64,000 nucleotides of DNA from Kangiella sp. Its GTDB lineage: Bacteria > Pseudomonadota > Gammaproteobacteria > Enterobacterales > Kangiellaceae. The stretch is taken from contig JANQSG010000004.1 in the NCBI GenBank assembly GCA_028284185.1, positions 35,248-99,247 on the forward strand. The letters run 5' to 3'. Position 1 is the first letter of the stretch. The number at the start of each line of letters is the position of its first letter. This document shows, piece by piece, positions 1 through 64,000 of the stretch. The notes beneath the pieces are model-generated. The model was not told the DNA's origin, searched no databases, and saw only the letters and a program-made list of their open reading frames with translations. A program made the translations under genes and the position numbers.

Positions 1-1133
1 ATGGTATCCTGGGAACTGGCTTTAATGGCGAATTACGGCCTGCATATCGTAATACCATTCAGAGATTAAATTTGCTCAAACTTGAGCAACAAATACCGAT
101 TTTAAGTTTGGATATTGCCTCTGGAATTTATGCTGACTCGGGACTGGCCGATCGGGACTATATTCAGGCGGATGCCACTATCAGTTATATCGCCAGTAAA
201 CTAGGCCATTGGCTTGATTACGGCTTGGATGCCAGAGGCGAATTGTTTCACGCTACTTTGGGCGCAGATTATTTTTTTCAGGATCAGCAAAAAGATAAGT
301 TTTCACCAGTGACTTATAAGCTTTGCGCTAAGCATCTGGCTCAACAATTACCGAAACGCCATCGAAATATTTATAAAAACCAGGCCGGCCATTTATTGTG
401 CATTGGCGGTACTAAAGGGACTGTGGGTGCTATTCTGTTAACTGCAGAAACAGCTATAAAAAGTGGTGCAGGGATGGTCACTTGCGGTTTGGATGTGGAG
501 GCGATTAATGCTGCCTTGAGTCGTTGTCCGGAAGTTATGTGGCAAGCCCCAGATGCGGAATTGAGGCATCAATATCAAGCTTTAGCTCTTGGCCCGGGTT
601 TGGGATCTACTGATTGGGCAAAAGAGTTATTTAATAAATTCATGCAAATGCCGTGCCCTAAGGTGATCGATGCCGATGCGCTCTATTGGCTTGCAAAAAA
701 TCAGCATCCTGCTTTAGAAATGACGGAGTCAGTGTTGACACCACATCTAGGCGAAGCGGCCACCTTGTTAAGCTGGGATACAGCTAAAGTCCGTCAGGAT
801 AGGCTTGTGGCTGCTAAAACTATTGCTAATCAATATCAGACGGTAGTGGTGTTAAAAGGCGCTGGCACCATTGTTACCGATGGTGAGCGCAGTGTGATTG
901 CTAGTGGTGCCCATCCGGCAATGGCAACCGCAGGTTTAGGTGATGTATTAACAGGTTTAATCGGTTCCTTGTTGGTACAAGGTCTGGATGCCTGGCAAGC
1001 AGCCATATTAGGGGTACAGATCCATTTTATGGCTGCACAAAGAGCTGCCGGAACAAGGGATAGAGGTATGTTGGCCTCTGAGCTGATCCCGCAAATCAAT
1101 CAATTGATCAATGGTGTTGAGCAGGTTGAATAG
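1..1133 (+). CDS. nnr: Bifunctional NAD(P)H-hydrate epimerase/ADP-dependent dehydratase, C-terminal part (5' truncated by window edge)
   Basis: Frame is open from base 3 (GILGTGFNGELRPAYRNTIQRLN...), so the ORF-track Met at 72 is internal. Dehydratase motifs GGTKGTVGAILLTAETAIKSGAG, VLKGAGTIVTDG, GLGDVLTGLIG. Confidence 0.9.
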   Translation, partial: GILGTGFNGELRPAYRNTIQRLNLLKLEQQIPILSLDIASGIYADSGLADRDYIQADATISYIASKLGHWLDYGLDARGELFHATLGADYFFQDQQKDKFSPVTYKLCAKHLAQQLPKRHRNIYKNQAGHLLCIGGTKGTVGAILLTAETAIKSGAGMVTCGLDVEAINAALSRCPEVMWQAPDAELRHQYQALALGPGLGSTDWAKELFNKFMQMPCPKVIDADALYWLAKNQHPALEMTESVLTPHLGEAATLLSWDTAKVRQDRLVAAKTIANQYQTVVVLKGAGTIVTDGERSVIASGAHPAMATAGLGDVLTGLIGSLLVQGLDAWQAAILGVQIHFMAAQRAAGTRDRGMLASELIPQINQLINGVEQVE

Positions 1134-1152
1134 TAAGTAGGTTAAATAAAAA

Positions 1153-1635
1153 GTGACGCAACAATTTGAATTCTTTCTTAAAGATGAAACTCAAACGCAA
1201 GCTATTGGTCGAGCGCTTGCTGAGCAGCTGTCTGCGCCCTGTGTTATTTATTTGCAAGGTGAGCTAGGTGCGGGCAAAACCACTCTGGTTAGGGGTATTT
1301 TGCGTGGATTGGGCCATACCGGCTCTACTAAAAGCCCGACTTATACTCTGGTCGAGCCATACAAGTTAGCAGACTTGGATTTTTATCACTTTGATTTATA
1401 CCGTTTGGCGGATCCGGAAGAACTGGAATTTATGGGTATCCGCGAATACCAAACAGCTAATGCCATTTTGGTATTTGAGTGGCCGGATAAAGGTCAAGCC
1501 ATGATCCCTGTGGCAGATTTAAAAGTTCAGCTGCAATATGATGCAACTGGTCGCCGGATCAGAATTTATGACCTTAATCAAAAGCTACCAAATGACTGGA
1601 ATTTTAAGCCAGTTTTGTGTCAAAATAAGGCTTGA
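1153..1635 (+). CDS. tsaE: tRNA (adenosine(37)-N6)-threonylcarbamoyltransferase complex ATPase subunit TsaE
   Basis: GTG start; Walker A GELGAGKTTLVRGILRGLGH, KSPTYTLVEPY; lies between nnr and an amidase as in E. coli. Confidence 0.93.
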   Translation: MTQQFEFFLKDETQTQAIGRALAEQLSAPCVIYLQGELGAGKTTLVRGILRGLGHTGSTKSPTYTLVEPYKLADLDFYHFDLYRLADPEELEFMGIREYQTANAILVFEWPDKGQAMIPVADLKVQLQYDATGRRIRIYDLNQKLPNDWNFKPVLCQNKA

Positions 1636-1679
1636 TAACAAGTGTTTAATATCATTAATAACAAACTGTTAGTGACCAG

Positions 1680-3062
1680 ATGACAGCAAAGCAAGAGCAA
1701 ATTTTTGGCCGTAATCTTCGGTCCTTGTTTTTTATTAAAGCGTTTTTATTCTTTACGCTCACTATCTTCTCGACGCTGTTTTTGTCTTTTGCCGCTAAGG
1801 CTGCTGTGGTTAAAAGTATGCGATTTTGGCAATCGCCAGAATCGACTCGAGTGGTTCTTGATTTAAGCAGCTCGGTAGATCATAAAATTGAAATTTTGAC
1901 CAATCCCCACCGTATTGTTATCGATATTCCCGAATCCAGCGTTACAGTAAATCTGGATGAGCTTGAAATTAAAAGTAATCTAATTAAAAAGGTGCGTAAA
2001 TCCAAGCCACTCAGAGTGGGTGATTTGCGTCTGGTTTTGGATTTAAACAAAGCAGCCACCCCTAAAAGTTTTAGTCTAAAGCCTTATCAGGACTATGGTG
2101 ATCGCTTGGTGATTGATCTGTTTGATCAGCAAAAAGAAGTGGTTAAGCAAGAACCTAGAATTGCACCTGAGAAAAACCTCAAACGTGATATTGTGATTGC
2201 TATAGATGCTGGTCATGGGGGTGAAGATCCTGGTGCCTTGGGCCCTAGTGGCACTCGTGAAAAAGATCTGGTGCTTAAATTATCCAAACAGTTGGCAGAT
2301 GTCATCAATAAAGAAAAAGGCATGAAGGCCATTTTAACCCGAAAGGGTGACTATTATTTAAGGCATCGCAAAAGAACCGATATTGCACGGGAGCACAGAG
2401 CTGATTTGTTTGTATCGGTGCATGCCGATGGATTTAAAAGCCCTAAAGCGCGTGGTGCTTCGGTTTGGATTTTAAATTTGCGTGGCGCTAAATCTGAAAT
2501 TGCCCGCTGGATGAAGTTGCAGGAAGAAAAATCCGAATTGCTCGGCGGTGTCGATAGTAAAATTACACTTTCAGACTATGATTCTTCGGTACGTTCGGTT
2601 TTGCTGGATCTGCAAATGGAAAATTCGATTGCCGAAAGTTCTCAAATAGCAAAGCATGTGCATAAAAAAATGGGTAAAGTTGCTCCCAAAATGCATAAAC
2701 CTCATGTAGAAGAAAATAACTTGTTAGTGCTGAAAAATCCGGATATTCCTTCTATTTTGGTGGAGTCTGGTTTTATTTCGAATCCCCAAGAGGAAAAACT
2801 ACTTAAATCGAAAAAATACCGTTTAAAGCTCGCTAATGCGGTTAAGGATGGCATTAAAAATTATTTTAAATCGAATGCTCCTGATGGCACCTATTATGCT
2901 GCCCGCTATCGGCAAAATATTTATCGGGTCCGTCGTGGAGATAATCTTACCAAGGTTGCTCATCGCTTTGACGTTTCGATTCAGCAGATAAAAATGGCTA
3001 ATAATTTGAAGTCTAATCGGGTCAGGATCGGCCAAAAGCTGATTATTCCTGTTGCAAATTAG
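1680..3062 (+). CDS. amiB: N-acetylmuramoyl-L-alanine amidase (AMIN + Amidase_3 + C-terminal LysM)
   Basis: IAIDAGHGGEDPGALGPSGTREKDL, SVHADGF, ESGFISNPQEE; C-terminal YRVRRGDNLTKVAHRFDVS...IGQKLIIP LysM; synteny with mutL. Confidence 0.88.
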   Translation: MTAKQEQIFGRNLRSLFFIKAFLFFTLTIFSTLFLSFAAKAAVVKSMRFWQSPESTRVVLDLSSSVDHKIEILTNPHRIVIDIPESSVTVNLDELEIKSNLIKKVRKSKPLRVGDLRLVLDLNKAATPKSFSLKPYQDYGDRLVIDLFDQQKEVVKQEPRIAPEKNLKRDIVIAIDAGHGGEDPGALGPSGTREKDLVLKLSKQLADVINKEKGMKAILTRKGDYYLRHRKRTDIAREHRADLFVSVHADGFKSPKARGASVWILNLRGAKSEIARWMKLQEEKSELLGGVDSKITLSDYDSSVRSVLLDLQMENSIAESSQIAKHVHKKMGKVAPKMHKPHVEENNLLVLKNPDIPSILVESGFISNPQEEKLLKSKKYRLKLANAVKDGIKNYFKSNAPDGTYYAARYRQNIYRVRRGDNLTKVAHRFDVSIQQIKMANNLKSNRVRIGQKLIIPVAN

Positions 3063-3075
3063 GCGTTAATTTTCT

Positions 3076-4794
3076 GTGCCCATTCAAAAGCTTTCTCCGT
3101 TAATTGCCAATCAGATTGCTGCTGGCGAAGTAGTCGAAAGACCAGCTTCTGTGGTGAAAGAGCTGCTGGAGAATTCCGTTGATGCGGGTGCTAATCGTAT
3201 TCAAATTGATATTGAACGTGGGGGGATTCGTCTGATCCGTATTACCGATAATGGTGATGGCATTCCTAAATCAGAATTGGCGCTGGCTTTAGCGCGTCAT
3301 GCTACTAGCAAGATTCTAGCAGCCAAAGATTTAGAGGCAATTGATACCTTAGGTTTTCGCGGTGAAGCTTTGGCCAGTATCAGTTCTGTTTCAAGATTGA
3401 CCTTAAGTTCAAAACCGGAAGAACAGGAAATTGGTTGGTCGGCTTATGCCGAGGGTAGTGAAATGGAAGTACGTATGCAACCGCATCCCTTGCCTTTTGG
3501 TTCAATCGTTGAAGTTAAGGATTTGTTTTTTAATACCCCGGCGAGGCAAAAATTCTTAAAAGCTGAGCGCACCGAGTTTGTGCATATTGAGGAAGTTGTT
3601 AAGAAAACCGCATTAGCTAATCCGCAGGTGGCCATGACCTTAAAGCATAATGCTAAGGTGGTGAAACGGATTCCAGCGGCTAATTCAAAAGAACAAATCA
3701 AGCAAAGAGTAGGCGCTATTTTAGGGCGAACTTTTATCAATAAAGCCATTCCTTTAAACAGTCAGTTGGAGGATATTCAATTAAGCGGCTGGTTAAGTCC
3801 AGTGGATTACCATCAGAGTTCCAGCCTAAGCCAATACTTTTTTGTGAATGGCCGTCCAGTCAAAGATAGAACCATTAATCATGCGGTACGCCAGGTTTAT
3901 CAGGAGTTATTACCGATAGGCCGTTCACCAGCTTATTTACTTTATTTAAATTTACCGGCTAAACAAGTGGATGTGAATGTGCATCCGACCAAACATGAAG
4001 TGCGTTTTACTGAGCCACGTCGGGTGCATGATTATATTATTAAAGCTTTGGAAACTTGTTTAAAACAGCAAGAATCAGTTTTGGATACGCCAGGTTTCAA
4101 AGCTGAAGATCGGGAACAGACTGAGATGGTTACAGATTATGCTGGCACTACAAATCAAGCTACAGTTTTTGAAACTGGCGCTCATTATTCACAAGCTAAT
4201 TTCTCGGTTCAAGAAAAGCCATCATATTATCAAGCTGCAAAAAGCAAACTTTTAAAATCTAGAGGCTTATGGCTGAATCGTTTTTACTTGGAAGAGTCGG
4301 ACAATGCTTTATGGCTGCTGGATCTGCAAGCATACCTGATACAGCAAATCACCAATTGTCTGAAAGCTGAGTGGCAACAATCATCAAGACAACTGGCAGA
4401 CATTAAGCAAAGACCCTTATTAATTCCGGTGCGTTTGCAATTAACATCAGAAGCACAAACCGACAATATTGTGGCAAGCTGGCAGTTACTAGGTTTCGAT
4501 TTAGCCCAAGCCGGACCTAGCAGTTTAATCGTTAGAAAAGTCCCCTCATGTGTTGAGCACTTACATATTGAAACCTGGCTAAAGCAAGCCATTGTTGAGA
4601 GCAATCCTTCTAATGATGTTACAAGTTGGCAGCAGCGACTGACTACGGCTTTAGCATCTGCCTGGCAGCCCGAACCTAAAACCAATTGGATTGATTATTT
4701 AAATTCTCATCCTGATTATGAATCATGGCAAGCCTCAAAATACAGTCTTCAGTTGCAAGCACAAGATTTAGCGCAGCTGTTGAAAGGTCAATAA
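3076..4794 (+). CDS. mutL: DNA mismatch repair endonuclease MutL
   Basis: [55 protein letters not shown] start. Confidence 0.96.
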
Positions 4795-4796
4795 AA

Positions 4797-5738
4797 ATGT
4801 CAAAACCAGCGGCAATATTTTTAATGGGGCCGACTGCAGCCGGTAAAACTGATTTGGCCATTAAGCTGGTGCAAGAGCATGAGTGCGAAATTATCAGCGT
4901 CGATTCGGCTATGGTGTATCGAGGTCTGGATATTGGTTCGGCGAAACCTTCCAAACAGGAGTTGGCACTGGCGCCGCATCGTTTGATTGATATTTGCGAT
5001 CCCAGTGAGCCTTATTCGGCCGCCAGATTTCGTGATGATGCGTTAGCCGAGATGACCAAGATCAGCGTCAATGGCAAAATTCCACTGCTGGTTGGCGGAA
5101 CCATGCTGTACTATAAAACTTTGCTAGAAGGCATGAATAATTTACCGGATTCGGATCCGGCTGTACGCCAACAGTTGCAGCAGGAATTGCAAGCGCAAGG
5201 CCTGGCAAAATTGCACCAGGAATTATCCGAAGTTGATCCAGTTTCTGCTGAACGGATTAATGCCAATGATCCACAGAGAACCCTACGTGCTTTGGAGGTT
5301 TATCGCATCAGTGGCAAAGCTTTAAGTCAATTGCACGCCGAGCAGCAAGAAGAAGACTTCCCCTACCGAACGTTACAGATTGCCTTGATGCCATCGGATC
5401 GAGTGGTACTACACCAGCGTATTGAACAGCGTTTTAAACTGATGATGGAGCAGGGTTTTTTACAGGAAGTGGAAACTTTGTATCAAAGAGCTGATTTGAA
5501 TTCTGATTTACCCGCCATTCGTTCGGTGGGCTATCGTCAGCTCTGGCAATACCTTGCAAGTGAGCTTGAGTTAGACGAAGCGATTGAGCGGGCGATTGTT
5601 GCAACCCGACAGTTAGCCAAGCGCCAATTTACCTGGCTACGGAGCTGGGATAATCTGCATGCCGTGCAGTCAGATCAAAAATTTGAACATCTGTATTTAG
5701 AAGTGGTCAACTTGTTAAGAAAAATGGAATTTTACTGA
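4797..5738 (+). CDS. miaA: tRNA dimethylallyltransferase MiaA
   Basis: [38 protein letters not shown] at 4797 (MSKPAAIF) is a better start than the ORF-track Met at 4725, which lies inside mutL. Confidence 0.95.
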
Positions 5739-5871
5739 TAACTTATTGACTCTGCTCGATTTTTCAAAATTTTTAAGTTAAACTATCTTAACGGAAAAAT
5801 AATGTCCCAACTGTGGGTTTTCAACAACACAAAAATGATCCTTAGGATAAGGAATAATTTTATAATCATAA

Positions 5872-6219
<348 letters not shown>

Positions 6220-6248
6220 TTTCACTTTTTGATTTTATCTTCTCAAAG

Positions 6249-6282
6249 GCCAGTTGTTATCTAAGTTAACAACTGGCTTTCT
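6249..6282 (+). terminator. Rho-independent terminator after hfq
   Basis: GCCAGTTGTTA tctaagt TAACAACTGGC followed by TTTCTCTT. Confidence 0.7.
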
Positions 6283-6348
6283 CTTGGTTATTCTTCATAT
6301 AATAGATTCCTTTATTGATAAAGTTTTCATTAAATCTTGAGGTAGCGG

Positions 6349-7680
6349 GTGTTTGATCGTCATGCTGGTGGTGAGTCAGCGATATTAGTGCATATAGATT
6401 TTCAGCAGGATCTAAGTCAGGACAAAAATCAAGAAGACCTAACTGAGTTTGTCGAGCTGGTTCGCTCAGCCGGTTTAAATGTTCTGGATATTGTAACGGC
6501 TAAACGTAGTGCACCTGATCCCAAATACTTTATTGGTAGTGGTAAAATTGATGAGATCCTCAGTGTTAAAAATGCACTTGATGCCGATCTGGTGATCTTT
6601 AATCATACACTTTCACCGGCCCAGGAACGCAATATTGAAAAAGCGGTTAAAGCTCGTGTTATTAACCGGATAGGTTTGATTCTGGATATTTTTGCTCAAC
6701 GTGCTTTTACTTTTGAAGGTAAATTGCAAGTGGAACTAGCTCAGTTAAAACATCTTTCCACCAGACTAGTCCGCGGTTGGACCCACCTGGAGCGGCAAAA
6801 AGGTGGTATTGGTCTAAGAGGTCCAGGTGAAACTCAGCTGGAAACCGATAGACGCTTATTGCGCGATCGGATCAAGTATATTGAACGGCGTTTGGACAAG
6901 GTGGGCAAACAGCGTGAGCAGGGTCGGCGTTCGCGTAAAAGAGCCAATATTAAAACCGTTTCCATCGTAGGCTATACCAATGCGGGGAAATCGACTCTAT
7001 TTAATTTAACCACAGAATCGAATGTTTTAGCGGAAGATAAACTGTTCGCAACTCTCGATCCAACCCTACGCCGTCTTTCCTTGCCACAGGGAACGGATAT
7101 TATTTTAGCCGATACGGTAGGCTTTATTCGCCATCTACCACACGATTTAGTGGCAGCTTTTCGGGCGACTCTGGAAGAATCGGTAGAGGCTGATGTGCTG
7201 TTACATGTGATTGATGCTGCTTCTGAGCGGCGCGAAGAAAATATGGAACAGGTGCTGGAAGTGTTGAAACAAATTGGTGCCGATGAAATCCCCATGTTAC
7301 AGGTTTTCAATAAAATCGATGCTATTGAAGGAGCTGAACCGCATATTGATCGAGATGATACTGGTAAGCCAGTTCGAGTTTGGGTGTCGGCGTTAAAAGA
7401 TCTGGGGATTGATTTACTTAAAGTAGCGATTGAAGAGTTGGCGATCGATGAACAGTTTGTCGGGCAGTTGAAATTACCACCAAATAAAGGGCGTTTGCGT
7501 GGTTATTTATATGAATTGCAGGCCATTGAAAAAGAATTTTACGCGGAAAATGGCGATCTTTTACTGGATATTCAGTTACCAAAAGCAGACTGGATAAGGC
7601 TCTCAAGGCAGCTGGAAGAAGATTTAAATTGTTACATTATTAATGGCGGTTCGGTGGAACTAGAGCCGCTTTTACCTTGA
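6349..7680 (+). CDS. hflX: Ribosome rescue GTPase HflX
   Basis: GIGLRGPGETQLETDRR, GYTNAGKSTLFN, DTVGFIRHLPHDLVAAFRATLEE. Confidence 0.96.
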   Translation: MFDRHAGGESAILVHIDFQQDLSQDKNQEDLTEFVELVRSAGLNVLDIVTAKRSAPDPKYFIGSGKIDEILSVKNALDADLVIFNHTLSPAQERNIEKAVKARVINRIGLILDIFAQRAFTFEGKLQVELAQLKHLSTRLVRGWTHLERQKGGIGLRGPGETQLETDRRLLRDRIKYIERRLDKVGKQREQGRRSRKRANIKTVSIVGYTNAGKSTLFNLTTESNVLAEDKLFATLDPTLRRLSLPQGTDIILADTVGFIRHLPHDLVAAFRATLEESVEADVLLHVIDAASERREENMEQVLEVLKQIGADEIPMLQVFNKIDAIEGAEPHIDRDDTGKPVRVWVSALKDLGIDLLKVAIEELAIDEQFVGQLKLPPNKGRLRGYLYELQAIEKEFYAENGDLLLDIQLPKADWIRLSRQLEEDLNCYIINGGSVELEPLLP

Positions 7681-7754
7681 AAGGGCGGCTTGACGCCCCT
7701 ACAATCTAATTATTAACTTAAATTATTATTTATTAGATATACTCGGAGACTCAA

Positions 7755-8798
7755 ATGGCTTGGAATCAACCAGGTGGAAACGGTAACAATCAGGATCCGT
7801 GGGGGAAAAAGCCCCAAAATAATCAAAACGATCTGGATAAAATGATTAAGGAAGCTGGTGATAAGTTTGGCAGAATATTTGGCGGCAAAGGAAGCAAGGG
7901 AAAGGGTGGCGATAAAAGCTTTTTCTTTATTGGGCTATTGGTCTTTGTAGCTTTTTACGTGGTGAAGGGGTTTTATACGGTAAAAGAAGCCGAGCAGGGA
8001 GTTATTACCCGTTTTGGCGCTTATGATCGAACGGTTGGCCCTGGTTTGGGTTGGATGCCACCGTTTATTGATCGCCTTTATAAGGTGGATGTAAATACAC
8101 AGCAACAAAAAGAAGTCTCAGGTAACATTTTGACCAAAGACAAAAATATTGTTGATGTGGATTTTACTATCGTTTACCGCGTGGATATTCCTGAAGATTA
8201 TCTATTTAACGTTTACGATCAAGATAAAACCATTGAGCAGGTCGCAGAAGCGGCTATTCGCCAAGTTGTCGGTCAGTCGGTAATTGATGATGTTCTTAAA
8301 GATAATAAAACGCGTATTATGCAAGACACTCTGACTGAAATGGAGCGTATTTTAGAACCTTATAAGATGGGCGTTGAAATTTATGAAGTCAATATGACTG
8401 ACTCAAAACCTCCCATCCAGGTTCGGCCAGCGTTTGATGATGTGACCAGCTCATTAAGTGATGAAAAGCGCTATGTGCAGGAAGCAAAAGCTTATCAAAA
8501 TGACAAGCTGCCTAAAGCAGAAGGTCAGGCAGCGCGTATCATAAAAAATGCTGAAGCCTATAAAAGTCAGGTAGTTGAGAAAGCCAAAGGTGAGGTTGCA
8601 CGTTTTGAGAAACTTTTGCCTGAATATATTTTAGCGCCTGAAGTAACCCGCCAAAGGTTGTATTTAGAGACGGTTGAGGAAGTGATGTCAAAGGTCAGTA
8701 AGGTGATTATTGATACGGATGGTGGCAATAATCTGACCTATTTACCGCTTGATCAAATCGTAAAGAAAAAATCAACCAATAACAAAGGAGAGAAATAA
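7755..8798 (+). CDS. hflK: FtsH protease modulator HflK
   Basis: MAWNQPGGNGNNQDPWG N-terminus, SPFH/band-7 domain; stop overlaps hflC start. Confidence 0.95.
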   Translation: MAWNQPGGNGNNQDPWGKKPQNNQNDLDKMIKEAGDKFGRIFGGKGSKGKGGDKSFFFIGLLVFVAFYVVKGFYTVKEAEQGVITRFGAYDRTVGPGLGWMPPFIDRLYKVDVNTQQQKEVSGNILTKDKNIVDVDFTIVYRVDIPEDYLFNVYDQDKTIEQVAEAAIRQVVGQSVIDDVLKDNKTRIMQDTLTEMERILEPYKMGVEIYEVNMTDSKPPIQVRPAFDDVTSSLSDEKRYVQEAKAYQNDKLPKAEGQAARIIKNAEAYKSQVVEKAKGEVARFEKLLPEYILAPEVTRQRLYLETVEEVMSKVSKVIIDTDGGNNLTYLPLDQIVKKKSTNNKGEK

Positions 8799-9682
8799 TG
8801 AATAGATCTCCAATTATTATATTTTTAACGGTAGCACTATTGTTCATAGTTTCTCAATCGATGTTTATTGTGAAACAACAGCAAAAAGGCTTTATTTTAC
8901 GTTTTAGTCAGGTACTTAAGGATTCTGCGGGTAAACCAGTAGTTAATAATCCCGGGCTACACTTTAAAATGCCTTTTATCGATACAGTTAAAAAATTGGA
9001 TTCAAGGATCCAGACTTTTGATGGTCGTGCCGATCGTATTACCACTTCGGATAAAACGGATTTGATTGTTGATACCTATGTTAAATGGCGCGTTAAGGAT
9101 TTTGGTCAGTTTTATTTAAGAACCCAGGGCAGTATTCAAAGAGCTAATGGCTTTATCGATCGCTTTGTTGATGCTTCGACTCGTGCCCAGTTCGGTACTC
9201 GTAATATCGAGCAACTGATTTATCAGGATCGTGATGAGACCATTCAGGCGATTATGGCCGAAGTTGCTCAGAAAACCCCGGAGTTTGGTATTGAAGTGGT
9301 TGATATTCAGGTAAAAAAAGTGAATTATCCTGATGAAATTCGGGAAAAAGTTTTTCAGGAAATGATTTCCGAGCGTAAGGAATTCGCCAATGCCAACCGA
9401 GCTGAAGGTAGCAAAGAAGCGGAAAAAATTCGTGCCGATACGGATGCCAAGCAAAAAATCATTATTGCTGAAGCGGATCGAACTTCACGCGAAATTCGCG
9501 GTCAGGCAGATGCGGAAGCAGCAAAGATTTACGCTGAAACCTATAACAAAAATCCTGAGTTTTACGCTTTCTTGCGAAGTCTGGATGCTTATAAAGCATC
9601 ATTCCAGGATTCAGGTGATGTGATGGTGATTAAGCCGGATAGTGAATTCTTTAAATACTTTAAAGACGCTAAAGGCAAATAG
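8798..9682 (+). CDS. hflC: FtsH protease modulator HflC
   Basis: Band-7 domain, FIVKQQQKGFILRFSQV, DTYVKWRVKDFGQFYL; directly after hflK. Confidence 0.95.
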   Translation: MNRSPIIIFLTVALLFIVSQSMFIVKQQQKGFILRFSQVLKDSAGKPVVNNPGLHFKMPFIDTVKKLDSRIQTFDGRADRITTSDKTDLIVDTYVKWRVKDFGQFYLRTQGSIQRANGFIDRFVDASTRAQFGTRNIEQLIYQDRDETIQAIMAEVAQKTPEFGIEVVDIQVKKVNYPDEIREKVFQEMISERKEFANANRAEGSKEAEKIRADTDAKQKIIIAEADRTSREIRGQADAEAAKIYAETYNKNPEFYAFLRSLDAYKASFQDSGDVMVIKPDSEFFKYFKDAKGK

Positions 9683-9701
9683 TTGTTAGCAAAATATCGA
9701 A

Positions 9702-9730
9702 AGGGATAAGCTTGGCTTATCCCTTTTTTG
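9702..9730 (+). terminator. Rho-independent terminator after hflC
   Basis: GGGATAAGC ttg GCTTATCCC TTTTTTG. Confidence 0.75.
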
Positions 9731-9754
9731 TTTTAATGGGTATAAGAGGTCAAA

Positions 9755-9940
9755 ATGTCACAAGAATGGTTGATTGCAATAGGGCTTTTTATGGTATTTG
9801 AGGGTTTGATGCCAGCACTTTTCCCCAAGATTTGGAAGAAAACCATGACGGAGGCGATTAAAAACCCCGATAGCCAACTGAGGATTATCGGCATTATCAG
9901 TATGCTTATTGGGTTGGCTTGGATCTACTTCGTGAAATAG
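9755..9940 (+). CDS. DUF2065 family small membrane protein (YjeT-like)
   Basis: 61 aa, two hydrophobic segments, position between hflC and purA as for E. coli yjeT. Confidence 0.75.
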   Translation: MSQEWLIAIGLFMVFEGLMPALFPKIWKKTMTEAIKNPDSQLRIIGIISMLIGLAWIYFVK

Positions 9941-10117
9941 GATTTTCCTGAGGTAAACTCCATAAGTTATTGAATTCTGGCAGCTATAAATTTTCAGTAT
10001 CAGAGGCCGATCTAAGTTTGTGATAAAAATTAAAAAATAGAGGATTTTCCTGTTCGTTAAAGGTAAAATGTGTAGTTTCTTGTCGCAGAAATGCGCCGCA
10101 GATTAATGAAATTTTGA

Positions 10118-11428
<1,311 letters not shown>

Positions 11429-11508
11429 AATTGTCACTTTCGCGAACGACTGCTAGGGATGACGAGAGTTAGAGCAACGCAGGAGCAGTTGCCAGGCGAG
11501 AGTTTATA

Positions 11509-11536
11509 AAGCCTGAGTTAATCTCGGGCTTTTTTA
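11509..11536 (+). terminator. Rho-independent terminator downstream of purA
   Basis: AAGCCTGAG ttaat CTCGGGCTTTTTTAT. Confidence 0.65.
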
Positions 11537-11843
11537 TTTCTAATAACTTTTATCTTGTTTTATTGTTCATTTTCTCTCTAAAGAGACTTCCTATGGTCGT
11601 TTGCTCATCCAAAGAAAACGAACCAAAAGAAAAGATGCCCCGTCGCTAGGTGCTTCGCACTTTCCTCATAATTCAAAGTTACTTTACGCGCCGCAAAACG
11701 AAACTTCCTTGTTTCGATTTTGCTAAATTGGGCGATCCTGCCCAATTTACACTATAACTTTGCCTTACTTCGGCTAGCTCTAGGGGATATTTTGGTGCAA
11801 AATTCAAAACAAGAAAATCAATTAAGGGAATTTTTTAAGTACT

Positions 11844-12296
11844 ATGCTGTGGCAGTTTAAAAATTGTTGTGTGGATACAAATATTGATAGGCTCAATATT
11901 GATTTAATTCACCGTTTTCTAGATCAAAAATCCTCTTGGGCAAATGGCATCCCTAAGTCGTTGGTAGAAAAGTCTATCCGAAATTCTATTAATTTTGGTT
12001 TATATCAAGAACAAAAAATGATTGGCTTTGCTAGGGTTGTTACTGATAGAGCTACCTTTGCTAATATGGTTGACGTATTTGTAATATCTGAAGAGCAGGG
12101 TAAAGGTTTAAGTCACTATCTAATGCAGGCCATAGATAAACATCCAGATCTGCAAGGCATAAGACGATTTACCCTAACGACTTCAACTGCAAAATTTTTA
12201 TACAAAAAATATGGTTTTACCAAATTAAATAACCCTTCCATTATGATGGAGCGCTATTTCCCCAATATTTATCAAGAGAGTGATAATGACCAATAA
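11844..12296 (+). CDS. GNAT family N-acetyltransferase
   Basis: GFARVVTDRATFANMVDVFVISEEQGKGLSHYLMQAI (acetyl-CoA binding motif A), ATG at 11844. Confidence 0.85.
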   Translation: MLWQFKNCCVDTNIDRLNIDLIHRFLDQKSSWANGIPKSLVEKSIRNSINFGLYQEQKMIGFARVVTDRATFANMVDVFVISEEQGKGLSHYLMQAIDKHPDLQGIRRFTLTTSTAKFLYKKYGFTKLNNPSIMMERYFPNIYQESDNDQ

Positions 12297-12504
12297 AATT
12301 GAAAAAGGTATTTACCAACACTTCAAAGGCCAAAAGTATGAAGTATTAGGCGTGGCAACTCACTCTGAAACTGGCGAGCAATATGTTGTTTATAAAGCTC
12401 TTTATGGTGATTTTGGAACTTGGGTTAGACCACTCGAAATGTTCACTGAAATTATTGAAAGAAATGGGGAAATTATTAGCCGTTTTGTATATATAGATAA
12501 ATAA
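12286..12504 (+). CDS. DUF1653 domain protein
   Basis: KIEKGIYQHFKGQKYEVLGVATHSETGEQYVVYKALYGDFGTWVRPLEMF is typical of DUF1653. Confidence 0.85.
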   Translation: MTNKIEKGIYQHFKGQKYEVLGVATHSETGEQYVVYKALYGDFGTWVRPLEMFTEIIERNGEIISRFVYIDK

Positions 12505-12993
12505 TTATTTACAGCCTTTATACTTACTTTTTCGGCACTTTATACGCCAATACTTTGATTGATTCTTATCATTCATTTTCTCAAAAAGCTGCATTATTCT
12601 ATATGCGCTATAGCCATAACCATCAGATTTTGTCGAATAATATCGTTGATACCAATAAATAGCTTCCCATGGGGCTTTGTCGCTTAATACATGTCCAAGT
12701 GACAAATAAGATGCTATCACTTGTTGGTTAGCAGAAAGCCGATAATATTTTTCTTCTAAATCATGATTTCCATCGTAACCGAAACCCATACCTACAGAGT
12801 ACTGGGCTGATGAGTTGCCTTCTTTTGCTGCTTTTAGGCAATGCTTGTTAGTATGAGCTTTTTTATAATTACCTTTAGAATCATTGATGAACTTATTACA
12901 TCTATCAATCGATTCAGAGGCTTGAACTAAACAAATTGTAAAAATTAAATTAAGCCCCAATAAAATCACTAAGTATTTCATTATCCCACCCAA
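12505..12993 (-). CDS. Sel1/TPR-like repeat secreted protein
   Basis: N-terminal signal peptide (MKYLVILLGLNLIFTICLVQAS) and Sel1-like AAKEGNSSAQYSVGMGFGYDG. Confidence 0.55.
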   Translation of the reverse strand: MGGIMKYLVILLGLNLIFTICLVQASESIDRCNKFINDSKGNYKKAHTNKHCLKAAKEGNSSAQYSVGMGFGYDGNHDLEEKYYRLSANQQVIASYLSLGHVLSDKAPWEAIYWYQRYYSTKSDGYGYSAYRIMQLFEKMNDKNQSKYWRIKCRKSKYKGCK

Positions 12994-13309
12994 CGCATAA
13001 ATTTCTTTTCTTCCGCATTGTAGAAGAGATTTATAAAAAGTAAAACTGTAACGTCTATTGATGCTCTAAAATATAAAGCATAAATAAAATTATTTTGTTG
13101 AGTTTTTAATAAAAAATACCGATTTTTATAGATTGAAATTAAACCCCCAACTTTATTGAAAAGTGGTGCTTAGTATAATCAACTTTCTATAAACTCAGAT
13201 TGAAACTGTAAAATAAATTGTCGGTTTTAGTTAAAAAAGACGAGTGCTTCGCACATAGGATAATAAGGTTTTGATTTCCAATATTTATAGGCGTATTGTG
13301 TGTCGATAA

Positions 13310-14086
13310 GTGATTAATCAGGAGCTTGGTGTTTTAAGCATGGATGATAAAAACTACTTTTCTGGTATCGCACAACAATATCATCATAATCGTCCAGAGT
13401 ATCCGGCAGAAATTTTTCAATATCTGTCGATGTTATGTGATGATCGTCAATCTGCCTGGGACGTGGCAACAGGAACCGGACAGGCAGCTACTCATTTAGT
13501 CCAACAATTTAATCAAGTAATTGCTACCGATAATAGTCAGGAGCAAATTGCTCACGCTAAAAAACTGGGCAATATTGATTATCGCCATGAAAACGCTGAA
13601 TCATCAAGCTTGGCTGACAGCAGTGTTGATTTGATTACCGTGGCTCAAGCTTTACACTGGCTGGATTTTGATGCTTTTATGGCGGAAGCAAAGCGGGTTT
13701 TAAAGCCTGGGGGAGTTTTTGCTGCCTGGTGTTATTCTTTGGTGCATATCAATCCGGAAGTGGATAAAACCATTGATCATTTATATAGTGAGATTCTAAA
13801 GTCTTATTGGTCAAAACGTCACCAGTGGCTTGATCAAGCTTATGACAATTTTGATTTTCCTTATCCTTTAATTAATAGCCCTGATATTAAAATGGAATCC
13901 ACTTGGACATATCAGCAGTTTGTAGCCTATTTAAGAACCTGGTCAGCGGTACAGAAGTATTTACAGCAGGAGGCTATTGATCCAATCCAGCAAATTTTAC
14001 AACCACTGGAATTTGCTTGGTGTGATACCGGACATATGAAAAAATGCCAATGGCCTTTACATTTCAAGATTTTCCGTAAAGTTTAA
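13310..14086 (+). CDS. Class I SAM-dependent methyltransferase (start likely ATG 13340)
   Basis: AWDVATGTGQAATHL, DLITVAQALHWLDFDAFMAEAKRVLKPGG. Confidence 0.85.
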   Translation: MINQELGVLSMDDKNYFSGIAQQYHHNRPEYPAEIFQYLSMLCDDRQSAWDVATGTGQAATHLVQQFNQVIATDNSQEQIAHAKKLGNIDYRHENAESSSLADSSVDLITVAQALHWLDFDAFMAEAKRVLKPGGVFAAWCYSLVHINPEVDKTIDHLYSEILKSYWSKRHQWLDQAYDNFDFPYPLINSPDIKMESTWTYQQFVAYLRTWSAVQKYLQQEAIDPIQQILQPLEFAWCDTGHMKKCQWPLHFKIFRKV

Positions 14087-14141
14087 CTTCATATTTCTGT
14101 GGCAGCCTATACAATGATTGATAAATTATTGTTAAAGGTTC

Positions 14142-16520
14142 GTGCCTTTGTCTAAACCAAAAAAAACATCTTTCGATCCGCAGGCTGAGTTAGAAGCTCA
14201 ACGTTATGTCAATCCGATTGCCAGTCGTCAATATATTTTGGAAGTACTAAAAAATTCTGGTGAGCCTTTGTCTTTTGATGAACTTAGTGCCAAGTTGGAA
14301 ATTTTGGAGTCAGATGATAAACGTGCCTTGCATAAACGCCTGAATGCGATGGAGCGTGACGGACAATTGATTTGTAACCGTAAGGGTGATTATTGTTTAG
14401 TTGATGCGACAGATTTAGTTCGTGGCACAATTATTGCTCATCGCGATGGCTATGGTTATCTGGAGTTGGAACAGGGTGGTCAGGACTGGTATTTATCTCC
14501 CAGAGAAATGCACAATGTATTTCATGGCGATAAAGTCTTAGCGCGGGTTAAAAAAATTGATCGGCGTGGTCGTACCGAAGGTGATATTGTTGAGATTCTC
14601 GATGGTTCAACGACTCACTTGGTTGGGCGCTTATTTGAAGAAAACGGTTTATATTTTGTTTCATCAGAGGATTCAAGAATCCAGCATGATCTGATTGTTG
14701 ATTTAAATACTGGTCTTAAGGCGGAAATTGGTCAGGTGGTGGTGGCTGTCATTACGCAAAGGCCACATAAAAACCGTCATGCGCGTGGTGAAATTACCGA
14801 AGTTTTGGGCGACTATTTATCTGCTGGAATGGAAATCGAAATTGCCATTCGCAGTCATGGCATTCCGCATGAATGGCCAGAAGAAGTTAATCAACAAGTG
14901 ACAGATCTACCTGTAGAAATTACTGAGAATGACTGGAAGTTTGAGTCTGGACAAAGGGTTGATTTGCGTGATTTGCCATTGGTAACCATTGATGGTGAAG
15001 ATGCCCAAGATTTTGATGATGCGGTCTATTGCCGGAAGAATACTAATGGTGGTTGGCGATTATGGGTCGCAATTGCCGATGTGAGTCATTATGTACAGCC
15101 GGATACGGCACTGGATGATGAAGCGATCAAGCGTGGTAATTCGGTTTATTTTCCTAACTTTGTAGTACCTATGTTGCCTGAGTTGTTATCCAATGGCTTA
15201 TGTTCGTTAAATCCTAAGGTGGATCGTCTGTGCATGGTGGCAGAAATGGATTTGGATAAACAGGGCCATGTTGTCGGTTCTAAATTTTATCCCGCCGTAA
15301 TGCACTCTCATGCACGTTTTACTTACACTAAAGTCTGGGCCATCCTAAACAAAGATGAAGATAATCATCATGAACTACGGAAAGAATATACGGAGCTGGT
15401 TCCCGATCTGGAAAGCCTGTATGAGCTGTTTAAGGCGCGTTTAGCACTTAAAACGAAACGCGGTGCTATTGAGTTTGAAACTACCGAAACCCAAATTTTA
15501 TTTACCGAAGATCGCAAAATAGAAAAGATTGTAGGGCGAACTCGTAATGATGCTCATCGCATTATTGAAGAGTGCATGATTTGTGCCAATGTGGCGACGG
15601 CGGAATTTATCTTAAAAAGTAAAGTTCCAGGTATTTATCGTGTTCATGAAGGGCCGTCGGAAGAACGCTTGGAAAAATTTCGTGCCTTTCTGGGTGAGCT
15701 CGGACTATTTTTATTTGGCGGGCAAAATCCTGAACCGAAACATTATCGGGAATTGCATACTGCTATTGCTGAACGTCCGGATTATGATTTAATTCAATCC
15801 ATGATGCTGCGCTCTATGATGCAGGCAGTTTATAGTCCGGAAAATGAAGGCCATTTTGGTTTGGCTTTTGAGGCTTATACCCATTTTACCTCGCCAATTC
15901 GGCGCTATCCTGATTTATTAGTACATCGGATTATTAAACAGATATTGGCTGAGAAAGAGCAGCTGGTGGGTACCGATTCAGGGCAGCTCTATACGGAAGC
16001 GGAATTAGTGCACTACGCTGAACATTCTTCTATGACTGAGCGACGAGCCGATAAAGCTACGCGAGAAGTAATTGATTGGTTGAAGTGCGAATATATGCTG
16101 ACGCGAGTTGGGGAAGAATATTGGGGAACCATTTCTACCATCACCAGTTTCGGTTTATTCGTGCAACTGGATGAGCTGCATGTGGATGGTTTGATCCATA
16201 TTAGTGCATTGGATGGCGATTATTACCACTTTGATGCAGCAAAAATGCGTTTGATTGGTGAACGTAGTCGGCAAAGTTTTAGAGTGGGCGATCGTTGCTT
16301 AATTAAAGTCAGCCGAGTGGATTTGGAAGATAAAAAAATCGATTTTGATTTAGTAAAGCGAGAATCAGTTAAACGTGAGGAAGTGAAGGGATCGGAAAGA
16401 AGAAAGCTTTATGCTAAAGCTAAACGTAGTGGTTCTATTTCTAAAGGTGATACTAAAGGAAAATATGGCAAAAATACTAAATCTAAACGTGGTAAAAGCG
16501 GTAAGCGGAAAAGAAAATAG
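14142..16520 (+). CDS. rnr: Ribonuclease R
   Basis: RNB motif DGEDAQDFDDAVYC, HFTSPIRRYPDLLVHR, C-terminal S1 domain and basic tail. Confidence 0.96.
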   Translation: MPLSKPKKTSFDPQAELEAQRYVNPIASRQYILEVLKNSGEPLSFDELSAKLEILESDDKRALHKRLNAMERDGQLICNRKGDYCLVDATDLVRGTIIAHRDGYGYLELEQGGQDWYLSPREMHNVFHGDKVLARVKKIDRRGRTEGDIVEILDGSTTHLVGRLFEENGLYFVSSEDSRIQHDLIVDLNTGLKAEIGQVVVAVITQRPHKNRHARGEITEVLGDYLSAGMEIEIAIRSHGIPHEWPEEVNQQVTDLPVEITENDWKFESGQRVDLRDLPLVTIDGEDAQDFDDAVYCRKNTNGGWRLWVAIADVSHYVQPDTALDDEAIKRGNSVYFPNFVVPMLPELLSNGLCSLNPKVDRLCMVAEMDLDKQGHVVGSKFYPAVMHSHARFTYTKVWAILNKDEDNHHELRKEYTELVPDLESLYELFKARLALKTKRGAIEFETTETQILFTEDRKIEKIVGRTRNDAHRIIEECMICANVATAEFILKSKVPGIYRVHEGPSEERLEKFRAFLGELGLFLFGGQNPEPKHYRELHTAIAERPDYDLIQSMMLRSMMQAVYSPENEGHFGLAFEAYTHFTSPIRRYPDLLVHRIIKQILAEKEQLVGTDSGQLYTEAELVHYAEHSSMTERRADKATREVIDWLKCEYMLTRVGEEYWGTISTITSFGLFVQLDELHVDGLIHISALDGDYYHFDAAKMRLIGERSRQSFRVGDRCLIKVSRVDLEDKKIDFDLVKRESVKREEVKGSERRKLYAKAKRSGSISKGDTKGKYGKNTKSKRGKSGKRKRK

Positions 16521-16529
16521 AATATCGAT

Positions 16530-17267
16530 ATGTCAGAAATAGTATTTGGAATTCATGCGGTTGAGGTTTTACTGAAAAGAAATAGTGGAGCTATACAACA
16601 GATTTATGTGCAAAATAATCGTCGTGATCAGCGTTTGCACAAGCTTATTAAACTGGCGCAAAATAAAGCTGTTAAAGTTGTGCAGAAAAGTCGAGAAGAA
16701 TTGGATGAGCTTACTGAGCAGCGCCATCAAGGGGTAATTGCACAGTGCGGTTCTTTAAAGAAAAGCAGTTACCACGAAAAGCAAATTCCGGAACTTTTGC
16801 AGAAAATTGATGGTGATCCTTTTATATTAATTCTCGACGGTGTGACTGATCCGCATAATCTGGGTGCTTGTCTAAGAAGTGCCGATGCGGCTGGTGTACA
16901 TATGGTGATAGCACCAAAAGATAATGCCACTGGTATAACCGATGTCACACGGAAAGTAGCTTGTGGGGCTGCTGAAGCTATTCCTTTTATTATGGTGACT
17001 AATCTTGTGCGCACTATGAAGTTGTTGCAGGAACAGGGTATTTGGTTTTATGGCACTGCTGGTGAGGCTCAGCATGATATTTATCAGTCTGATCTAGCAG
17101 GTCCTATTGCAATTGTAATGGGGGCCGAAGGAGACGGTATGCGTAGACTGACAAAAGAAACTTGTGACCACTTGATAAAAATCCCTATGGCAGGGGAGGT
17201 TTCTAGCCTGAATGTTTCCGTTGCAACTGGCGTGACTTTGTTTGAAGTAGTTAGGCAAAGAAGTTGA
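16530..17267 (+). CDS. rlmB: 23S rRNA (guanosine(2251)-2'-O)-methyltransferase RlmB
   Basis: FGIHAVEVLLKRN, LDGVTDPHNLGACLRSADAAGVH, SpoU family; follows rnr. Confidence 0.95.
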   Translation: MSEIVFGIHAVEVLLKRNSGAIQQIYVQNNRRDQRLHKLIKLAQNKAVKVVQKSREELDELTEQRHQGVIAQCGSLKKSSYHEKQIPELLQKIDGDPFILILDGVTDPHNLGACLRSADAAGVHMVIAPKDNATGITDVTRKVACGAAEAIPFIMVTNLVRTMKLLQEQGIWFYGTAGEAQHDIYQSDLAGPIAIVMGAEGDGMRRLTKETCDHLIKIPMAGEVSSLNVSVATGVTLFEVVRQRS

Positions 17268-17320
17268 ATTTTATTTAATAAAAAATAACCGAAATAAAAT
17301 ATTAATAATGGAGAAGAAAA

Positions 17321-17986
17321 ATGAATAAAATACTAATTGGTTTGTTAGCTTTATCTGTAGCTGGAAATATCTATTTTTTGGTTAAACCTTCAGAAATTAT
17401 AGTAAAGAAATCTGAGCCTGAAAAAAAGGTAGTAACTGAAATTGAAACTATTAAAGTTCAAGATAAATCAACATTAAATAAGCTTGATTTAGCTAATGAG
17501 AAAATAGCTGGCCTTGAAAAGGAGTTGTTAAAATTGAGGGCAGAACTAGATTTAATTAAAGATCGTGAAGCTTTAGATAAGCTTAGTAAACAAATAGATC
17601 AAGAGTTACTTGAAAGTTTAGATACTAAAGTCAGTAAACAAGCAGCGGCAGAGGCTTTAGCTAAGAGGACGAATATGGTAAAAGAGCTTTTTGAAAAAGA
17701 GTCTGTCAATGAATCTTGGGCATATCAAACACAGGATGCTATCACTAACACTATTTATGCACATGGAGATACCAGTCTTTATGAAATTAAAGAGTTAGTT
17801 TGCAAATCGACGGTTTGTAAAATGGAATTAAAGCCTTTTTCTAATTCAAAGGGTGTTGAGATGATGGTAAGTATAAATGCTTCAATGGCTTTTAATGAAA
17901 ATGAACATTTAAGAGAATTTAAAAGAAATTTCCACTTCGATACATATAAAGCTTCTGGAGTATTGGAAGTGTATATCTCCAAATAA
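17321..17986 (+). CDS. Hypothetical membrane-anchored coiled-coil protein
   Basis: N-terminal TM segment followed by E/K/L-rich coiled-coil; no family recognised. Confidence 0.6.
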   Translation: MNKILIGLLALSVAGNIYFLVKPSEIIVKKSEPEKKVVTEIETIKVQDKSTLNKLDLANEKIAGLEKELLKLRAELDLIKDREALDKLSKQIDQELLESLDTKVSKQAAAEALAKRTNMVKELFEKESVNESWAYQTQDAITNTIYAHGDTSLYEIKELVCKSTVCKMELKPFSNSKGVEMMVSINASMAFNENEHLREFKRNFHFDTYKASGVLEVYISK

Positions 17987-18070
17987 TTTTTATAAACAAG
18001 TTTCATTAAGATAGAAGTTGTAGCAAAATCAGACTTAAGCATCATTTGCCACAAGCACTTGCTTTGGTTG

Positions 18071-18095
18071 TCCACGAAGGCGGGAATCTATTTTA
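18071..18095. repeat. Fragment of dispersed GAAGGCGGGAATC repeat
   Basis: tccacGAAGGCGGGAATCTattt shares GAAGGCGGGAATCT with the element at 57270-57339. Confidence 0.5.
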
Positions 18096-18123
18096 TCCAG
18101 TCATACAAGTGTTAAAATGGATT

Positions 18124-19116
18124 TTACAGCAAATCCACTTCAACCGTTTCTGGCCAAATACTAAATTGCACTTGACCAATATGTGACTTTTGCAGGAAAA
18201 ACATGGCGAGACGAGATTGTCCAATACCACCACCAATGGTTTGTGGTAATTTTCCTGCCATTAATTGTTGGTGCCATTTGTAATCCAGTCGATGTTCACA
18301 ATCACGAATTTGCAATTGCTTTTTCATTACTTCAGGGCTTACTCGAATGCCCATAGAGGAAAGTTCGAAAGCATCCTCTAAAACAGGGCTCCAAACCAGG
18401 ATATCACCGTTCAAACCAGCATAGCCTGCTTCAGTTTCACTGCTCCAGTCATCGTAATCTGGTGCGCGGCCATCATGAATAGTGCCATCGATGAGTTCGC
18501 CGCCAATGCCGATTAAAAATACGGAACCATATTTTTTACAAGCCTGATATTCACGCTCTTTTGGTGAAAGCGTGGGGTATTGCTGTAATAATTCTTCAGT
18601 ATGAATAAAATGGATGGTTTCTGATAGTAATTGTTCTCGATCTAATTGGATCGCTAATTGTTGATCAATAGATTTTAAAGCGGAGTAAATTTGCTTAACA
18701 GTATCCTTTAAATAATCCAAACCCCGGTCTTTTACTTCGATAACCTTTTCCCAATCCCATTGATCGACACAAATTGAATGGCGTTCGCTTAATACCTCCT
18801 CATCAGGTCGTAAAGCACGCATTTGAGCGACAATACCTTTGCCAGCTTGAAAGTCCGTGCGGGCTAGTAATTGACGTTTCCATTTGGCCAGGGAATGAAC
18901 TACTTCTACCGACTTGGATAAAGCCTTGCTGGAAACGCTGACGGCTTTTTCAGTACCGTTCAGATCATCTTGAGTACCATCGTCTTGTAGAGTCAATATC
19001 GGCGCTTGAACTTCTACCAAGTCCAATTTTTGGGACAGTTCGCTTAAAAAGTCAGTTTTAAGTGCCTGTATCAGCTTTTGGTCTTCAATAAATGAGGTAT
19101 GTGCTAGTTTTTTCAT
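18124..19116 (-). CDS. asnA: Aspartate--ammonia ligase
   Basis: LVEVQAPILTLQDDGTQDDLNGTEKAVSV, VVHSLAKWKRQ, MRALRPDEEVLSERHSICVDQWDWEKV. Confidence 0.95.
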   Translation of the reverse strand: MKKLAHTSFIEDQKLIQALKTDFLSELSQKLDLVEVQAPILTLQDDGTQDDLNGTEKAVSVSSKALSKSVEVVHSLAKWKRQLLARTDFQAGKGIVAQMRALRPDEEVLSERHSICVDQWDWEKVIEVKDRGLDYLKDTVKQIYSALKSIDQQLAIQLDREQLLSETIHFIHTEELLQQYPTLSPKEREYQACKKYGSVFLIGIGGELIDGTIHDGRAPDYDDWSSETEAGYAGLNGDILVWSPVLEDAFELSSMGIRVSPEVMKKQLQIRDCEHRLDYKWHQQLMAGKLPQTIGGGIGQSRLAMFFLQKSHIGQVQFSIWPETVEVDLL

Positions 19117-19259
19117 AATTAATCTCCAAGATTTTTATTATTTATCTAATTTATTTGCTAAATTTGCAATATCTGTTTATAAATATTGTATTAATAATAA
19201 TTTTTATCTAAAAAAACCTTTGATAGATAATAAATCTCTAAAAATGGTAGGAGATAATC

Positions 19260-19724
19260 ATGGAAAATTATCGAATCGATAATTTGGACAAAAAAATATT
19301 GGCAGAATTATTGCAAGAAGCAAAAACACCTTATGCACAAATCGCCAAGAAATTTGAGGTGAGCTCTGGCACAATTCACGTCCGCATCGAAAAAATGCGC
19401 CAAGCAGGTATTATTCAGGGCACTAAAGTTAAGGTTTCACCGAAAGCTTTAGGGTTCGATGTTTGTTGTTTTGTGGGTATCTATTTAAAATCGGCTAAAG
19501 ATTATCAACCTGTCGCTGAACAATTATCCAAGATTCCAGAAGTGTTGGAGGCTTTTTATACTACCGGTCAATATAGCTTGCTGGTCAAACTGATTGCTCC
19601 TGATATGCAGCGATTTCAAGATGTTTTGATCAATAAGCTGCAGTCCATTGAACAAGTACGCTCTACAGAAACCATGATCTCCCTGCAAAATCCGATATAC
19701 AGAGATATTGAAGATTTATTATAG
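19260..19724 (+). CDS. asnC: Lrp/AsnC family transcriptional regulator
   Basis: LDKKILAELLQEAKTPYAQIAKKFEVSSGTIHVRIEKMRQAGII; divergent from asnA. Confidence 0.88.
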   Translation: MENYRIDNLDKKILAELLQEAKTPYAQIAKKFEVSSGTIHVRIEKMRQAGIIQGTKVKVSPKALGFDVCCFVGIYLKSAKDYQPVAEQLSKIPEVLEAFYTTGQYSLLVKLIAPDMQRFQDVLINKLQSIEQVRSTETMISLQNPIYRDIEDLL

Positions 19725-19738
19725 AATGGATGCTGCTT

Positions 19739-21007
19739 TTAAATGGATAGTAGATAGTTTTTAAAAATTTCAAAATTATTTTCCATAGTCATCGATAAAT
19801 TCTCTTTATGCATCGCAGTTTCCATAACGCTTGGTAGAGGTATCTTTTTACCGATTTTGCTTCTAATAACATCTCTGAATTTAGCCGGGTGGGCCGTTGA
19901 TAAACATATACCATATTGATTGTTAGTTTGTGCCTGCTTTAAAGCGGAATAGGCTACTGCGGTATGGGGATCTGATAAATAACCCAGTTTTAAGAGTTCA
20001 CGCATACTACCAATGGTTTCTTTTTCATTGATGGCAATTGCTTGAATTTCTTGAGCAAGCTGAGAGCGATTGATTGAAAACAGGTATTCAATTCTAGGGA
20101 AATTATTAGGAATAGCTACGTCCATGGCATTAGATAAGGTTGCGATAGTTGCTTTGGGATTCCAGTTTCCCGATTGCAAGTAACGAGGGATAGTGTCATT
20201 TGAGTTGGTTGCTGCAATAAAGCTACCAATTGGTGCACCAATTTGTTTGGCGATTAAACCGGCAGTAAGATTGCCAAAATTACCGCTTGGAACTGAGATA
20301 AGATCGATAGGACACTTTGCCATGTTGGGCAAAAAGGAGTAATAACAAACCTGTGCCAAGAGTCGCGCTATGTTAATTGAATTGGCAGAGCTTAAATTGT
20401 GCTTTTTCTTAATGTCATTATCTGAAAAAGCTTCTTTCACCATAGTTTGACAGGCATCAAAATCAGCTTTTATGGCAATAGTTTTTATGTTTTTTCCTAA
20501 AGAGCAAAAAAGCTGCTCTTGCTCTTTAGAGATTTTGTTATGCGGGTATAAAATTACAACATCTATATTATCAATATCATAGAAAGCATGAGCTACTGCA
20601 GCGCCAGTATCACCCGAAGTAGCGGCTACAATGGTAACTTTTTGTTGCTGGTTAAAGTGGCTGAGACATTGAGCCAGAAAACGAGCTCCAAAATCTTTAA
20701 AAGCAAAAGTAGGCCCATGAAAGAGCTCTAATACAGAGGTATTCTGATCTATTTCCTCCAGTTTCAGTGGAAAATTAAAAGCTTTTTTTATCATAAGCTT
20801 CAGATCATTTTCCAATATTTCATTGCCAATCATGGCAGATAAAATCTGATAACTTAGCTCATGGAAATCAACTTGATAAAAAACTTCTTTTGCTAACTTT
20901 GGAAGTTTATTGGGGAAAAATAGTCCTTTTTCCTTACCAAGAGGTTTAAGGACAGCTTGCTTGAATGAAACTTTTTGTTGTGGTTCTCTAATATTAATAA
21001 GTTGCAT
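19739..21007 (-). CDS. thrC: Threonine synthase
   Basis: MQLINIREPQQKVSFKQAVLKPLGKEKGLFFP, ELFHGPTFAFKDFGARFLAQ, PLP lysine motif; start at 21007 preferred to 21058. Confidence 0.95.
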   Translation of the reverse strand: MQLINIREPQQKVSFKQAVLKPLGKEKGLFFPNKLPKLAKEVFYQVDFHELSYQILSAMIGNEILENDLKLMIKKAFNFPLKLEEIDQNTSVLELFHGPTFAFKDFGARFLAQCLSHFNQQQKVTIVAATSGDTGAAVAHAFYDIDNIDVVILYPHNKISKEQEQLFCSLGKNIKTIAIKADFDACQTMVKEAFSDNDIKKKHNLSSANSINIARLLAQVCYYSFLPNMAKCPIDLISVPSGNFGNLTAGLIAKQIGAPIGSFIAATNSNDTIPRYLQSGNWNPKATIATLSNAMDVAIPNNFPRIEYLFSINRSQLAQEIQAIAINEKETIGSMRELLKLGYLSDPHTAVAYSALKQAQTNNQYGICLSTAHPAKFRDVIRSKIGKKIPLPSVMETAMHKENLSMTMENNFEIFKNYLLSI

Positions 21008-21029
21008 AGTTTGTTCCTTATGATTCTTG

Positions 21030-21977
21030 CTAACTTTGTTCAAGAAGCCGGGAACCAACAGTATCCAGCTTACAAATGTGACAGAAAGCTTTTTCAGTAT
21101 GTCGGTAGTTAGTTAATAAATACTGCTGTGTGATTTCTGCTGTTTTCATAGAATCGGTAATAGCAAAAACCGTTGAACCTGAACCGGAAATTCCAAAATG
21201 TAGCACGCCATTTTCATAACAGAAGTTCTTATGTTGATCAAAATCGGGTAATAACTGCTTCCGGTAGGGTTCCGCTATAACGTCTTTAAGGTACTGAGTT
21301 GCAACTTTTGGATTGTCTGAATATAGGGCGCGAGTGAAATTTGCTAATAAACCAGAAAATTGGATAGCATCAGAGCGTTTAATATTGGAAGGGAGCATTT
21401 CTCTGGCTGCTTTAGTGGATACCATCACTCCAGGGTTTGCTACTACAATATAGTAGTCATCCGGGAAAGGGAGTGAGTGACAGATGGTTTCATCATTACT
21501 CATTAATTGTAGGCCACCTAAAAAGCAGGGCGCTATATTATCGTAATGAACCGAACCACTAATTTTGCCTTCCAATTTTCCCATCAAGCGCAAAAGTTCT
21601 TGTTTGGATAGTGGTTTGCCATACCAAAGATTTAAGCCATGAAGTGCAGCAACTACTGAGCTGGCACTGGAACCTAAGCCGCTTCCGATCGGCAGGTTTT
21701 TATAAAGAGTTAAGCTAAGATTCTGTTGGTAAACCAGTTTTTTTTCCAGTTCTTTATTAAAGAGTTGTAGGCAATCATAAACAATATTGTCGGTTAAATT
21801 GGGTGGTAATTGATCTGAGAAGGGCCCTGAACAAATAAACTCACCAATACCATGACACTTAATTTCAATCACATCGCCTAACAATTTTTGAGTAATAGGA
21901 CTGATCGCCGCACCAAGCAAATCGAAACCGACGGAAAAATTACCTATTGAGGCAGGGGCATAAACTTTTAACGCCAT
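21030..21977 (-). CDS. thrB: Homoserine kinase
   Basis: VYAPASIGNFSVGFDLLGAAI, NLPIGSGLGSSASSVVAAL (GHMP kinase). Confidence 0.96.
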   Translation of the reverse strand: MALKVYAPASIGNFSVGFDLLGAAISPITQKLLGDVIEIKCHGIGEFICSGPFSDQLPPNLTDNIVYDCLQLFNKELEKKLVYQQNLSLTLYKNLPIGSGLGSSASSVVAALHGLNLWYGKPLSKQELLRLMGKLEGKISGSVHYDNIAPCFLGGLQLMSNDETICHSLPFPDDYYIVVANPGVMVSTKAAREMLPSNIKRSDAIQFSGLLANFTRALYSDNPKVATQYLKDVIAEPYRKQLLPDFDQHKNFCYENGVLHFGISGSGSTVFAITDSMKTAEITQQYLLTNYRHTEKAFCHICKLDTVGSRLLEQS

Positions 21978-24421
21978 TAGAGCGACTCCTTTTCTCGATG
22001 TGGAAGGCTATGCAGTATGTCAGAAAATAGTCCTGCTGCAGTGACTTGGGCACCTGCACCATAACCTCGTAAAACCAGTGGTATTGGAGAGTAATATTGA
22101 CTGTAAATAGCGATAGCATTTTCTCCTCCTTTGACTGAATACAGAGGATCACTTTTTTTAACCTGTTTTAATCCTACAGATAACTTATTATCCCTTAGTT
22201 CTGCCACGTATCGAATGGTCGCCTGATTGTGTCGGGCTTCATCAAATTGATTGGTATAATGTTCATCTAATTGCTTTAGACGGTGCAAAAATTCTTGAAT
22301 CGATCCGGTTGAGTCAAAAGAATCCGGCAGTAAGCTGCAGAGTGAAATATCGGAAATTTCAGCCTTGATGTTTGCCTCGCGAGCAATAATTAATAATTTT
22401 CGAGCAACGTCCATGCCATTAAGATCGTCTCTGGGATCTGGCTCGGTAAGCCCTTTTGCTTGAGCTTCCTTCACTACTTCTGAAAATAACTTGCCCGATT
22501 CTACTTCACCTAAAATATAAGAAAGGGTTCCCGACAAAATTCCTGAAAACTGGTTCAGTTGATCACCTGCATCCAAAAGGTGATTGAGGGTTTTTACGAC
22601 TGGCAGGCCTGCTCCTACATTGGTTTCGTAAAGATATTTGCGAAATGATGTTTGAACTATTTTTTGTAACTTTTGGTAATAGTCAAGGCTTTCACTATTG
22701 GCTTTTTTATTAGCGGTAACAAGATTAAAGCCTAATTCTAAAAAATGTTTGTATTGGTCTGAAATAATTTTGGAGCAACTACAATCAACAATAGTAGGAT
22801 TAATCAGAACATTATCTTTTTGTAGTTTTTTCAATTGTTTTACGTCAAAAGACGTATTTGATTGTTGTAACTGCGATGACCAATCATTAGCATTGAGTCC
22901 ACTCTTTGAAAAAATGTAGCTTTTTGAATTAGCAATCATTTTTATGCGAAGTTCGATATTTTTGGAAAGCAGTTTTTGCTGTTGTTGAAAGCACTGCCGA
23001 ATTAATTCTGTACCTACGTTACCACAGCCTAAAATCATTAAATCCAGGCGTTGTTTACGATTGAAAAATTCCTGATGAGTTAAAATGCAAGCTTTTTTTG
23101 CGGCCACTTGTTTAATAACAATTGAAATGGATGTTTCTGATGAACCTTGAGCTATTGCCTCTATATTGATAGAACCAAGTGATATGGCGTGCATAAATTG
23201 CGCTGCTATTCCCTGTTTATGATGCAAGCCATTGCCAATAATTGAAACAATTGCACGTTTTTGCTTTACCTCTATAGGATTAAGATCCTGAGCCAATAAT
23301 TCATAATAAAACTCTTTTTCCAGAGTTTTTTTTGTAGCAAGACTATCTTTAGAATCTACACAAAAGCTAATACTGTATTCAGAAGAAGATTGAGTAATCA
23401 GATTTATTGAGATGTTATGACTAGCAATTGCTGAAAAAATTCTGGCTGCTGCACCTTTCGTACCTTTCAGGCAGGCTCCACTAACATTAAAAAGGGATAT
23501 GTTTTCGTTAAATGAAACACCTTTAACAGCGTTTTCATCCAATGATAGCTTGGTAATTAAACTCCCTCTGCTATTAGGATTATTTGAGTTTTTAATCCAG
23601 CAAGGAATTTGCGCATTTTGCAAAGGGCTAATGGTTTTGGGATGAAGCACTTTGGCTCCATGATAAGCAAGTTCCATTGCCTCTTGATAATCCAGTTGTG
23701 ATATGACTTGGGCATTGGAGACAATACCAGGATCGGCATTATAGATACCATCCACATTGGTCCAGATTTCACAGCTTTCAGCATTCATTAAAGCTGCATA
23801 AATAGCTGCGCTTAGATCGGAACCATTTCTACCAAGTAAACAATTTTCGCCGTTTTGATCGACGGCAATAAAGCCTTGAGTAATATTAATATCCAGCAGT
23901 TCTACGCTATTTAATTGTTGTAATGATTGCTCAAAATCAACAACCGGCTCGTTAGCATCACAGTTTGATACGATAATCTGGTTGGAATAGAGCAAACCAC
24001 ATTGCTTGGAATTATTGGTTAACTCTAACTGCTGATGAATATAAGTCTGCAAGAGACGAGAACTCATTAACTCGCCTTGCATCAATACTTTGATCAAAGC
24101 TTCTTCGGGTTTGAATTTAATGGATTCCAGTCCAGTAATTAGCTTTTCAACCTGATGGTAATGATCATTAAAATCGGGATTGAGCTGTTCTGTCAGGTTT
24201 AACTGATTAGCGATTGATAAATGCGAATCAATAATTTCCGATAATAGTTGTTTGGCTTCTTGTATAGGTAACTGCAACAAGCTCTCAAGTTGATTGGTAG
24301 TGTCACCTGAAGCTGAAACTACAACGGTTACAGCCTGATCATTGGACAAAATGATCTCTGCACAGCGAATAAAACCATCAGCATCTTTTAGTGATGAACC
24401 ACCAAACTTTAATACTTTCAT
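21977..24421 (-). CDS. thrA: Bifunctional aspartokinase I/homoserine dehydrogenase I
   Basis: MKVLKFGGSSLKDADGF, two ACT domains, HSD domain LMILGCGNVGTELIRQ...LVTANKKANS...YETNVGAGLPVVKTLNHL. Confidence 0.97.
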   Translation of the reverse strand: MKVLKFGGSSLKDADGFIRCAEIILSNDQAVTVVVSASGDTTNQLESLLQLPIQEAKQLLSEIIDSHLSIANQLNLTEQLNPDFNDHYHQVEKLITGLESIKFKPEEALIKVLMQGELMSSRLLQTYIHQQLELTNNSKQCGLLYSNQIIVSNCDANEPVVDFEQSLQQLNSVELLDINITQGFIAVDQNGENCLLGRNGSDLSAAIYAALMNAESCEIWTNVDGIYNADPGIVSNAQVISQLDYQEAMELAYHGAKVLHPKTISPLQNAQIPCWIKNSNNPNSRGSLITKLSLDENAVKGVSFNENISLFNVSGACLKGTKGAAARIFSAIASHNISINLITQSSSEYSISFCVDSKDSLATKKTLEKEFYYELLAQDLNPIEVKQKRAIVSIIGNGLHHKQGIAAQFMHAISLGSINIEAIAQGSSETSISIVIKQVAAKKACILTHQEFFNRKQRLDLMILGCGNVGTELIRQCFQQQQKLLSKNIELRIKMIANSKSYIFSKSGLNANDWSSQLQQSNTSFDVKQLKKLQKDNVLINPTIVDCSCSKIISDQYKHFLELGFNLVTANKKANSESLDYYQKLQKIVQTSFRKYLYETNVGAGLPVVKTLNHLLDAGDQLNQFSGILSGTLSYILGEVESGKLFSEVVKEAQAKGLTEPDPRDDLNGMDVARKLLIIAREANIKAEISDISLCSLLPDSFDSTGSIQEFLHRLKQLDEHYTNQFDEARHNQATIRYVAELRDNKLSVGLKQVKKSDPLYSVKGGENAIAIYSQYYSPIPLVLRGYGAGAQVTAAGLFSDILHSLPHREKESL

Positions 24422-24464
24422 TATTGGACCTTTAATTTTTAAAAGGACTCATAAAATCTCAGGC

Positions 24465-24498
24465 AAAAAAAAGCCCAGGATTTTCAGGTCCTGGGCTT
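24465..24498 (-). terminator. thr operon attenuator terminator
   Basis: Minus strand AAGCCCAGGA cctgaaaa TCCTGGGCTTTTTTTT between the Thr-rich leader ORF and thrA. Confidence 0.85.
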
Positions 24499-24521
24499 AG
24501 TTTATTTTATTTACACAATAA

Positions 24522-24587
24522 CTAGCCGCTGACCTCCAAATGGAAAGTCGTTGTGGTGGTAGTGGTTAGCGTGTAAAAAGTTTTCAT
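24522..24587 (-). CDS. thrL: thr operon leader peptide (MKTFYTLTTTTTTTFHLEVSG)
   Basis: Reverse-complement reading of 24587->24522 gives ATG AAA ACT TTT TAC ACG CTA ACC ACT ACC ACC ACA ACG ACT TTC CAT TTG GAG GTC AGC GGC TAG: 9 Thr in 21 residues, 7 consecutive, upstream of a terminator and thrA. Confidence 0.88.
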   Translation of the reverse strand: MKTFYTLTTTTTTTFHLEVSG

Positions 24588-24629
24588 GTGCCGATGCTAT
24601 ATAATTTTTTTTTCGGATGCAATTCTTTT

Positions 24630-25577
24630 TTATATTTTTATGGAATAAGGGGTTAGTTGAGTTTGGTAATAATCCGATTTTTCCTGCAAAATTGCTAAGG
24701 CGTGTTGATGGCTGACATTAAATAACCGAATGTTTGCGTTAGGTTTAATTTGCCCGAGCAAAGGTAAATCGGCGGAAATTACCTGAGCTATCCTAGGATA
24801 GCCACCGATAGTTTGTCCCTCATTCATAATGATAATGGGAAAGCCATCTTGGGGCAGCTGAATGGTACCAACGGTAATTGGACTGCTCGTCATATCTTTT
24901 GGACTGCGTAGAAATAATTGATTTTCAGACAGCCTTAACCCCATTCTATTAGAATTTGGACTGACTTTGAAGTAATCCGTAAATAAGGTCTGTTGCGAAG
25001 CCTTAGTCAATTGTGGGTATTCTAGTCCAGGAGTAACTCTGAGGACTCTATTGCTAGAATAATTAATTAAAAGATTTTGCGGAATCTGTTTATACGTAAA
25101 CTTTTTGTTACTGACTATTAGCTCTAATTGATCGCCACTAGTAAAACTATAGCCTTTATTGTTACCAAGTTTGCTGGTGGTATCTGTTGAATGGGAGTTT
25201 AAAAATGCTTTGGTATCGATGGTTCCAGCAAAAGCGATATAGGCTCTTGCTCCTGAGTTAAGCCTGCCAAATTTAAGATAATCCCCCTTTTTTAAAAAAA
25301 GGGTTTGATGGCTTTCTACTAATTCATTATTAATGAATATTTCAAAGTTGGCGCCAGTGATGCCCAGCGTGGTGTTTTGACAAAATTCTATTTCAGGACC
25401 AGTGAGATAAACTTCAAGACAAGGGATATTAGCTGGATTGTCAACCAGCCAATTGGCAAGTTGCAGGCTAATTGGATCGATGGCTCCTGCTTGACTAATA
25501 CCGTAGCTGCGGTAACCGTATCTTCCCAGATCTTGCAAACTGGTTTGTAAGCCAGCCTGGATAAATTTAATACTCAT
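24630..25577 (-). CDS. pxpC: 5-oxoprolinase subunit C (biotin-dependent carboxyltransferase/KipA-like)
   Basis: MSIKFIQAGLQTSLQDLGRYGYRSYGISQAGAIDPISLQLAN; start at 25577. Confidence 0.92.
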   Translation of the reverse strand: MSIKFIQAGLQTSLQDLGRYGYRSYGISQAGAIDPISLQLANWLVDNPANIPCLEVYLTGPEIEFCQNTTLGITGANFEIFINNELVESHQTLFLKKGDYLKFGRLNSGARAYIAFAGTIDTKAFLNSHSTDTTSKLGNNKGYSFTSGDQLELIVSNKKFTYKQIPQNLLINYSSNRVLRVTPGLEYPQLTKASQQTLFTDYFKVSPNSNRMGLRLSENQLFLRSPKDMTSSPITVGTIQLPQDGFPIIIMNEGQTIGGYPRIAQVISADLPLLGQIKPNANIRLFNVSHQHALAILQEKSDYYQTQLTPYSIKI

Positions 25578-26253
25578 AGCCACAGTATTCCTGATAGCTA
25601 ATGGCATAAAATTTGATCTTATCCATTGGGTTGGCCAATGTTGGCGGTGATCTTTCAGAATCAAAAAACTTCAATGGAGTCCTTCCAATGATATGCCAAC
25701 CGCCAGGGCTTTCGATGGGGTAAATTCCAGCTTGGTTACCACCGATAGCCACTGAACCTGCGGGGATTTTGTAATCAGGGGTCGATTTTCTTGGCTGTGC
25801 CAAAAGTGGATCTAGTCCTGATAAATATAAAAAGCCAGGTAAAAAGCCGAGCATTTCAATTCGATATGTTGGTTTGGTATGTAGCTCAATAAAGCGAGCA
25901 ATAGAGATATTTTTTTTGCTACAAAAAGTATCCAAGTCAGTTGCAACTTCAGGATCATAGCAAATCGGAACACGGATAAGCGATATTTGAGTTGAGGTCG
26001 CTAAACGGAACAACTCAATATGTTTATTAATTTGATTGATGGTCTTTTGTGGTTGCCAGCCTAAAGGATAAAATAGCAATAAAATTGAGTTATAGGCACT
26101 AACCGCCTCAATGAAGTGTTCAAGAGTATTTTCAGAAAAACTTTTTGTCAATTGAGCAATATAGCTAGAAAGTTCACTGTTGCTGCTATCTTTAAAGCTA
26201 ATCAGCAATGAGCTATCGCTATTGATATCGATTTGGTAATCGAACTTAGTCAT
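25567..26253 (-). CDS. pxpB: 5-oxoprolinase subunit B (KipI-like)
   Basis: IPVCYDPEVATDL, LGFLPGFLYLSGLDPLLAQPRKSTPDYKIPAGSVAIGGNQAGIYPIESPGGWHIIGRTP. Confidence 0.93.
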   Translation of the reverse strand: MTKFDYQIDINSDSSLLISFKDSSNSELSSYIAQLTKSFSENTLEHFIEAVSAYNSILLLFYPLGWQPQKTINQINKHIELFRLATSTQISLIRVPICYDPEVATDLDTFCSKKNISIARFIELHTKPTYRIEMLGFLPGFLYLSGLDPLLAQPRKSTPDYKIPAGSVAIGGNQAGIYPIESPGGWHIIGRTPLKFFDSERSPPTLANPMDKIKFYAISYQEYCGYEY

Positions 26254-27011
26254 TATTGAATTTGAATATCTTTTTTATCAAATGCTTGATGTAGTTGCCG
26301 GGCAACTGGTAAGGCATTTTCATGATCACCGTGCAAACAAATTGAATCTACCTTTAGCTCCAAATATTCTCCTTCTAAAGTTTGAATGGTTTTTCTGGTT
26401 GCTAATCGAGTAGCCTGCTCCAGGCATCGTTTTAATTCAGTATGCACCGCTAGAGGATGTTTACGACTGACCAGCTGGCCACTTGCATGGTAATAGCGAT
26501 CCATAAAACCTTCGTTAATAAATGGAATTCCTACTTGATTGGCTGCATCAGTCATTAAAGAATGAGCTAAGCCCATAAGTGCTATATCTTTAAAAACTTT
26601 GCTAACTTCTTCAGAAATTAAAACTGCTAGTTTTATATCCTTTGCTGCTAGATTATAAAGGGCTCCATGTGGTTTGATATGATGAATTTTTGCTTGTTGT
26701 TTTTTGCAAATAGAATGAAAAGTGTTTAGTTGTGATCTGAGTGCGCCTCTTAAATCTTTTTCTGAAATATCCATTTCTTTACGACCAAAGTTTTTTTTAT
26801 CCGGGAAGCTGGGATGAGCACCAATTTTAAGTTTGTGCTTAAGGGCATTATTAATAGAGGTTTCGATGCTTTGAGTATTGCCTGCATGACCACCACAGGC
26901 AATATTACAGGATGAAATATAGGTCATAAGCAAAGCATCTTTTTCCCATTGATCTGGCTCAATGCTTTCACCAAGATCGCAATTAATATCGATACTAAAC
27001 TTGGATGTCAC
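26253..27011 (-). CDS. pxpA: 5-oxoprolinase subunit A (LamB/YcsF family)
   Basis: DINCDLGE, SSCNIACGGHAGN, KIGAHPSFPDKKNFGRKEMD, VDSICLHGDHENA. Confidence 0.95.
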   Translation of the reverse strand: MTSKFSIDINCDLGESIEPDQWEKDALLMTYISSCNIACGGHAGNTQSIETSINNALKHKLKIGAHPSFPDKKNFGRKEMDISEKDLRGALRSQLNTFHSICKKQQAKIHHIKPHGALYNLAAKDIKLAVLISEEVSKVFKDIALMGLAHSLMTDAANQVGIPFINEGFMDRYYHASGQLVSRKHPLAVHTELKRCLEQATRLATRKTIQTLEGEYLELKVDSICLHGDHENALPVARQLHQAFDKKDIQIQ

Positions 27012-28234
27012 TATAAAACTCCAAAGGCAGACATAAGACTACGAGCACTTAGCATCAAGGTTACTGCAATAACAACTAATCCTAAAACATTTTGTATGAA
27101 GGAGTTTTTATACTTGCCTAAAAATTTTTGGTTCATGGTCCATAGCAAGAAAATTGCAATAATGGGTAGTAATATGCCATTGGCAACTTGAGCAAACCAA
27201 ATGATTTTTACCGGTTTCATGCCAGAACTGGCCACGATTACACCTGCAAATAAAATTAAAATCCAGATCCCTTTAAAACTTGCAGACTTCATATCCGTAT
27301 TTAAATTAAGTAATCCAGACAAGGCATAAGCGGTAGCCAAAGGTGCCGTTATTGCTGAGGAAATACCCGCGGCAAACAGTCCGGTGGCCATTAAATATTT
27401 AGCTGATCCTCCAAACAAAGGTTCAATACTTAAGGCTAAATCCTGAGCACTGTTAATCTCTAGCTGTTTACCAAAAAATGCGGTTGCAGCAGTTGATACA
27501 ATAGCAATGGAAATTAATCCTCCTAACGGAATAGAAAAATAAATGTCTTTTCTTGCTTCTGGTAATTTTTCTGCAGAAGCCCAGTGTTTTTTTGCGCTGG
27601 CAGAATGTAAAAATAAATTATAGGGAACTACGGTGGTGCCAATTAATGCGATAACTGTTAAAGTTGCACCATTCGGAAGTGATGGAACAAACAATCCCTT
27701 AAAAAGACTGGAAAAATCTGGTGGCACCATAATAAAGCTTGCTAGAAAAGCTATACTCATCAGCAATACCAGAGCAATAATGAACTTTTCAATAAGCTTA
27801 TAGTTACCGGTCCATAATAGGAAAAAAGCAATTAGCCCAATACTTAATGCAAAAGGGTCAAAGCCTAGACTTTGAACATAATTGTTTGTGAAAAAGGATT
27901 GTATGCCTAAACTGGCGCCGGCAATATTGCCTCCTTCGTAGGCAGCATTACCAATTAAAATAGCACTGATAACTAATAAGCTAGCGAGTCCCTTTAGTAT
28001 AGGGCTTGAAAATTGTTCACGAATAGACTGGCCTAATTCTTTGCGCCCAACAACGCCTAAACGAGCTGTCATTTCTTGCAGAATCATGGTTGCGATGATG
28101 GAGAATAACAATGCCCAGAGTAGGGCAAAGCCAAAGTTTGCCCCAGCTTTGGTGGCAGCGGTTACGGTGCCAGGGCCAATAAAAGCCGCGGTAACTAAGG
28201 TAGCAGGACCAAGAGGTAATTTTGATTTTGCCAT
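27011..28234 (-). CDS. Nramp family divalent metal transporter
   Basis: GPGTVTAATKAGANFGFALLWALLFS (DPGN-like motif modified), 11 hydrophobic segments; linked to pxpABC. Confidence 0.85.
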   Translation of the reverse strand: MAKSKLPLGPATLVTAAFIGPGTVTAATKAGANFGFALLWALLFSIIATMILQEMTARLGVVGRKELGQSIREQFSSPILKGLASLLVISAILIGNAAYEGGNIAGASLGIQSFFTNNYVQSLGFDPFALSIGLIAFFLLWTGNYKLIEKFIIALVLLMSIAFLASFIMVPPDFSSLFKGLFVPSLPNGATLTVIALIGTTVVPYNLFLHSASAKKHWASAEKLPEARKDIYFSIPLGGLISIAIVSTAATAFFGKQLEINSAQDLALSIEPLFGGSAKYLMATGLFAAGISSAITAPLATAYALSGLLNLNTDMKSASFKGIWILILFAGVIVASSGMKPVKIIWFAQVANGILLPIIAIFLLWTMNQKFLGKYKNSFIQNVLGLVVIAVTLMLSARSLMSAFGVL

Positions 28235-28490
28235 CGCTAAAAGCAATAAAAGGTTTGTGAACCAAGATTAAAGAGTCTAGCTGCAAAGCGCAAGTAATTG
28301 AAAACAGGGAGATTAGGCCATTAAAAATGCTTGATCGAATAGCCGCAAACCCTTAAAATACGCGCCCTTAGTCGTACTCACTGTGAAAAACGGCTAAGTT
28401 TTAGACAATTAGGTTTACTCCTTGCTGTTACTAATTATTGATATAAATCAATGGGTTATTGATGGCTGGATACCGAAAGGAGATATTTAA

Positions 28491-28904
28491 ATGAGACACT
28501 ACGAAATCGTATTCTTGGTGCATCCTGATCAATCTGATCAAGTACCAGGCATGATCGAGCGTTATACCAAGATGATTACAGACGCTAACGGTGCTATCCA
28601 CCGTTTAGAAGACTGGGGTCGTCGTCAATTAGCATACCCAATCTTGAAACTTCATAAAGCTCACTACGTTTTAATGAACGTTGAGACGACTGGTGAAGTG
28701 ATTGAAGAATTAGAAGATAACTTCCGTTACAACGATGCAGTTTTGCGTAATATGGTTATCCGTCGTAAAGAAGCAGTAACTGAAGCTTCTCCAATGGCTA
28801 AAGCGAAAGAAGAAGAAAAACCTTCTCGTCCTCGTGCTGAGAAAGCGCCTGTAGAGAAAGCTGAAGAAGCTACCGAAGAATCAACTGAAGCTGCGGCTGA
28901 ATAA
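28491..28904 (+). CDS. rpsF: 30S ribosomal protein S6
   Basis: [33 protein letters not shown]. Confidence 0.98.
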
Positions 28905-28917
28905 TAGGAGAATTATC

Positions 28918-29145
28918 ATGGCTCGTTTTAATCGTCGTCGTAAATTCTGCCGTTTCACTGCAGAAGGCGTAACTGAGATCGATTACAAAGATACAGCAAC
29001 TTTAAAGAACTACATTACTGAAACTGGTAAGATCGTCCCTAGCCGTATCACAGGTACCAGCGCAAAATATCAACGCCAATTGGCGTCTGCTGTTAAACGC
29101 GCTCGTTACATCGCTTTATTACCTTATACTGATAGCCACGAATAA
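28918..29145 (+). CDS. rpsR: 30S ribosomal protein S18
   Basis: [19 protein letters not shown]...[19 protein letters not shown]. Confidence 0.98.
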
Positions 29146-29171
29146 GCGGCTTTTTTAAGAGGAAACTGATA

Positions 29172-29624
29172 ATGAACGTCATTCTACTTGAAAAAATCCG
29201 CAACTTGGGCGACTTGGGTGAGCAAGTAACTGTAGCTTCTGGCTATGGTCGTAATTTTTTGATCCCACAAGGTAAAGCGGTTCCTGCTACTGAAGCAAAC
29301 GTAAAACACTTCGAAGAGCGTCGTGCTGAATTAGAAGCGAAAGCTGCTGATGAATTAGCAACGGCTCAAGCTCGTGCTGAGAAACTGGCTGAATTAACTC
29401 TTACGATCACAGCCAATGCTGGTGACGAAGGTAAATTATTTGGCTCTGTTGGTACAGTAGATATCGCTACTGCTGCTACTGAAGCTGGCGTTGCTTTAGA
29501 GAAAAAGGAAGTTCGTATGCCTGACGGTGCAATTCGCGCTACTGGCGAATACGACGTTGTTGTGAACCTTCACACTGATGTTGATGCAACGATTAAAGTT
29601 AATATTGTTGCTGAAGACGAATAA
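29172..29624 (+). CDS. rplI: 50S ribosomal protein L9
   Basis: [36 protein letters not shown]. Confidence 0.98.
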
Positions 29625-29649
29625 TCTTCATTACTCATAAGAGTGTTAA

Positions 29650-29676
29650 AAAGGCGCCAACTGGCGTCTTTTTTTT
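29650..29676 (+). terminator. Rho-independent terminator after rplI
   Basis: AAAGGCGCCAACTGGCGTCTTTTTTTT. Confidence 0.75.
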
Positions 29677-29865
29677 GTCAGATTTTATTTCAATACCTAA
29701 TTAAAAAAACCGGAAATAAAGTTATTCAATATTTATCCACAAGCATACACACAGACTTGTTGGCTTGATAAACGATACTTTGAGTGTGAAAATAGCTGAG
29801 CATCCGATCCATTTCGGATTAAAGATAAACCGATTCCAACAAGATAAATTTTATTAGATTAAAAA

Positions 29866-31254
29866 ATGCTAACAGCCCAACAAACTGATAATAAAATCAA
29901 AGACTTAAAAGTTCCTCCGCATTCAATCGAAGCCGAGCAGTCGGTGCTTGGTGGGGTGATGTTGGATAATGAGATGTGGGAGCTGGTATCTGAGATGTTG
30001 TTGGCTGGTGATTTTTATGTGAAAAATCACCGTGAAGTGTTTAAGGCAATGGAGTCTTTGGCCAATATTGGTCACCCGATGGATGTGATTACTTTGTCTG
30101 AATTTATTGAAAAGCAGGGCGAGTCGGATATTGGTTTGGCTTTTCTGGGTGAGTTGGCGCAAAACACGCCAAGTATTGCCAATATTCGGGCTTATGCTGA
30201 AATAGTTCGCGAAAAAGCGGTGACACGTCAGTTGATTGCTGCATCCAATGAAATTGCTGACGCCAGTTTTAATCCTGAAGGCCGTAGCCTACCAGAACTA
30301 CTTGATTTTGCAGAGAAAACCGTTTTTGCGATCGCTGAGTCGCGGGAGACTAATGATGCGGGGCCAACGGGCGTTGAATCTATTTTGCAAAGCACCATTC
30401 AGCGTATCGAAGAAATTCAGAAAAACAAGGGTGGTATTACTGGTCTTTCTACTGGTTTTACCGATCTGGATCGAATGACTTCAGGTTTACAGCCAGCGGA
30501 TCTGGTGATTGTGGCGGCACGTCCTTCGATGGGTAAAACCACTTTTGCTATGAATTTGGTGGAACATGCGGCGCTAAATAGTGAATTACCGGTTCTGGTT
30601 TTTAGTTTGGAAATGCCGAGTGAGTCGATCATTATGCGTTCGATTTCCTCATTGGGCGGTATTGAACAAAATAAGATCCGCTCTGGGCAGATTAAAGATT
30701 CTGCAGATTGGGATAAATTTAATAGTGGTGTTTTACAATTAAAAAATCACACCAAGCTATTTATTGATGATACCGCGGGCTTGTCGCCGGCTGAGATGCG
30801 TTCACGTGCGCGTCGCCTTCATCGTGAGCAGGGCGGTATTGCTTTAGTCATGGTGGATTATCTGCAATTAATGCAGGTGCCGGGTTATGGCGAGAATCGT
30901 ACTCAGGAGGTCAGCGAGATTTCACGTTCTTTGAAGGCTTTGGCGAAAGAATTGAATTGCCCGGTAATTGCTTTATCGCAGCTTAATCGTGGTTTGGAAC
31001 AGCGTTCGGATCGTCGCCCAGTGATGGCAGACCTTCGTGAATCAGGTGCCATTGAGCAGGATGCGGATGTGATTATGTTTATTTACCGTGACGAGGTTTA
31101 TAACAAGGATTCGGAAGACAACAAAGGCCGCGCTGAAATCATCATTGGTAAACAACGTAATGGCCCGATTGGTAAAGTGGATTTGGCTTTCCGTGGCGAA
31201 GTGTGTCGTTTCGATAATTTGGCGCATCAAGATTACGAAGCTATGGGCTATTAA
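29866..31254 (+). CDS. dnaB: Replicative DNA helicase DnaB
   Basis: PHSIEAEQSVLGGVML, ARPSMGKTTFAMN, VDYLQLMQ, SRSLKALAKELNCPVIALSQLNR. Confidence 0.98.
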   Translation: MLTAQQTDNKIKDLKVPPHSIEAEQSVLGGVMLDNEMWELVSEMLLAGDFYVKNHREVFKAMESLANIGHPMDVITLSEFIEKQGESDIGLAFLGELAQNTPSIANIRAYAEIVREKAVTRQLIAASNEIADASFNPEGRSLPELLDFAEKTVFAIAESRETNDAGPTGVESILQSTIQRIEEIQKNKGGITGLSTGFTDLDRMTSGLQPADLVIVAARPSMGKTTFAMNLVEHAALNSELPVLVFSLEMPSESIIMRSISSLGGIEQNKIRSGQIKDSADWDKFNSGVLQLKNHTKLFIDDTAGLSPAEMRSRARRLHREQGGIALVMVDYLQLMQVPGYGENRTQEVSEISRSLKALAKELNCPVIALSQLNRGLEQRSDRRPVMADLRESGAIEQDADVIMFIYRDEVYNKDSEDNKGRAEIIIGKQRNGPIGKVDLAFRGEVCRFDNLAHQDYEAMGY

Positions 31255-31267
31255 GGAAATCGGCTCA

Positions 31268-32377
31268 ATGCGTTCTACTAAAGCGGTCATCGATTTAGCT
31301 GCCCTTCGGCATAACTTACAAACCGTTAAACAAATTGCACAAGATAGCAAGGTGATGGCTGTGGTAAAGGCTAATGCCTATGGTCATGGTTTGGTGGAAG
31401 TGGCTAAAGCGCTTGATGAAACAGATATGTTTGCGGTTGCTACCTTAGAAGAAGCTTTATCTTTGCGTAAAGCTGACATTAATCAAGATATTCTTTTATT
31501 AGAAGGTTTTTTCACTTTTGAAGAAATTCCTATTATCCAAAAGTATCGCTTGCAATTGGTGTTACATCATAAAAATCAAGTGGAAACTTTACTACGCTAT
31601 CAACAGTCTCCTGAGATTAATGAGTCGATTAAAGTTTGGCTGAAATGTGATTCTGGTATGTACCGTTTAGGCTTTGCTTTAGGTGAGGTGCAAACCGTAC
31701 AACAAACTCTAAATGCGCTGAATATTATCGAAAAACCGATTAAACTAATGTCACATTTTGCTAGTGCTGATTCGGATCAAGAATTTTCACAAGAACAGAT
31801 TGAAAAATTTATTGCTGCAACCCAAGGGCTTGCAGGCCAAAGGTCCATGGCCAACTCGGCAGGGATCTTGGCACATAAAAAAGCTCATTGGGATTGGGTT
31901 CGCCCAGGCCTCTTGATCTATGGCGCTTCGCCAATACCCTGTTCCACCGGCAGTGATTATGACTTAAGGCCCGTTATGTCTCTGGAGTCACAGTTGATGG
32001 CAGTAAAACCGATTGGCAAAGGCGAGTCAGTGGGCTATGGTCGTAACTGGTTTGCTGAAACTGATACCAATATTGGTCTGGTCGCCATTGGTTATGGTGA
32101 TGGCTATCCGCGTCATGCAAAAAATGGCACGCCAGTTTGGATTAATGGCCGTGAAGTGCCATTAGTGGGGCGTGTTTCAATGGATATGTTGGCAGTGGAT
32201 TTGGGAAGTGCCGTTAAAGATAAAGTTGGTGATAGAGTAGTACTTTGGGGTAAAGAGCTACCGATGGAAAAAGTTGCACCCTATGCTGATACCATTCCAT
32301 ATACCCTTTGTTGTGGTGTGACTCGTCGAGTGAAATTCGAATATATTAATGACCAAACATCAAACACTAATTCTTAA
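31268..32377 (+). CDS. alr: Alanine racemase
   Basis: MRSTKAVIDLAALRHNLQ, VMAVVKANAYGHG; start at ATG 31268, not 31088 (inside dnaB). Confidence 0.95.
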   Translation: MRSTKAVIDLAALRHNLQTVKQIAQDSKVMAVVKANAYGHGLVEVAKALDETDMFAVATLEEALSLRKADINQDILLLEGFFTFEEIPIIQKYRLQLVLHHKNQVETLLRYQQSPEINESIKVWLKCDSGMYRLGFALGEVQTVQQTLNALNIIEKPIKLMSHFASADSDQEFSQEQIEKFIAATQGLAGQRSMANSAGILAHKKAHWDWVRPGLLIYGASPIPCSTGSDYDLRPVMSLESQLMAVKPIGKGESVGYGRNWFAETDTNIGLVAIGYGDGYPRHAKNGTPVWINGREVPLVGRVSMDMLAVDLGSAVKDKVGDRVVLWGKELPMEKVAPYADTIPYTLCCGVTRRVKFEYINDQTSNTNS

Positions 32378-32762
32378 TACCAAAGGCCAGGGACTTTATG
32401 AGTTCACGCAAAAGGTGAAGTCATTAATCAGCCAAGAGTCGATCAAAAATGGCCTTTGTCATTTATATATTCAGCATACTTCTTGCAGTTTGATTATTCA
32501 GGAAAACGCCGATCCAAGTGCTAAACATGATTTAGAGGCCTGGATGAATCGTTTAGTGCCAGAAAATGATCCTTTATATACCCATACTTTTGAAGGTGCT
32601 GATGATATGCCGGCGCATATAAAGTCTATTTTAACAGCGACCAGTTTGACAGCTCCGATTATTGATGGGCGATTGGCTTTGGGCACCTGGCAGGGGATTT
32701 ATCTTTGGGAACATCGCTATGCGGCTCATACTCGTAAAGTGATAGTGACAATAAGCGATTAA
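32349..32762 (+). CDS. YjbQ family secondary thiamine-phosphate synthase-like protein
   Basis: CHLYIQHTSCSLIIQENADPSAKHDLEAWMNRLVP, GRLALGTWQGIYLWEHR (UPF0047). Confidence 0.9.
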   Translation: MTKHQTLILNTKGQGLYEFTQKVKSLISQESIKNGLCHLYIQHTSCSLIIQENADPSAKHDLEAWMNRLVPENDPLYTHTFEGADDMPAHIKSILTATSLTAPIIDGRLALGTWQGIYLWEHRYAAHTRKVIVTISD

Positions 32763-32764
32763 TT

Positions 32765-33475
32765 ATGAAACCAATAGTCTTTTTTAGAAAACTGCATAAG
32801 TGGTTGGGATTAGTTATAGGCCTGCAAATAGTATTGTGGGTTGCAGGTGGTTTTGTCATGAGTTTTTTCGACATTGATCAGGTGCGCGGTACCCATAATA
32901 AAGCAAAACAGGCACCTATCAGTATTGACAGTGCGGTAACATTTGACAGTAGCCAGCTTATTCGGTCGCTGGATTTCTCACCTAAATCCATAGAGTTAAA
33001 GCAATGGCAAGATCGCTTGGTTTGGCTGGTTAAGGATAAAAAAAATAGCCGGGTGGTTGATGCACAAACTGGCAAGCTTTTATCACCTTTTAAACAGACA
33101 ATGGCTGAAAAAGTAGCCAGGAATGACTTTTCTGGAAATGGAGACTTGATTTCCAGTCAGTTAATCAGCGAACCTTTATCGGAAATTCGTGGCCGTCAGT
33201 TACCATTGTGGCAACTACAATTTAATGATAATGACAATACCCGGATTTATGTTTCACAAGCTACCGGTGAGGTAGTGGCAAGGCGCAATGATACCTGGCG
33301 TTTGTTTGATTTTTTCTGGATGTTGCACATCATGGATTACAAGGAGCGCGATAATTTTAATCATCCTTTGCTGGTGATAGCGGCCTTGATTGCACTTTTA
33401 ATGAGTTTAAGTGGCTTGTATATGGTGATTAAACTGATCTTTTTTAAGAGGCGAAAAAGTGGCGCAGGAGCCTGA
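32765..33475 (+). CDS. PepSY domain-containing membrane protein
   Basis: RKLHKWLGLVIGLQIVLWVAGGFVMS; C-terminal FFWMLHIMDYKERDNFNHPLL. Confidence 0.75.
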   Translation: MKPIVFFRKLHKWLGLVIGLQIVLWVAGGFVMSFFDIDQVRGTHNKAKQAPISIDSAVTFDSSQLIRSLDFSPKSIELKQWQDRLVWLVKDKKNSRVVDAQTGKLLSPFKQTMAEKVARNDFSGNGDLISSQLISEPLSEIRGRQLPLWQLQFNDNDNTRIYVSQATGEVVARRNDTWRLFDFFWMLHIMDYKERDNFNHPLLVIAALIALLMSLSGLYMVIKLIFFKRRKSGAGA

Positions 33476-33572
33476 TAAAAAAACCAATACGCGCAAGGCG
33501 ATTTGGATAACCATTGCCATTATCGGTGTCTATTGGTTATTTAAATTATTGATATTTCAGTACTTAATATAA
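33459..33572 (+). CDS. Small 37-aa single-TM protein (VAQEPDKKTNTRKAIWITIAIIGVYWLFKLLIFQYLI)
   Basis: GTG start overlapping the 3' end of the PepSY ORF; not in the supplied ORF track (below size cutoff). Confidence 0.45.
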   Translation: MAQEPDKKTNTRKAIWITIAIIGVYWLFKLLIFQYLI

Positions 33573-33643
33573 AGTTCCTATTGCTTTGCCAGTTTTAGCA
33601 AAAGCTCTGACATAAAATATTACACATCTTGAATAATGTTCAC

Positions 33644-33670
33644 TTGCGACTAGGTTAAAAATCCCCATAT
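33644..33670 (+). promoter_or_regulatory. Sigma32-like heat-shock promoter of htpX
   Basis: CTTGCGA-N12-CCCCATAT, 44 bp before the htpX ATG; close to the sigma32 consensus CTTGAAA-N11-16-CCCCATNT. Confidence 0.55.
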
Positions 33671-33713
33671 AGTAGAGGTATTGAGATTTAATCGTTTTTA
33701 GCGTGGAGAAATT

Positions 33714-34616
33714 ATGTTACGCATTGGTTTGTTCTTATTGACCAACTTTTTAGTTCTGATTCTGGCTGGCGTTATCATGAACGCTCTGGGCCTTGAGCAA
33801 ATCCTGGCACAAAATGGTTCCGATCTGAACCTCACCAGCCTGTTAGTGTTTTGTGCTCTATTCGGCATGATTGGCTCCTTTATTTCACTGTTTATGTCGA
33901 AATGGATGGCCAAGCGCAGTATGGGCGTACAAATCATCGACCCTGATAAGCCTAGTTCTGAGCGTGAACAATGGTTATTGGATACGGTGACCAGTTTGGC
34001 GCATGATGCAAAAATTGGTATGCCGGAACTGGGTATTTTCCCTTCACAGCAATCCAATGCCTTTGCCACAGGCTGGAATAAAAACAATTCACTGGTAGCA
34101 GTAAGTGAAGGCCTGATGCAGCGTATGGATCGTAACGAAGTACGCGCGGTATTGGCGCATGAGATTGGTCACGTCGCTAATGGTGATATGGTGACCTTGA
34201 CTTTAATTCAGGGCATTGTGAATACTTTTGTGATGTTCTTTGCACGCGTAGTAGGTCATTTTGTGGACAAGGCCATTCTTAAGAATGAGCGCGGTTATGG
34301 TATTGGTTATTTTGTTTCGGTAATGGTGGCGCAGATTGTATTCTCGATATTAGCCAGTATTGTCGTCATGTGGTTTTCGCGTAAGCGTGAGTTTAGAGCG
34401 GATGAAGCAGGTGCTCAATTGGCGGGTACCGGTGCTATGATTTCGGCGCTAGAAAAGCTAAAAGCTGAATATGATATGCCATCAGATATGGGCGAAACCT
34501 TTACTGCTTTTGGTTTGAAAAATGGTAAAACCGGTTCTTTTCAGGAAAAATTTGGTCATCTATTTATGTCACATCCACCATTAGATGATCGTATCCAGGC
34601 ATTAAGAAACTTCTAA
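33714..34616 (+). CDS. htpX: Protease HtpX
   Basis: MLRIGLFLLTNFLVLILAGVIM, zinc motif LAHEIGHVANGDMVTL. Confidence 0.96.
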   Translation: MLRIGLFLLTNFLVLILAGVIMNALGLEQILAQNGSDLNLTSLLVFCALFGMIGSFISLFMSKWMAKRSMGVQIIDPDKPSSEREQWLLDTVTSLAHDAKIGMPELGIFPSQQSNAFATGWNKNNSLVAVSEGLMQRMDRNEVRAVLAHEIGHVANGDMVTLTLIQGIVNTFVMFFARVVGHFVDKAILKNERGYGIGYFVSVMVAQIVFSILASIVVMWFSRKREFRADEAGAQLAGTGAMISALEKLKAEYDMPSDMGETFTAFGLKNGKTGSFQEKFGHLFMSHPPLDDRIQALRNF

Positions 34617-34638
34617 GTTGTTGATTAATAGAAGAAAG

Positions 34639-34662
34639 GCGGGCATAGCCCGCTTTTTTTTA
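34639..34662 (+). terminator. Rho-independent terminator after htpX
   Basis: GCGGGCATAGCCCGCTTTTTTTT. Confidence 0.8.
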
Positions 34663-34712
34663 TGGCCGGCTTAGGTAAAATAAAGCAACTGACAACTTAA
34701 GCGAAAATAACC

Positions 34713-35549
34713 TTGAATCGATTTTTATTTTTAAGTCTGATTTTTTTGACGGTACAGAGCTTTGCCGCAGAGGATTCTTTTATTAGTTTATCCAAAGAGT
34801 CCGTTATTATTGAGAAAAATGATTTTGGCTTGCTGCGTTATTTTGATTTGCAAAAGCGGCCATTGAGCGGGGATTTTAGGATTAATCTGATTAATGGCTA
34901 TATTCAATCGTCATTTAACAATGGATTATTTGATGGTGAGTTTAAACAGGTAGTGAATAATAAGCTGAAATTCCAGATTGAATATTGTGGTGGTAAAGCT
35001 TGTGGGCGCTATCAAAGTTTTTATCCTAATGGCAAGTTGGCTAAACATAAAGAGTACAATAAATGGAATCAGCTTGATGGTGATGTAAAAGTTTATAGTC
35101 AAACGGATGGCCGAATTTTGCGCAAAAGCCAATATAAACAGGGTGTTCAAGATGGTGTTGAGGTTATTTATTTTGCCAGTGGTCTGGAAGGTGTTAAAAG
35201 CCGCAGCCAATATGTAAATGGTCATAAACAGGGAGTAGAAACGCTTTATTTTCAGGAAGGTGGTTTGGAAATTCGCCAGCACTATGAGCAGGGAAAGTTG
35301 CATGGTTTACACACCAAATATCGGGATTCCGGTGAAAAAATGTTTGAAGCTAATTATGCACAAGGACAATATCATGGCACTGCCCGGATGTATATTGAGG
35401 GCAGGCTTTGGATCTTAAAACATTACCAAAGTGGCAAGTTACACGGTAAATGGATTGAATACGATTTGGAGCAAAGTGGTTTAACCAAACAAGTTAAATA
35501 TTTTGATAAGGATAAGGAAATCGAACAAACTGGCTGGTCCAAAAAATAA
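34713..35549 (+). CDS. Secreted MORN-repeat/YwqK-like protein
   Basis: Signal peptide, repeated G-x-Y-x-x-G-x-x-H-G patterns (YEQGKLHGLHTKYRDSGEKMFEANYAQGQYHG). Confidence 0.65.
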   Translation: MNRFLFLSLIFLTVQSFAAEDSFISLSKESVIIEKNDFGLLRYFDLQKRPLSGDFRINLINGYIQSSFNNGLFDGEFKQVVNNKLKFQIEYCGGKACGRYQSFYPNGKLAKHKEYNKWNQLDGDVKVYSQTDGRILRKSQYKQGVQDGVEVIYFASGLEGVKSRSQYVNGHKQGVETLYFQEGGLEIRQHYEQGKLHGLHTKYRDSGEKMFEANYAQGQYHGTARMYIEGRLWILKHYQSGKLHGKWIEYDLEQSGLTKQVKYFDKDKEIEQTGWSKK

Positions 35550-36543
35550 TAAAACAGGATCTGAATTGAAAATAAAAGATTCAATTAACCGAACACTTTG
35601 TATTGCGCCGATGCTCGATTGGACTGATCGGCATCAACGTCGCTTTATACGCATTATTACTAAAAATGCATTGCTTTATACGGAGATGATCACTACTGGA
35701 GCTATATTGCATGGTGATAAAGATGGGCACTTAAGGTTTAATTCTGAAGAGCATCCGGTAGCAATTCAACTTGGTGGTAGTCATCCCAAAGAATTGGCTG
35801 AATGTGCCAAAATTTGTGAAGACTATGGCTATGATGAAATCAATCTGAATGTGGGTTGTCCCAGTGATAGGGTGCAAAATGGTCGCTTTGGTGCTTGCCT
35901 GATGGCAGAACCTGAGTTGGTAGCCGATTGTATGGCAGCGATGGTGAGTGTAGTAAATGTTCCCATAACCATAAAAAGCCGTATTGGTATTGATGATTTG
36001 GATTCCTATGAGCACCTACATTATTTTATTGATACAGTGCAAAAGTCTGGCGTAAAAACCTTTATTATTCATGCTAGAAAAGCTTGGCTATCGGGCTTAA
36101 GCCCCAAGCAAAATCGTGAAATTCCACCCTTAAAATATGAAGTAGCTTACCAAATCAAAAAAGATTTTCCGCAATTGGAAATTATTCTAAATGGTGGAAT
36201 TACCAGTTTAGATCAAGCTGAAGAACAGTTACACCACCTTGATGGTGTGATGATTGGACGAGAAGCCTACCATAATCCTTATTTTTTAACTGAAGCCGAT
36301 AAGCGTTTTTATCAAGACGAATCAACGGTTCTTTCGAGAATAGAAGTTGCAGAAGAATTTATGCGATATGTGCAATTTCAATTGGAGCAAGATGTTTATT
36401 TAGGTCATATGACACGCCATATTTTAGGTTTGTTTCATGCCCAGCCTAAAGGCAAGTTGTGGCGTCGTCATTTAAGTGAAAATGCCTATAAAAAAGGTGC
36501 AGGAGTGGAAGTAATAAAACAGGCATTGGAGTTGTTTAGATGA
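35503..36543 (+). CDS. dusA: tRNA-dihydrouridine(20/20a) synthase DusA (start possibly TTG 35566)
   Basis: CIAPMLDWTDRHQRRFIRIITKNALLYTEMITTGAILHGD, NVGCPSDRVQNGRFGACLM. Confidence 0.93.
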   Translation: MIRIRKSNKLAGPKNNKTGSELKIKDSINRTLCIAPMLDWTDRHQRRFIRIITKNALLYTEMITTGAILHGDKDGHLRFNSEEHPVAIQLGGSHPKELAECAKICEDYGYDEINLNVGCPSDRVQNGRFGACLMAEPELVADCMAAMVSVVNVPITIKSRIGIDDLDSYEHLHYFIDTVQKSGVKTFIIHARKAWLSGLSPKQNREIPPLKYEVAYQIKKDFPQLEIILNGGITSLDQAEEQLHHLDGVMIGREAYHNPYFLTEADKRFYQDESTVLSRIEVAEEFMRYVQFQLEQDVYLGHMTRHILGLFHAQPKGKLWRRHLSENAYKKGAGVEVIKQALELFR

Positions 36544-36713
36544 AATTGGTTAGATTGTGCGATAAAACCTTTGTTTTTTAGTTAAATATAAACTGTTAGT
36601 TTAGACGGTATGTTTTAACATAGGTTTATTGCTTTTATTTGCCATATCCCTGGCGATTAAATTAGAATGAAGGATTAACCGCCGTTAACTTTCCAGGGGG
36701 GATAGGAGGAAGT

Positions 36714-37250
36714 ATGAAGTTTATTAAGTGGTTTTTAATTGTAGTAGCGCTACTAATTGTGACATTGGCGCTTATTGGTTTTTTCCTGCCGAAATCGGTT
36801 CATGTAGAGCGCTCTGTAGTGATTGAAACTGATCGTGATACGGTATTTCACCAAGTAAATAGTTTTCAGCATTTTAATACCTGGTCACCGTGGCATGAAC
36901 TTGATCCTAACGCCAGTTATGAGTATTCAGGGCCTGAATCCGGTGTTGGTAATAAAATGACCTGGTCCAGTGAGGAGCCTGAGGTTGGTAAAGGTTCACA
37001 GGAAATTATTGAAAGTCAGTACCCAGGGTTAATAAAAACCAAGCTTTATTTTGGTGATGATCCGAATCCAGGTTTTGCAGAGTTTAAAATCGAAGAGATT
37101 AGTTACAATCAAACCAAGCTAACCTGGGGCTTTGATGTAGATTTTGGCAAGAATATCGTTGGACGCTATTTTGGTCTTATGATGGACGGTATGCTGGGTC
37201 CTTATTATGAAAAAGGTTTGCAAAAGCTTAAACAAAAGCTTGAGCAATAG
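36714..37250 (+). CDS. SRPBCC family protein
   Basis: N-terminal TM then VERSVVIETDRDTVFHQVNSFQHFNTWSPWHELDPN (polyketide cyclase/dehydrase-like). Confidence 0.8.
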   Translation: MKFIKWFLIVVALLIVTLALIGFFLPKSVHVERSVVIETDRDTVFHQVNSFQHFNTWSPWHELDPNASYEYSGPESGVGNKMTWSSEEPEVGKGSQEIIESQYPGLIKTKLYFGDDPNPGFAEFKIEEISYNQTKLTWGFDVDFGKNIVGRYFGLMMDGMLGPYYEKGLQKLKQKLEQ

Positions 37251-37274
37251 CGGATATTCCTAAAAACGAAAGCT

Positions 37275-37384
37275 GTGAGTCTACAACATACAAGCTGCAA
37301 GCAGTTAATTCTAGCCTGAACTTCCTTGTTATTCCTGTAAATTACCACCGCCTATGTACCGTGGATGGTGGTAATTAGACTCAC
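37275..37384. repeat. Intergenic nested inverted-repeat element
   Basis: GTGAGTCTA (37275-37283) with TAGACTCAC (37376-37384), enclosing AATTACCACC (37340-37349)/GGTGGTAATT (37367-37376). Confidence 0.6.
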
Positions 37385-37498
37385 GCAGGATTAGTCGCCG
37401 AAAGCAGTTTTCTATATGCTTAAATCGTTAACCGAGCACTGTTTTCTGGTGTCAACTCAGTATAATTATTATGAAAAAATTGAATACAGGATAAATCT

Positions 37499-40384
37499 AT
37501 GAAAAATCAAGAATCTATATTCAGAAAAACTAAATTACCAGCATTTGCTGTTGCTGTGGTATTCACGGGTTTAGTCGCTTGTTCATCGGCTCCAACAACT
37601 GATTATGATAGCGGTGCTCATGGAGTTCGTTTGGTTGAGGAAGTCGAAAAAACTGGCGATGCTTTGGTTATTCCTTATAAAAAATATGTTCTGGATAACG
37701 GTCTTACCGTTATTTTACATGAAGATAACAGCGACCCATTGGTACATGTTGACGTTACTTATCATGTGGGTTCTGGACGTGAAGATATTGGTAAGTCTGG
37801 CTTCGCTCATTTCTTCGAACACATGATGTTTCAGGGCTCTGAAAATGTGGCTGACGAAGAGCACTTTAAAATCATTACTGAAGCGGGCGGTACTTTAAAC
37901 GGTACTACCAACAGTGATCGCACCAATTATTTTGAAACGGTTCCTTCGAATCAACTCGAAAAAATGTTATGGCTGGAAGCGGATCGTATGGGTTTTTTAC
38001 TGGATGCAGTAACTCAGAAAAAATTTGAAGTTCAGCGTGAAACTGTGAAAAATGAACGCGGTCAGCGTGTGGATAATCGTCCTTATGGGCGTTTAAATGA
38101 GCGTGTTGCTCAAGCCTTATATCCAGAAGGCCACCCCTATTCATGGCCAGTGATTGGCTGGATGGAAGATTTAAATCGAGCTGATTTGAATGATTTGAAA
38201 AAATTCTTTTTACGCTGGTATGGCCCTAATAATGCGACTTTAACCATTGGCGGTAAGTTTGATGAAGATCAGGTTTTAGCCTGGGTTAACAAGTATTTTG
38301 GTTCGATTCCGCGCGGCCCTGAAGTTAAAGATCCAACACCACAACCGGTAACTTTAGATAAAAATCGCTATATCTCGATGGAAGACAATGTGTCTCTGCC
38401 TTTGATTTATATGTCCTTTCCTACTGTCTATGCGCGTCATCAGGATGAAGCGCCGTTAGATGTTTTATCGTCAATTTTAGGGCAGGGGAAAACCTCTTTA
38501 TTTTATAAAAATCTCGATAAGCAAGGTATTACGGTGCAATCAGGTGTCAATCATCCTTGTTCAGAATTAGCTTGCCAGTTTACTTTGTATGCGCTACCCA
38601 ATCCGGCAAAAGGCAAGTCGTTAGCCGATTTGGAAAAGATCATGCGTGCTACTTTTGCTGAGTTTGAACAACGTGGGGTGCAGGATGATGATCTGGAGCG
38701 TGTTAAAGCAGGTATGAAATCTCAGCTTATTTATGGGCTGCAAAGTGTTTCTGGAAAAGTATCGCAATTGGCGGCTAATCAAACTTTCGAAGGCAATCCA
38801 AATCTGATTAACTCAGAGTTGGCACGTTATCAAAACGTCAGTAAACAAGACGTTATGCGTGTTTATAACCAATACATTAAAGGTAAGTCTGCGGTTATTA
38901 TGAGCATTGTGCCTAATGGCAAGAAAAATATGGTTGTTCGTACAGATAGTTTCCGAATCAAACCGCGCAATATCCCTGAGTCAAAAGATGATTCGGCTTT
39001 AAAGTTGCGAGTTGCTAAAGATAATTTTGATCGTAGTGTTCAACCAGCTGCTGGTGAAAATCCTTCCATTAGTTTGCCAGAGATTTGGCGCTCTGAATTG
39101 AGAAATGGCATCAAAGTATTAGGCGCACAAAACAATGAAACGCCAACGACGGCGATCAGTTTCCGTATCGAAAATGGTCATCGTAATGATCCTTTGGATA
39201 AAATAGGCCTTGCTTCAATGACTGCTTCGATGATGAATGAAGCAACGGAAAGCTACTCAAGTGAAAACTTGAGCAATATGTTACAAAAACTTGGTAGTTC
39301 TATCAGTTTTTCGGCAGGTAATAATTATACTACCATGACCATTTCATCATTGACTGAAAATCTGGATCGGACCCTTTGGATTGCCGCTGAAAAATTATTC
39401 TCGCCCAGGTTTGATGAAAAAGATTTCAAGCGCATTAAAGATCAGGTAATTGAAGGGATTAAAATTTCTGAAAAGCAACCATCAACGGTTGCATGGAATG
39501 TCTATAATAAATTGCTTTATGGTAATAATTCCTTTGGTCATCCTAGTGGCGGTACTTTGGATTCGGTGGCTAATATCAGTTTGGAAGATGTAAAAAACTT
39601 CTATAAAACTCAGTATTCTCCTAAAGTTTCTAACATGATTGTGGTTTCTGATCTAGATGAAGATGAAATCCTTAAAAAGATGAAACGTTTTGCTGCCTGG
39701 ACAGGTGGTGATGTCGCTAAAGCTCTTTTGGTCGATTTTCCTCAGTTAGAGAAAGCCATCTACTTAATCAACAAACCAGGTGCGGCTCAATCTGAAATTC
39801 GTATTGGCAAACGCTCACTACCTTTTGATGCTGATGGTGAATATTATCGTATGGGTCTGATGAATTATAACTTGGGTGGTGCTTTTAATTCGCGTATTAA
39901 TATCAATTTGCGGGAAGATAAAGGCTATACTTATGGTGCCCGTTCTGGCTTTAGAGGTTCTACCGATCACGGTGCTTATACTGCCAGTGCTGGTGTGCGC
40001 TCAGATGTAACGGATAAGTCATTAGTTGAATTCTTTAAGGAAATTAAGAACTATCACCAGTCTGGCATGACCCAAGCGGAGCTGGATTTTATGAAAAGTT
40101 CTCTAGGACAAAGAGATGCGCGTAAATATGAAACGCCTTCACAGAAACTAGGCTTCCTGTCGCAAATCCTGACTTATGATTTGGATGAAGATTTTGTAGA
40201 TGAGCAAAATGACATTCTGGAAGGTATCGAGCTGGAAGAGTTGAATGAGTTGGCGAAGAAACACCTTAATCTAGACGAAATGATCGTGGTCGTGGTTGGT
40301 GATAAAAAATCTATTTTGCCAGGTTTGCAAAAATTGGGTTATACAATTGTGGAGCTGGATGCGAATGCTAAGCCAGTGAAATAA
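37499..40384 (+). CDS. M16 family zinc metallopeptidase, two-domain lipoprotein
   Basis: Lipobox GLVACSS; HFFEHMMFQGSENV (HxxEH) and second inactive-like half. Confidence 0.9.
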   Translation: MKNQESIFRKTKLPAFAVAVVFTGLVACSSAPTTDYDSGAHGVRLVEEVEKTGDALVIPYKKYVLDNGLTVILHEDNSDPLVHVDVTYHVGSGREDIGKSGFAHFFEHMMFQGSENVADEEHFKIITEAGGTLNGTTNSDRTNYFETVPSNQLEKMLWLEADRMGFLLDAVTQKKFEVQRETVKNERGQRVDNRPYGRLNERVAQALYPEGHPYSWPVIGWMEDLNRADLNDLKKFFLRWYGPNNATLTIGGKFDEDQVLAWVNKYFGSIPRGPEVKDPTPQPVTLDKNRYISMEDNVSLPLIYMSFPTVYARHQDEAPLDVLSSILGQGKTSLFYKNLDKQGITVQSGVNHPCSELACQFTLYALPNPAKGKSLADLEKIMRATFAEFEQRGVQDDDLERVKAGMKSQLIYGLQSVSGKVSQLAANQTFEGNPNLINSELARYQNVSKQDVMRVYNQYIKGKSAVIMSIVPNGKKNMVVRTDSFRIKPRNIPESKDDSALKLRVAKDNFDRSVQPAAGENPSISLPEIWRSELRNGIKVLGAQNNETPTTAISFRIENGHRNDPLDKIGLASMTASMMNEATESYSSENLSNMLQKLGSSISFSAGNNYTTMTISSLTENLDRTLWIAAEKLFSPRFDEKDFKRIKDQVIEGIKISEKQPSTVAWNVYNKLLYGNNSFGHPSGGTLDSVANISLEDVKNFYKTQYSPKVSNMIVVSDLDEDEILKKMKRFAAWTGGDVAKALLVDFPQLEKAIYLINKPGAAQSEIRIGKRSLPFDADGEYYRMGLMNYNLGGAFNSRININLREDKGYTYGARSGFRGSTDHGAYTASAGVRSDVTDKSLVEFFKEIKNYHQSGMTQAELDFMKSSLGQRDARKYETPSQKLGFLSQILTYDLDEDFVDEQNDILEGIELEELNELAKKHLNLDEMIVVVVGDKKSILPGLQKLGYTIVELDANAKPVK

Positions 40385-40416
40385 TCTGAATATTCATAGC
40401 AATATTCAATTAAAAA

Positions 40417-40438
40417 GGGGCTTCGGCTCCTTTTTTTT
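40417..40438 (+). terminator. Rho-independent terminator with UUCG tetraloop
   Basis: GGGGC TTCG GCTCC TTTTTTTT. Confidence 0.8.
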
Positions 40439-40521
40439 ACAATTAATTTAAGCCGATCAGACTTTGCAAGTATCTCGATTCTGGTACAATCCGCTTAGTT
40501 TTTAATCAGGTAATACAAGTT

Positions 40522-41571
40522 ATGAAACTTACAGGATTTTTAGGCTTATTGCTTGCCAGCATGAGCTTGATGGCCGTTGCTGAAGAAAATAGCCTAGCAA
40601 AATGTTTAGAACAAAAGTTGGCGACTGCTGCTGACGATATTACTATTGGCGAGTTACGCCATCAGTGCAAAAATGAGGCAGAAGAGGCTCAGGCTGAGAT
40701 CGAGACTGACAAAAATACTGTTGAGCCTGCTAAAGAAAAAAGTGAAACAGGTTCTAATCTGGTTAAAGATCGCCTGCGCCAAGAGTATCGTGCTCGTAAG
40801 AATCGTTTTGCTATTTTACCGCATAAGCCGAACTACATTTTACCGGTAACCTTTAATAATAGCCCAAATGAAGCAGGTTTTGATTTGGCTGGTGATAATC
40901 GTGAGATTGATAACGTAGAAATCAAGTTTCAGGTTAGTTTTAAAACACCATTCTGGGAAGCTCCATTCGGTAAAAACAGTGCTTTGTTCTTTGCTTATAC
41001 CGGCCAATCTTATTGGCAAGCCTACAATTCAGAGGTTTCCAGCCCATTTAGGGAAACCAACCACCAGCCGGAAATCTTTGCTGCCTGGGCAACGGATTGG
41101 GAAATTGCTGGTTGGCAAGTTCCCGCTTTTAGCTTAGGGGTAGAACATCAATCCAATGGTCGAAGTGGCTTAAGTTCTCGCAGCTGGAATCGGCTTTATA
41201 CCGAGTGGGCCTTTGAAAGGAATCGTTGGGTTATAGCTTTTAAACCCTGGTGGCGTATTCCTGAAGAAGCCAAGCAAGATCCATTGGATCCGGAAGGTGA
41301 TGATAATCCTGATATAGACGATTTTATGGGATATTTTGAGTTACAAAGCCGCTATCAATGGGATGAACATAACTTTGGTATTATGCTAAGAAATAACTTA
41401 CGTAGTGATAATAGAGGGGCTGTGCAGTTTGATTGGACTTTCCCGTTGGATGAAAAGGGAAAACTACGAGGTTATGTTCAATATTTTAATGGCTATGGCG
41501 AAAGCTTGATTGATTATAATCGTCGAACTAATCGTCTTGGTGTTGGATTTGTTTTAACTGACTGGTTATAA
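40522..41571 (+). CDS. pldA: Outer membrane phospholipase A (OMPLA)
   Basis: EHQSNGRSGLSSRSWNRLYTEWAFER (His/Ser catalytic motif), SQSYWQAYN-like repeats. Confidence 0.9.
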   Translation: MKLTGFLGLLLASMSLMAVAEENSLAKCLEQKLATAADDITIGELRHQCKNEAEEAQAEIETDKNTVEPAKEKSETGSNLVKDRLRQEYRARKNRFAILPHKPNYILPVTFNNSPNEAGFDLAGDNREIDNVEIKFQVSFKTPFWEAPFGKNSALFFAYTGQSYWQAYNSEVSSPFRETNHQPEIFAAWATDWEIAGWQVPAFSLGVEHQSNGRSGLSSRSWNRLYTEWAFERNRWVIAFKPWWRIPEEAKQDPLDPEGDDNPDIDDFMGYFELQSRYQWDEHNFGIMLRNNLRSDNRGAVQFDWTFPLDEKGKLRGYVQYFNGYGESLIDYNRRTNRLGVGFVLTDWL

Positions 41572-41575
41572 ATTT

Positions 41576-42922
41576 TCATAGATCACGACTTAATAAAACG
41601 TGTAGTAAATTATCCTGAAAATTTATATTGGACGTTAGTTGATTGTGTTCTTCACACAGGAAAAATGAATAATCTAAAGGGAAAAAACTATACTTGTGGC
41701 GAGGTACTGCGGGATCGAGTGAGTGTCTTGCTAAAAGTGATGCTTTAGTCACAGTACCGTCACCAGGTTCTAACATGGCTCGCTCATAATGAATATTAGC
41801 CATTTTGGTCTTTATGCTTTCTGGGCTCATGCGCAGTATCGATTTGCCTTTAACCTCCTCAACTAATACTCTAGCTGGAGTTAAATGGCAATCACCGCCA
41901 AAAGCGATCAATTTAGTTTCTGTCTTAGGGTAAGGAACTGTTAGTGACCAAACAAAACGCCTGGCTCTTTCAAGGTGTTTTTCGAAGAAACGTTGTAGTA
42001 ACTGATAATAGTCAGCTCCTTTTCGTTTGATAATTCGATCTTTGATATCGGGGTTAAATATTGACCATTGAAACTGTTGCCACAGCTTCACGTCAAATTG
42101 ATCGCGTTTTAAAGGCTCACCATTTTCATTAATGACCCATTGGTTGAGAGCGTGTGGAAAGAGTTGGTACATGGATGGCATAGTGGCCAGGGTTTCAGGT
42201 TCAATTTTATTAAAGAGCAGGGGTAAACCATCAATCATGGTATTGATGGCGCTGATCGAACCAAAATTTGGTGTACCAAGTAAGATTACTCGCCGCAAAT
42301 TTTTAGCCCCGGAAAGATTCACTTTAAGTTCATTGTCATTTAAAACATCTTCAGTACCATAGCGTAAATAATAGCGACTAATTAACCCGCCCATGCTATG
42401 AGCAATAATATCGACTTTTAGATTCGGATCCTGGTAATCCTGCTTGATTTGTTGAATTAATGCATCCAGCTTTCTGACCGTTTTTACGTTATCCTGGCGC
42501 CAGTCATAAGCAAATAAATAATAATGCCGTTTATTGTTCTGTGGCACACCTGCTTGTGCTTTTTTAAAATTGGCGACACCTTCTAAAATATCAATCAAGT
42601 TTTGGTAAAAATCTCGGCCAGCTACTCGATCAGTAATTGAATAAGCGCTTTGTTGATTGGTAATGGCATTTAAGGTATTGGTATCGATTTTAGTAGCTAA
42701 TTCTTGGTAATTATGTGTAAGCAGTTGCCAATATCCTCTTGGCCAAATTTCTTGTTGATCATCTAAGTTCTTAAGTTTGCTTCCGGTAATTCCAGGTATG
42801 AAAATGATCGGTGGTTGATCCTGATATTCAATACTGGAACTATGCAATCGCTTTAGATCGGGCTTGTAACCAGTGTTACAAGCCGTTAGTAAGGTAACTA
42901 GAAAGATCGAAAGTAAGCGCAT
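41576..42922 (-). CDS. LCAT-like alpha/beta-hydrolase lipoprotein (putative acyltransferase/phospholipase)
   Basis: Lipobox LLTACNT; PPIIFIPGITGSKLKN, IAHSMGGLISRYYLRYG. Confidence 0.75.
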   Translation of the reverse strand: MRLLSIFLVTLLTACNTGYKPDLKRLHSSSIEYQDQPPIIFIPGITGSKLKNLDDQQEIWPRGYWQLLTHNYQELATKIDTNTLNAITNQQSAYSITDRVAGRDFYQNLIDILEGVANFKKAQAGVPQNNKRHYYLFAYDWRQDNVKTVRKLDALIQQIKQDYQDPNLKVDIIAHSMGGLISRYYLRYGTEDVLNDNELKVNLSGAKNLRRVILLGTPNFGSISAINTMIDGLPLLFNKIEPETLATMPSMYQLFPHALNQWVINENGEPLKRDQFDVKLWQQFQWSIFNPDIKDRIIKRKGADYYQLLQRFFEKHLERARRFVWSLTVPYPKTETKLIAFGGDCHLTPARVLVEEVKGKSILRMSPESIKTKMANIHYERAMLEPGDGTVTKASLLARHSLDPAVPRHKYSFFPLDYSFFLCEEHNQLTSNINFQDNLLHVLLSRDL

Positions 42923-42927
42923 TCAGG

Positions 42928-44358
42928 CTAGCGATTAAAATGATCGACTATGACTTGAGTCACGCAAGTGGTGAGTTTCTTGGCAAAAGGAATATGCAAA
43001 AACTCATTGGGACCATGTGCATTGGAGTTTGGCCCTAAAACTCCGGTGATCATAAATTGTGCTTTAGGGAATTTCTCACCCAACATTGCCATAAAAGGAA
43101 TAGTACCACCTTCACCCATATACATGGCAGGCTTGTTATAAACTGCTTGAGAACCTTTTTCTAAGGATTTTGCCAGCCAGCTTTCAACATCCGGCGCATT
43201 CCAGCCATCGGCAGCTTGATCGGAATCAAAGCTTATAGTGGCATTAGCAGGGGGATTTTCTAATAACAGACTTTCCAATGCTTCAGTTGCTTTTTCACTG
43301 TCCGCTGTTGGCGGCAAGCGCAGGGACAACTTGATGGAGGTGGTTGGCCTTAGTACATTTCCGGCATTTTCAATTTCCGGCATACCGGCGATACCTGTAT
43401 AAGATAAGGCTGGGCGCCAGTTTCGGTTCAATAGCTGTTCAAAATTATTTTCACCCATTGGTTCTGTTTCGCCAGCCCAGGGATAAGGGGAGGTTACTTC
43501 GCTACCTAAGACCTTGGCTACTTCTAAAGTTTGCTCAAGTCGTTGTTGAGGAATATCAGCGTAAAATTCTTTTGGTAACAGGCGTCCTGATTTTTCATCT
43601 TCCAGGCGGCTTAACAGTTGGCGAATCACTCGAAATGAAGAGGGCACGACACCACTGCCATAACCTGAGTGAATCCCTTCTTTGAGTACGTCAACTTTAA
43701 GAGTGCCGCTGGTCATGCCGCGTAAACTCATGGTGCACCAAAGCTGTTCATAGTTACCTGCACCTGAGTCTAAACAAATCACTAAAGAAGGCTCGCCAAT
43801 ACGATCGCGTAATTTATCAATATAGTAAGGCAGATCATAACTGCCGGATTCTTCGCAAGCTTCGATTAAAATAACGGTTCTGGCATGGGGTAATTGTTGA
43901 CGCTTTAGGGCCATTAAAGCGGTCAGTGAAGCATAAGCGGAATAACCATCATCGGCGCCACCACGGCCATATAACTTATCGTCTTTAATGACTGGAATCC
44001 AGGGGCCTAAACCTTCACTCCAACCTACCATTTCGGGCTGCTTGTCCATATGACCATACATCAGGATAGTATCGTCATCAGGATTGTTGGAGCCATCACT
44101 GGCAGGAATTTCCATAAAGATTACTGGCGTACGGCCTTCAATGCGCACGATTTCAAGGGTTTTGCCAGTAATTTCCTGTGCATCACACCAGGCCGCAATT
44201 TGCTGGATGGCTTGTTCCATATAGCCATGTTTATCCCAGTCCGGATCAAAGTGTGGTGATTTACAGGGAATTTTAATGTATTCGACCAATTCGGGAACGA
44301 TTTCCTGATCCCATTTTTGGTCAATAAAGGCTTGGGCTTTGGCATAATCGAGTGACAT
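42928..44358 (-). CDS. M20/M28 family metallopeptidase (dipeptidase-like)
   Basis: MYGHMDKQPEM, YGRGGADDGYSAYASLTALMAL, EACEESGSYDLPYY, YMGEGGTIPFM. Confidence 0.9.
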   Translation of the reverse strand: MSLDYAKAQAFIDQKWDQEIVPELVEYIKIPCKSPHFDPDWDKHGYMEQAIQQIAAWCDAQEITGKTLEIVRIEGRTPVIFMEIPASDGSNNPDDDTILMYGHMDKQPEMVGWSEGLGPWIPVIKDDKLYGRGGADDGYSAYASLTALMALKRQQLPHARTVILIEACEESGSYDLPYYIDKLRDRIGEPSLVICLDSGAGNYEQLWCTMSLRGMTSGTLKVDVLKEGIHSGYGSGVVPSSFRVIRQLLSRLEDEKSGRLLPKEFYADIPQQRLEQTLEVAKVLGSEVTSPYPWAGETEPMGENNFEQLLNRNWRPALSYTGIAGMPEIENAGNVLRPTTSIKLSLRLPPTADSEKATEALESLLLENPPANATISFDSDQAADGWNAPDVESWLAKSLEKGSQAVYNKPAMYMGEGGTIPFMAMLGEKFPKAQFMITGVLGPNSNAHGPNEFLHIPFAKKLTTCVTQVIVDHFNR

Positions 44359-44473
44359 ACTTTGTCCTGCTTTGTGATTTAAGGGCTTCATTCTAACGAA
44401 TTTTTCAGTAAACTGTAATCCAACTTTACCTATAGCGTCCAATAGCGGCTAGCTATTTTATAAGGAGTAATTT

Positions 44474-45373
44474 ATGCGTATTAAAACAATTGCCACATTA
44501 ACCATGGCTGCGACTTTAGGGTTAGCCACCAGTACAAATCTTTATGCTCATGCTGAGCAGCGACAGGAAGTGGAAATTAAAACCCAGAAATTAACTGATG
44601 GCATTTATGTATTGTTTGGGCGTGGCGGTAATATTGGTTTATCGGTTGGTGAAGACGGCGCCTATATTATCGATGATCAATTTGCACCTTTGAGTGACAA
44701 GATTAATCAAGCCATTGATGCTATTACTGATGCGCCAGTTAAATTTGTAGTCAATACCCATTGGCATGGTGATCATACCGGAGGTAATGAAAATTTTGGG
44801 AAACAAGGTTCTACCATCGTTGCCCATGATAATGTTCACAAACGCATGAGTAGCAAACAAAATCTTTTTGGTCGAGAAATTAATCCAGCCCCTAAAATTG
44901 CCCAGCCGAGTGTGACTTATCACAAAGAAATGAGCTTGAAACTAAACAGTGACAAGATGCGAATAGTACACGTGGCCAATGCTCATACTGATGGAGACTC
45001 TATTGTGTTTTTTGAACAGGATAATGTGCTGCATATGGGCGATTGTTATTTTAATATCGGTTATCCATTTGTAGATACCAGTTCCGGCGGCAGCATTGAT
45101 GGTTATATTAATGCGCTGGAAACTGGCCTCACTTTAGCTAATGACGAAACGCAAATTATTCCTGGTCATGGCCCTATGGCTTCGAAAAAAGATATGGCAG
45201 CTTACGTTAAAATGTTAACGGAAATTCGTAATAATGTTGCCAAATTAAAGCAGCAAGGCAAAAGTTTGCAAGAAACCATAGCCGCAAAACCCAGTGAAAA
45301 GTTTGATGAAAAAAATGGTAAAGCTTTTATCAAGCCCGAGCAGATTGTAACGGCGATTTATAATAGTCTTTGA
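44474..45373 (+). CDS. Periplasmic MBL-fold metallo-hydrolase
   Basis: Signal peptide; NTHWHGDHTGGNENFGKQG, HTDGDSIVFF, IIPGHGP. Confidence 0.88.
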   Translation: MRIKTIATLTMAATLGLATSTNLYAHAEQRQEVEIKTQKLTDGIYVLFGRGGNIGLSVGEDGAYIIDDQFAPLSDKINQAIDAITDAPVKFVVNTHWHGDHTGGNENFGKQGSTIVAHDNVHKRMSSKQNLFGREINPAPKIAQPSVTYHKEMSLKLNSDKMRIVHVANAHTDGDSIVFFEQDNVLHMGDCYFNIGYPFVDTSSGGSIDGYINALETGLTLANDETQIIPGHGPMASKKDMAAYVKMLTEIRNNVAKLKQQGKSLQETIAAKPSEKFDEKNGKAFIKPEQIVTAIYNSL

Positions 45374-45377
45374 ATTG

Positions 45378-46070
45378 CTATTTGACAGTAAAATTTAAAT
45401 TAAGGTCAAGCTGTATTGTGTTTAAAGTCGCTTTAACGGTTTGGCCTTTTTTAATTTCACTAACACCACTTGGCGTTCCACTAAAAATCAAATCACCAGC
45501 TTTTAATTCAATATGTTTTGAGAGCGCTACAATAATTTCAGCAATAGACCAAATCATTTGTTTGATTTGCCCTTGTTGTTTTAAATTGCCATTGACCATT
45601 AGTTGAAGTTGCGTTTCTTCAATATTATTTACCTGGCTTTTTGGAATGATTGAACTAATTGGTGCTGATTGATCAAAACCTTTGGCTAAATCCCAGGGAC
45701 GAGCTTGTTTTTTATAGTCGTTTTGTAAATCACGTTTAGTCAAATCAATACCCAAAGCATAGCCATAGATCATTTGCTCCGCTTGTTCCATATCAACTTC
45801 AAACCCCGATTTTTCAATGGCAATAACCAGCTCCACTTCGTGATGTAGTTCACTGGTCATTGCGGGATAATCAATAGTTTCGGGGTTAATGACTAAAGCA
45901 TCGGTTGGTTTTGAAAAGAAAAAAGGCGCTTTGAGTTTGGAGTGCCCCATTTCCATCGCATGTTCGGCATAGTTCCGACCCACACAATAGATCCTTCTCA
46001 CCGGAAATGTTTGCCCCGAACCAAAGATGGGGATGCTGATGATAGGCTGTGGGGCAAATAAATAATTCAT
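45378..46070 (-). CDS. Fumarylacetoacetate hydrolase family protein
   Basis: YCVGRNYAEHAMEMG, PFFFSKPTDAL, ELHHEVELVIAI, GDLIFSGTPSGVSEIKKGQ. Confidence 0.9.
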   Translation of the reverse strand: MNYLFAPQPIISIPIFGSGQTFPVRRIYCVGRNYAEHAMEMGHSKLKAPFFFSKPTDALVINPETIDYPAMTSELHHEVELVIAIEKSGFEVDMEQAEQMIYGYALGIDLTKRDLQNDYKKQARPWDLAKGFDQSAPISSIIPKSQVNNIEETQLQLMVNGNLKQQGQIKQMIWSIAEIIVALSKHIELKAGDLIFSGTPSGVSEIKKGQTVKATLNTIQLDLNLNFTVK

Positions 46071-46168
46071 TGGAATTAGCTCATTAAAATAGTGGGCTTG
46101 CTAGTGAGGATGCTGGTTTAGGAGTACAATAAAGGCATTTATTATATTACTCAAGATAGAATTTTATA

Positions 46169-46645
46169 ATGGCCCAATCTTTTATTAAACAGCTTGCTGT
46201 TATCTTAACTGTAACAATTATTTTCTTATTGAGCGCTTGTGGTTCTGAGCAAAAATCTCAAAAAAATGCGACAAAGGTTAAAACAGAAATCGAAATTATT
46301 GATCCCTGGATCCGGATGATGCCTGCTAATATTCAAAATACAGCAGCTTTTATGACTATTCACAATAATACTGATAAACCATTGATTTTAAAAGATGTGA
46401 GCCTGGATTGGGCCAATATGGCGATGATCCATCAATCGAAAGTGGTGGATGGCATGGCAACCATGCAACATCAGGATCAGTTGCAAATTGTGGATAGACT
46501 TGAATTTAAGCCCGGTGGCTTACATATTATGATAATGGGTTTAAAACAGCCGCTCGATCCTGATAAGCAGTATAATATTCTTTTACATTTTGCTGATCGG
46601 GAGCCACTTGCAGTTGTATTTAAAGTGGGCCAAGCTAGTAAATAG
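46169..46645 (+). CDS. Copper chaperone PCu(A)C
   Basis: DPWIRMMPANIQNTAAFMTIHNNTDKPL, HQSKVVDGMATMQHQDQLQI...GGLHIMIMGLKQPL (Met/His Cu motif). Confidence 0.88.
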   Translation: MAQSFIKQLAVILTVTIIFLLSACGSEQKSQKNATKVKTEIEIIDPWIRMMPANIQNTAAFMTIHNNTDKPLILKDVSLDWANMAMIHQSKVVDGMATMQHQDQLQIVDRLEFKPGGLHIMIMGLKQPLDPDKQYNILLHFADREPLAVVFKVGQASK

Positions 46646-46672
46646 TATTTTTGATTGCTTAAAGAAGGATTC

Positions 46673-47671
46673 ATGGAAACAACCATACCGAAAAAAAGAA
46701 AAAAACTCAGTGCTATTCTGGTCACTTTATTGTTGCTACTGATCCTTATGATCATTCTGGCTTTTGTTTGGAGTAGTGAGCCTGAACCAATTGATCCGAT
46801 TACTGTGCGTCAATCTTATCCTGCCGGAGAACCGCCAATTGGTTACTTAACGGTTGAAACTACCGCTAGAGTAGCTGAAAGTTTACTGGATAAAAGTGGC
46901 GGTTTTTTAAGTAATGACATTATGCCACCCAGTGTTTTTATGGATAATATGCCGTCTTACGAATTTGGCGCTTTAGTACAAATTCGCGATATGGTAACGG
47001 TATTGCGTGATGATATTAGTCGCGCTCAATCCCAATCAACTGAAAATTTGTCCTTAAGAAATTCTTTAGAGCGTTTTAATATTGCCCACACCAAATGGTT
47101 ATTGCCACGCGCCGAAGGTGAATACCGTAAAGGCATTAAACATTTACGTGAATACCGTGATGCTTTAACCGATAGCCATATTACCAATACCCAATTCTAT
47201 GCACGTGCAGATAATCTGCGTTCCTGGCTATATTTTGTGAGTAAGCGTTTGGGCAGTTTATCGCAGCGTTTAAGTGCCAGTGTGGGGCGTACCCGAATTA
47301 ATACAGATTTAGCGGGTGATAAGTCCGCACAACAATCGACTAATACTAGCCAGTTGGTGGAAGTGAAAACCCCCTGGTTAGAAATTGATGATATTTTCTG
47401 GGAAGCACGTGGCTCGACCTGGGCTATCGTACAGATGATGAAGGCAGTGGAGCAGGATTTTGAGTCTGTGATTAAGGATAAAAACGCACAAGCCAGCTTC
47501 CGCCAAATTATTTTAGAGTTGGAAGCCACGCAAGATCCCATGTGGAGCCCTATGGTGGTGAATGGCCGCGAATTTGGATTTTTAGCCAATCATTCGCTGG
47601 TGATGTCTTCTTATATATCAAGGGCAAATGCTGCCATTATTGATTTAGTTGAACTGCTAAAAAGAGGTTAA
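46673..47671 (+). CDS. DUF2333 family protein
   Basis: N-terminal TM; YPAGEPPIGYLTVETTARVAESLLDKSGGFLSNDIMPPSVFMDNMPSYEFGAL. Confidence 0.8.
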   Translation: METTIPKKRKKLSAILVTLLLLLILMIILAFVWSSEPEPIDPITVRQSYPAGEPPIGYLTVETTARVAESLLDKSGGFLSNDIMPPSVFMDNMPSYEFGALVQIRDMVTVLRDDISRAQSQSTENLSLRNSLERFNIAHTKWLLPRAEGEYRKGIKHLREYRDALTDSHITNTQFYARADNLRSWLYFVSKRLGSLSQRLSASVGRTRINTDLAGDKSAQQSTNTSQLVEVKTPWLEIDDIFWEARGSTWAIVQMMKAVEQDFESVIKDKNAQASFRQIILELEATQDPMWSPMVVNGREFGFLANHSLVMSSYISRANAAIIDLVELLKRG

Positions 47672-47843
47672 GTCTTAGCTTAGTATCGCTGTCATCCTCG
47701 TCTTCCTCTAAAGAGATTTCCTTTGGTCATGTGGGGATGACATGAGAAGTCCAGTGACCCCCTTGCCAAATTCAGTTTTTTCTGAACTAAACCTTTTTGC
47801 TAAACTAGGCATCCAATAGGTAAAGACTGAGTAAATTACTGCT

Positions 47844-48404
47844 TTGCAAACCAGTTCGACTTTAGTGGAAGAAATACCGATTGATGATGATTCGGACTTG
47901 GTTCGGGCTGCATCTGATGGCGATATTCAGGCTTTTGAGATGCTTTATCGCAGGTACTATAAGCAGATTTATTTATTATGTTTACGTATGGCTGGGCGTC
48001 AGGCGCTGGCGGAAGAGCATAGCCAGGAAGCTTTTATCAAGGCTTGGCAAGCGCTACCCAGGTTTGAAGGGCGTAGCAAGTTCAGTAGTTGGTTATATCG
48101 AATTGCGGTGAATGTGGTGTTGGGTCATCAGCGTAAATACCAATATGAAGTATTGGCGGATCAGGATTGGCAACAGGCCTTTGAGGATGAGTTTGCCGCT
48201 AGCCATAATTCGCAGCAATTGGATTTAGAAAAAGCCATTGCTACTTTGCCGATGCAGGCCAAAAATGTATTGATTTTGCATGATTTAATGGGCATGACGC
48301 ATCAAGAGGTGGGCCAGTCTCTAAAGATAGCAACCGGAACCTGTAAAGCACATTTAAATCGTGCCAGAAGTCTGGTTCGGGAACAGTTACAAAATGAGTC
48401 GTAA
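47844..48404 (+). CDS. ECF RNA polymerase sigma factor (RpoE-like); TTG start
   Basis: FEMLYRRYYKQIYLLCLRMAGRQALAEEHSQEAFIKAWQALPRFEGRSKFSSWLYRIAVN; region 4 KNVLILHDLMGMTHQEVGQSLKIATGTCKAHLNRAR. Confidence 0.9.
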   Translation: MQTSSTLVEEIPIDDDSDLVRAASDGDIQAFEMLYRRYYKQIYLLCLRMAGRQALAEEHSQEAFIKAWQALPRFEGRSKFSSWLYRIAVNVVLGHQRKYQYEVLADQDWQQAFEDEFAASHNSQQLDLEKAIATLPMQAKNVLILHDLMGMTHQEVGQSLKIATGTCKAHLNRARSLVREQLQNES

Positions 48405-48422
48405 AGAGTAAGATTAAAAGTT

Positions 48423-48929
48423 ATGACAGAGAATGATTTATTAAAACAGCTCGGTGATTTGCCTCGAGAAGTTGAGGCTAAAGATCAGTGGACGCAGATA
48501 AAGACGGCCATAGAATCGCAACCTGTAGAAAAAGAACCTGTTGCAAAAGTAGAAGCAACAAGAGTTAAAACAGAAAAAACCTGGAAAATGCCATTGGCGC
48601 TAGCGGCTTCTTTTTTATTGGTAGCTTTTTTAGCAGTGATGCTACCCAAGCAGACTAATCCAGACACCGCTCTTGAGCTGGCTCAGCAAAAAACCTTACA
48701 GAGCTTACAACAAGCCAATGGCCAGTATTATCAGGCTTTAGGTGATAAAATGCTTGTGGAGTCAGTAGCATTACCCAGCGATTTAAATATGACTTTAAAA
48801 GATTTGCGCCAAGCACAGAAAAGTTATCGTTCAGAGTTAGCGCAGCATCCTGATGATACGGCTTTATTTAAAAAGCTGATAAGAAGCTACCAAACGGAAA
48901 GAAGCTTGTTAAAACAATTATTAAGCTAA
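48423..48929 (+). CDS. Putative anti-sigma factor (single-TM)
   Basis: Immediately follows the ECF sigma gene; cytosolic N-terminus + TM (LALAASFLLVAFLAVML) + short periplasmic helix region. Confidence 0.55.
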   Translation: MTENDLLKQLGDLPREVEAKDQWTQIKTAIESQPVEKEPVAKVEATRVKTEKTWKMPLALAASFLLVAFLAVMLPKQTNPDTALELAQQKTLQSLQQANGQYYQALGDKMLVESVALPSDLNMTLKDLRQAQKSYRSELAQHPDDTALFKKLIRSYQTERSLLKQLLS

Positions 48930-48950
48930 TGGCCGGGCTAAAGACTTTTA

Positions 48951-48977
48951 AAAAAGGCAGCCAATGGCTGCCTTTTT
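48951..48977. terminator. Bidirectional terminator between convergent genes
   Basis: AAAAAGGCAGCCAATGGCTGCCTTTTT. Confidence 0.8.
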
Positions 48978-48999
48978 GTTTGATACAACTAAGGTATTA

Positions 49000-49530
49000 C
49001 TAAGCGTTCTGGTAAGCTTCAATGCTTTCAATAATTTCTTGTTTTGCTGCAGCCGAGCCTTCCCAGCCAGCAATTTTAACCCATTTACCAGGTTCAAGAT
49101 CTTTGTAATGTTCAAAAAAGTGTTCGATCTGGTTGCGTAATAACTCAGGTAACTCTTCAACTTCGTGAATACCTTGATACATGGTACTTAGTTTGCCTGT
49201 AGGAATCGCTACGATTTTAGCATCTTCACCAGACTCGTCAGTCATTTTTAAAACACCAATTGGACGGCAAGGGATCACACAACCTGCAATTAATGGAAAT
49301 GGCGTTGGCACCAATACATCAACCGGATCGCCGTCTTTGGACAAAGTTTTGTTTACATAACCGTAGTTAGTGGGATAGTGCATACAAGTGGCCATAAAGC
49401 GATCGACAAACATGGCCCCGGTTTCTTTGTCCACCTCGTATTTGATAGGATCGCTATGCGCTGGAATTTCAATAATGACGTTGATTTCTTCTGGAGCATC
49501 TTTGCCCGCTGCTACATTGTCCAAGCTCAT
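49000..49530 (-). CDS. ppa: Inorganic diphosphatase (soluble, family I)
   Basis: [53 protein letters not shown]. Confidence 0.97.
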
Positions 49531-49734
49531 GATTTTACCTAATTGGGATTATCGAATAATTGGCCTAAGCCGTAAAAAGGCGCGCATTATACAATTGTTT
49601 AATTCGAAAAAACACCGTTCAACGACTAATCTTTTTGCATAAAAATTGTACATTGCTGCCAAGTTAGATAGACTAGTTTCGCTTTATAAAAAAATCATTT
49701 AATAATCAAAGAGATAGTGATCAATGGGGATAAT

Positions 49735-51747
49735 ATGAAAGAATCCATGTTAGAAAATCTTGCGCTGCCACCTATTCTGGGTCTGGTAGGTTTAGTCTTT
49801 GCATTCGTTATCTATATATTGGTGAAAAAATACCCTGAAGGGGAAGCCAGTATCAAGAAAATTGCTGATCAAATTCACCTCGGTGCTATGGTATTCATGA
49901 AGCGTGAGTATGTGATGCTGGCTGGCTTTGTGGCAGTATTAGTATTGTTGGCTTGGTGGAAGCTGGGTAGTCAAACCGCTATTGCAGTGATTGCTGGTGC
50001 TTTATCTTCATCCATTGCTGGCTGGCTGGGGATGTATGCAGCAACCAAAGCCAATGTTAGAACTGCAACGGCAGCTCAAAAGGATGGTGCAGCAGCAGCC
50101 TTGTCAGTTGCCTTTTTTGGTGGCTCTATAATGGGTTTGTGTGTTGCAGCTTTAGGGCTTATCGGTTTGGGTGGCTTGTTCTGGTACTTTAATCCTACAA
50201 CCGATTTACATGCGGTTGATGCTTTAGAAGGCTTTGGCATGGGAGCATCCTGTGTAGCATTGTTTTCGCGTGTTGGTGGTGGTATTTACACTAAATCGGC
50301 GGATGTTGGTGCTGATCTAGTAGGTAAAGTTGAAGCGGGTATCCCTGAAGATGATCCGCGTAACCCGGGTGTAATTGCTGATAATGTGGGTGATAACGTG
50401 GGTGACGTGGCTGGTATGGGCTCAGATATTTTTGAGTCTTATTGTGGCTCCATGATTGCTTCGATTGCTATCGCCGCGACTTTAACTCAGCCTGATTTGC
50501 GCTCTTCATTAATGGCTTTTCCGTTATTATTAGCCACTGTCGGCATGATCGCTTCCATGATTATGATCGTAGTAGTGCGTTTCTTTTCAGGCTCAGCTCC
50601 AGCAACTGCCTTAAGAATTGGTACTATGGGTGCTCCGGTACTCTTTATTGCCGCTGCTTATCTTTTAGCTGGGCAAATGAATATACCGACTAATTACTGG
50701 TGGGCTGTGGTGGCCGGTGCTGTTGGTGGCGTTGCTATTGGTTTAATCACAGAATATTACACAGGCTCTACACCCGTTAAGAAAATAGCCAAATCCGGTG
50801 AAACAGGCCCAGCAACGGTCATGATTACTGGTTTGTCTGTGGGTATGCAATCAGTAGTGCTACCAATCCTAGTTTTATGTGGAATTATTTACGTTTCGAC
50901 TGAGTTGGCGGGATTATATGGTGTGGGAATCGCTGCAGTGGGTATGTTATCAACTGTGGGTATTACTATGGCCATTGACGCTTATGGGCCTGTGGCCGAT
51001 AACGCTGGCGGTATTGCTGAAATGGGTGGTATGGGCAAAGAAGTGCGTGAAATCACTGATTCACTCGATGAATTAGGAAATACAACGGCGGCTATTGGTA
51101 AGGGCTTTGCCATTGGTGCGGCGGCACTGGCAGCACTGGCTATTATCGCTGCCTTTATTAAATCGGCTGGAATTGATCCGGCGGATATTAATTTATCCAA
51201 TCCAACAGTATTAGTAGGCATGTTAATTGGTGGTACCATTCCGTTTTTAATTGCCTCGATTACTATGACTGCAGTGGGTGATGCAGCTTTCGATATGATT
51301 AATGAAATTCGCCGTCAATTTAAAGAAATCCCCGGTTTACTGGAAGGTAAAGCTGAGCCGGATACGGCTAAGTGTGTGGACATTGCAACAACTGCTGCTT
51401 TAAAACGTATGTTAATCCCTGGCGTAATTGCAGTTTCAGCACCAGTCGTCGTAGGTTTATCGCCATTAGGCGCAATAGGTTTGGCTGGTATGCTTGCTGG
51501 TGCCTTATTAGGTTGTGTGCTCATGGCCCTGATGATGGCTAATGCTGGCGGTGCCTGGGATAACGCTAAGAAGTATGTGGAGAAAGGGCATTTCGGAGGC
51601 AAAGGTTCTGATACCCATGGCGCTGCGGTAGTGGGTGATACGGTAGGTGATCCTTTTAAAGATACCTCAGGTCCATCCATGAATATTTTGATTAACGTTA
51701 TGGCGATAGTCTCTTTAGTTATTGCGCCACTTCTAAAAATAAGTTAA
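49735..51747 (+). CDS. hppA: Membrane-bound (ion-translocating) pyrophosphatase
   Basis: [93 protein letters not shown]. Confidence 0.97.
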
Positions 51748-51762
51748 AAAATTGTAACTGTT

Positions 51763-51792
51763 AAAAGGGTTAGCCTAGCTAGCCCTTTTTTT
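51763..51792 (+). terminator. Terminator after hppA
   Basis: AAAAGGGTTAGCCTAGCTAGCCCTTTTTTTA. Confidence 0.7.
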
Positions 51793-52134
51793 ATCGCCAC
51801 TATGTAGAAAAGTAAAACTTGCAATAGAAAATAGTAGCCAGGTCAGAAAATGCAGAATTTGATGTTCGGTATTCAGTTGATAATGCTGTTTGATGATTTC
51901 TATACTAAAACCAAACATTAATAGCAGGCACATACCAGTAACAGTGGCAATCATAACTCTTAAATAAAGCGTTTTTTGAATAAAGAAAGTTGGCCACATC
52001 ATCATAAGCAGAATAAAGCCAATGGCGCTATCGGTTAGATCGAACACGTCATCAACAGCTGCAACAGAAACTACCCCAGCAATAGCTGCAGCGATAAAAG
52101 AAAAGTCAAAATCAAGAGTTTCATTTTTGTCCAT
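51775..52134 (-). CDS. Hypothetical four-TM membrane protein
   Basis: Several hydrophobic segments; no family recognised. Confidence 0.5.
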   Translation of the reverse strand: MDKNETLDFDFSFIAAAIAGVVSVAAVDDVFDLTDSAIGFILLMMMWPTFFIQKTLYLRVMIATVTGMCLLLMFGFSIEIIKQHYQLNTEHQILHFLTWLLFSIASFTFLHSGDKKRAS

Positions 52135-52270
52135 CAGTATTCCTAGTCATTTATAATTTAATTTATTGAACATTAAGCACACTCTACTGAGCAATAAAAA
52201 TTGAATCAATAATTTTTTAACCCCTTTTATAAGCTCCATCGTTTATAGCATTGAAAGTTGACAAAAAATA

Positions 52271-52930
52271 ATGATGGAAAATACAAAGAGGTGGGATATG
52301 AAAAAAGTTCTGATAATTGTTTTGGCTATGGCTTCAACTTTAGGTTTGTTTTTAGTGATGAACCATTTGATAAATAAACCTCAGCAGACAATAAAAGAGC
52401 CAGTAAAAATAATAGAAGCTCCAGTGATGGTTGAACCTAAACCAGAAGAATCACAACCCACTTCAGTACCGCAACTGCCTGCTGCTTCGATTGAGCCTGC
52501 GTTGGGTGATTCTATGGATATTCAGATAACAGAAACTCAAATCTCACCACTGGAGCCAATCAATATAGATGGAGTAACGATTGATACTTTTGAACTGCCA
52601 GAATTTTATACTTTAGCTGGTCAGGGTGGATTGGGCACTGATCGGCAGGCGATGGCTTTGTTCCAAGTCACTCCACACTATCCGCCAGAGGCCTTAAGCA
52701 AAGGAATTGAAGGCTGGGTGAAGCTATCTTATGACGTAACAGTACAGGGCTTAGCAACCAATATAAAAATCATTCAGGCTGAGCCGCGTAAAGTGTTCAA
52801 CACAGCTGCCAAAAAAGCATTAATGCGTTGGAAGTTTAAGGTTGGTAGGGAAAATGGCCAAGCCGTTGGTTTACAAAATCAAACAGTAGTAATGCAGTTT
52901 AATTTAGATTCTGGTTTGGCAAATAAATAA
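52271..52930 (+). CDS. TonB family energy transducer-like protein
   Basis: N-terminal TM, P/E-rich linker, C-terminal VTPHYPPEALSKGIEGWVKLSYDVTVQGLATNIKIIQAEPRKVFNTAAKKALMRWKF. Confidence 0.85.
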   Translation: MMENTKRWDMKKVLIIVLAMASTLGLFLVMNHLINKPQQTIKEPVKIIEAPVMVEPKPEESQPTSVPQLPAASIEPALGDSMDIQITETQISPLEPINIDGVTIDTFELPEFYTLAGQGGLGTDRQAMALFQVTPHYPPEALSKGIEGWVKLSYDVTVQGLATNIKIIQAEPRKVFNTAAKKALMRWKFKVGRENGQAVGLQNQTVVMQFNLDSGLANK

Positions 52931-52944
52931 TAAAACAGTTTTTA

Positions 52945-53002
52945 CGCCCAGCTTACTCCTTAGAGTAAAATTCGAGTTGCTACCCCTGCTGGGCGTTTTT
53001 TT
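52945..53002 (+). terminator. Terminator of TonB-like gene, 3' arm inside convergent CDS
   Basis: CGCCCAGC (52945-52952) / GCTGGGCG (52988-52995) + T7, with nested ACTCcttaGAGT; the hydrolase CDS ends at 52960. Confidence 0.6.
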
Positions 53003-53676
53003 ATAAAATCATCAATTAAATTCGCACATTCCTGGGCATTACCTTGTGCTATCAAATGAGTGCCTTTTAATTTTTTCACCGTCAGATTTTCAAAACATTG
53101 CTGATAAGATTTTAGGTTCTTAGCGGGAACCAGCCAATCGTCAGTTGCCTGTATATAAAGAGTTTTTTGGTTAACTTTTTGTGTTGGCAGTGTGAGTGTG
53201 CGCATATCTTTGATCCGCCCTGCTAATTGCTGTTCGGTAACATCCTGCATGGCTTGCTTAAATAACGCCATTAATTCATCGTTACCGCCTTTACCAAATA
53301 ATGCTTTCGCTAAAGCTTTTTCAGGTAGTGGTGGTTTTTTAATAATGTTCATGGAAAAGTATTTTTCCAACTCTGTCAGCTTGGTGGGGTTTTCTAAAAA
53401 ACTGGCCATAATAATCAGCTTTTCAATATGTAGATTTCCACGGATCGCTAATTGAGTGGCTATATGCCCAGCGTAGGATTCTGCTACTAATACCAAGTTG
53501 TTATCTCTATACTTTTGCTCTAAATATTGAGTATAAGCATGTTTATCTTGGTGAGGATTTAATGGCTCGATAGTATTATCAAGCCCTTTTTGGGTAAGTA
53601 AACGACTTAAAGGTTGATATAGAAAACCAGAACCATCCATGCCGGGCATTAAAATAATCAGAGAGTTTTTATTCAT
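52960..53676 (-). CDS. Alpha/beta hydrolase
   Basis: LIILMPGMDGSGFLYQPLSRLL, LVAESYAGHIATQLAIR; start at 53676 (MNKNSL), upstream ATG overlaps a terminator hairpin. Confidence 0.8.
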   Translation of the reverse strand: MNKNSLIILMPGMDGSGFLYQPLSRLLTQKGLDNTIEPLNPHQDKHAYTQYLEQKYRDNNLVLVAESYAGHIATQLAIRGNLHIEKLIIMASFLENPTKLTELEKYFSMNIIKKPPLPEKALAKALFGKGGNDELMALFKQAMQDVTEQQLAGRIKDMRTLTLPTQKVNQKTLYIQATDDWLVPAKNLKSYQQCFENLTVKKLKGTHLIAQGNAQECANLIDDFIKKRPAGVATRILL

Positions 53677-53685
53677 AGTATGAAA

Positions 53686-53704
53686 AGGGCTCAACTGAGC
53701 CCTA
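53686..53704 (-). terminator. Terminator of pfp
   Basis: Minus strand AGGGCTCAGTTGAGCCCTTTTC. Confidence 0.65.
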
Positions 53705-53719
53705 CATTTAAAATTAGTG

Positions 53720-54982
53720 TTAAAGTTTAAACTTCTTTTTAATCTTTTTCTTAACTAATTCGTTTTTCAGTTCTACATATTGTGGCAAGCCGTTTTTATA
53801 AGGCGGATAAGATTCACCTTGAATTAGCGGCTGTAGGTATTGGCGACACTCTTCAGTAATGCTAAAACCATCACGAGAAATGTATTTACGCGGCATCATT
53901 TTTTCAACATTGGCAACGTCTGCCAGTTTGGCCTCACCCACTTTCCAGGAGTATTTTTTGGTTTTCTTGCGCACGATAGTTGGCATTACCGCATTCTTAC
54001 CAGCATCAGCAAATTCAACCGCAGCCTGGCCCATAACATAGGCTTGTTCAACATCAGTAGCCGAAGCAATATGGCGTGCTGCACGTTGCAAGTAGTCGGA
54101 AACTGCCCAATGGTATTTATAGCCGAGTTCTGTTTTAACCATTTGTGCAACCACTGGCGCTACCCCACCTAATTGTTTATGACCAAAGGCATCAACCGTT
54201 CCTGCATCAGCCAGAAAGGTTCCATCTTTGTAAGCTGCACCTTCAGAAACCACAATGGCGCAGTAACCAAATTTCTTAACCGTTCTTTGCACTTTTTTAA
54301 GGAATTTTTCTTTATTAAAGGCAATTTCCGGGAACAGGATAATGTGTGGTGCATCGCCTTCTTTTTCGCAAGCCAAACCACCAGCAGCGGCAATCCAGCC
54401 AGCATGACGGCCCATCACCTCCATGACGAAAACCTTAGTTGAACTTTCTGCCATAGACTTAACATCAAAAGCGGCTTCACGAATAGAAACAGCGACATAT
54501 TTAGCAACTGAACCAAAGCCAGGGCAATTGTCAGTAATCGGCAAATCATTATCCACGGTTTTAGGAATACCAATACAGGTAATCGGATAACCCATGGTTT
54601 CGCTTAATTGAGATACTTTATGCGCAGTGTCCTGCGAATCGCCGCCACCGTTATAGAAAAAATAACGAATATCGTGAGCTTTAAAGACTTCAATCAAACG
54701 CTCGTATTCGGCTTTGTTTTCTTCAATGCTTTTCAGTTTATAGCGGCAAGAACCAAAAGCTCCTGATGGCGTATGCTTGAGGGCAGCAATATCTTTTTTA
54801 GTTTCTTTACTGGTATCAATCAGTTCTTCACGCAGAGCGCCGATGATGCCATTGCGACCGGCATAAACCTTATTGATATTGTTAGATTTACGTGCAGTTT
54901 CAATTACGCCGCAAGCGGTTGCGTTAATTACTGCCGTTACGCCGCCGGATTGGGCGTAGAAGGCGTTATATTTCTTAGCCAT
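53720..54982 (-). CDS. pfp: Diphosphate (PPi)--fructose-6-phosphate 1-phosphotransferase
   Basis: YNGGGDSQDTAHKVS and GIPKTVDNDLPITDNCPGFGS: Asp/Lys at the positions distinguishing PPi- from ATP-PFK (ATP type GGDGS / PGTIDND). Confidence 0.9.
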   Translation of the reverse strand: MAKKYNAFYAQSGGVTAVINATACGVIETARKSNNINKVYAGRNGIIGALREELIDTSKETKKDIAALKHTPSGAFGSCRYKLKSIEENKAEYERLIEVFKAHDIRYFFYNGGGDSQDTAHKVSQLSETMGYPITCIGIPKTVDNDLPITDNCPGFGSVAKYVAVSIREAAFDVKSMAESSTKVFVMEVMGRHAGWIAAAGGLACEKEGDAPHIILFPEIAFNKEKFLKKVQRTVKKFGYCAIVVSEGAAYKDGTFLADAGTVDAFGHKQLGGVAPVVAQMVKTELGYKYHWAVSDYLQRAARHIASATDVEQAYVMGQAAVEFADAGKNAVMPTIVRKKTKKYSWKVGEAKLADVANVEKMMPRKYISRDGFSITEECRQYLQPLIQGESYPPYKNGLPQYVELKNELVKKKIKKKFKL

Positions 54983-55007
54983 AAGCATCCTTTAACTCTT
55001 TACTATC

Positions 55008-55149
55008 AGAATAGAAATTTAAGCTAATGCGCTCATTGATTCATCGTTATGATGATTCTAAAAATGCTCATTTAGGAATACTAAACTCCGCTTTTTGCTA
55101 TCATCATTGCCTCGACTCAATGATGCTCTTAACGCTTAAATTTTATTCT
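55008..55149. repeat. ~142-bp imperfect inverted-repeat (MITE-like or structured) element
   Basis: Terminal arms AGAATAGAAATTTAAGC (55008-55024) / GCTTAAATTTTATTCT (55134-55149); inner GCTCATTGA/TCAATGATGC, ATGATGAT/ATCATCAT, TTTAG/CTAAA. Confidence 0.7.
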
Positions 55150-55277
55150 ATTGAGATGGTTTGTCGAATTTTGTGCTGATTTTAACCTATTTAGGATTTT
55201 CTCGCTTGAAAAGATGACGAAAAATTCCGCTTGGCTTATGATAAGGGCCAGTCTTTCATAGAAATTTCATACAGCCG

Positions 55278-56630
55278 ATGCATATTCATATCTTGGGGAT
55301 TTGCGGCACCTTTATGGGTGGTATAGCGCTACTGGCAAAACAGCAGGGTATTTCGGTCAGTGGCAGCGATCAAAATGTTTATCCGCCGATGAGCACCCAG
55401 CTGCAAGAGCAGGGCATTGAATTGATCCAGGGTTTTGATCCCCGGCATATTCCTGAGCAGACCGATTGTGTAGTGATTGGCAATGCCATGTCGCGTGGTA
55501 ATCCTTCGGTGGAATATGTCTTGGAACATGGCCTGAATTACCGTTCTGGCCCACAATGGTTGGCGGAAAATATCATTCGTGATAAATGGGTTTTGGCTGC
55601 TGCGGGCACTCACGGTAAAACCACTACTGCCAGTATGTTGGCCTGGATATTGCAATATTCAAATTTAGAGCCAGGTTTTTTAATTGGTGGGGTACCGGAA
55701 AATTTTGGCATTTCTGCACGCTTAACCGAATCACCATTTTTTGTGGTGGAAGCTGATGAATATGATACTGCTTTTTTTGATAAGCGTTCCAAATTTGTGC
55801 ACTATCGACCACGTACCTTGATTATGAATAACCTGGAGTTTGATCATGCGGATATTTTTGAAAATCTAGCCGCGATTCAAAAACAGTTTCATCATCTAAT
55901 TCGTATTGTTCCTGGTAATGGTTTGGTGATTTATCCTGAAATCGAGAAGAATCTACAGCAGGTGATTGAGCAGGGTTTATGGTCTGAAGCGGAATTGACT
56001 CAATCGACTCAAGGTTGGTTGTATAAGTTGATCAGGGAAGATGCGAGCCATTTTGAAGTCTATTTCAAAGGTGAATTACAAGGAGAGATTCAGTGGGATC
56101 TGATTGGTTTACATAATGCCAATAACGCTCTGGCAGCGATTGCGGCTGCGCGTCATGCCGGAGTGCCAGCCAAACATTGTTGTGATGCTCTGGTGGAATT
56201 TCAGAATGTGAAGCGTCGTATGGAGCTAAAAGGTGAAGCTGCTGGAGTCGCCGTGTATGACGATTTTGCGCACCATCCAACCGCTATAGAAACAACGCTT
56301 GCTGGCTTTAGAGCTAAGGTGGGTCAGGACAGAATCATTGCCATAGTCGATTTGCGCTCGGCCACTATGCGCTCTGGCGTGCATAAAGAAACCCTATTGG
56401 CTTCGCTAAAGGCTGCCGATAAGATCATTATCCATAAGCCTGATGAGTTTGCCTGGCAGTTTCCTCAAGAGCAACTGGCGCAATTTGAAAACCTGTTCAT
56501 CTTAAGTGACCTTGATTCTATCCTGAGTAAAGTCAAAGTCATGGTACAATCAGGCGATAAAATTCTTGTGATGTCCAATGGTGGTTTCGGTGGTATTCAC
56601 CAAAAGCTATTGCAGCAAATAATGGAATAA
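55278..56630 (+). CDS. mpl: UDP-N-acetylmuramate:L-alanyl-gamma-D-glutamyl-meso-diaminopimelate ligase
   Basis: MHIHILGICGTFMGGIALLAKQQGISVSGSDQNVYPPMS, AAGTHGKTTTASMLAWI, DDFAHHPTAIETTL. Confidence 0.96.
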   Translation: MHIHILGICGTFMGGIALLAKQQGISVSGSDQNVYPPMSTQLQEQGIELIQGFDPRHIPEQTDCVVIGNAMSRGNPSVEYVLEHGLNYRSGPQWLAENIIRDKWVLAAAGTHGKTTTASMLAWILQYSNLEPGFLIGGVPENFGISARLTESPFFVVEADEYDTAFFDKRSKFVHYRPRTLIMNNLEFDHADIFENLAAIQKQFHHLIRIVPGNGLVIYPEIEKNLQQVIEQGLWSEAELTQSTQGWLYKLIREDASHFEVYFKGELQGEIQWDLIGLHNANNALAAIAAARHAGVPAKHCCDALVEFQNVKRRMELKGEAAGVAVYDDFAHHPTAIETTLAGFRAKVGQDRIIAIVDLRSATMRSGVHKETLLASLKAADKIIIHKPDEFAWQFPQEQLAQFENLFILSDLDSILSKVKVMVQSGDKILVMSNGGFGGIHQKLLQQIME

Positions 56631-57251
56631 ATGATGAGAAAACAAACGGCCATTACCCTGGCGATTACTGGTGCTTCTGGTGCGCCTTATGCGCTACGCC
56701 TAATCCAGCAGCTCGCCAGTCATTACGAGCATTGTTACTTAATGGTCTCCAGTGCGGCACGGGTGGTTTTGGCGACTGAATGCGATATTCAGGTTAATAA
56801 ATCGCCCAGCGTGTTGAAAAAAGCATTAACCGAAAGTTTGCAATTGCCAGAGGGTTTTGTTCAGGCGTTTTCTAATGATAACTGGATGTCGCCAGTGGCC
56901 AGTGGTTCCAGTGCACCGAAACAAATGATTATTTGCCCCTGTTCAACGGGGACCTTAAGCGCTATTGCTTGTGGGGCTTCGGACAATCTAATCGAGCGGG
57001 CGGCAGACGTGATTTTAAAAGAGCGAGGCCAATTAATTTTAGTACCGCGTGAAACCCCTTACAATACTATCCACTTGCAAAATATGACCAGGCTTTCAGA
57101 AGTTGGAGCGACTATCCTGCCTGCTTCGCCAGGCTTTTATAATCAACCCGACTCGATTGATGACTTAATCGATTTTGTAGTGGCAAGGATTCTGGATCAT
57201 TTAGGACTTGAACATACATTAGGACATCGCTGGGGTTATTCTGGAAATTAG
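56631..57251 (+). CDS. ubiX: Flavin prenyltransferase UbiX
   Basis: [67 protein letters not shown]. Confidence 0.95.
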
Positions 57252-57269
57252 TATTCCATAATTATTGGC

Positions 57270-57339
57270 GTCATTCCCGTGAAGGCGGGAATCTTTGTTT
57301 GGCAGCACTTTAGGAGGTTCCCGCCTTCGCGGGAATGAC
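57270..57339. repeat. Inverted pair of GTCATTCCCGYGAAGGCGGGAATC-type dispersed repeats
   Basis: GTCATTCCCGTGAAGGCGGGAATC (57270-57293) and GGTTCCCGCCTTCGCGGGAATGAC (57316-57339). Confidence 0.8.
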
Positions 57340-57369
57340 ACTAAAGTAAATAATAAAGACGGTAAAACA

Positions 57370-58311
57370 ATGACAAAAGCATTATCCATTTCTAACTTAT
57401 ACAAAACCTATGCTGGTGGTACTCAAGCACTGAAAGGCATTGATTTAGAAGTTGAGCAGGGGGATTTTTTTGCGCTGCTTGGCCCCAATGGTGCGGGTAA
57501 ATCCACCGCGATTGGAATTATTAGTTCTTTGGTCAATAAAACTTCCGGTTCGGTCAGTGTGTTTGGCCATGATATTGACAAAGAGTTGACACAAGCCAAA
57601 CAAAATCTGGGTTTGGTACCGCAAGAATTTAACTTCAATATGTTTGAAGGTGTCGAGCAAATTATCTTGCAGCAAGCGGGCTATTATGGCATTGACCGTA
57701 AAGAAGCCAAGCGTCGTGCTCAGCCCTTGTTGGAAGAATTAGGCTTATGGGACAAGCGCAATAGTCAATCGCGCGAACTCTCTGGTGGTATGAAGCGTCG
57801 CCTGATGATTGCGCGAGGTTTAATTCACAGCCCTAAACTTTTAATCCTGGATGAACCAACGGCAGGGGTTGATATCGAATTAAGACGCTCCATGTGGGAT
57901 TTTATGCAACGTTTGAATGAGCAGGGCACTACCATTGTATTGACCACACATTATCTGGAAGAAGCGGAAAGCTTGTGCCGTAATATTGCGATTATTAATC
58001 AGGGTGAGATTGTACAAAATACCGATATGAAATCATTGTTGGCACAGTTGGATATGGAAACTTTTGTGCTGGATACTCAAGGTTTGCCCGAACAACTGCC
58101 CGATTTTAGTGATTATGAAATCCGCCGTCGTGATGACAGTACGCTGGAAGTCGATGTGCAAAAAGGTGCTGGTGTGAATGGAGTTTTTGCGGCATTAAGT
58201 GAACACAATATTAGTGTGCTCAGTATGCGCAACAAGGCCAATCGCCTGGAAGAATTATTTGTGCGGATGGTGGAAAGCGGCGCTAACTCAGAGCAAAAGG
58301 CGGGAGAATAA
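57370..58311 (+). CDS. ABC transporter ATP-binding protein
   Basis: LLGPNGAGKSTAIGIISSL, SRELSGGMKRRLMIARGLIHSPKLLILDEPTAGVD; likely ATG 57370. Confidence 0.95.
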   Translation: MTKALSISNLYKTYAGGTQALKGIDLEVEQGDFFALLGPNGAGKSTAIGIISSLVNKTSGSVSVFGHDIDKELTQAKQNLGLVPQEFNFNMFEGVEQIILQQAGYYGIDRKEAKRRAQPLLEELGLWDKRNSQSRELSGGMKRRLMIARGLIHSPKLLILDEPTAGVDIELRRSMWDFMQRLNEQGTTIVLTTHYLEEAESLCRNIAIINQGEIVQNTDMKSLLAQLDMETFVLDTQGLPEQLPDFSDYEIRRRDDSTLEVDVQKGAGVNGVFAALSEHNISVLSMRNKANRLEELFVRMVESGANSEQKAGE

Positions 58312-58313
58312 TT

Positions 58314-59111
58314 ATGCAAAGAATTGATACCACGCCGATACAAGGCTCGAACTGGGTAGCTTTTAAGACCATTATTTATAAAGAAATCACCCGCTTTATG
58401 CGCATCTGGGTGCAAACTATTTTGCCACCCGCCATTACCATGAGCTTGTATTTTGTGATCTTTGGTAACTTGATTGGCTCGCGGGTTGGCACTATGGATG
58501 GCTTGCCTTATATGGAATTTATCGTGCCAGGTTTGATTATGATGTCGGTGATCACTAACTCCTATTCTAATGTAGTTTCCTCATTTTTTAGTGCTAAATA
58601 TCAACGCTCGATTGAAGAAATGATGATCTCGCCAGTGCCCAACTGGATCATTTTAGCTGGCTTTATTGGCGGCGGTGTACTGCGTGGTTTATTGACCGGT
58701 GTTATTGTTACTGCAGTATCATTGTTTTTTATCGACAAGATTGTGATCCACAATATTTTTGTAGTCTTTAGTGTGGTGATCTTGACCTCCATTTTGTTCG
58801 CTCTGGCAGGCTTTTTAAATGCTTTGTTTGCCAAGTCATTTGATGATATTTCGATTATTCCCACCTTTGTCTTAACACCATTAACCTACTTAGGCGGCGT
58901 TTTTTACTCGATTCAACTACTGCCTGAATTTTGGCAGGGAGTCTCAAAGGTCAATCCAATTATTTATATGGTTAATGCTTTCCGCTATGGTTTTTTAGGC
59001 AAGTCGGATATCTCTATTGAAATGGCATTTGGGCTGATCCTTGTATTTATCACGATCTTGACATCTATTTGCTTATATCTTTTGCATAAAGGTAAAGGGC
59101 TACGTTCTTAG
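58314..59111 (+). CDS. ABC-2 type transporter permease
   Basis: Six hydrophobic segments, YMEFIVPGLIMMSVITNSYSNVVSSFF; adjacent to ATPase. Confidence 0.92.
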   Translation: MQRIDTTPIQGSNWVAFKTIIYKEITRFMRIWVQTILPPAITMSLYFVIFGNLIGSRVGTMDGLPYMEFIVPGLIMMSVITNSYSNVVSSFFSAKYQRSIEEMMISPVPNWIILAGFIGGGVLRGLLTGVIVTAVSLFFIDKIVIHNIFVVFSVVILTSILFALAGFLNALFAKSFDDISIIPTFVLTPLTYLGGVFYSIQLLPEFWQGVSKVNPIIYMVNAFRYGFLGKSDISIEMAFGLILVFITILTSICLYLLHKGKGLRS

Positions 59112-59126
59112 CCCTTCAATTTATTG

Positions 59127-59720
59127 ATGGATTATTCTGATAACAGCTTGATCCCGATTTTTCCATTACAAAAAGTGGTTTTTCCCGATAGTGTTTTACA
59201 CCTGCAGATTTTTGAGCAGCGTTATCTGGATATGTTGTCGCAGCAACTTGCTAAGGGCGAAGGTTTTGGTACCTGTCTGATTAAAAAAGGTCAGGAAGTA
59301 GGGTTTCCAGCAACTCCATTTGCGATGGGAACCTATGTCGAAATTGTGGATTTTGATCAGTCCGCAAAGGGTCTGTTGAATATCAGTTGCATCGGTAAGC
59401 GGCGCTTTATGTTGAATAATCTTGAAACACTACCATCGGGTTTGTTGACTGCTAATGTTTCATGGCTAATGCCAATAATGCAGAAGCGGCTTGCAGATGA
59501 AGGTTCAGAGTTGATCGCTTTGTTGCAGGATCTGTCTCAGCATCCGCAAGTGGATATTCTCGATGATGCGGAAAAATGGTCTGAACTTGGTTTTGTGATG
59601 GAGCGGTTGACTGAATATATGCCCATTGATGAACCTCAAAAACAAGCCATTTTAGAGATTTCCAATCTGGATTTACGGCAGGCAATGCTTTACCAAATTT
59701 TGGCATGGTTGCAAAACTAA
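59127..59720 (+). CDS. LON peptidase substrate-binding domain protein
   Basis: IPIFPLQKVVFPDSVLHLQIFEQRYLDML, FGTCLIKKGQEVG. Confidence 0.88.
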   Translation: MDYSDNSLIPIFPLQKVVFPDSVLHLQIFEQRYLDMLSQQLAKGEGFGTCLIKKGQEVGFPATPFAMGTYVEIVDFDQSAKGLLNISCIGKRRFMLNNLETLPSGLLTANVSWLMPIMQKRLADEGSELIALLQDLSQHPQVDILDDAEKWSELGFVMERLTEYMPIDEPQKQAILEISNLDLRQAMLYQILAWLQN

Positions 59721-59735
59721 CAACAGATTTTTGCT

Positions 59736-59764
59736 AAAAAAAAAGCCCATCCATTGGGATGGGC
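59736..59764 (-). terminator. Strong minus-strand Rho-independent terminator
   Basis: GCCCATCCCAATGGATGGGCTTTTTTTTT on the minus strand. Confidence 0.85.
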
Positions 59765-59853
59765 AAGTGGCTTGCGCATTGATTAGCTAACGCTATACGG
59801 GGTAGATGTATAGCCGATTAGCTGGGATAGTCAGCACATAAATAGTGCTCACG
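59736..59853 (-). ncRNA. Candidate small structured RNA (unknown family) with own terminator
   Basis: Minus strand: hairpins AGCAC/GTGCT, AGCTAA-GCTATAC/GTATAGC-TTAGCT, GCAAG/CTTGC, then terminator GCCCATCC caat GGATGGGC + T9; possible promoter TTGGCA (plus 59877-59882) N16 GATAAG. Confidence 0.4.
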
Positions 59854-59995
59854 CTTATCTAGTAAGCATAAAGTGTGCCAACTAATTTAACTGGTTGATT
59901 TTTAAGGTACTAAATGTTTTAAACCGAAAGCTTTTGTGAGCTGGAGCACAAAACTGTAAAGAATTTCAACGGCCCATAAAATGGAAATGGCCAGG

Positions 59996-60025
59996 ATAAA
60001 GCGGGTAAAAACCCGCTTTATTTAT
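59996..60025. terminator. Hairpin terminator between convergent genes
   Basis: ATAAAGCGGGTaaaaACCCGCTTTAT. Confidence 0.65.
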
Positions 60026-60037
60026 AGCAAGGAAAGG

Positions 60038-61219
60038 CTAAATTCGTGGATCCAAATCTTCTTCGTAATCAACGCCATCAACTTCAAAACCGAATAGTTT
60101 AAAAAACTCGTGTTTGTAGCCTGCGTAGTCGGAAATTTCAGAAATATTTTCGGTGGTAGCAATATCCCAAAGGGCTTCAACCTTGTTTTGAATTTCATCG
60201 TCCAGCTCTTTCAAATCCAAACGGAAACGACGGGTATCATCATAGATAGCTTTGCCACCAACCATTTGATCGTGAATTAAACCTTTGATTTGTTCCACCG
60301 GATTTTCATGTACACTAGCCTCTTTCATAACTTTATAGAGCAATGAAATATAAAGTGGCATTACCGGAATGGCCGAGCTGGCTTGAGTCACGACTGCTTT
60401 TAAAACCGCAACATTGGCGGAGCCATGATATTTATCCTGCAGTTTTTGATGAATGGCGTGAGAAGCTCGATCCAAATCTTCCTTAGCTTTACCAATGGTG
60501 GCATGACCATAAATTGGCCAGGTTAATTTTTTACCAATATAAGTATAGGCGACAGTTTTAACTCCATCGGCCAGCACACCAGCTTCATCTAACGCATTAA
60601 GCCAAAGTTCCCAATCTTCACCGCCCATCACTTTAATCGTATTTTGAATATCTTCGTCAGTGGCTGGCTCAATGGAAACTTCGTGAACTTCACCTTTATC
60701 AGTATTTAGTGTTTTGCGTGTAACCGCATCACCAATGGGCTTTAATACAGATTTATAGACTTCGCCACTATCTGGATCCTGGCGGCGTGGTGAAGCCAGA
60801 GAATAAACCACTAAATCGATTTTACCCATCTCTTCTCGAATAATTTTAATAGCGTCTTCTTTAGCCTGATGGGAAAAGGCATCGCCATTAATGCTTTTAT
60901 ACCATAGGCCAGCTTTATCTGCGGCAAGTTCAAAACCACGATTGTTATACCAACCTGCAGTACCGGTTTTACGCTCAGATGCTTCTTTCTCAAAGAATAA
61001 ACCTAAGGTTTTAGCGCCATAACCAAAAGCGGATACCAGGCGCGAAGCCAAGCCATAACCGGTAGAAGAACCAATCACCAAAACATTTTTAGGTGCATTG
61101 GCCGGTGTTTGTGGAATTTCTTTTTTGATGTAATCAATTTGCTCTTGAACGTGGGCAACACAACCTTTGGGGTGCGATGCGGTACAAATAAAACCTCTAA
61201 CCTTAGGCTTGATAACCAT
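60038..61219 (-). CDS. fabV: Trans-2-enoyl-ACP/CoA reductase FabV
   Basis: MVIKPKVRGFICTASHPKGCVAHVQEQI, KNVLVIGSSTGYGLASRL, VYSLASPRRQDP, YTYIGKKLTWPIYGHATIGKAKEDLDRA. Confidence 0.96.
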   Translation of the reverse strand: MVIKPKVRGFICTASHPKGCVAHVQEQIDYIKKEIPQTPANAPKNVLVIGSSTGYGLASRLVSAFGYGAKTLGLFFEKEASERKTGTAGWYNNRGFELAADKAGLWYKSINGDAFSHQAKEDAIKIIREEMGKIDLVVYSLASPRRQDPDSGEVYKSVLKPIGDAVTRKTLNTDKGEVHEVSIEPATDEDIQNTIKVMGGEDWELWLNALDEAGVLADGVKTVAYTYIGKKLTWPIYGHATIGKAKEDLDRASHAIHQKLQDKYHGSANVAVLKAVVTQASSAIPVMPLYISLLYKVMKEASVHENPVEQIKGLIHDQMVGGKAIYDDTRRFRLDLKELDDEIQNKVEALWDIATTENISEISDYAGYKHEFFKLFGFEVDGVDYEEDLDPRI

Positions 61220-61342
61220 AAATCTCTCCGAGCTTTTTAGTCGATATGCTTAACATAAAATTGTCGCTATTGTACTCTTTTTTAGTGGTAAAGAGGTACA
61301 ACCAAAGCTAATATACAGAAAAAGAAATTAATAAATAAGTTC

Positions 61343-63073
61343 ATGTTTAAAGGTCGCAAATCAGGTTTAGGCTGCCTGACTCTTTTTGGTGGTGTTTTTT
61401 TAGTTGCCGGGGTGGGGATTTTTTTATGGCAAATAAAAGCGGTATTTAAGTCCTGGCAGGCTTCCGACTGGCTACCCGTTCAGGCAACTTTGACTCATGT
61501 AGAGCAAACGGTTTCGCATGGTGACAATTCAACTACCTATGCTGTTAAGGGCAGTTACCAATATCAAGTGGCAGGCAAGACTTATCAATCAAATCAACTT
61601 AATTTCCACAATGTTAGCGATAATATTGGTTCTTACCAGCAGGACTTTTATCGTCAATTAAGCTTTAAACGCAATAACAGCCAAACCATCACGGCTTATT
61701 ATGATCCGGATAATCCTTCCGAAGCAGTGATTGATCGCAGTGTGCGCTGGGGCTTGATTGGTTTTGGCTCCATATTTTTACTGGTCTTTGGTGGTGCTGG
61801 CGCGGGTATTATTTTTGCTGGCTTTTGGGGAGCCCGAAAACTTAAAGAAGAAGATGGCTTTAAGACTCAATTTTCAGATGAACCCTGGAAATGGAAAAAA
61901 GAATGGCAACAAACTTATTTTTCGCCAAGAACAAAAGCCAGTTACGTCGCTGTCGGAATTTTTGCCTTGTTCTGGAATCTTATTTCGATTCCGATCGCAG
62001 CCTTTGCTCTGCCGCAGGTTATTGAAAAAGGGCAATATATAGGGTTGCTGGTTTTACTTTTCCCATTGGTAGGGATTGGGATGATTAGCTGGACTCTGCT
62101 GTTATATTTGCGGCATAAAAAATTTGGTCAGACTAAACTTTATTTAGAGGATGACAGAATAAAAATAGGTGCTATTAATAAAGGCTCTGTCGAGTTAACA
62201 CCACAACAACTTACTAATTCCGATGCGATAATTAGATTAGCTTCGATTCATAGATACGAGTCAGGCAGTGGCGATGATAAAAGCACCAAAGAAAAAATAC
62301 TTTGGGAAGATACTTATCGCGTCAGTTTAAATGCTTCAACGATAAATTTTTCTTTCAAAGTTCCGAAAGAGCTTCAAGAAACGGATGAGTCCAATAGTCG
62401 TTCTGGTTATTTATGGCGTTTGAATATTGACAGTAAGCAGTCTGGCCCGGATCTTAAACTGGATTTTGATATTCCTGGTTTTCGTCTGACTCAAGCCGAA
62501 TTATTGCAACAAGAAGAATTGGCTGCCGATTTGTTTAATGATAGCTACAATAAAACTCCATATTATAAACAAACGGATTCTGGTGATTGGACTAAATTAG
62601 GTTTGATCCAAAAGTATAGTAATGCAGGTAGCGAATACTTCTTCCCAAGAATGAATGGTTTTACCTGGTGGTCTGGCGGTATTGCAGGTCTGATTTTCGT
62701 CATTATTGGTTTTGTTGCTTATTTTTATGGCGCACCGATCATATTTCCTATTGTTTTTGGATTATTGGGTGGATTGATCGGCATACTTTGCTTTAGAGCA
62801 GCCTTGTTTAAAAGTCGTATCTTTATCGACTCCGGCAATCTCTATTACCAAACGGGCCACTTATGGTTTGGTAAAACTGTTGTTATTCCTCGCGACTCTA
62901 TTCGTAACTTCGACACCGTATCCCATGCCAGTTCCGATACCACCAAATTCTATAACCTTCTGGTAAAGACCCAGCAAGGTCAAACTCATACCATTGCCAA
63001 AAACCTCACCGTTAAAGGCGATATCAATGCCTTTATCGACAAGCTGAAGGCCGATTTGGGGATTTCTATCTGA
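61343..63073 (+). CDS. DUF3592-like membrane protein
   Basis: N-terminal TM; WLPVQATLTHVEQTVSHGDNSTTYAVKGSYQYQVAGKTYQSNQ...ITAYYDPDNPSEAVIDRS is typical of DUF3592. Confidence 0.7.
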   Translation: MFKGRKSGLGCLTLFGGVFLVAGVGIFLWQIKAVFKSWQASDWLPVQATLTHVEQTVSHGDNSTTYAVKGSYQYQVAGKTYQSNQLNFHNVSDNIGSYQQDFYRQLSFKRNNSQTITAYYDPDNPSEAVIDRSVRWGLIGFGSIFLLVFGGAGAGIIFAGFWGARKLKEEDGFKTQFSDEPWKWKKEWQQTYFSPRTKASYVAVGIFALFWNLISIPIAAFALPQVIEKGQYIGLLVLLFPLVGIGMISWTLLLYLRHKKFGQTKLYLEDDRIKIGAINKGSVELTPQQLTNSDAIIRLASIHRYESGSGDDKSTKEKILWEDTYRVSLNASTINFSFKVPKELQETDESNSRSGYLWRLNIDSKQSGPDLKLDFDIPGFRLTQAELLQQEELAADLFNDSYNKTPYYKQTDSGDWTKLGLIQKYSNAGSEYFFPRMNGFTWWSGGIAGLIFVIIGFVAYFYGAPIIFPIVFGLLGGLIGILCFRAALFKSRIFIDSGNLYYQTGHLWFGKTVVIPRDSIRNFDTVSHASSDTTKFYNLLVKTQQGQTHTIAKNLTVKGDINAFIDKLKADLGISI

Positions 63074-63079
63074 TAAACT
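63062..63079 (+). repeat. Degenerate terminal CRISPR half-repeat overlapping the CDS stop
   Basis: ATTTC-TATCTGATAAACT matches the last 19 nt of the repeat with one deletion; exactly 30 nt before the first full repeat. Confidence 0.85.
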
Positions 63080-63109
63080 CTACTATATAGAGGGGATCAA
63101 AGAAGTTAT

Positions 63110-64000
63110 GTTGCGGTTTAAGCACAATTTCCTATCTGATAAACTAAAAGGCTGTAAGGAGATATGACGATAGTTGTTGCGGTTTAAGCACAATTTCCTA
63201 TCTGATAAACTACATTCAATATAAAATGAGTGCCGGTTCCTGTTGCGGTTTAAGCACAATTTCCTATCTGATAAACTACTCAAGTTTTGCTATGTGCAGG
63301 TCAGCAAGTTGCGGTTTAAGCACAATTTCCTATCTGATAAACTAAGGTTTGTAGTGCAATGACTACTGCTTTTGTTGCGGTTTAAGCACAATTTCCTATC
63401 TGATAAACTGCTCGACAATCATAGTCAAATAGTGATGGAGTTGCGGTTTAAGCACAATTTCCTATCTGATAAACTACTTTCCTTTGGCCGAACTTCATGA
63501 TTTAAGTTGCGGTTTAAGCACAATTTCCTATCTGATAAACTAACGATTTCAGGCACTAGCCGTTTAAAGCGGTTGCGGTTTAAGCACAATTTCCTATCTG
63601 ATAAACTACTAAACCCTTGATCACAAATAACAAACCTGTTGCGGTTTAAGCACAATTTCCTATCTGATAAACTTTACTAATGCGGCAGCAGCGCCTTTAA
63701 TTAGTTGCGGTTTAAGCACAATTTCCTATCTGATAAACTCAGAGCTTCTTTCGTCCTCGCCCGACCCCTGTTGCGGTTTAAGCACAATTTCCTATCTGAT
63801 AAACTTGATAAAAGCAGAAATGGTGCTAGAGGCTAGTTGCGGTTTAAGCACAATTTCCTATCTGATAAACTGAGGCTGCCGCCGTGCATCCCGAAACAAT
63901 GGTTGCGGTTTAAGCACAATTTCCTATCTGATAAACTAACTTTATTATGGACAATTTAAGATCAGGTGTTGCGGTTTAAGCACAATTTCCTATCTGATAA
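63110..64000 (+). CRISPR. CRISPR array, 13 full + 1 window-truncated identical 36-nt repeats, 13 spacers of 30 nt (plus one 30-nt spacer after the degenerate half-repeat); probably type II-C
   Basis: GTTGCGGTTTAAGCACAATTTCCTATCTGATAAACT at 63110 + 66n up to 63968; all intervening sequences are 30 nt and unrelated. Confidence 0.98.

What the first reader, a model, noticed from the sequence alone, without database searches (positions are those of the whole stretch)
63062..64000. Type II-C-like CRISPR array with a novel-looking repeat and strict 36/30 periodicity, cas genes outside the window
Seen directly: 14 repeats (last cut by the window edge), apparently identical, with spacers of exactly 30 nt. 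Established knowledge: 36-nt repeats with 30-nt spacers are characteristic of type II (also some V and VI-B). Type II-C repeats (Neisseria/Pasteurella GTTGTAGCTCCC...CATTTCGCAGTGCTACAAT) begin GTTG and end in an extended -10 box. This repeat shares GTTG at the start, a (C)AATTTC-like middle and TG-A-TAAACT at the end. Inference: a II-C Cas9 system lies to the right of base 64000. Its repeat differs enough from the Neisseria/Pasteurella type (about 15/36 identical) that its Cas9/tracrRNA pair may be divergent.
Basis: partly seen in the sequence, partly recalled or inferred. Interest (0 to 1): 0.75.

Follow-up and report, generated by a model that had tools for sequence, protein, structure and literature searches.

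The report
Ordinary Cas9 CRISPR array, Kangiella

Summary
In detail: 13 identical 36-nt repeats plus a 14th cut after 33 nt by the contig end, with 30-nt spacers at a strict 66-nt period.

The window ends where contig C10 ends. The array continues on contig C30: the ends overlap by 96 nt, including a unique spacer, and an array-free relative shows the same gene order around the site. Joined, the array has 25 intact repeats, one half repeat and 25 spacers. Next to it lie cas2, cas1 and a 1052-aa cas9. A tracrRNA gene precedes cas9 on the opposite strand; its anti-repeat pairs with the repeat at -36.6 kcal/mol (shuffled mean -13.6). Cas4 is absent, Csn2 not seen. The array runs opposite to the cas operon. 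This is type II-C.

The repeat is not novel: a second Kangiella genome has it letter for letter (Cas9 84% identical), and related repeats accompany related Cas9s in other gammaproteobacteria. The oldest repeat keeps only its promoter half, an extreme case of a published II-C trend. No convincing target was found for the spacers searched, so the PAM is unknown. Interest is low.

The parts
63110..64000 (+). CRISPR array in the presumed transcribed orientation: 13 intact 36-nt repeats and a 14th cut after 33 nt by the contig end; 30-nt spacers, period 66
63062..63079 (+). half-decayed oldest ('extra') repeat: the 3' half with the -10-like TGATAAACT is kept, the 5' handle half is replaced by the coding sequence of the upstream gene
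   Evidence: role in limiting extraneous crRNA inferred from PMC12080349
63080..63109 (+). oldest spacer, 30 nt
63137..63145 (+). extended -10-like TGATAAACT at the 3' end of repeat 1, present in every unit; the last six bases match TANA(C/A)T in 10 of 11 distinct repeats compared
   Evidence: promoter function inferred by analogy with C. jejuni (PMC3656092)
63938..63967 (+). spacer AACTTTATTATGGACAATTTAAGATCAGGT, shared with the end of contig C30; joins the two contigs (96-nt overlap)
61343..63073 (+). DUF3592 protein gene (576 aa); its stop codon TGA (63071-63073) lies inside the decayed repeat. Left border of the CRISPR-cas insertion, not part of the system

Best explanation
This is a complete type II-C CRISPR-Cas9 locus of a Kangiella species, split by an assembly break inside its array. 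Cas1-Cas2 add new spacers at the cas2 end (inferred). Each repeat carries its own -10-like promoter at its 3' end and starts a short transcript of spacer plus next repeat (inferred from C. jejuni). The repeat pairs with a tracrRNA transcribed divergently from upstream of cas9 (computed), is presumably trimmed by host RNase III, and guides the 1052-aa Cas9 to cut invading DNA (inferred from the family). The oldest repeat has lost its tracrRNA-binding handle but keeps the promoter half, so it can start the first crRNA without giving a guide of its own (inferred).
For: Contig overlap of 96 nt with a shared unique spacer, and synteny ychF, tRNA-Met, tRNA-Ser, DUF3592 without an array in a relative. 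cas9 (TIGR01865, 605 bits), type II cas1 (TIGR03639, 251 bits) and cas2. One Cas1 and one Cas9 in the genome, no Cas4. Anti-repeat with a TTGACA-N17-TACTGT promoter-like stretch and a terminator hairpin; repeat:tracrRNA -36.6 kcal/mol against -13.6 mean and -24.5 best of 200 shuffles. Residues D8, E515, H599, N622, H740 and D743 invariant in 14 Cas9s. The same layout (cas9-cas1-cas2-array, anti-repeat upstream of cas9) in most related loci. The array runs opposite to cas, the rule for II-C (PMC6737040, PMC3936727).
Against: No convincing protospacer was found, so interference is unproven and the PAM unknown. Transcription and processing are not observed. Subtype was assigned by gene content and orientation, not by a Cas9 tree with named II-A/B/C references. 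The Csn2 search had no positive control.
Confidence: 0.96

Rival explanations
1. The window's array is a separate, orphan array and the C30 array belongs to another locus with the same repeat.
For: Two contigs; identical repeats alone do not prove adjacency.
Against: The contig ends share a unique spacer plus both flanking repeats over 96 nt. The flanks of C10 and C30 are neighbours in G024, a relative without the array. The decayed repeat lies at the C10 end and intact repeats at the cas2 end, as in one array.
Confidence: 0.02
2. A type VI-B (Cas13b) or type V array, which can also have 36-nt repeats and 30-nt spacers.
For: Repeat and spacer length alone (own knowledge).
Against: cas9-cas1-cas2 sits beside the array, with an anti-repeat complementary to this repeat. 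No other effector lies between cas2 and tRNA-Met.
Confidence: 0.01
3. Type II-A or II-B instead of II-C.
For: Cas9 is shared by all type II subtypes.
Against: cas9 hits TIGR01865 and no II-B model was among its hits; it falls far below the Cas9d cut-off, 142.8 against 375 bits. No csn2-like or cas4 ORF in the locus, no Cas4 in the genome. Array opposite to cas, unlike II-A.
Confidence: 0.02

Closest known systems
II-C locus of Kangiella sp. isolate Bin_2 (NZ_JABURJ010000052.1, locus L012)
   Same: Identical 36-nt repeat, 30-nt spacers, Cas9 84%, Cas1 94% and Cas2 98% identical, near-identical anti-repeat and terminator, half-decayed oldest repeat.
   Different: None of the 25 spacers compared resembles one here; it sits at another genomic site; its oldest repeat keeps 22 nt and is followed by a run of C.
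Gammaproteobacterial II-C loci G195, G387, G224, G391, G293, G070 (L095-L097, L099, L100, L104)
   Same: cas9-cas1-cas2-array, 36-37-nt repeats starting GTT(G/C) and mostly ending TANACT, anti-repeat on the minus strand upstream of cas9, TAACAAG after the anti-repeat.
   Different: Cas9 only 35-37% identical; repeats differ at many positions.
Campylobacter jejuni type II-C (PMC3656092, PMC12080349)
   Different: C. jejuni has a terminator upstream of its array; here the array abuts a co-directional gene and half of the oldest repeat is lost. Promoter activity was shown there, not here.
Neisseria/Pasteurella type II-C
   Same: Three-gene operon, array opposite to cas (PMC3936727); repeat begins GTTG (own knowledge).
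   Different: Repeat sequence; the Cas9 is distant from all Cas9 chains of the PDB, best 218 bits for 1052 aa.

Membership tests
CRISPR-Cas type II | Cas9 with RuvC and HNH domains | tested here: met
   TIGR01865 605 bits, PF18541, PF13395; motif residues invariant
CRISPR-Cas type II | tracrRNA with an anti-repeat complementary to the repeat | tested here: met
   duplex -36.6 kcal/mol against -13.6 shuffled; promoter-like and terminator sequences present; expression not testable
Subtype II-C | cas9, cas1 and cas2 only; no cas4 (II-B) | tested here: met
   locus ORFs and genome search, with working controls for Cas4
Subtype II-C | no csn2 (II-A) | tested here: inconclusive
   no ORF for it in the locus; genome search negative but its control rang nowhere
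Subtype II-C | array transcribed opposite to the cas operon | tested here: met
   orientation inferred from the anti-repeat strand, the decayed distal repeat and the -10-like end; rule from PMC6737040 and PMC3936727; transcription itself not observed
Subtype II-C | promoter inside each repeat | tested here: inconclusive
   TGATAAACT at the repeat end, last six bases conserved among relatives; activity needs RNA data
Subtype II-C | Cas9 falls in the II-C branch of a reference tree | not tested
   tree of 14 relatives only, no named II-A/B references

The most novel reading that the evidence does not exclude
The Kangiella Cas9 pair is a divergent II-C branch with its own tracrRNA specificity and a PAM unlike those characterised. 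Its arrays end in a half repeat selected to keep the promoter and lose the tracrRNA-binding handle, here fused to the stop codon of a host gene.
Probability: 0.3. Interest if true: 0.35.

Novelty: new member of a known kind. Interest (0 to 1): 0.17.

Why it matters
It adds a complete, small (1052-aa) Cas9 with a predicted dual RNA from a genus with little CRISPR literature in the library searched. The half-repeat ends of both Kangiella arrays are clear natural examples of the proposal that II-C arrays spoil the handle of their oldest repeat while keeping its promoter. Otherwise it is an ordinary adaptive immune locus.

Tried and rejected
Protospacers: 25 spacers of this array and 25 of the sister array against phages, plasmids and 20 Kangiella genomes gave only chance-level matches; the sister array's oldest spacer was not searched. 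Eight exact 20-nt scans of IMG/VR (the 3' ends of seven spacers from here and one from the sister) gave two hits, in which the other ten spacer bases match at only 3 of 10 and 1 of 10. Two such hits are about what chance allows for a collection of that size (my estimate; its total size was not given), so no PAM was derived. Rfam found nothing in the window. A Csn2 search was uninformative for lack of a control.

Full report
What is there. The window ends at the end of contig C10 of its genome (window = C10:35248-99247; contig length 99247). At 63110-64000 lie 13 identical 36-nt repeats and a 14th cut after 33 nt, with 30-nt spacers and a period of exactly 66. Before them is a remnant repeat, 63062-63079, which aligns to the 3' half of the repeat with one base lost, then a normal 30-nt spacer (63080-63109). 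The stop codon of the upstream DUF3592 gene (TGA, 63071-63073) lies within the remnant. Homologues of that protein match it to within a few residues of its end, so only the last residues and the stop come from the repeat.

The other half. The only other copies of the repeat in the genome are on contig C30, at its end. The ends of C10 and C30 overlap by 96 nt, including the unique spacer AACTTTATTATGGACAATTTAAGATCAGGT. Independent support: in G024, a relative without the array, ychF, tRNA-Met, tRNA-Ser and the DUF3592 gene are neighbours; in this genome ychF and tRNA-Met lie beside cas9 on C30 and the DUF3592 gene beside the array on C10. The locus therefore sits between tRNA-Met and DUF3592. 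The tRNA-Ser of that site is found elsewhere in this genome. Joined, the array has 25 intact repeats, one remnant and 25 spacers. The genus is Kangiella: G026, in the same genus as the window's genome, has the contig of Kangiella sp. Bin_2.

The genes. On C30 (locus L010) follow cas9 (14384-17542, 1052 aa), cas1 (17545-18462), cas2 (18455-18784), then 62 bp with a terminator-like hairpin, then the array. Families: TIGR01865 605 bits, TIGR03639 251 bits, TIGR01573 60 bits, all above cut-off. One Cas1 and one Cas9 exist in the genome; no Cas4; the Csn2 search is not informative. D8, E515, H599, N622, H740 and D743 are invariant among 14 Cas9s; that they are catalytic is inferred from their motifs.

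The guide RNAs. Upstream of cas9, on the opposite strand, lies an anti-repeat preceded by TTGACA-N17-TACTGT and followed by a short hairpin and a terminator, GCAGGC-TACG-GCCTGC-TTTT. The repeat pairs with it at -36.6 kcal/mol, with 17 consecutive pairs in the upper stem and 7 in the lower; 200 shuffled repeats give -13.6 on average and -24.5 at best. The repeat ends in TGATAAACT, which resembles an extended -10. In C. jejuni each repeat was shown to carry such a promoter (PMC3656092). In II-C the array runs opposite to the cas genes and spacers are added at the last repeat (PMC6737040, PMC3936727, PMC12080349), which fits this locus: the repeat next to cas2 is intact and the far one decayed. 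Promoter activity here is inferred, not shown.

The oldest repeat. In 357 II-C systems 60% of the oldest repeats are mutated, mostly in the first 15 nt, which interact with Cas9 after processing, while the promoter part has to stay (PMC12080349). Here the first 17 nt are gone altogether and replaced by coding sequence; in the sister Kangiella the first 14 nt are replaced, 13 of them by a run of G (C on the other strand). Both keep the promoter half. Several other arrays compared carry one to four changes in the far repeat, while the repeat next to cas2 matches the consensus (the cas-side row for L105 is confused by its own anti-repeat).

Relatives. Among 20 Kangiella genomes only two carry this Cas9, and one more has a different Cas9 (33-34% identical) with a different repeat. 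The sister locus (L012) has the identical repeat but none of the same spacers and lies at another site. In 369 sampled genomes of the class, 30 have a Cas9 match, this one included; the closest are about 35-37% identical over the whole length and most have the same layout and related repeats. A tree places the two Kangiella Cas9s together on a long branch (100/100), with weak support for the third Kangiella Cas9 beside them (84/90).

What could not be settled. No protospacer was found for the spacers searched, so neither PAM nor targets are known.

Verdict. The system is an ordinary, complete type II-C CRISPR-Cas9 locus; the repeat is not new, and the Cas9 is a new member of a known kind.

Noticed in passing
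window 63062-63079: The decayed oldest repeat supplies the stop codon of the upstream DUF3592 gene.
   Followed up: yes
L012 12182-12216: In the sister Kangiella array the oldest repeat keeps 22 nt and is followed by a run of 13 C; it could be a variable homopolymer tract or an assembly effect.
   Followed up: no
L010 14240-14310 and the same place in L012: The tracrRNA tail AAUUUCC could pair with GGAAAUU of its own anti-repeat, so the free tracrRNA might fold on itself before meeting a crRNA; the minimum-energy fold of the free RNA does not show this pairing.
   Followed up: partly
L106 (G022): A third Kangiella genome has a different II-C Cas9 (about 33% identical) with repeat GTTGCGGATTGAGCACGTTTCCTAAGTTGCTATAAT, ending in a perfect TATAAT.
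   Followed up: partly
G000:C3:867-966 and L019 1362-1452: The tRNA-Ser next to tRNA-Met in the relative G024 lies on another contig in this genome, so the site was rearranged as well as filled.
   Followed up: partly
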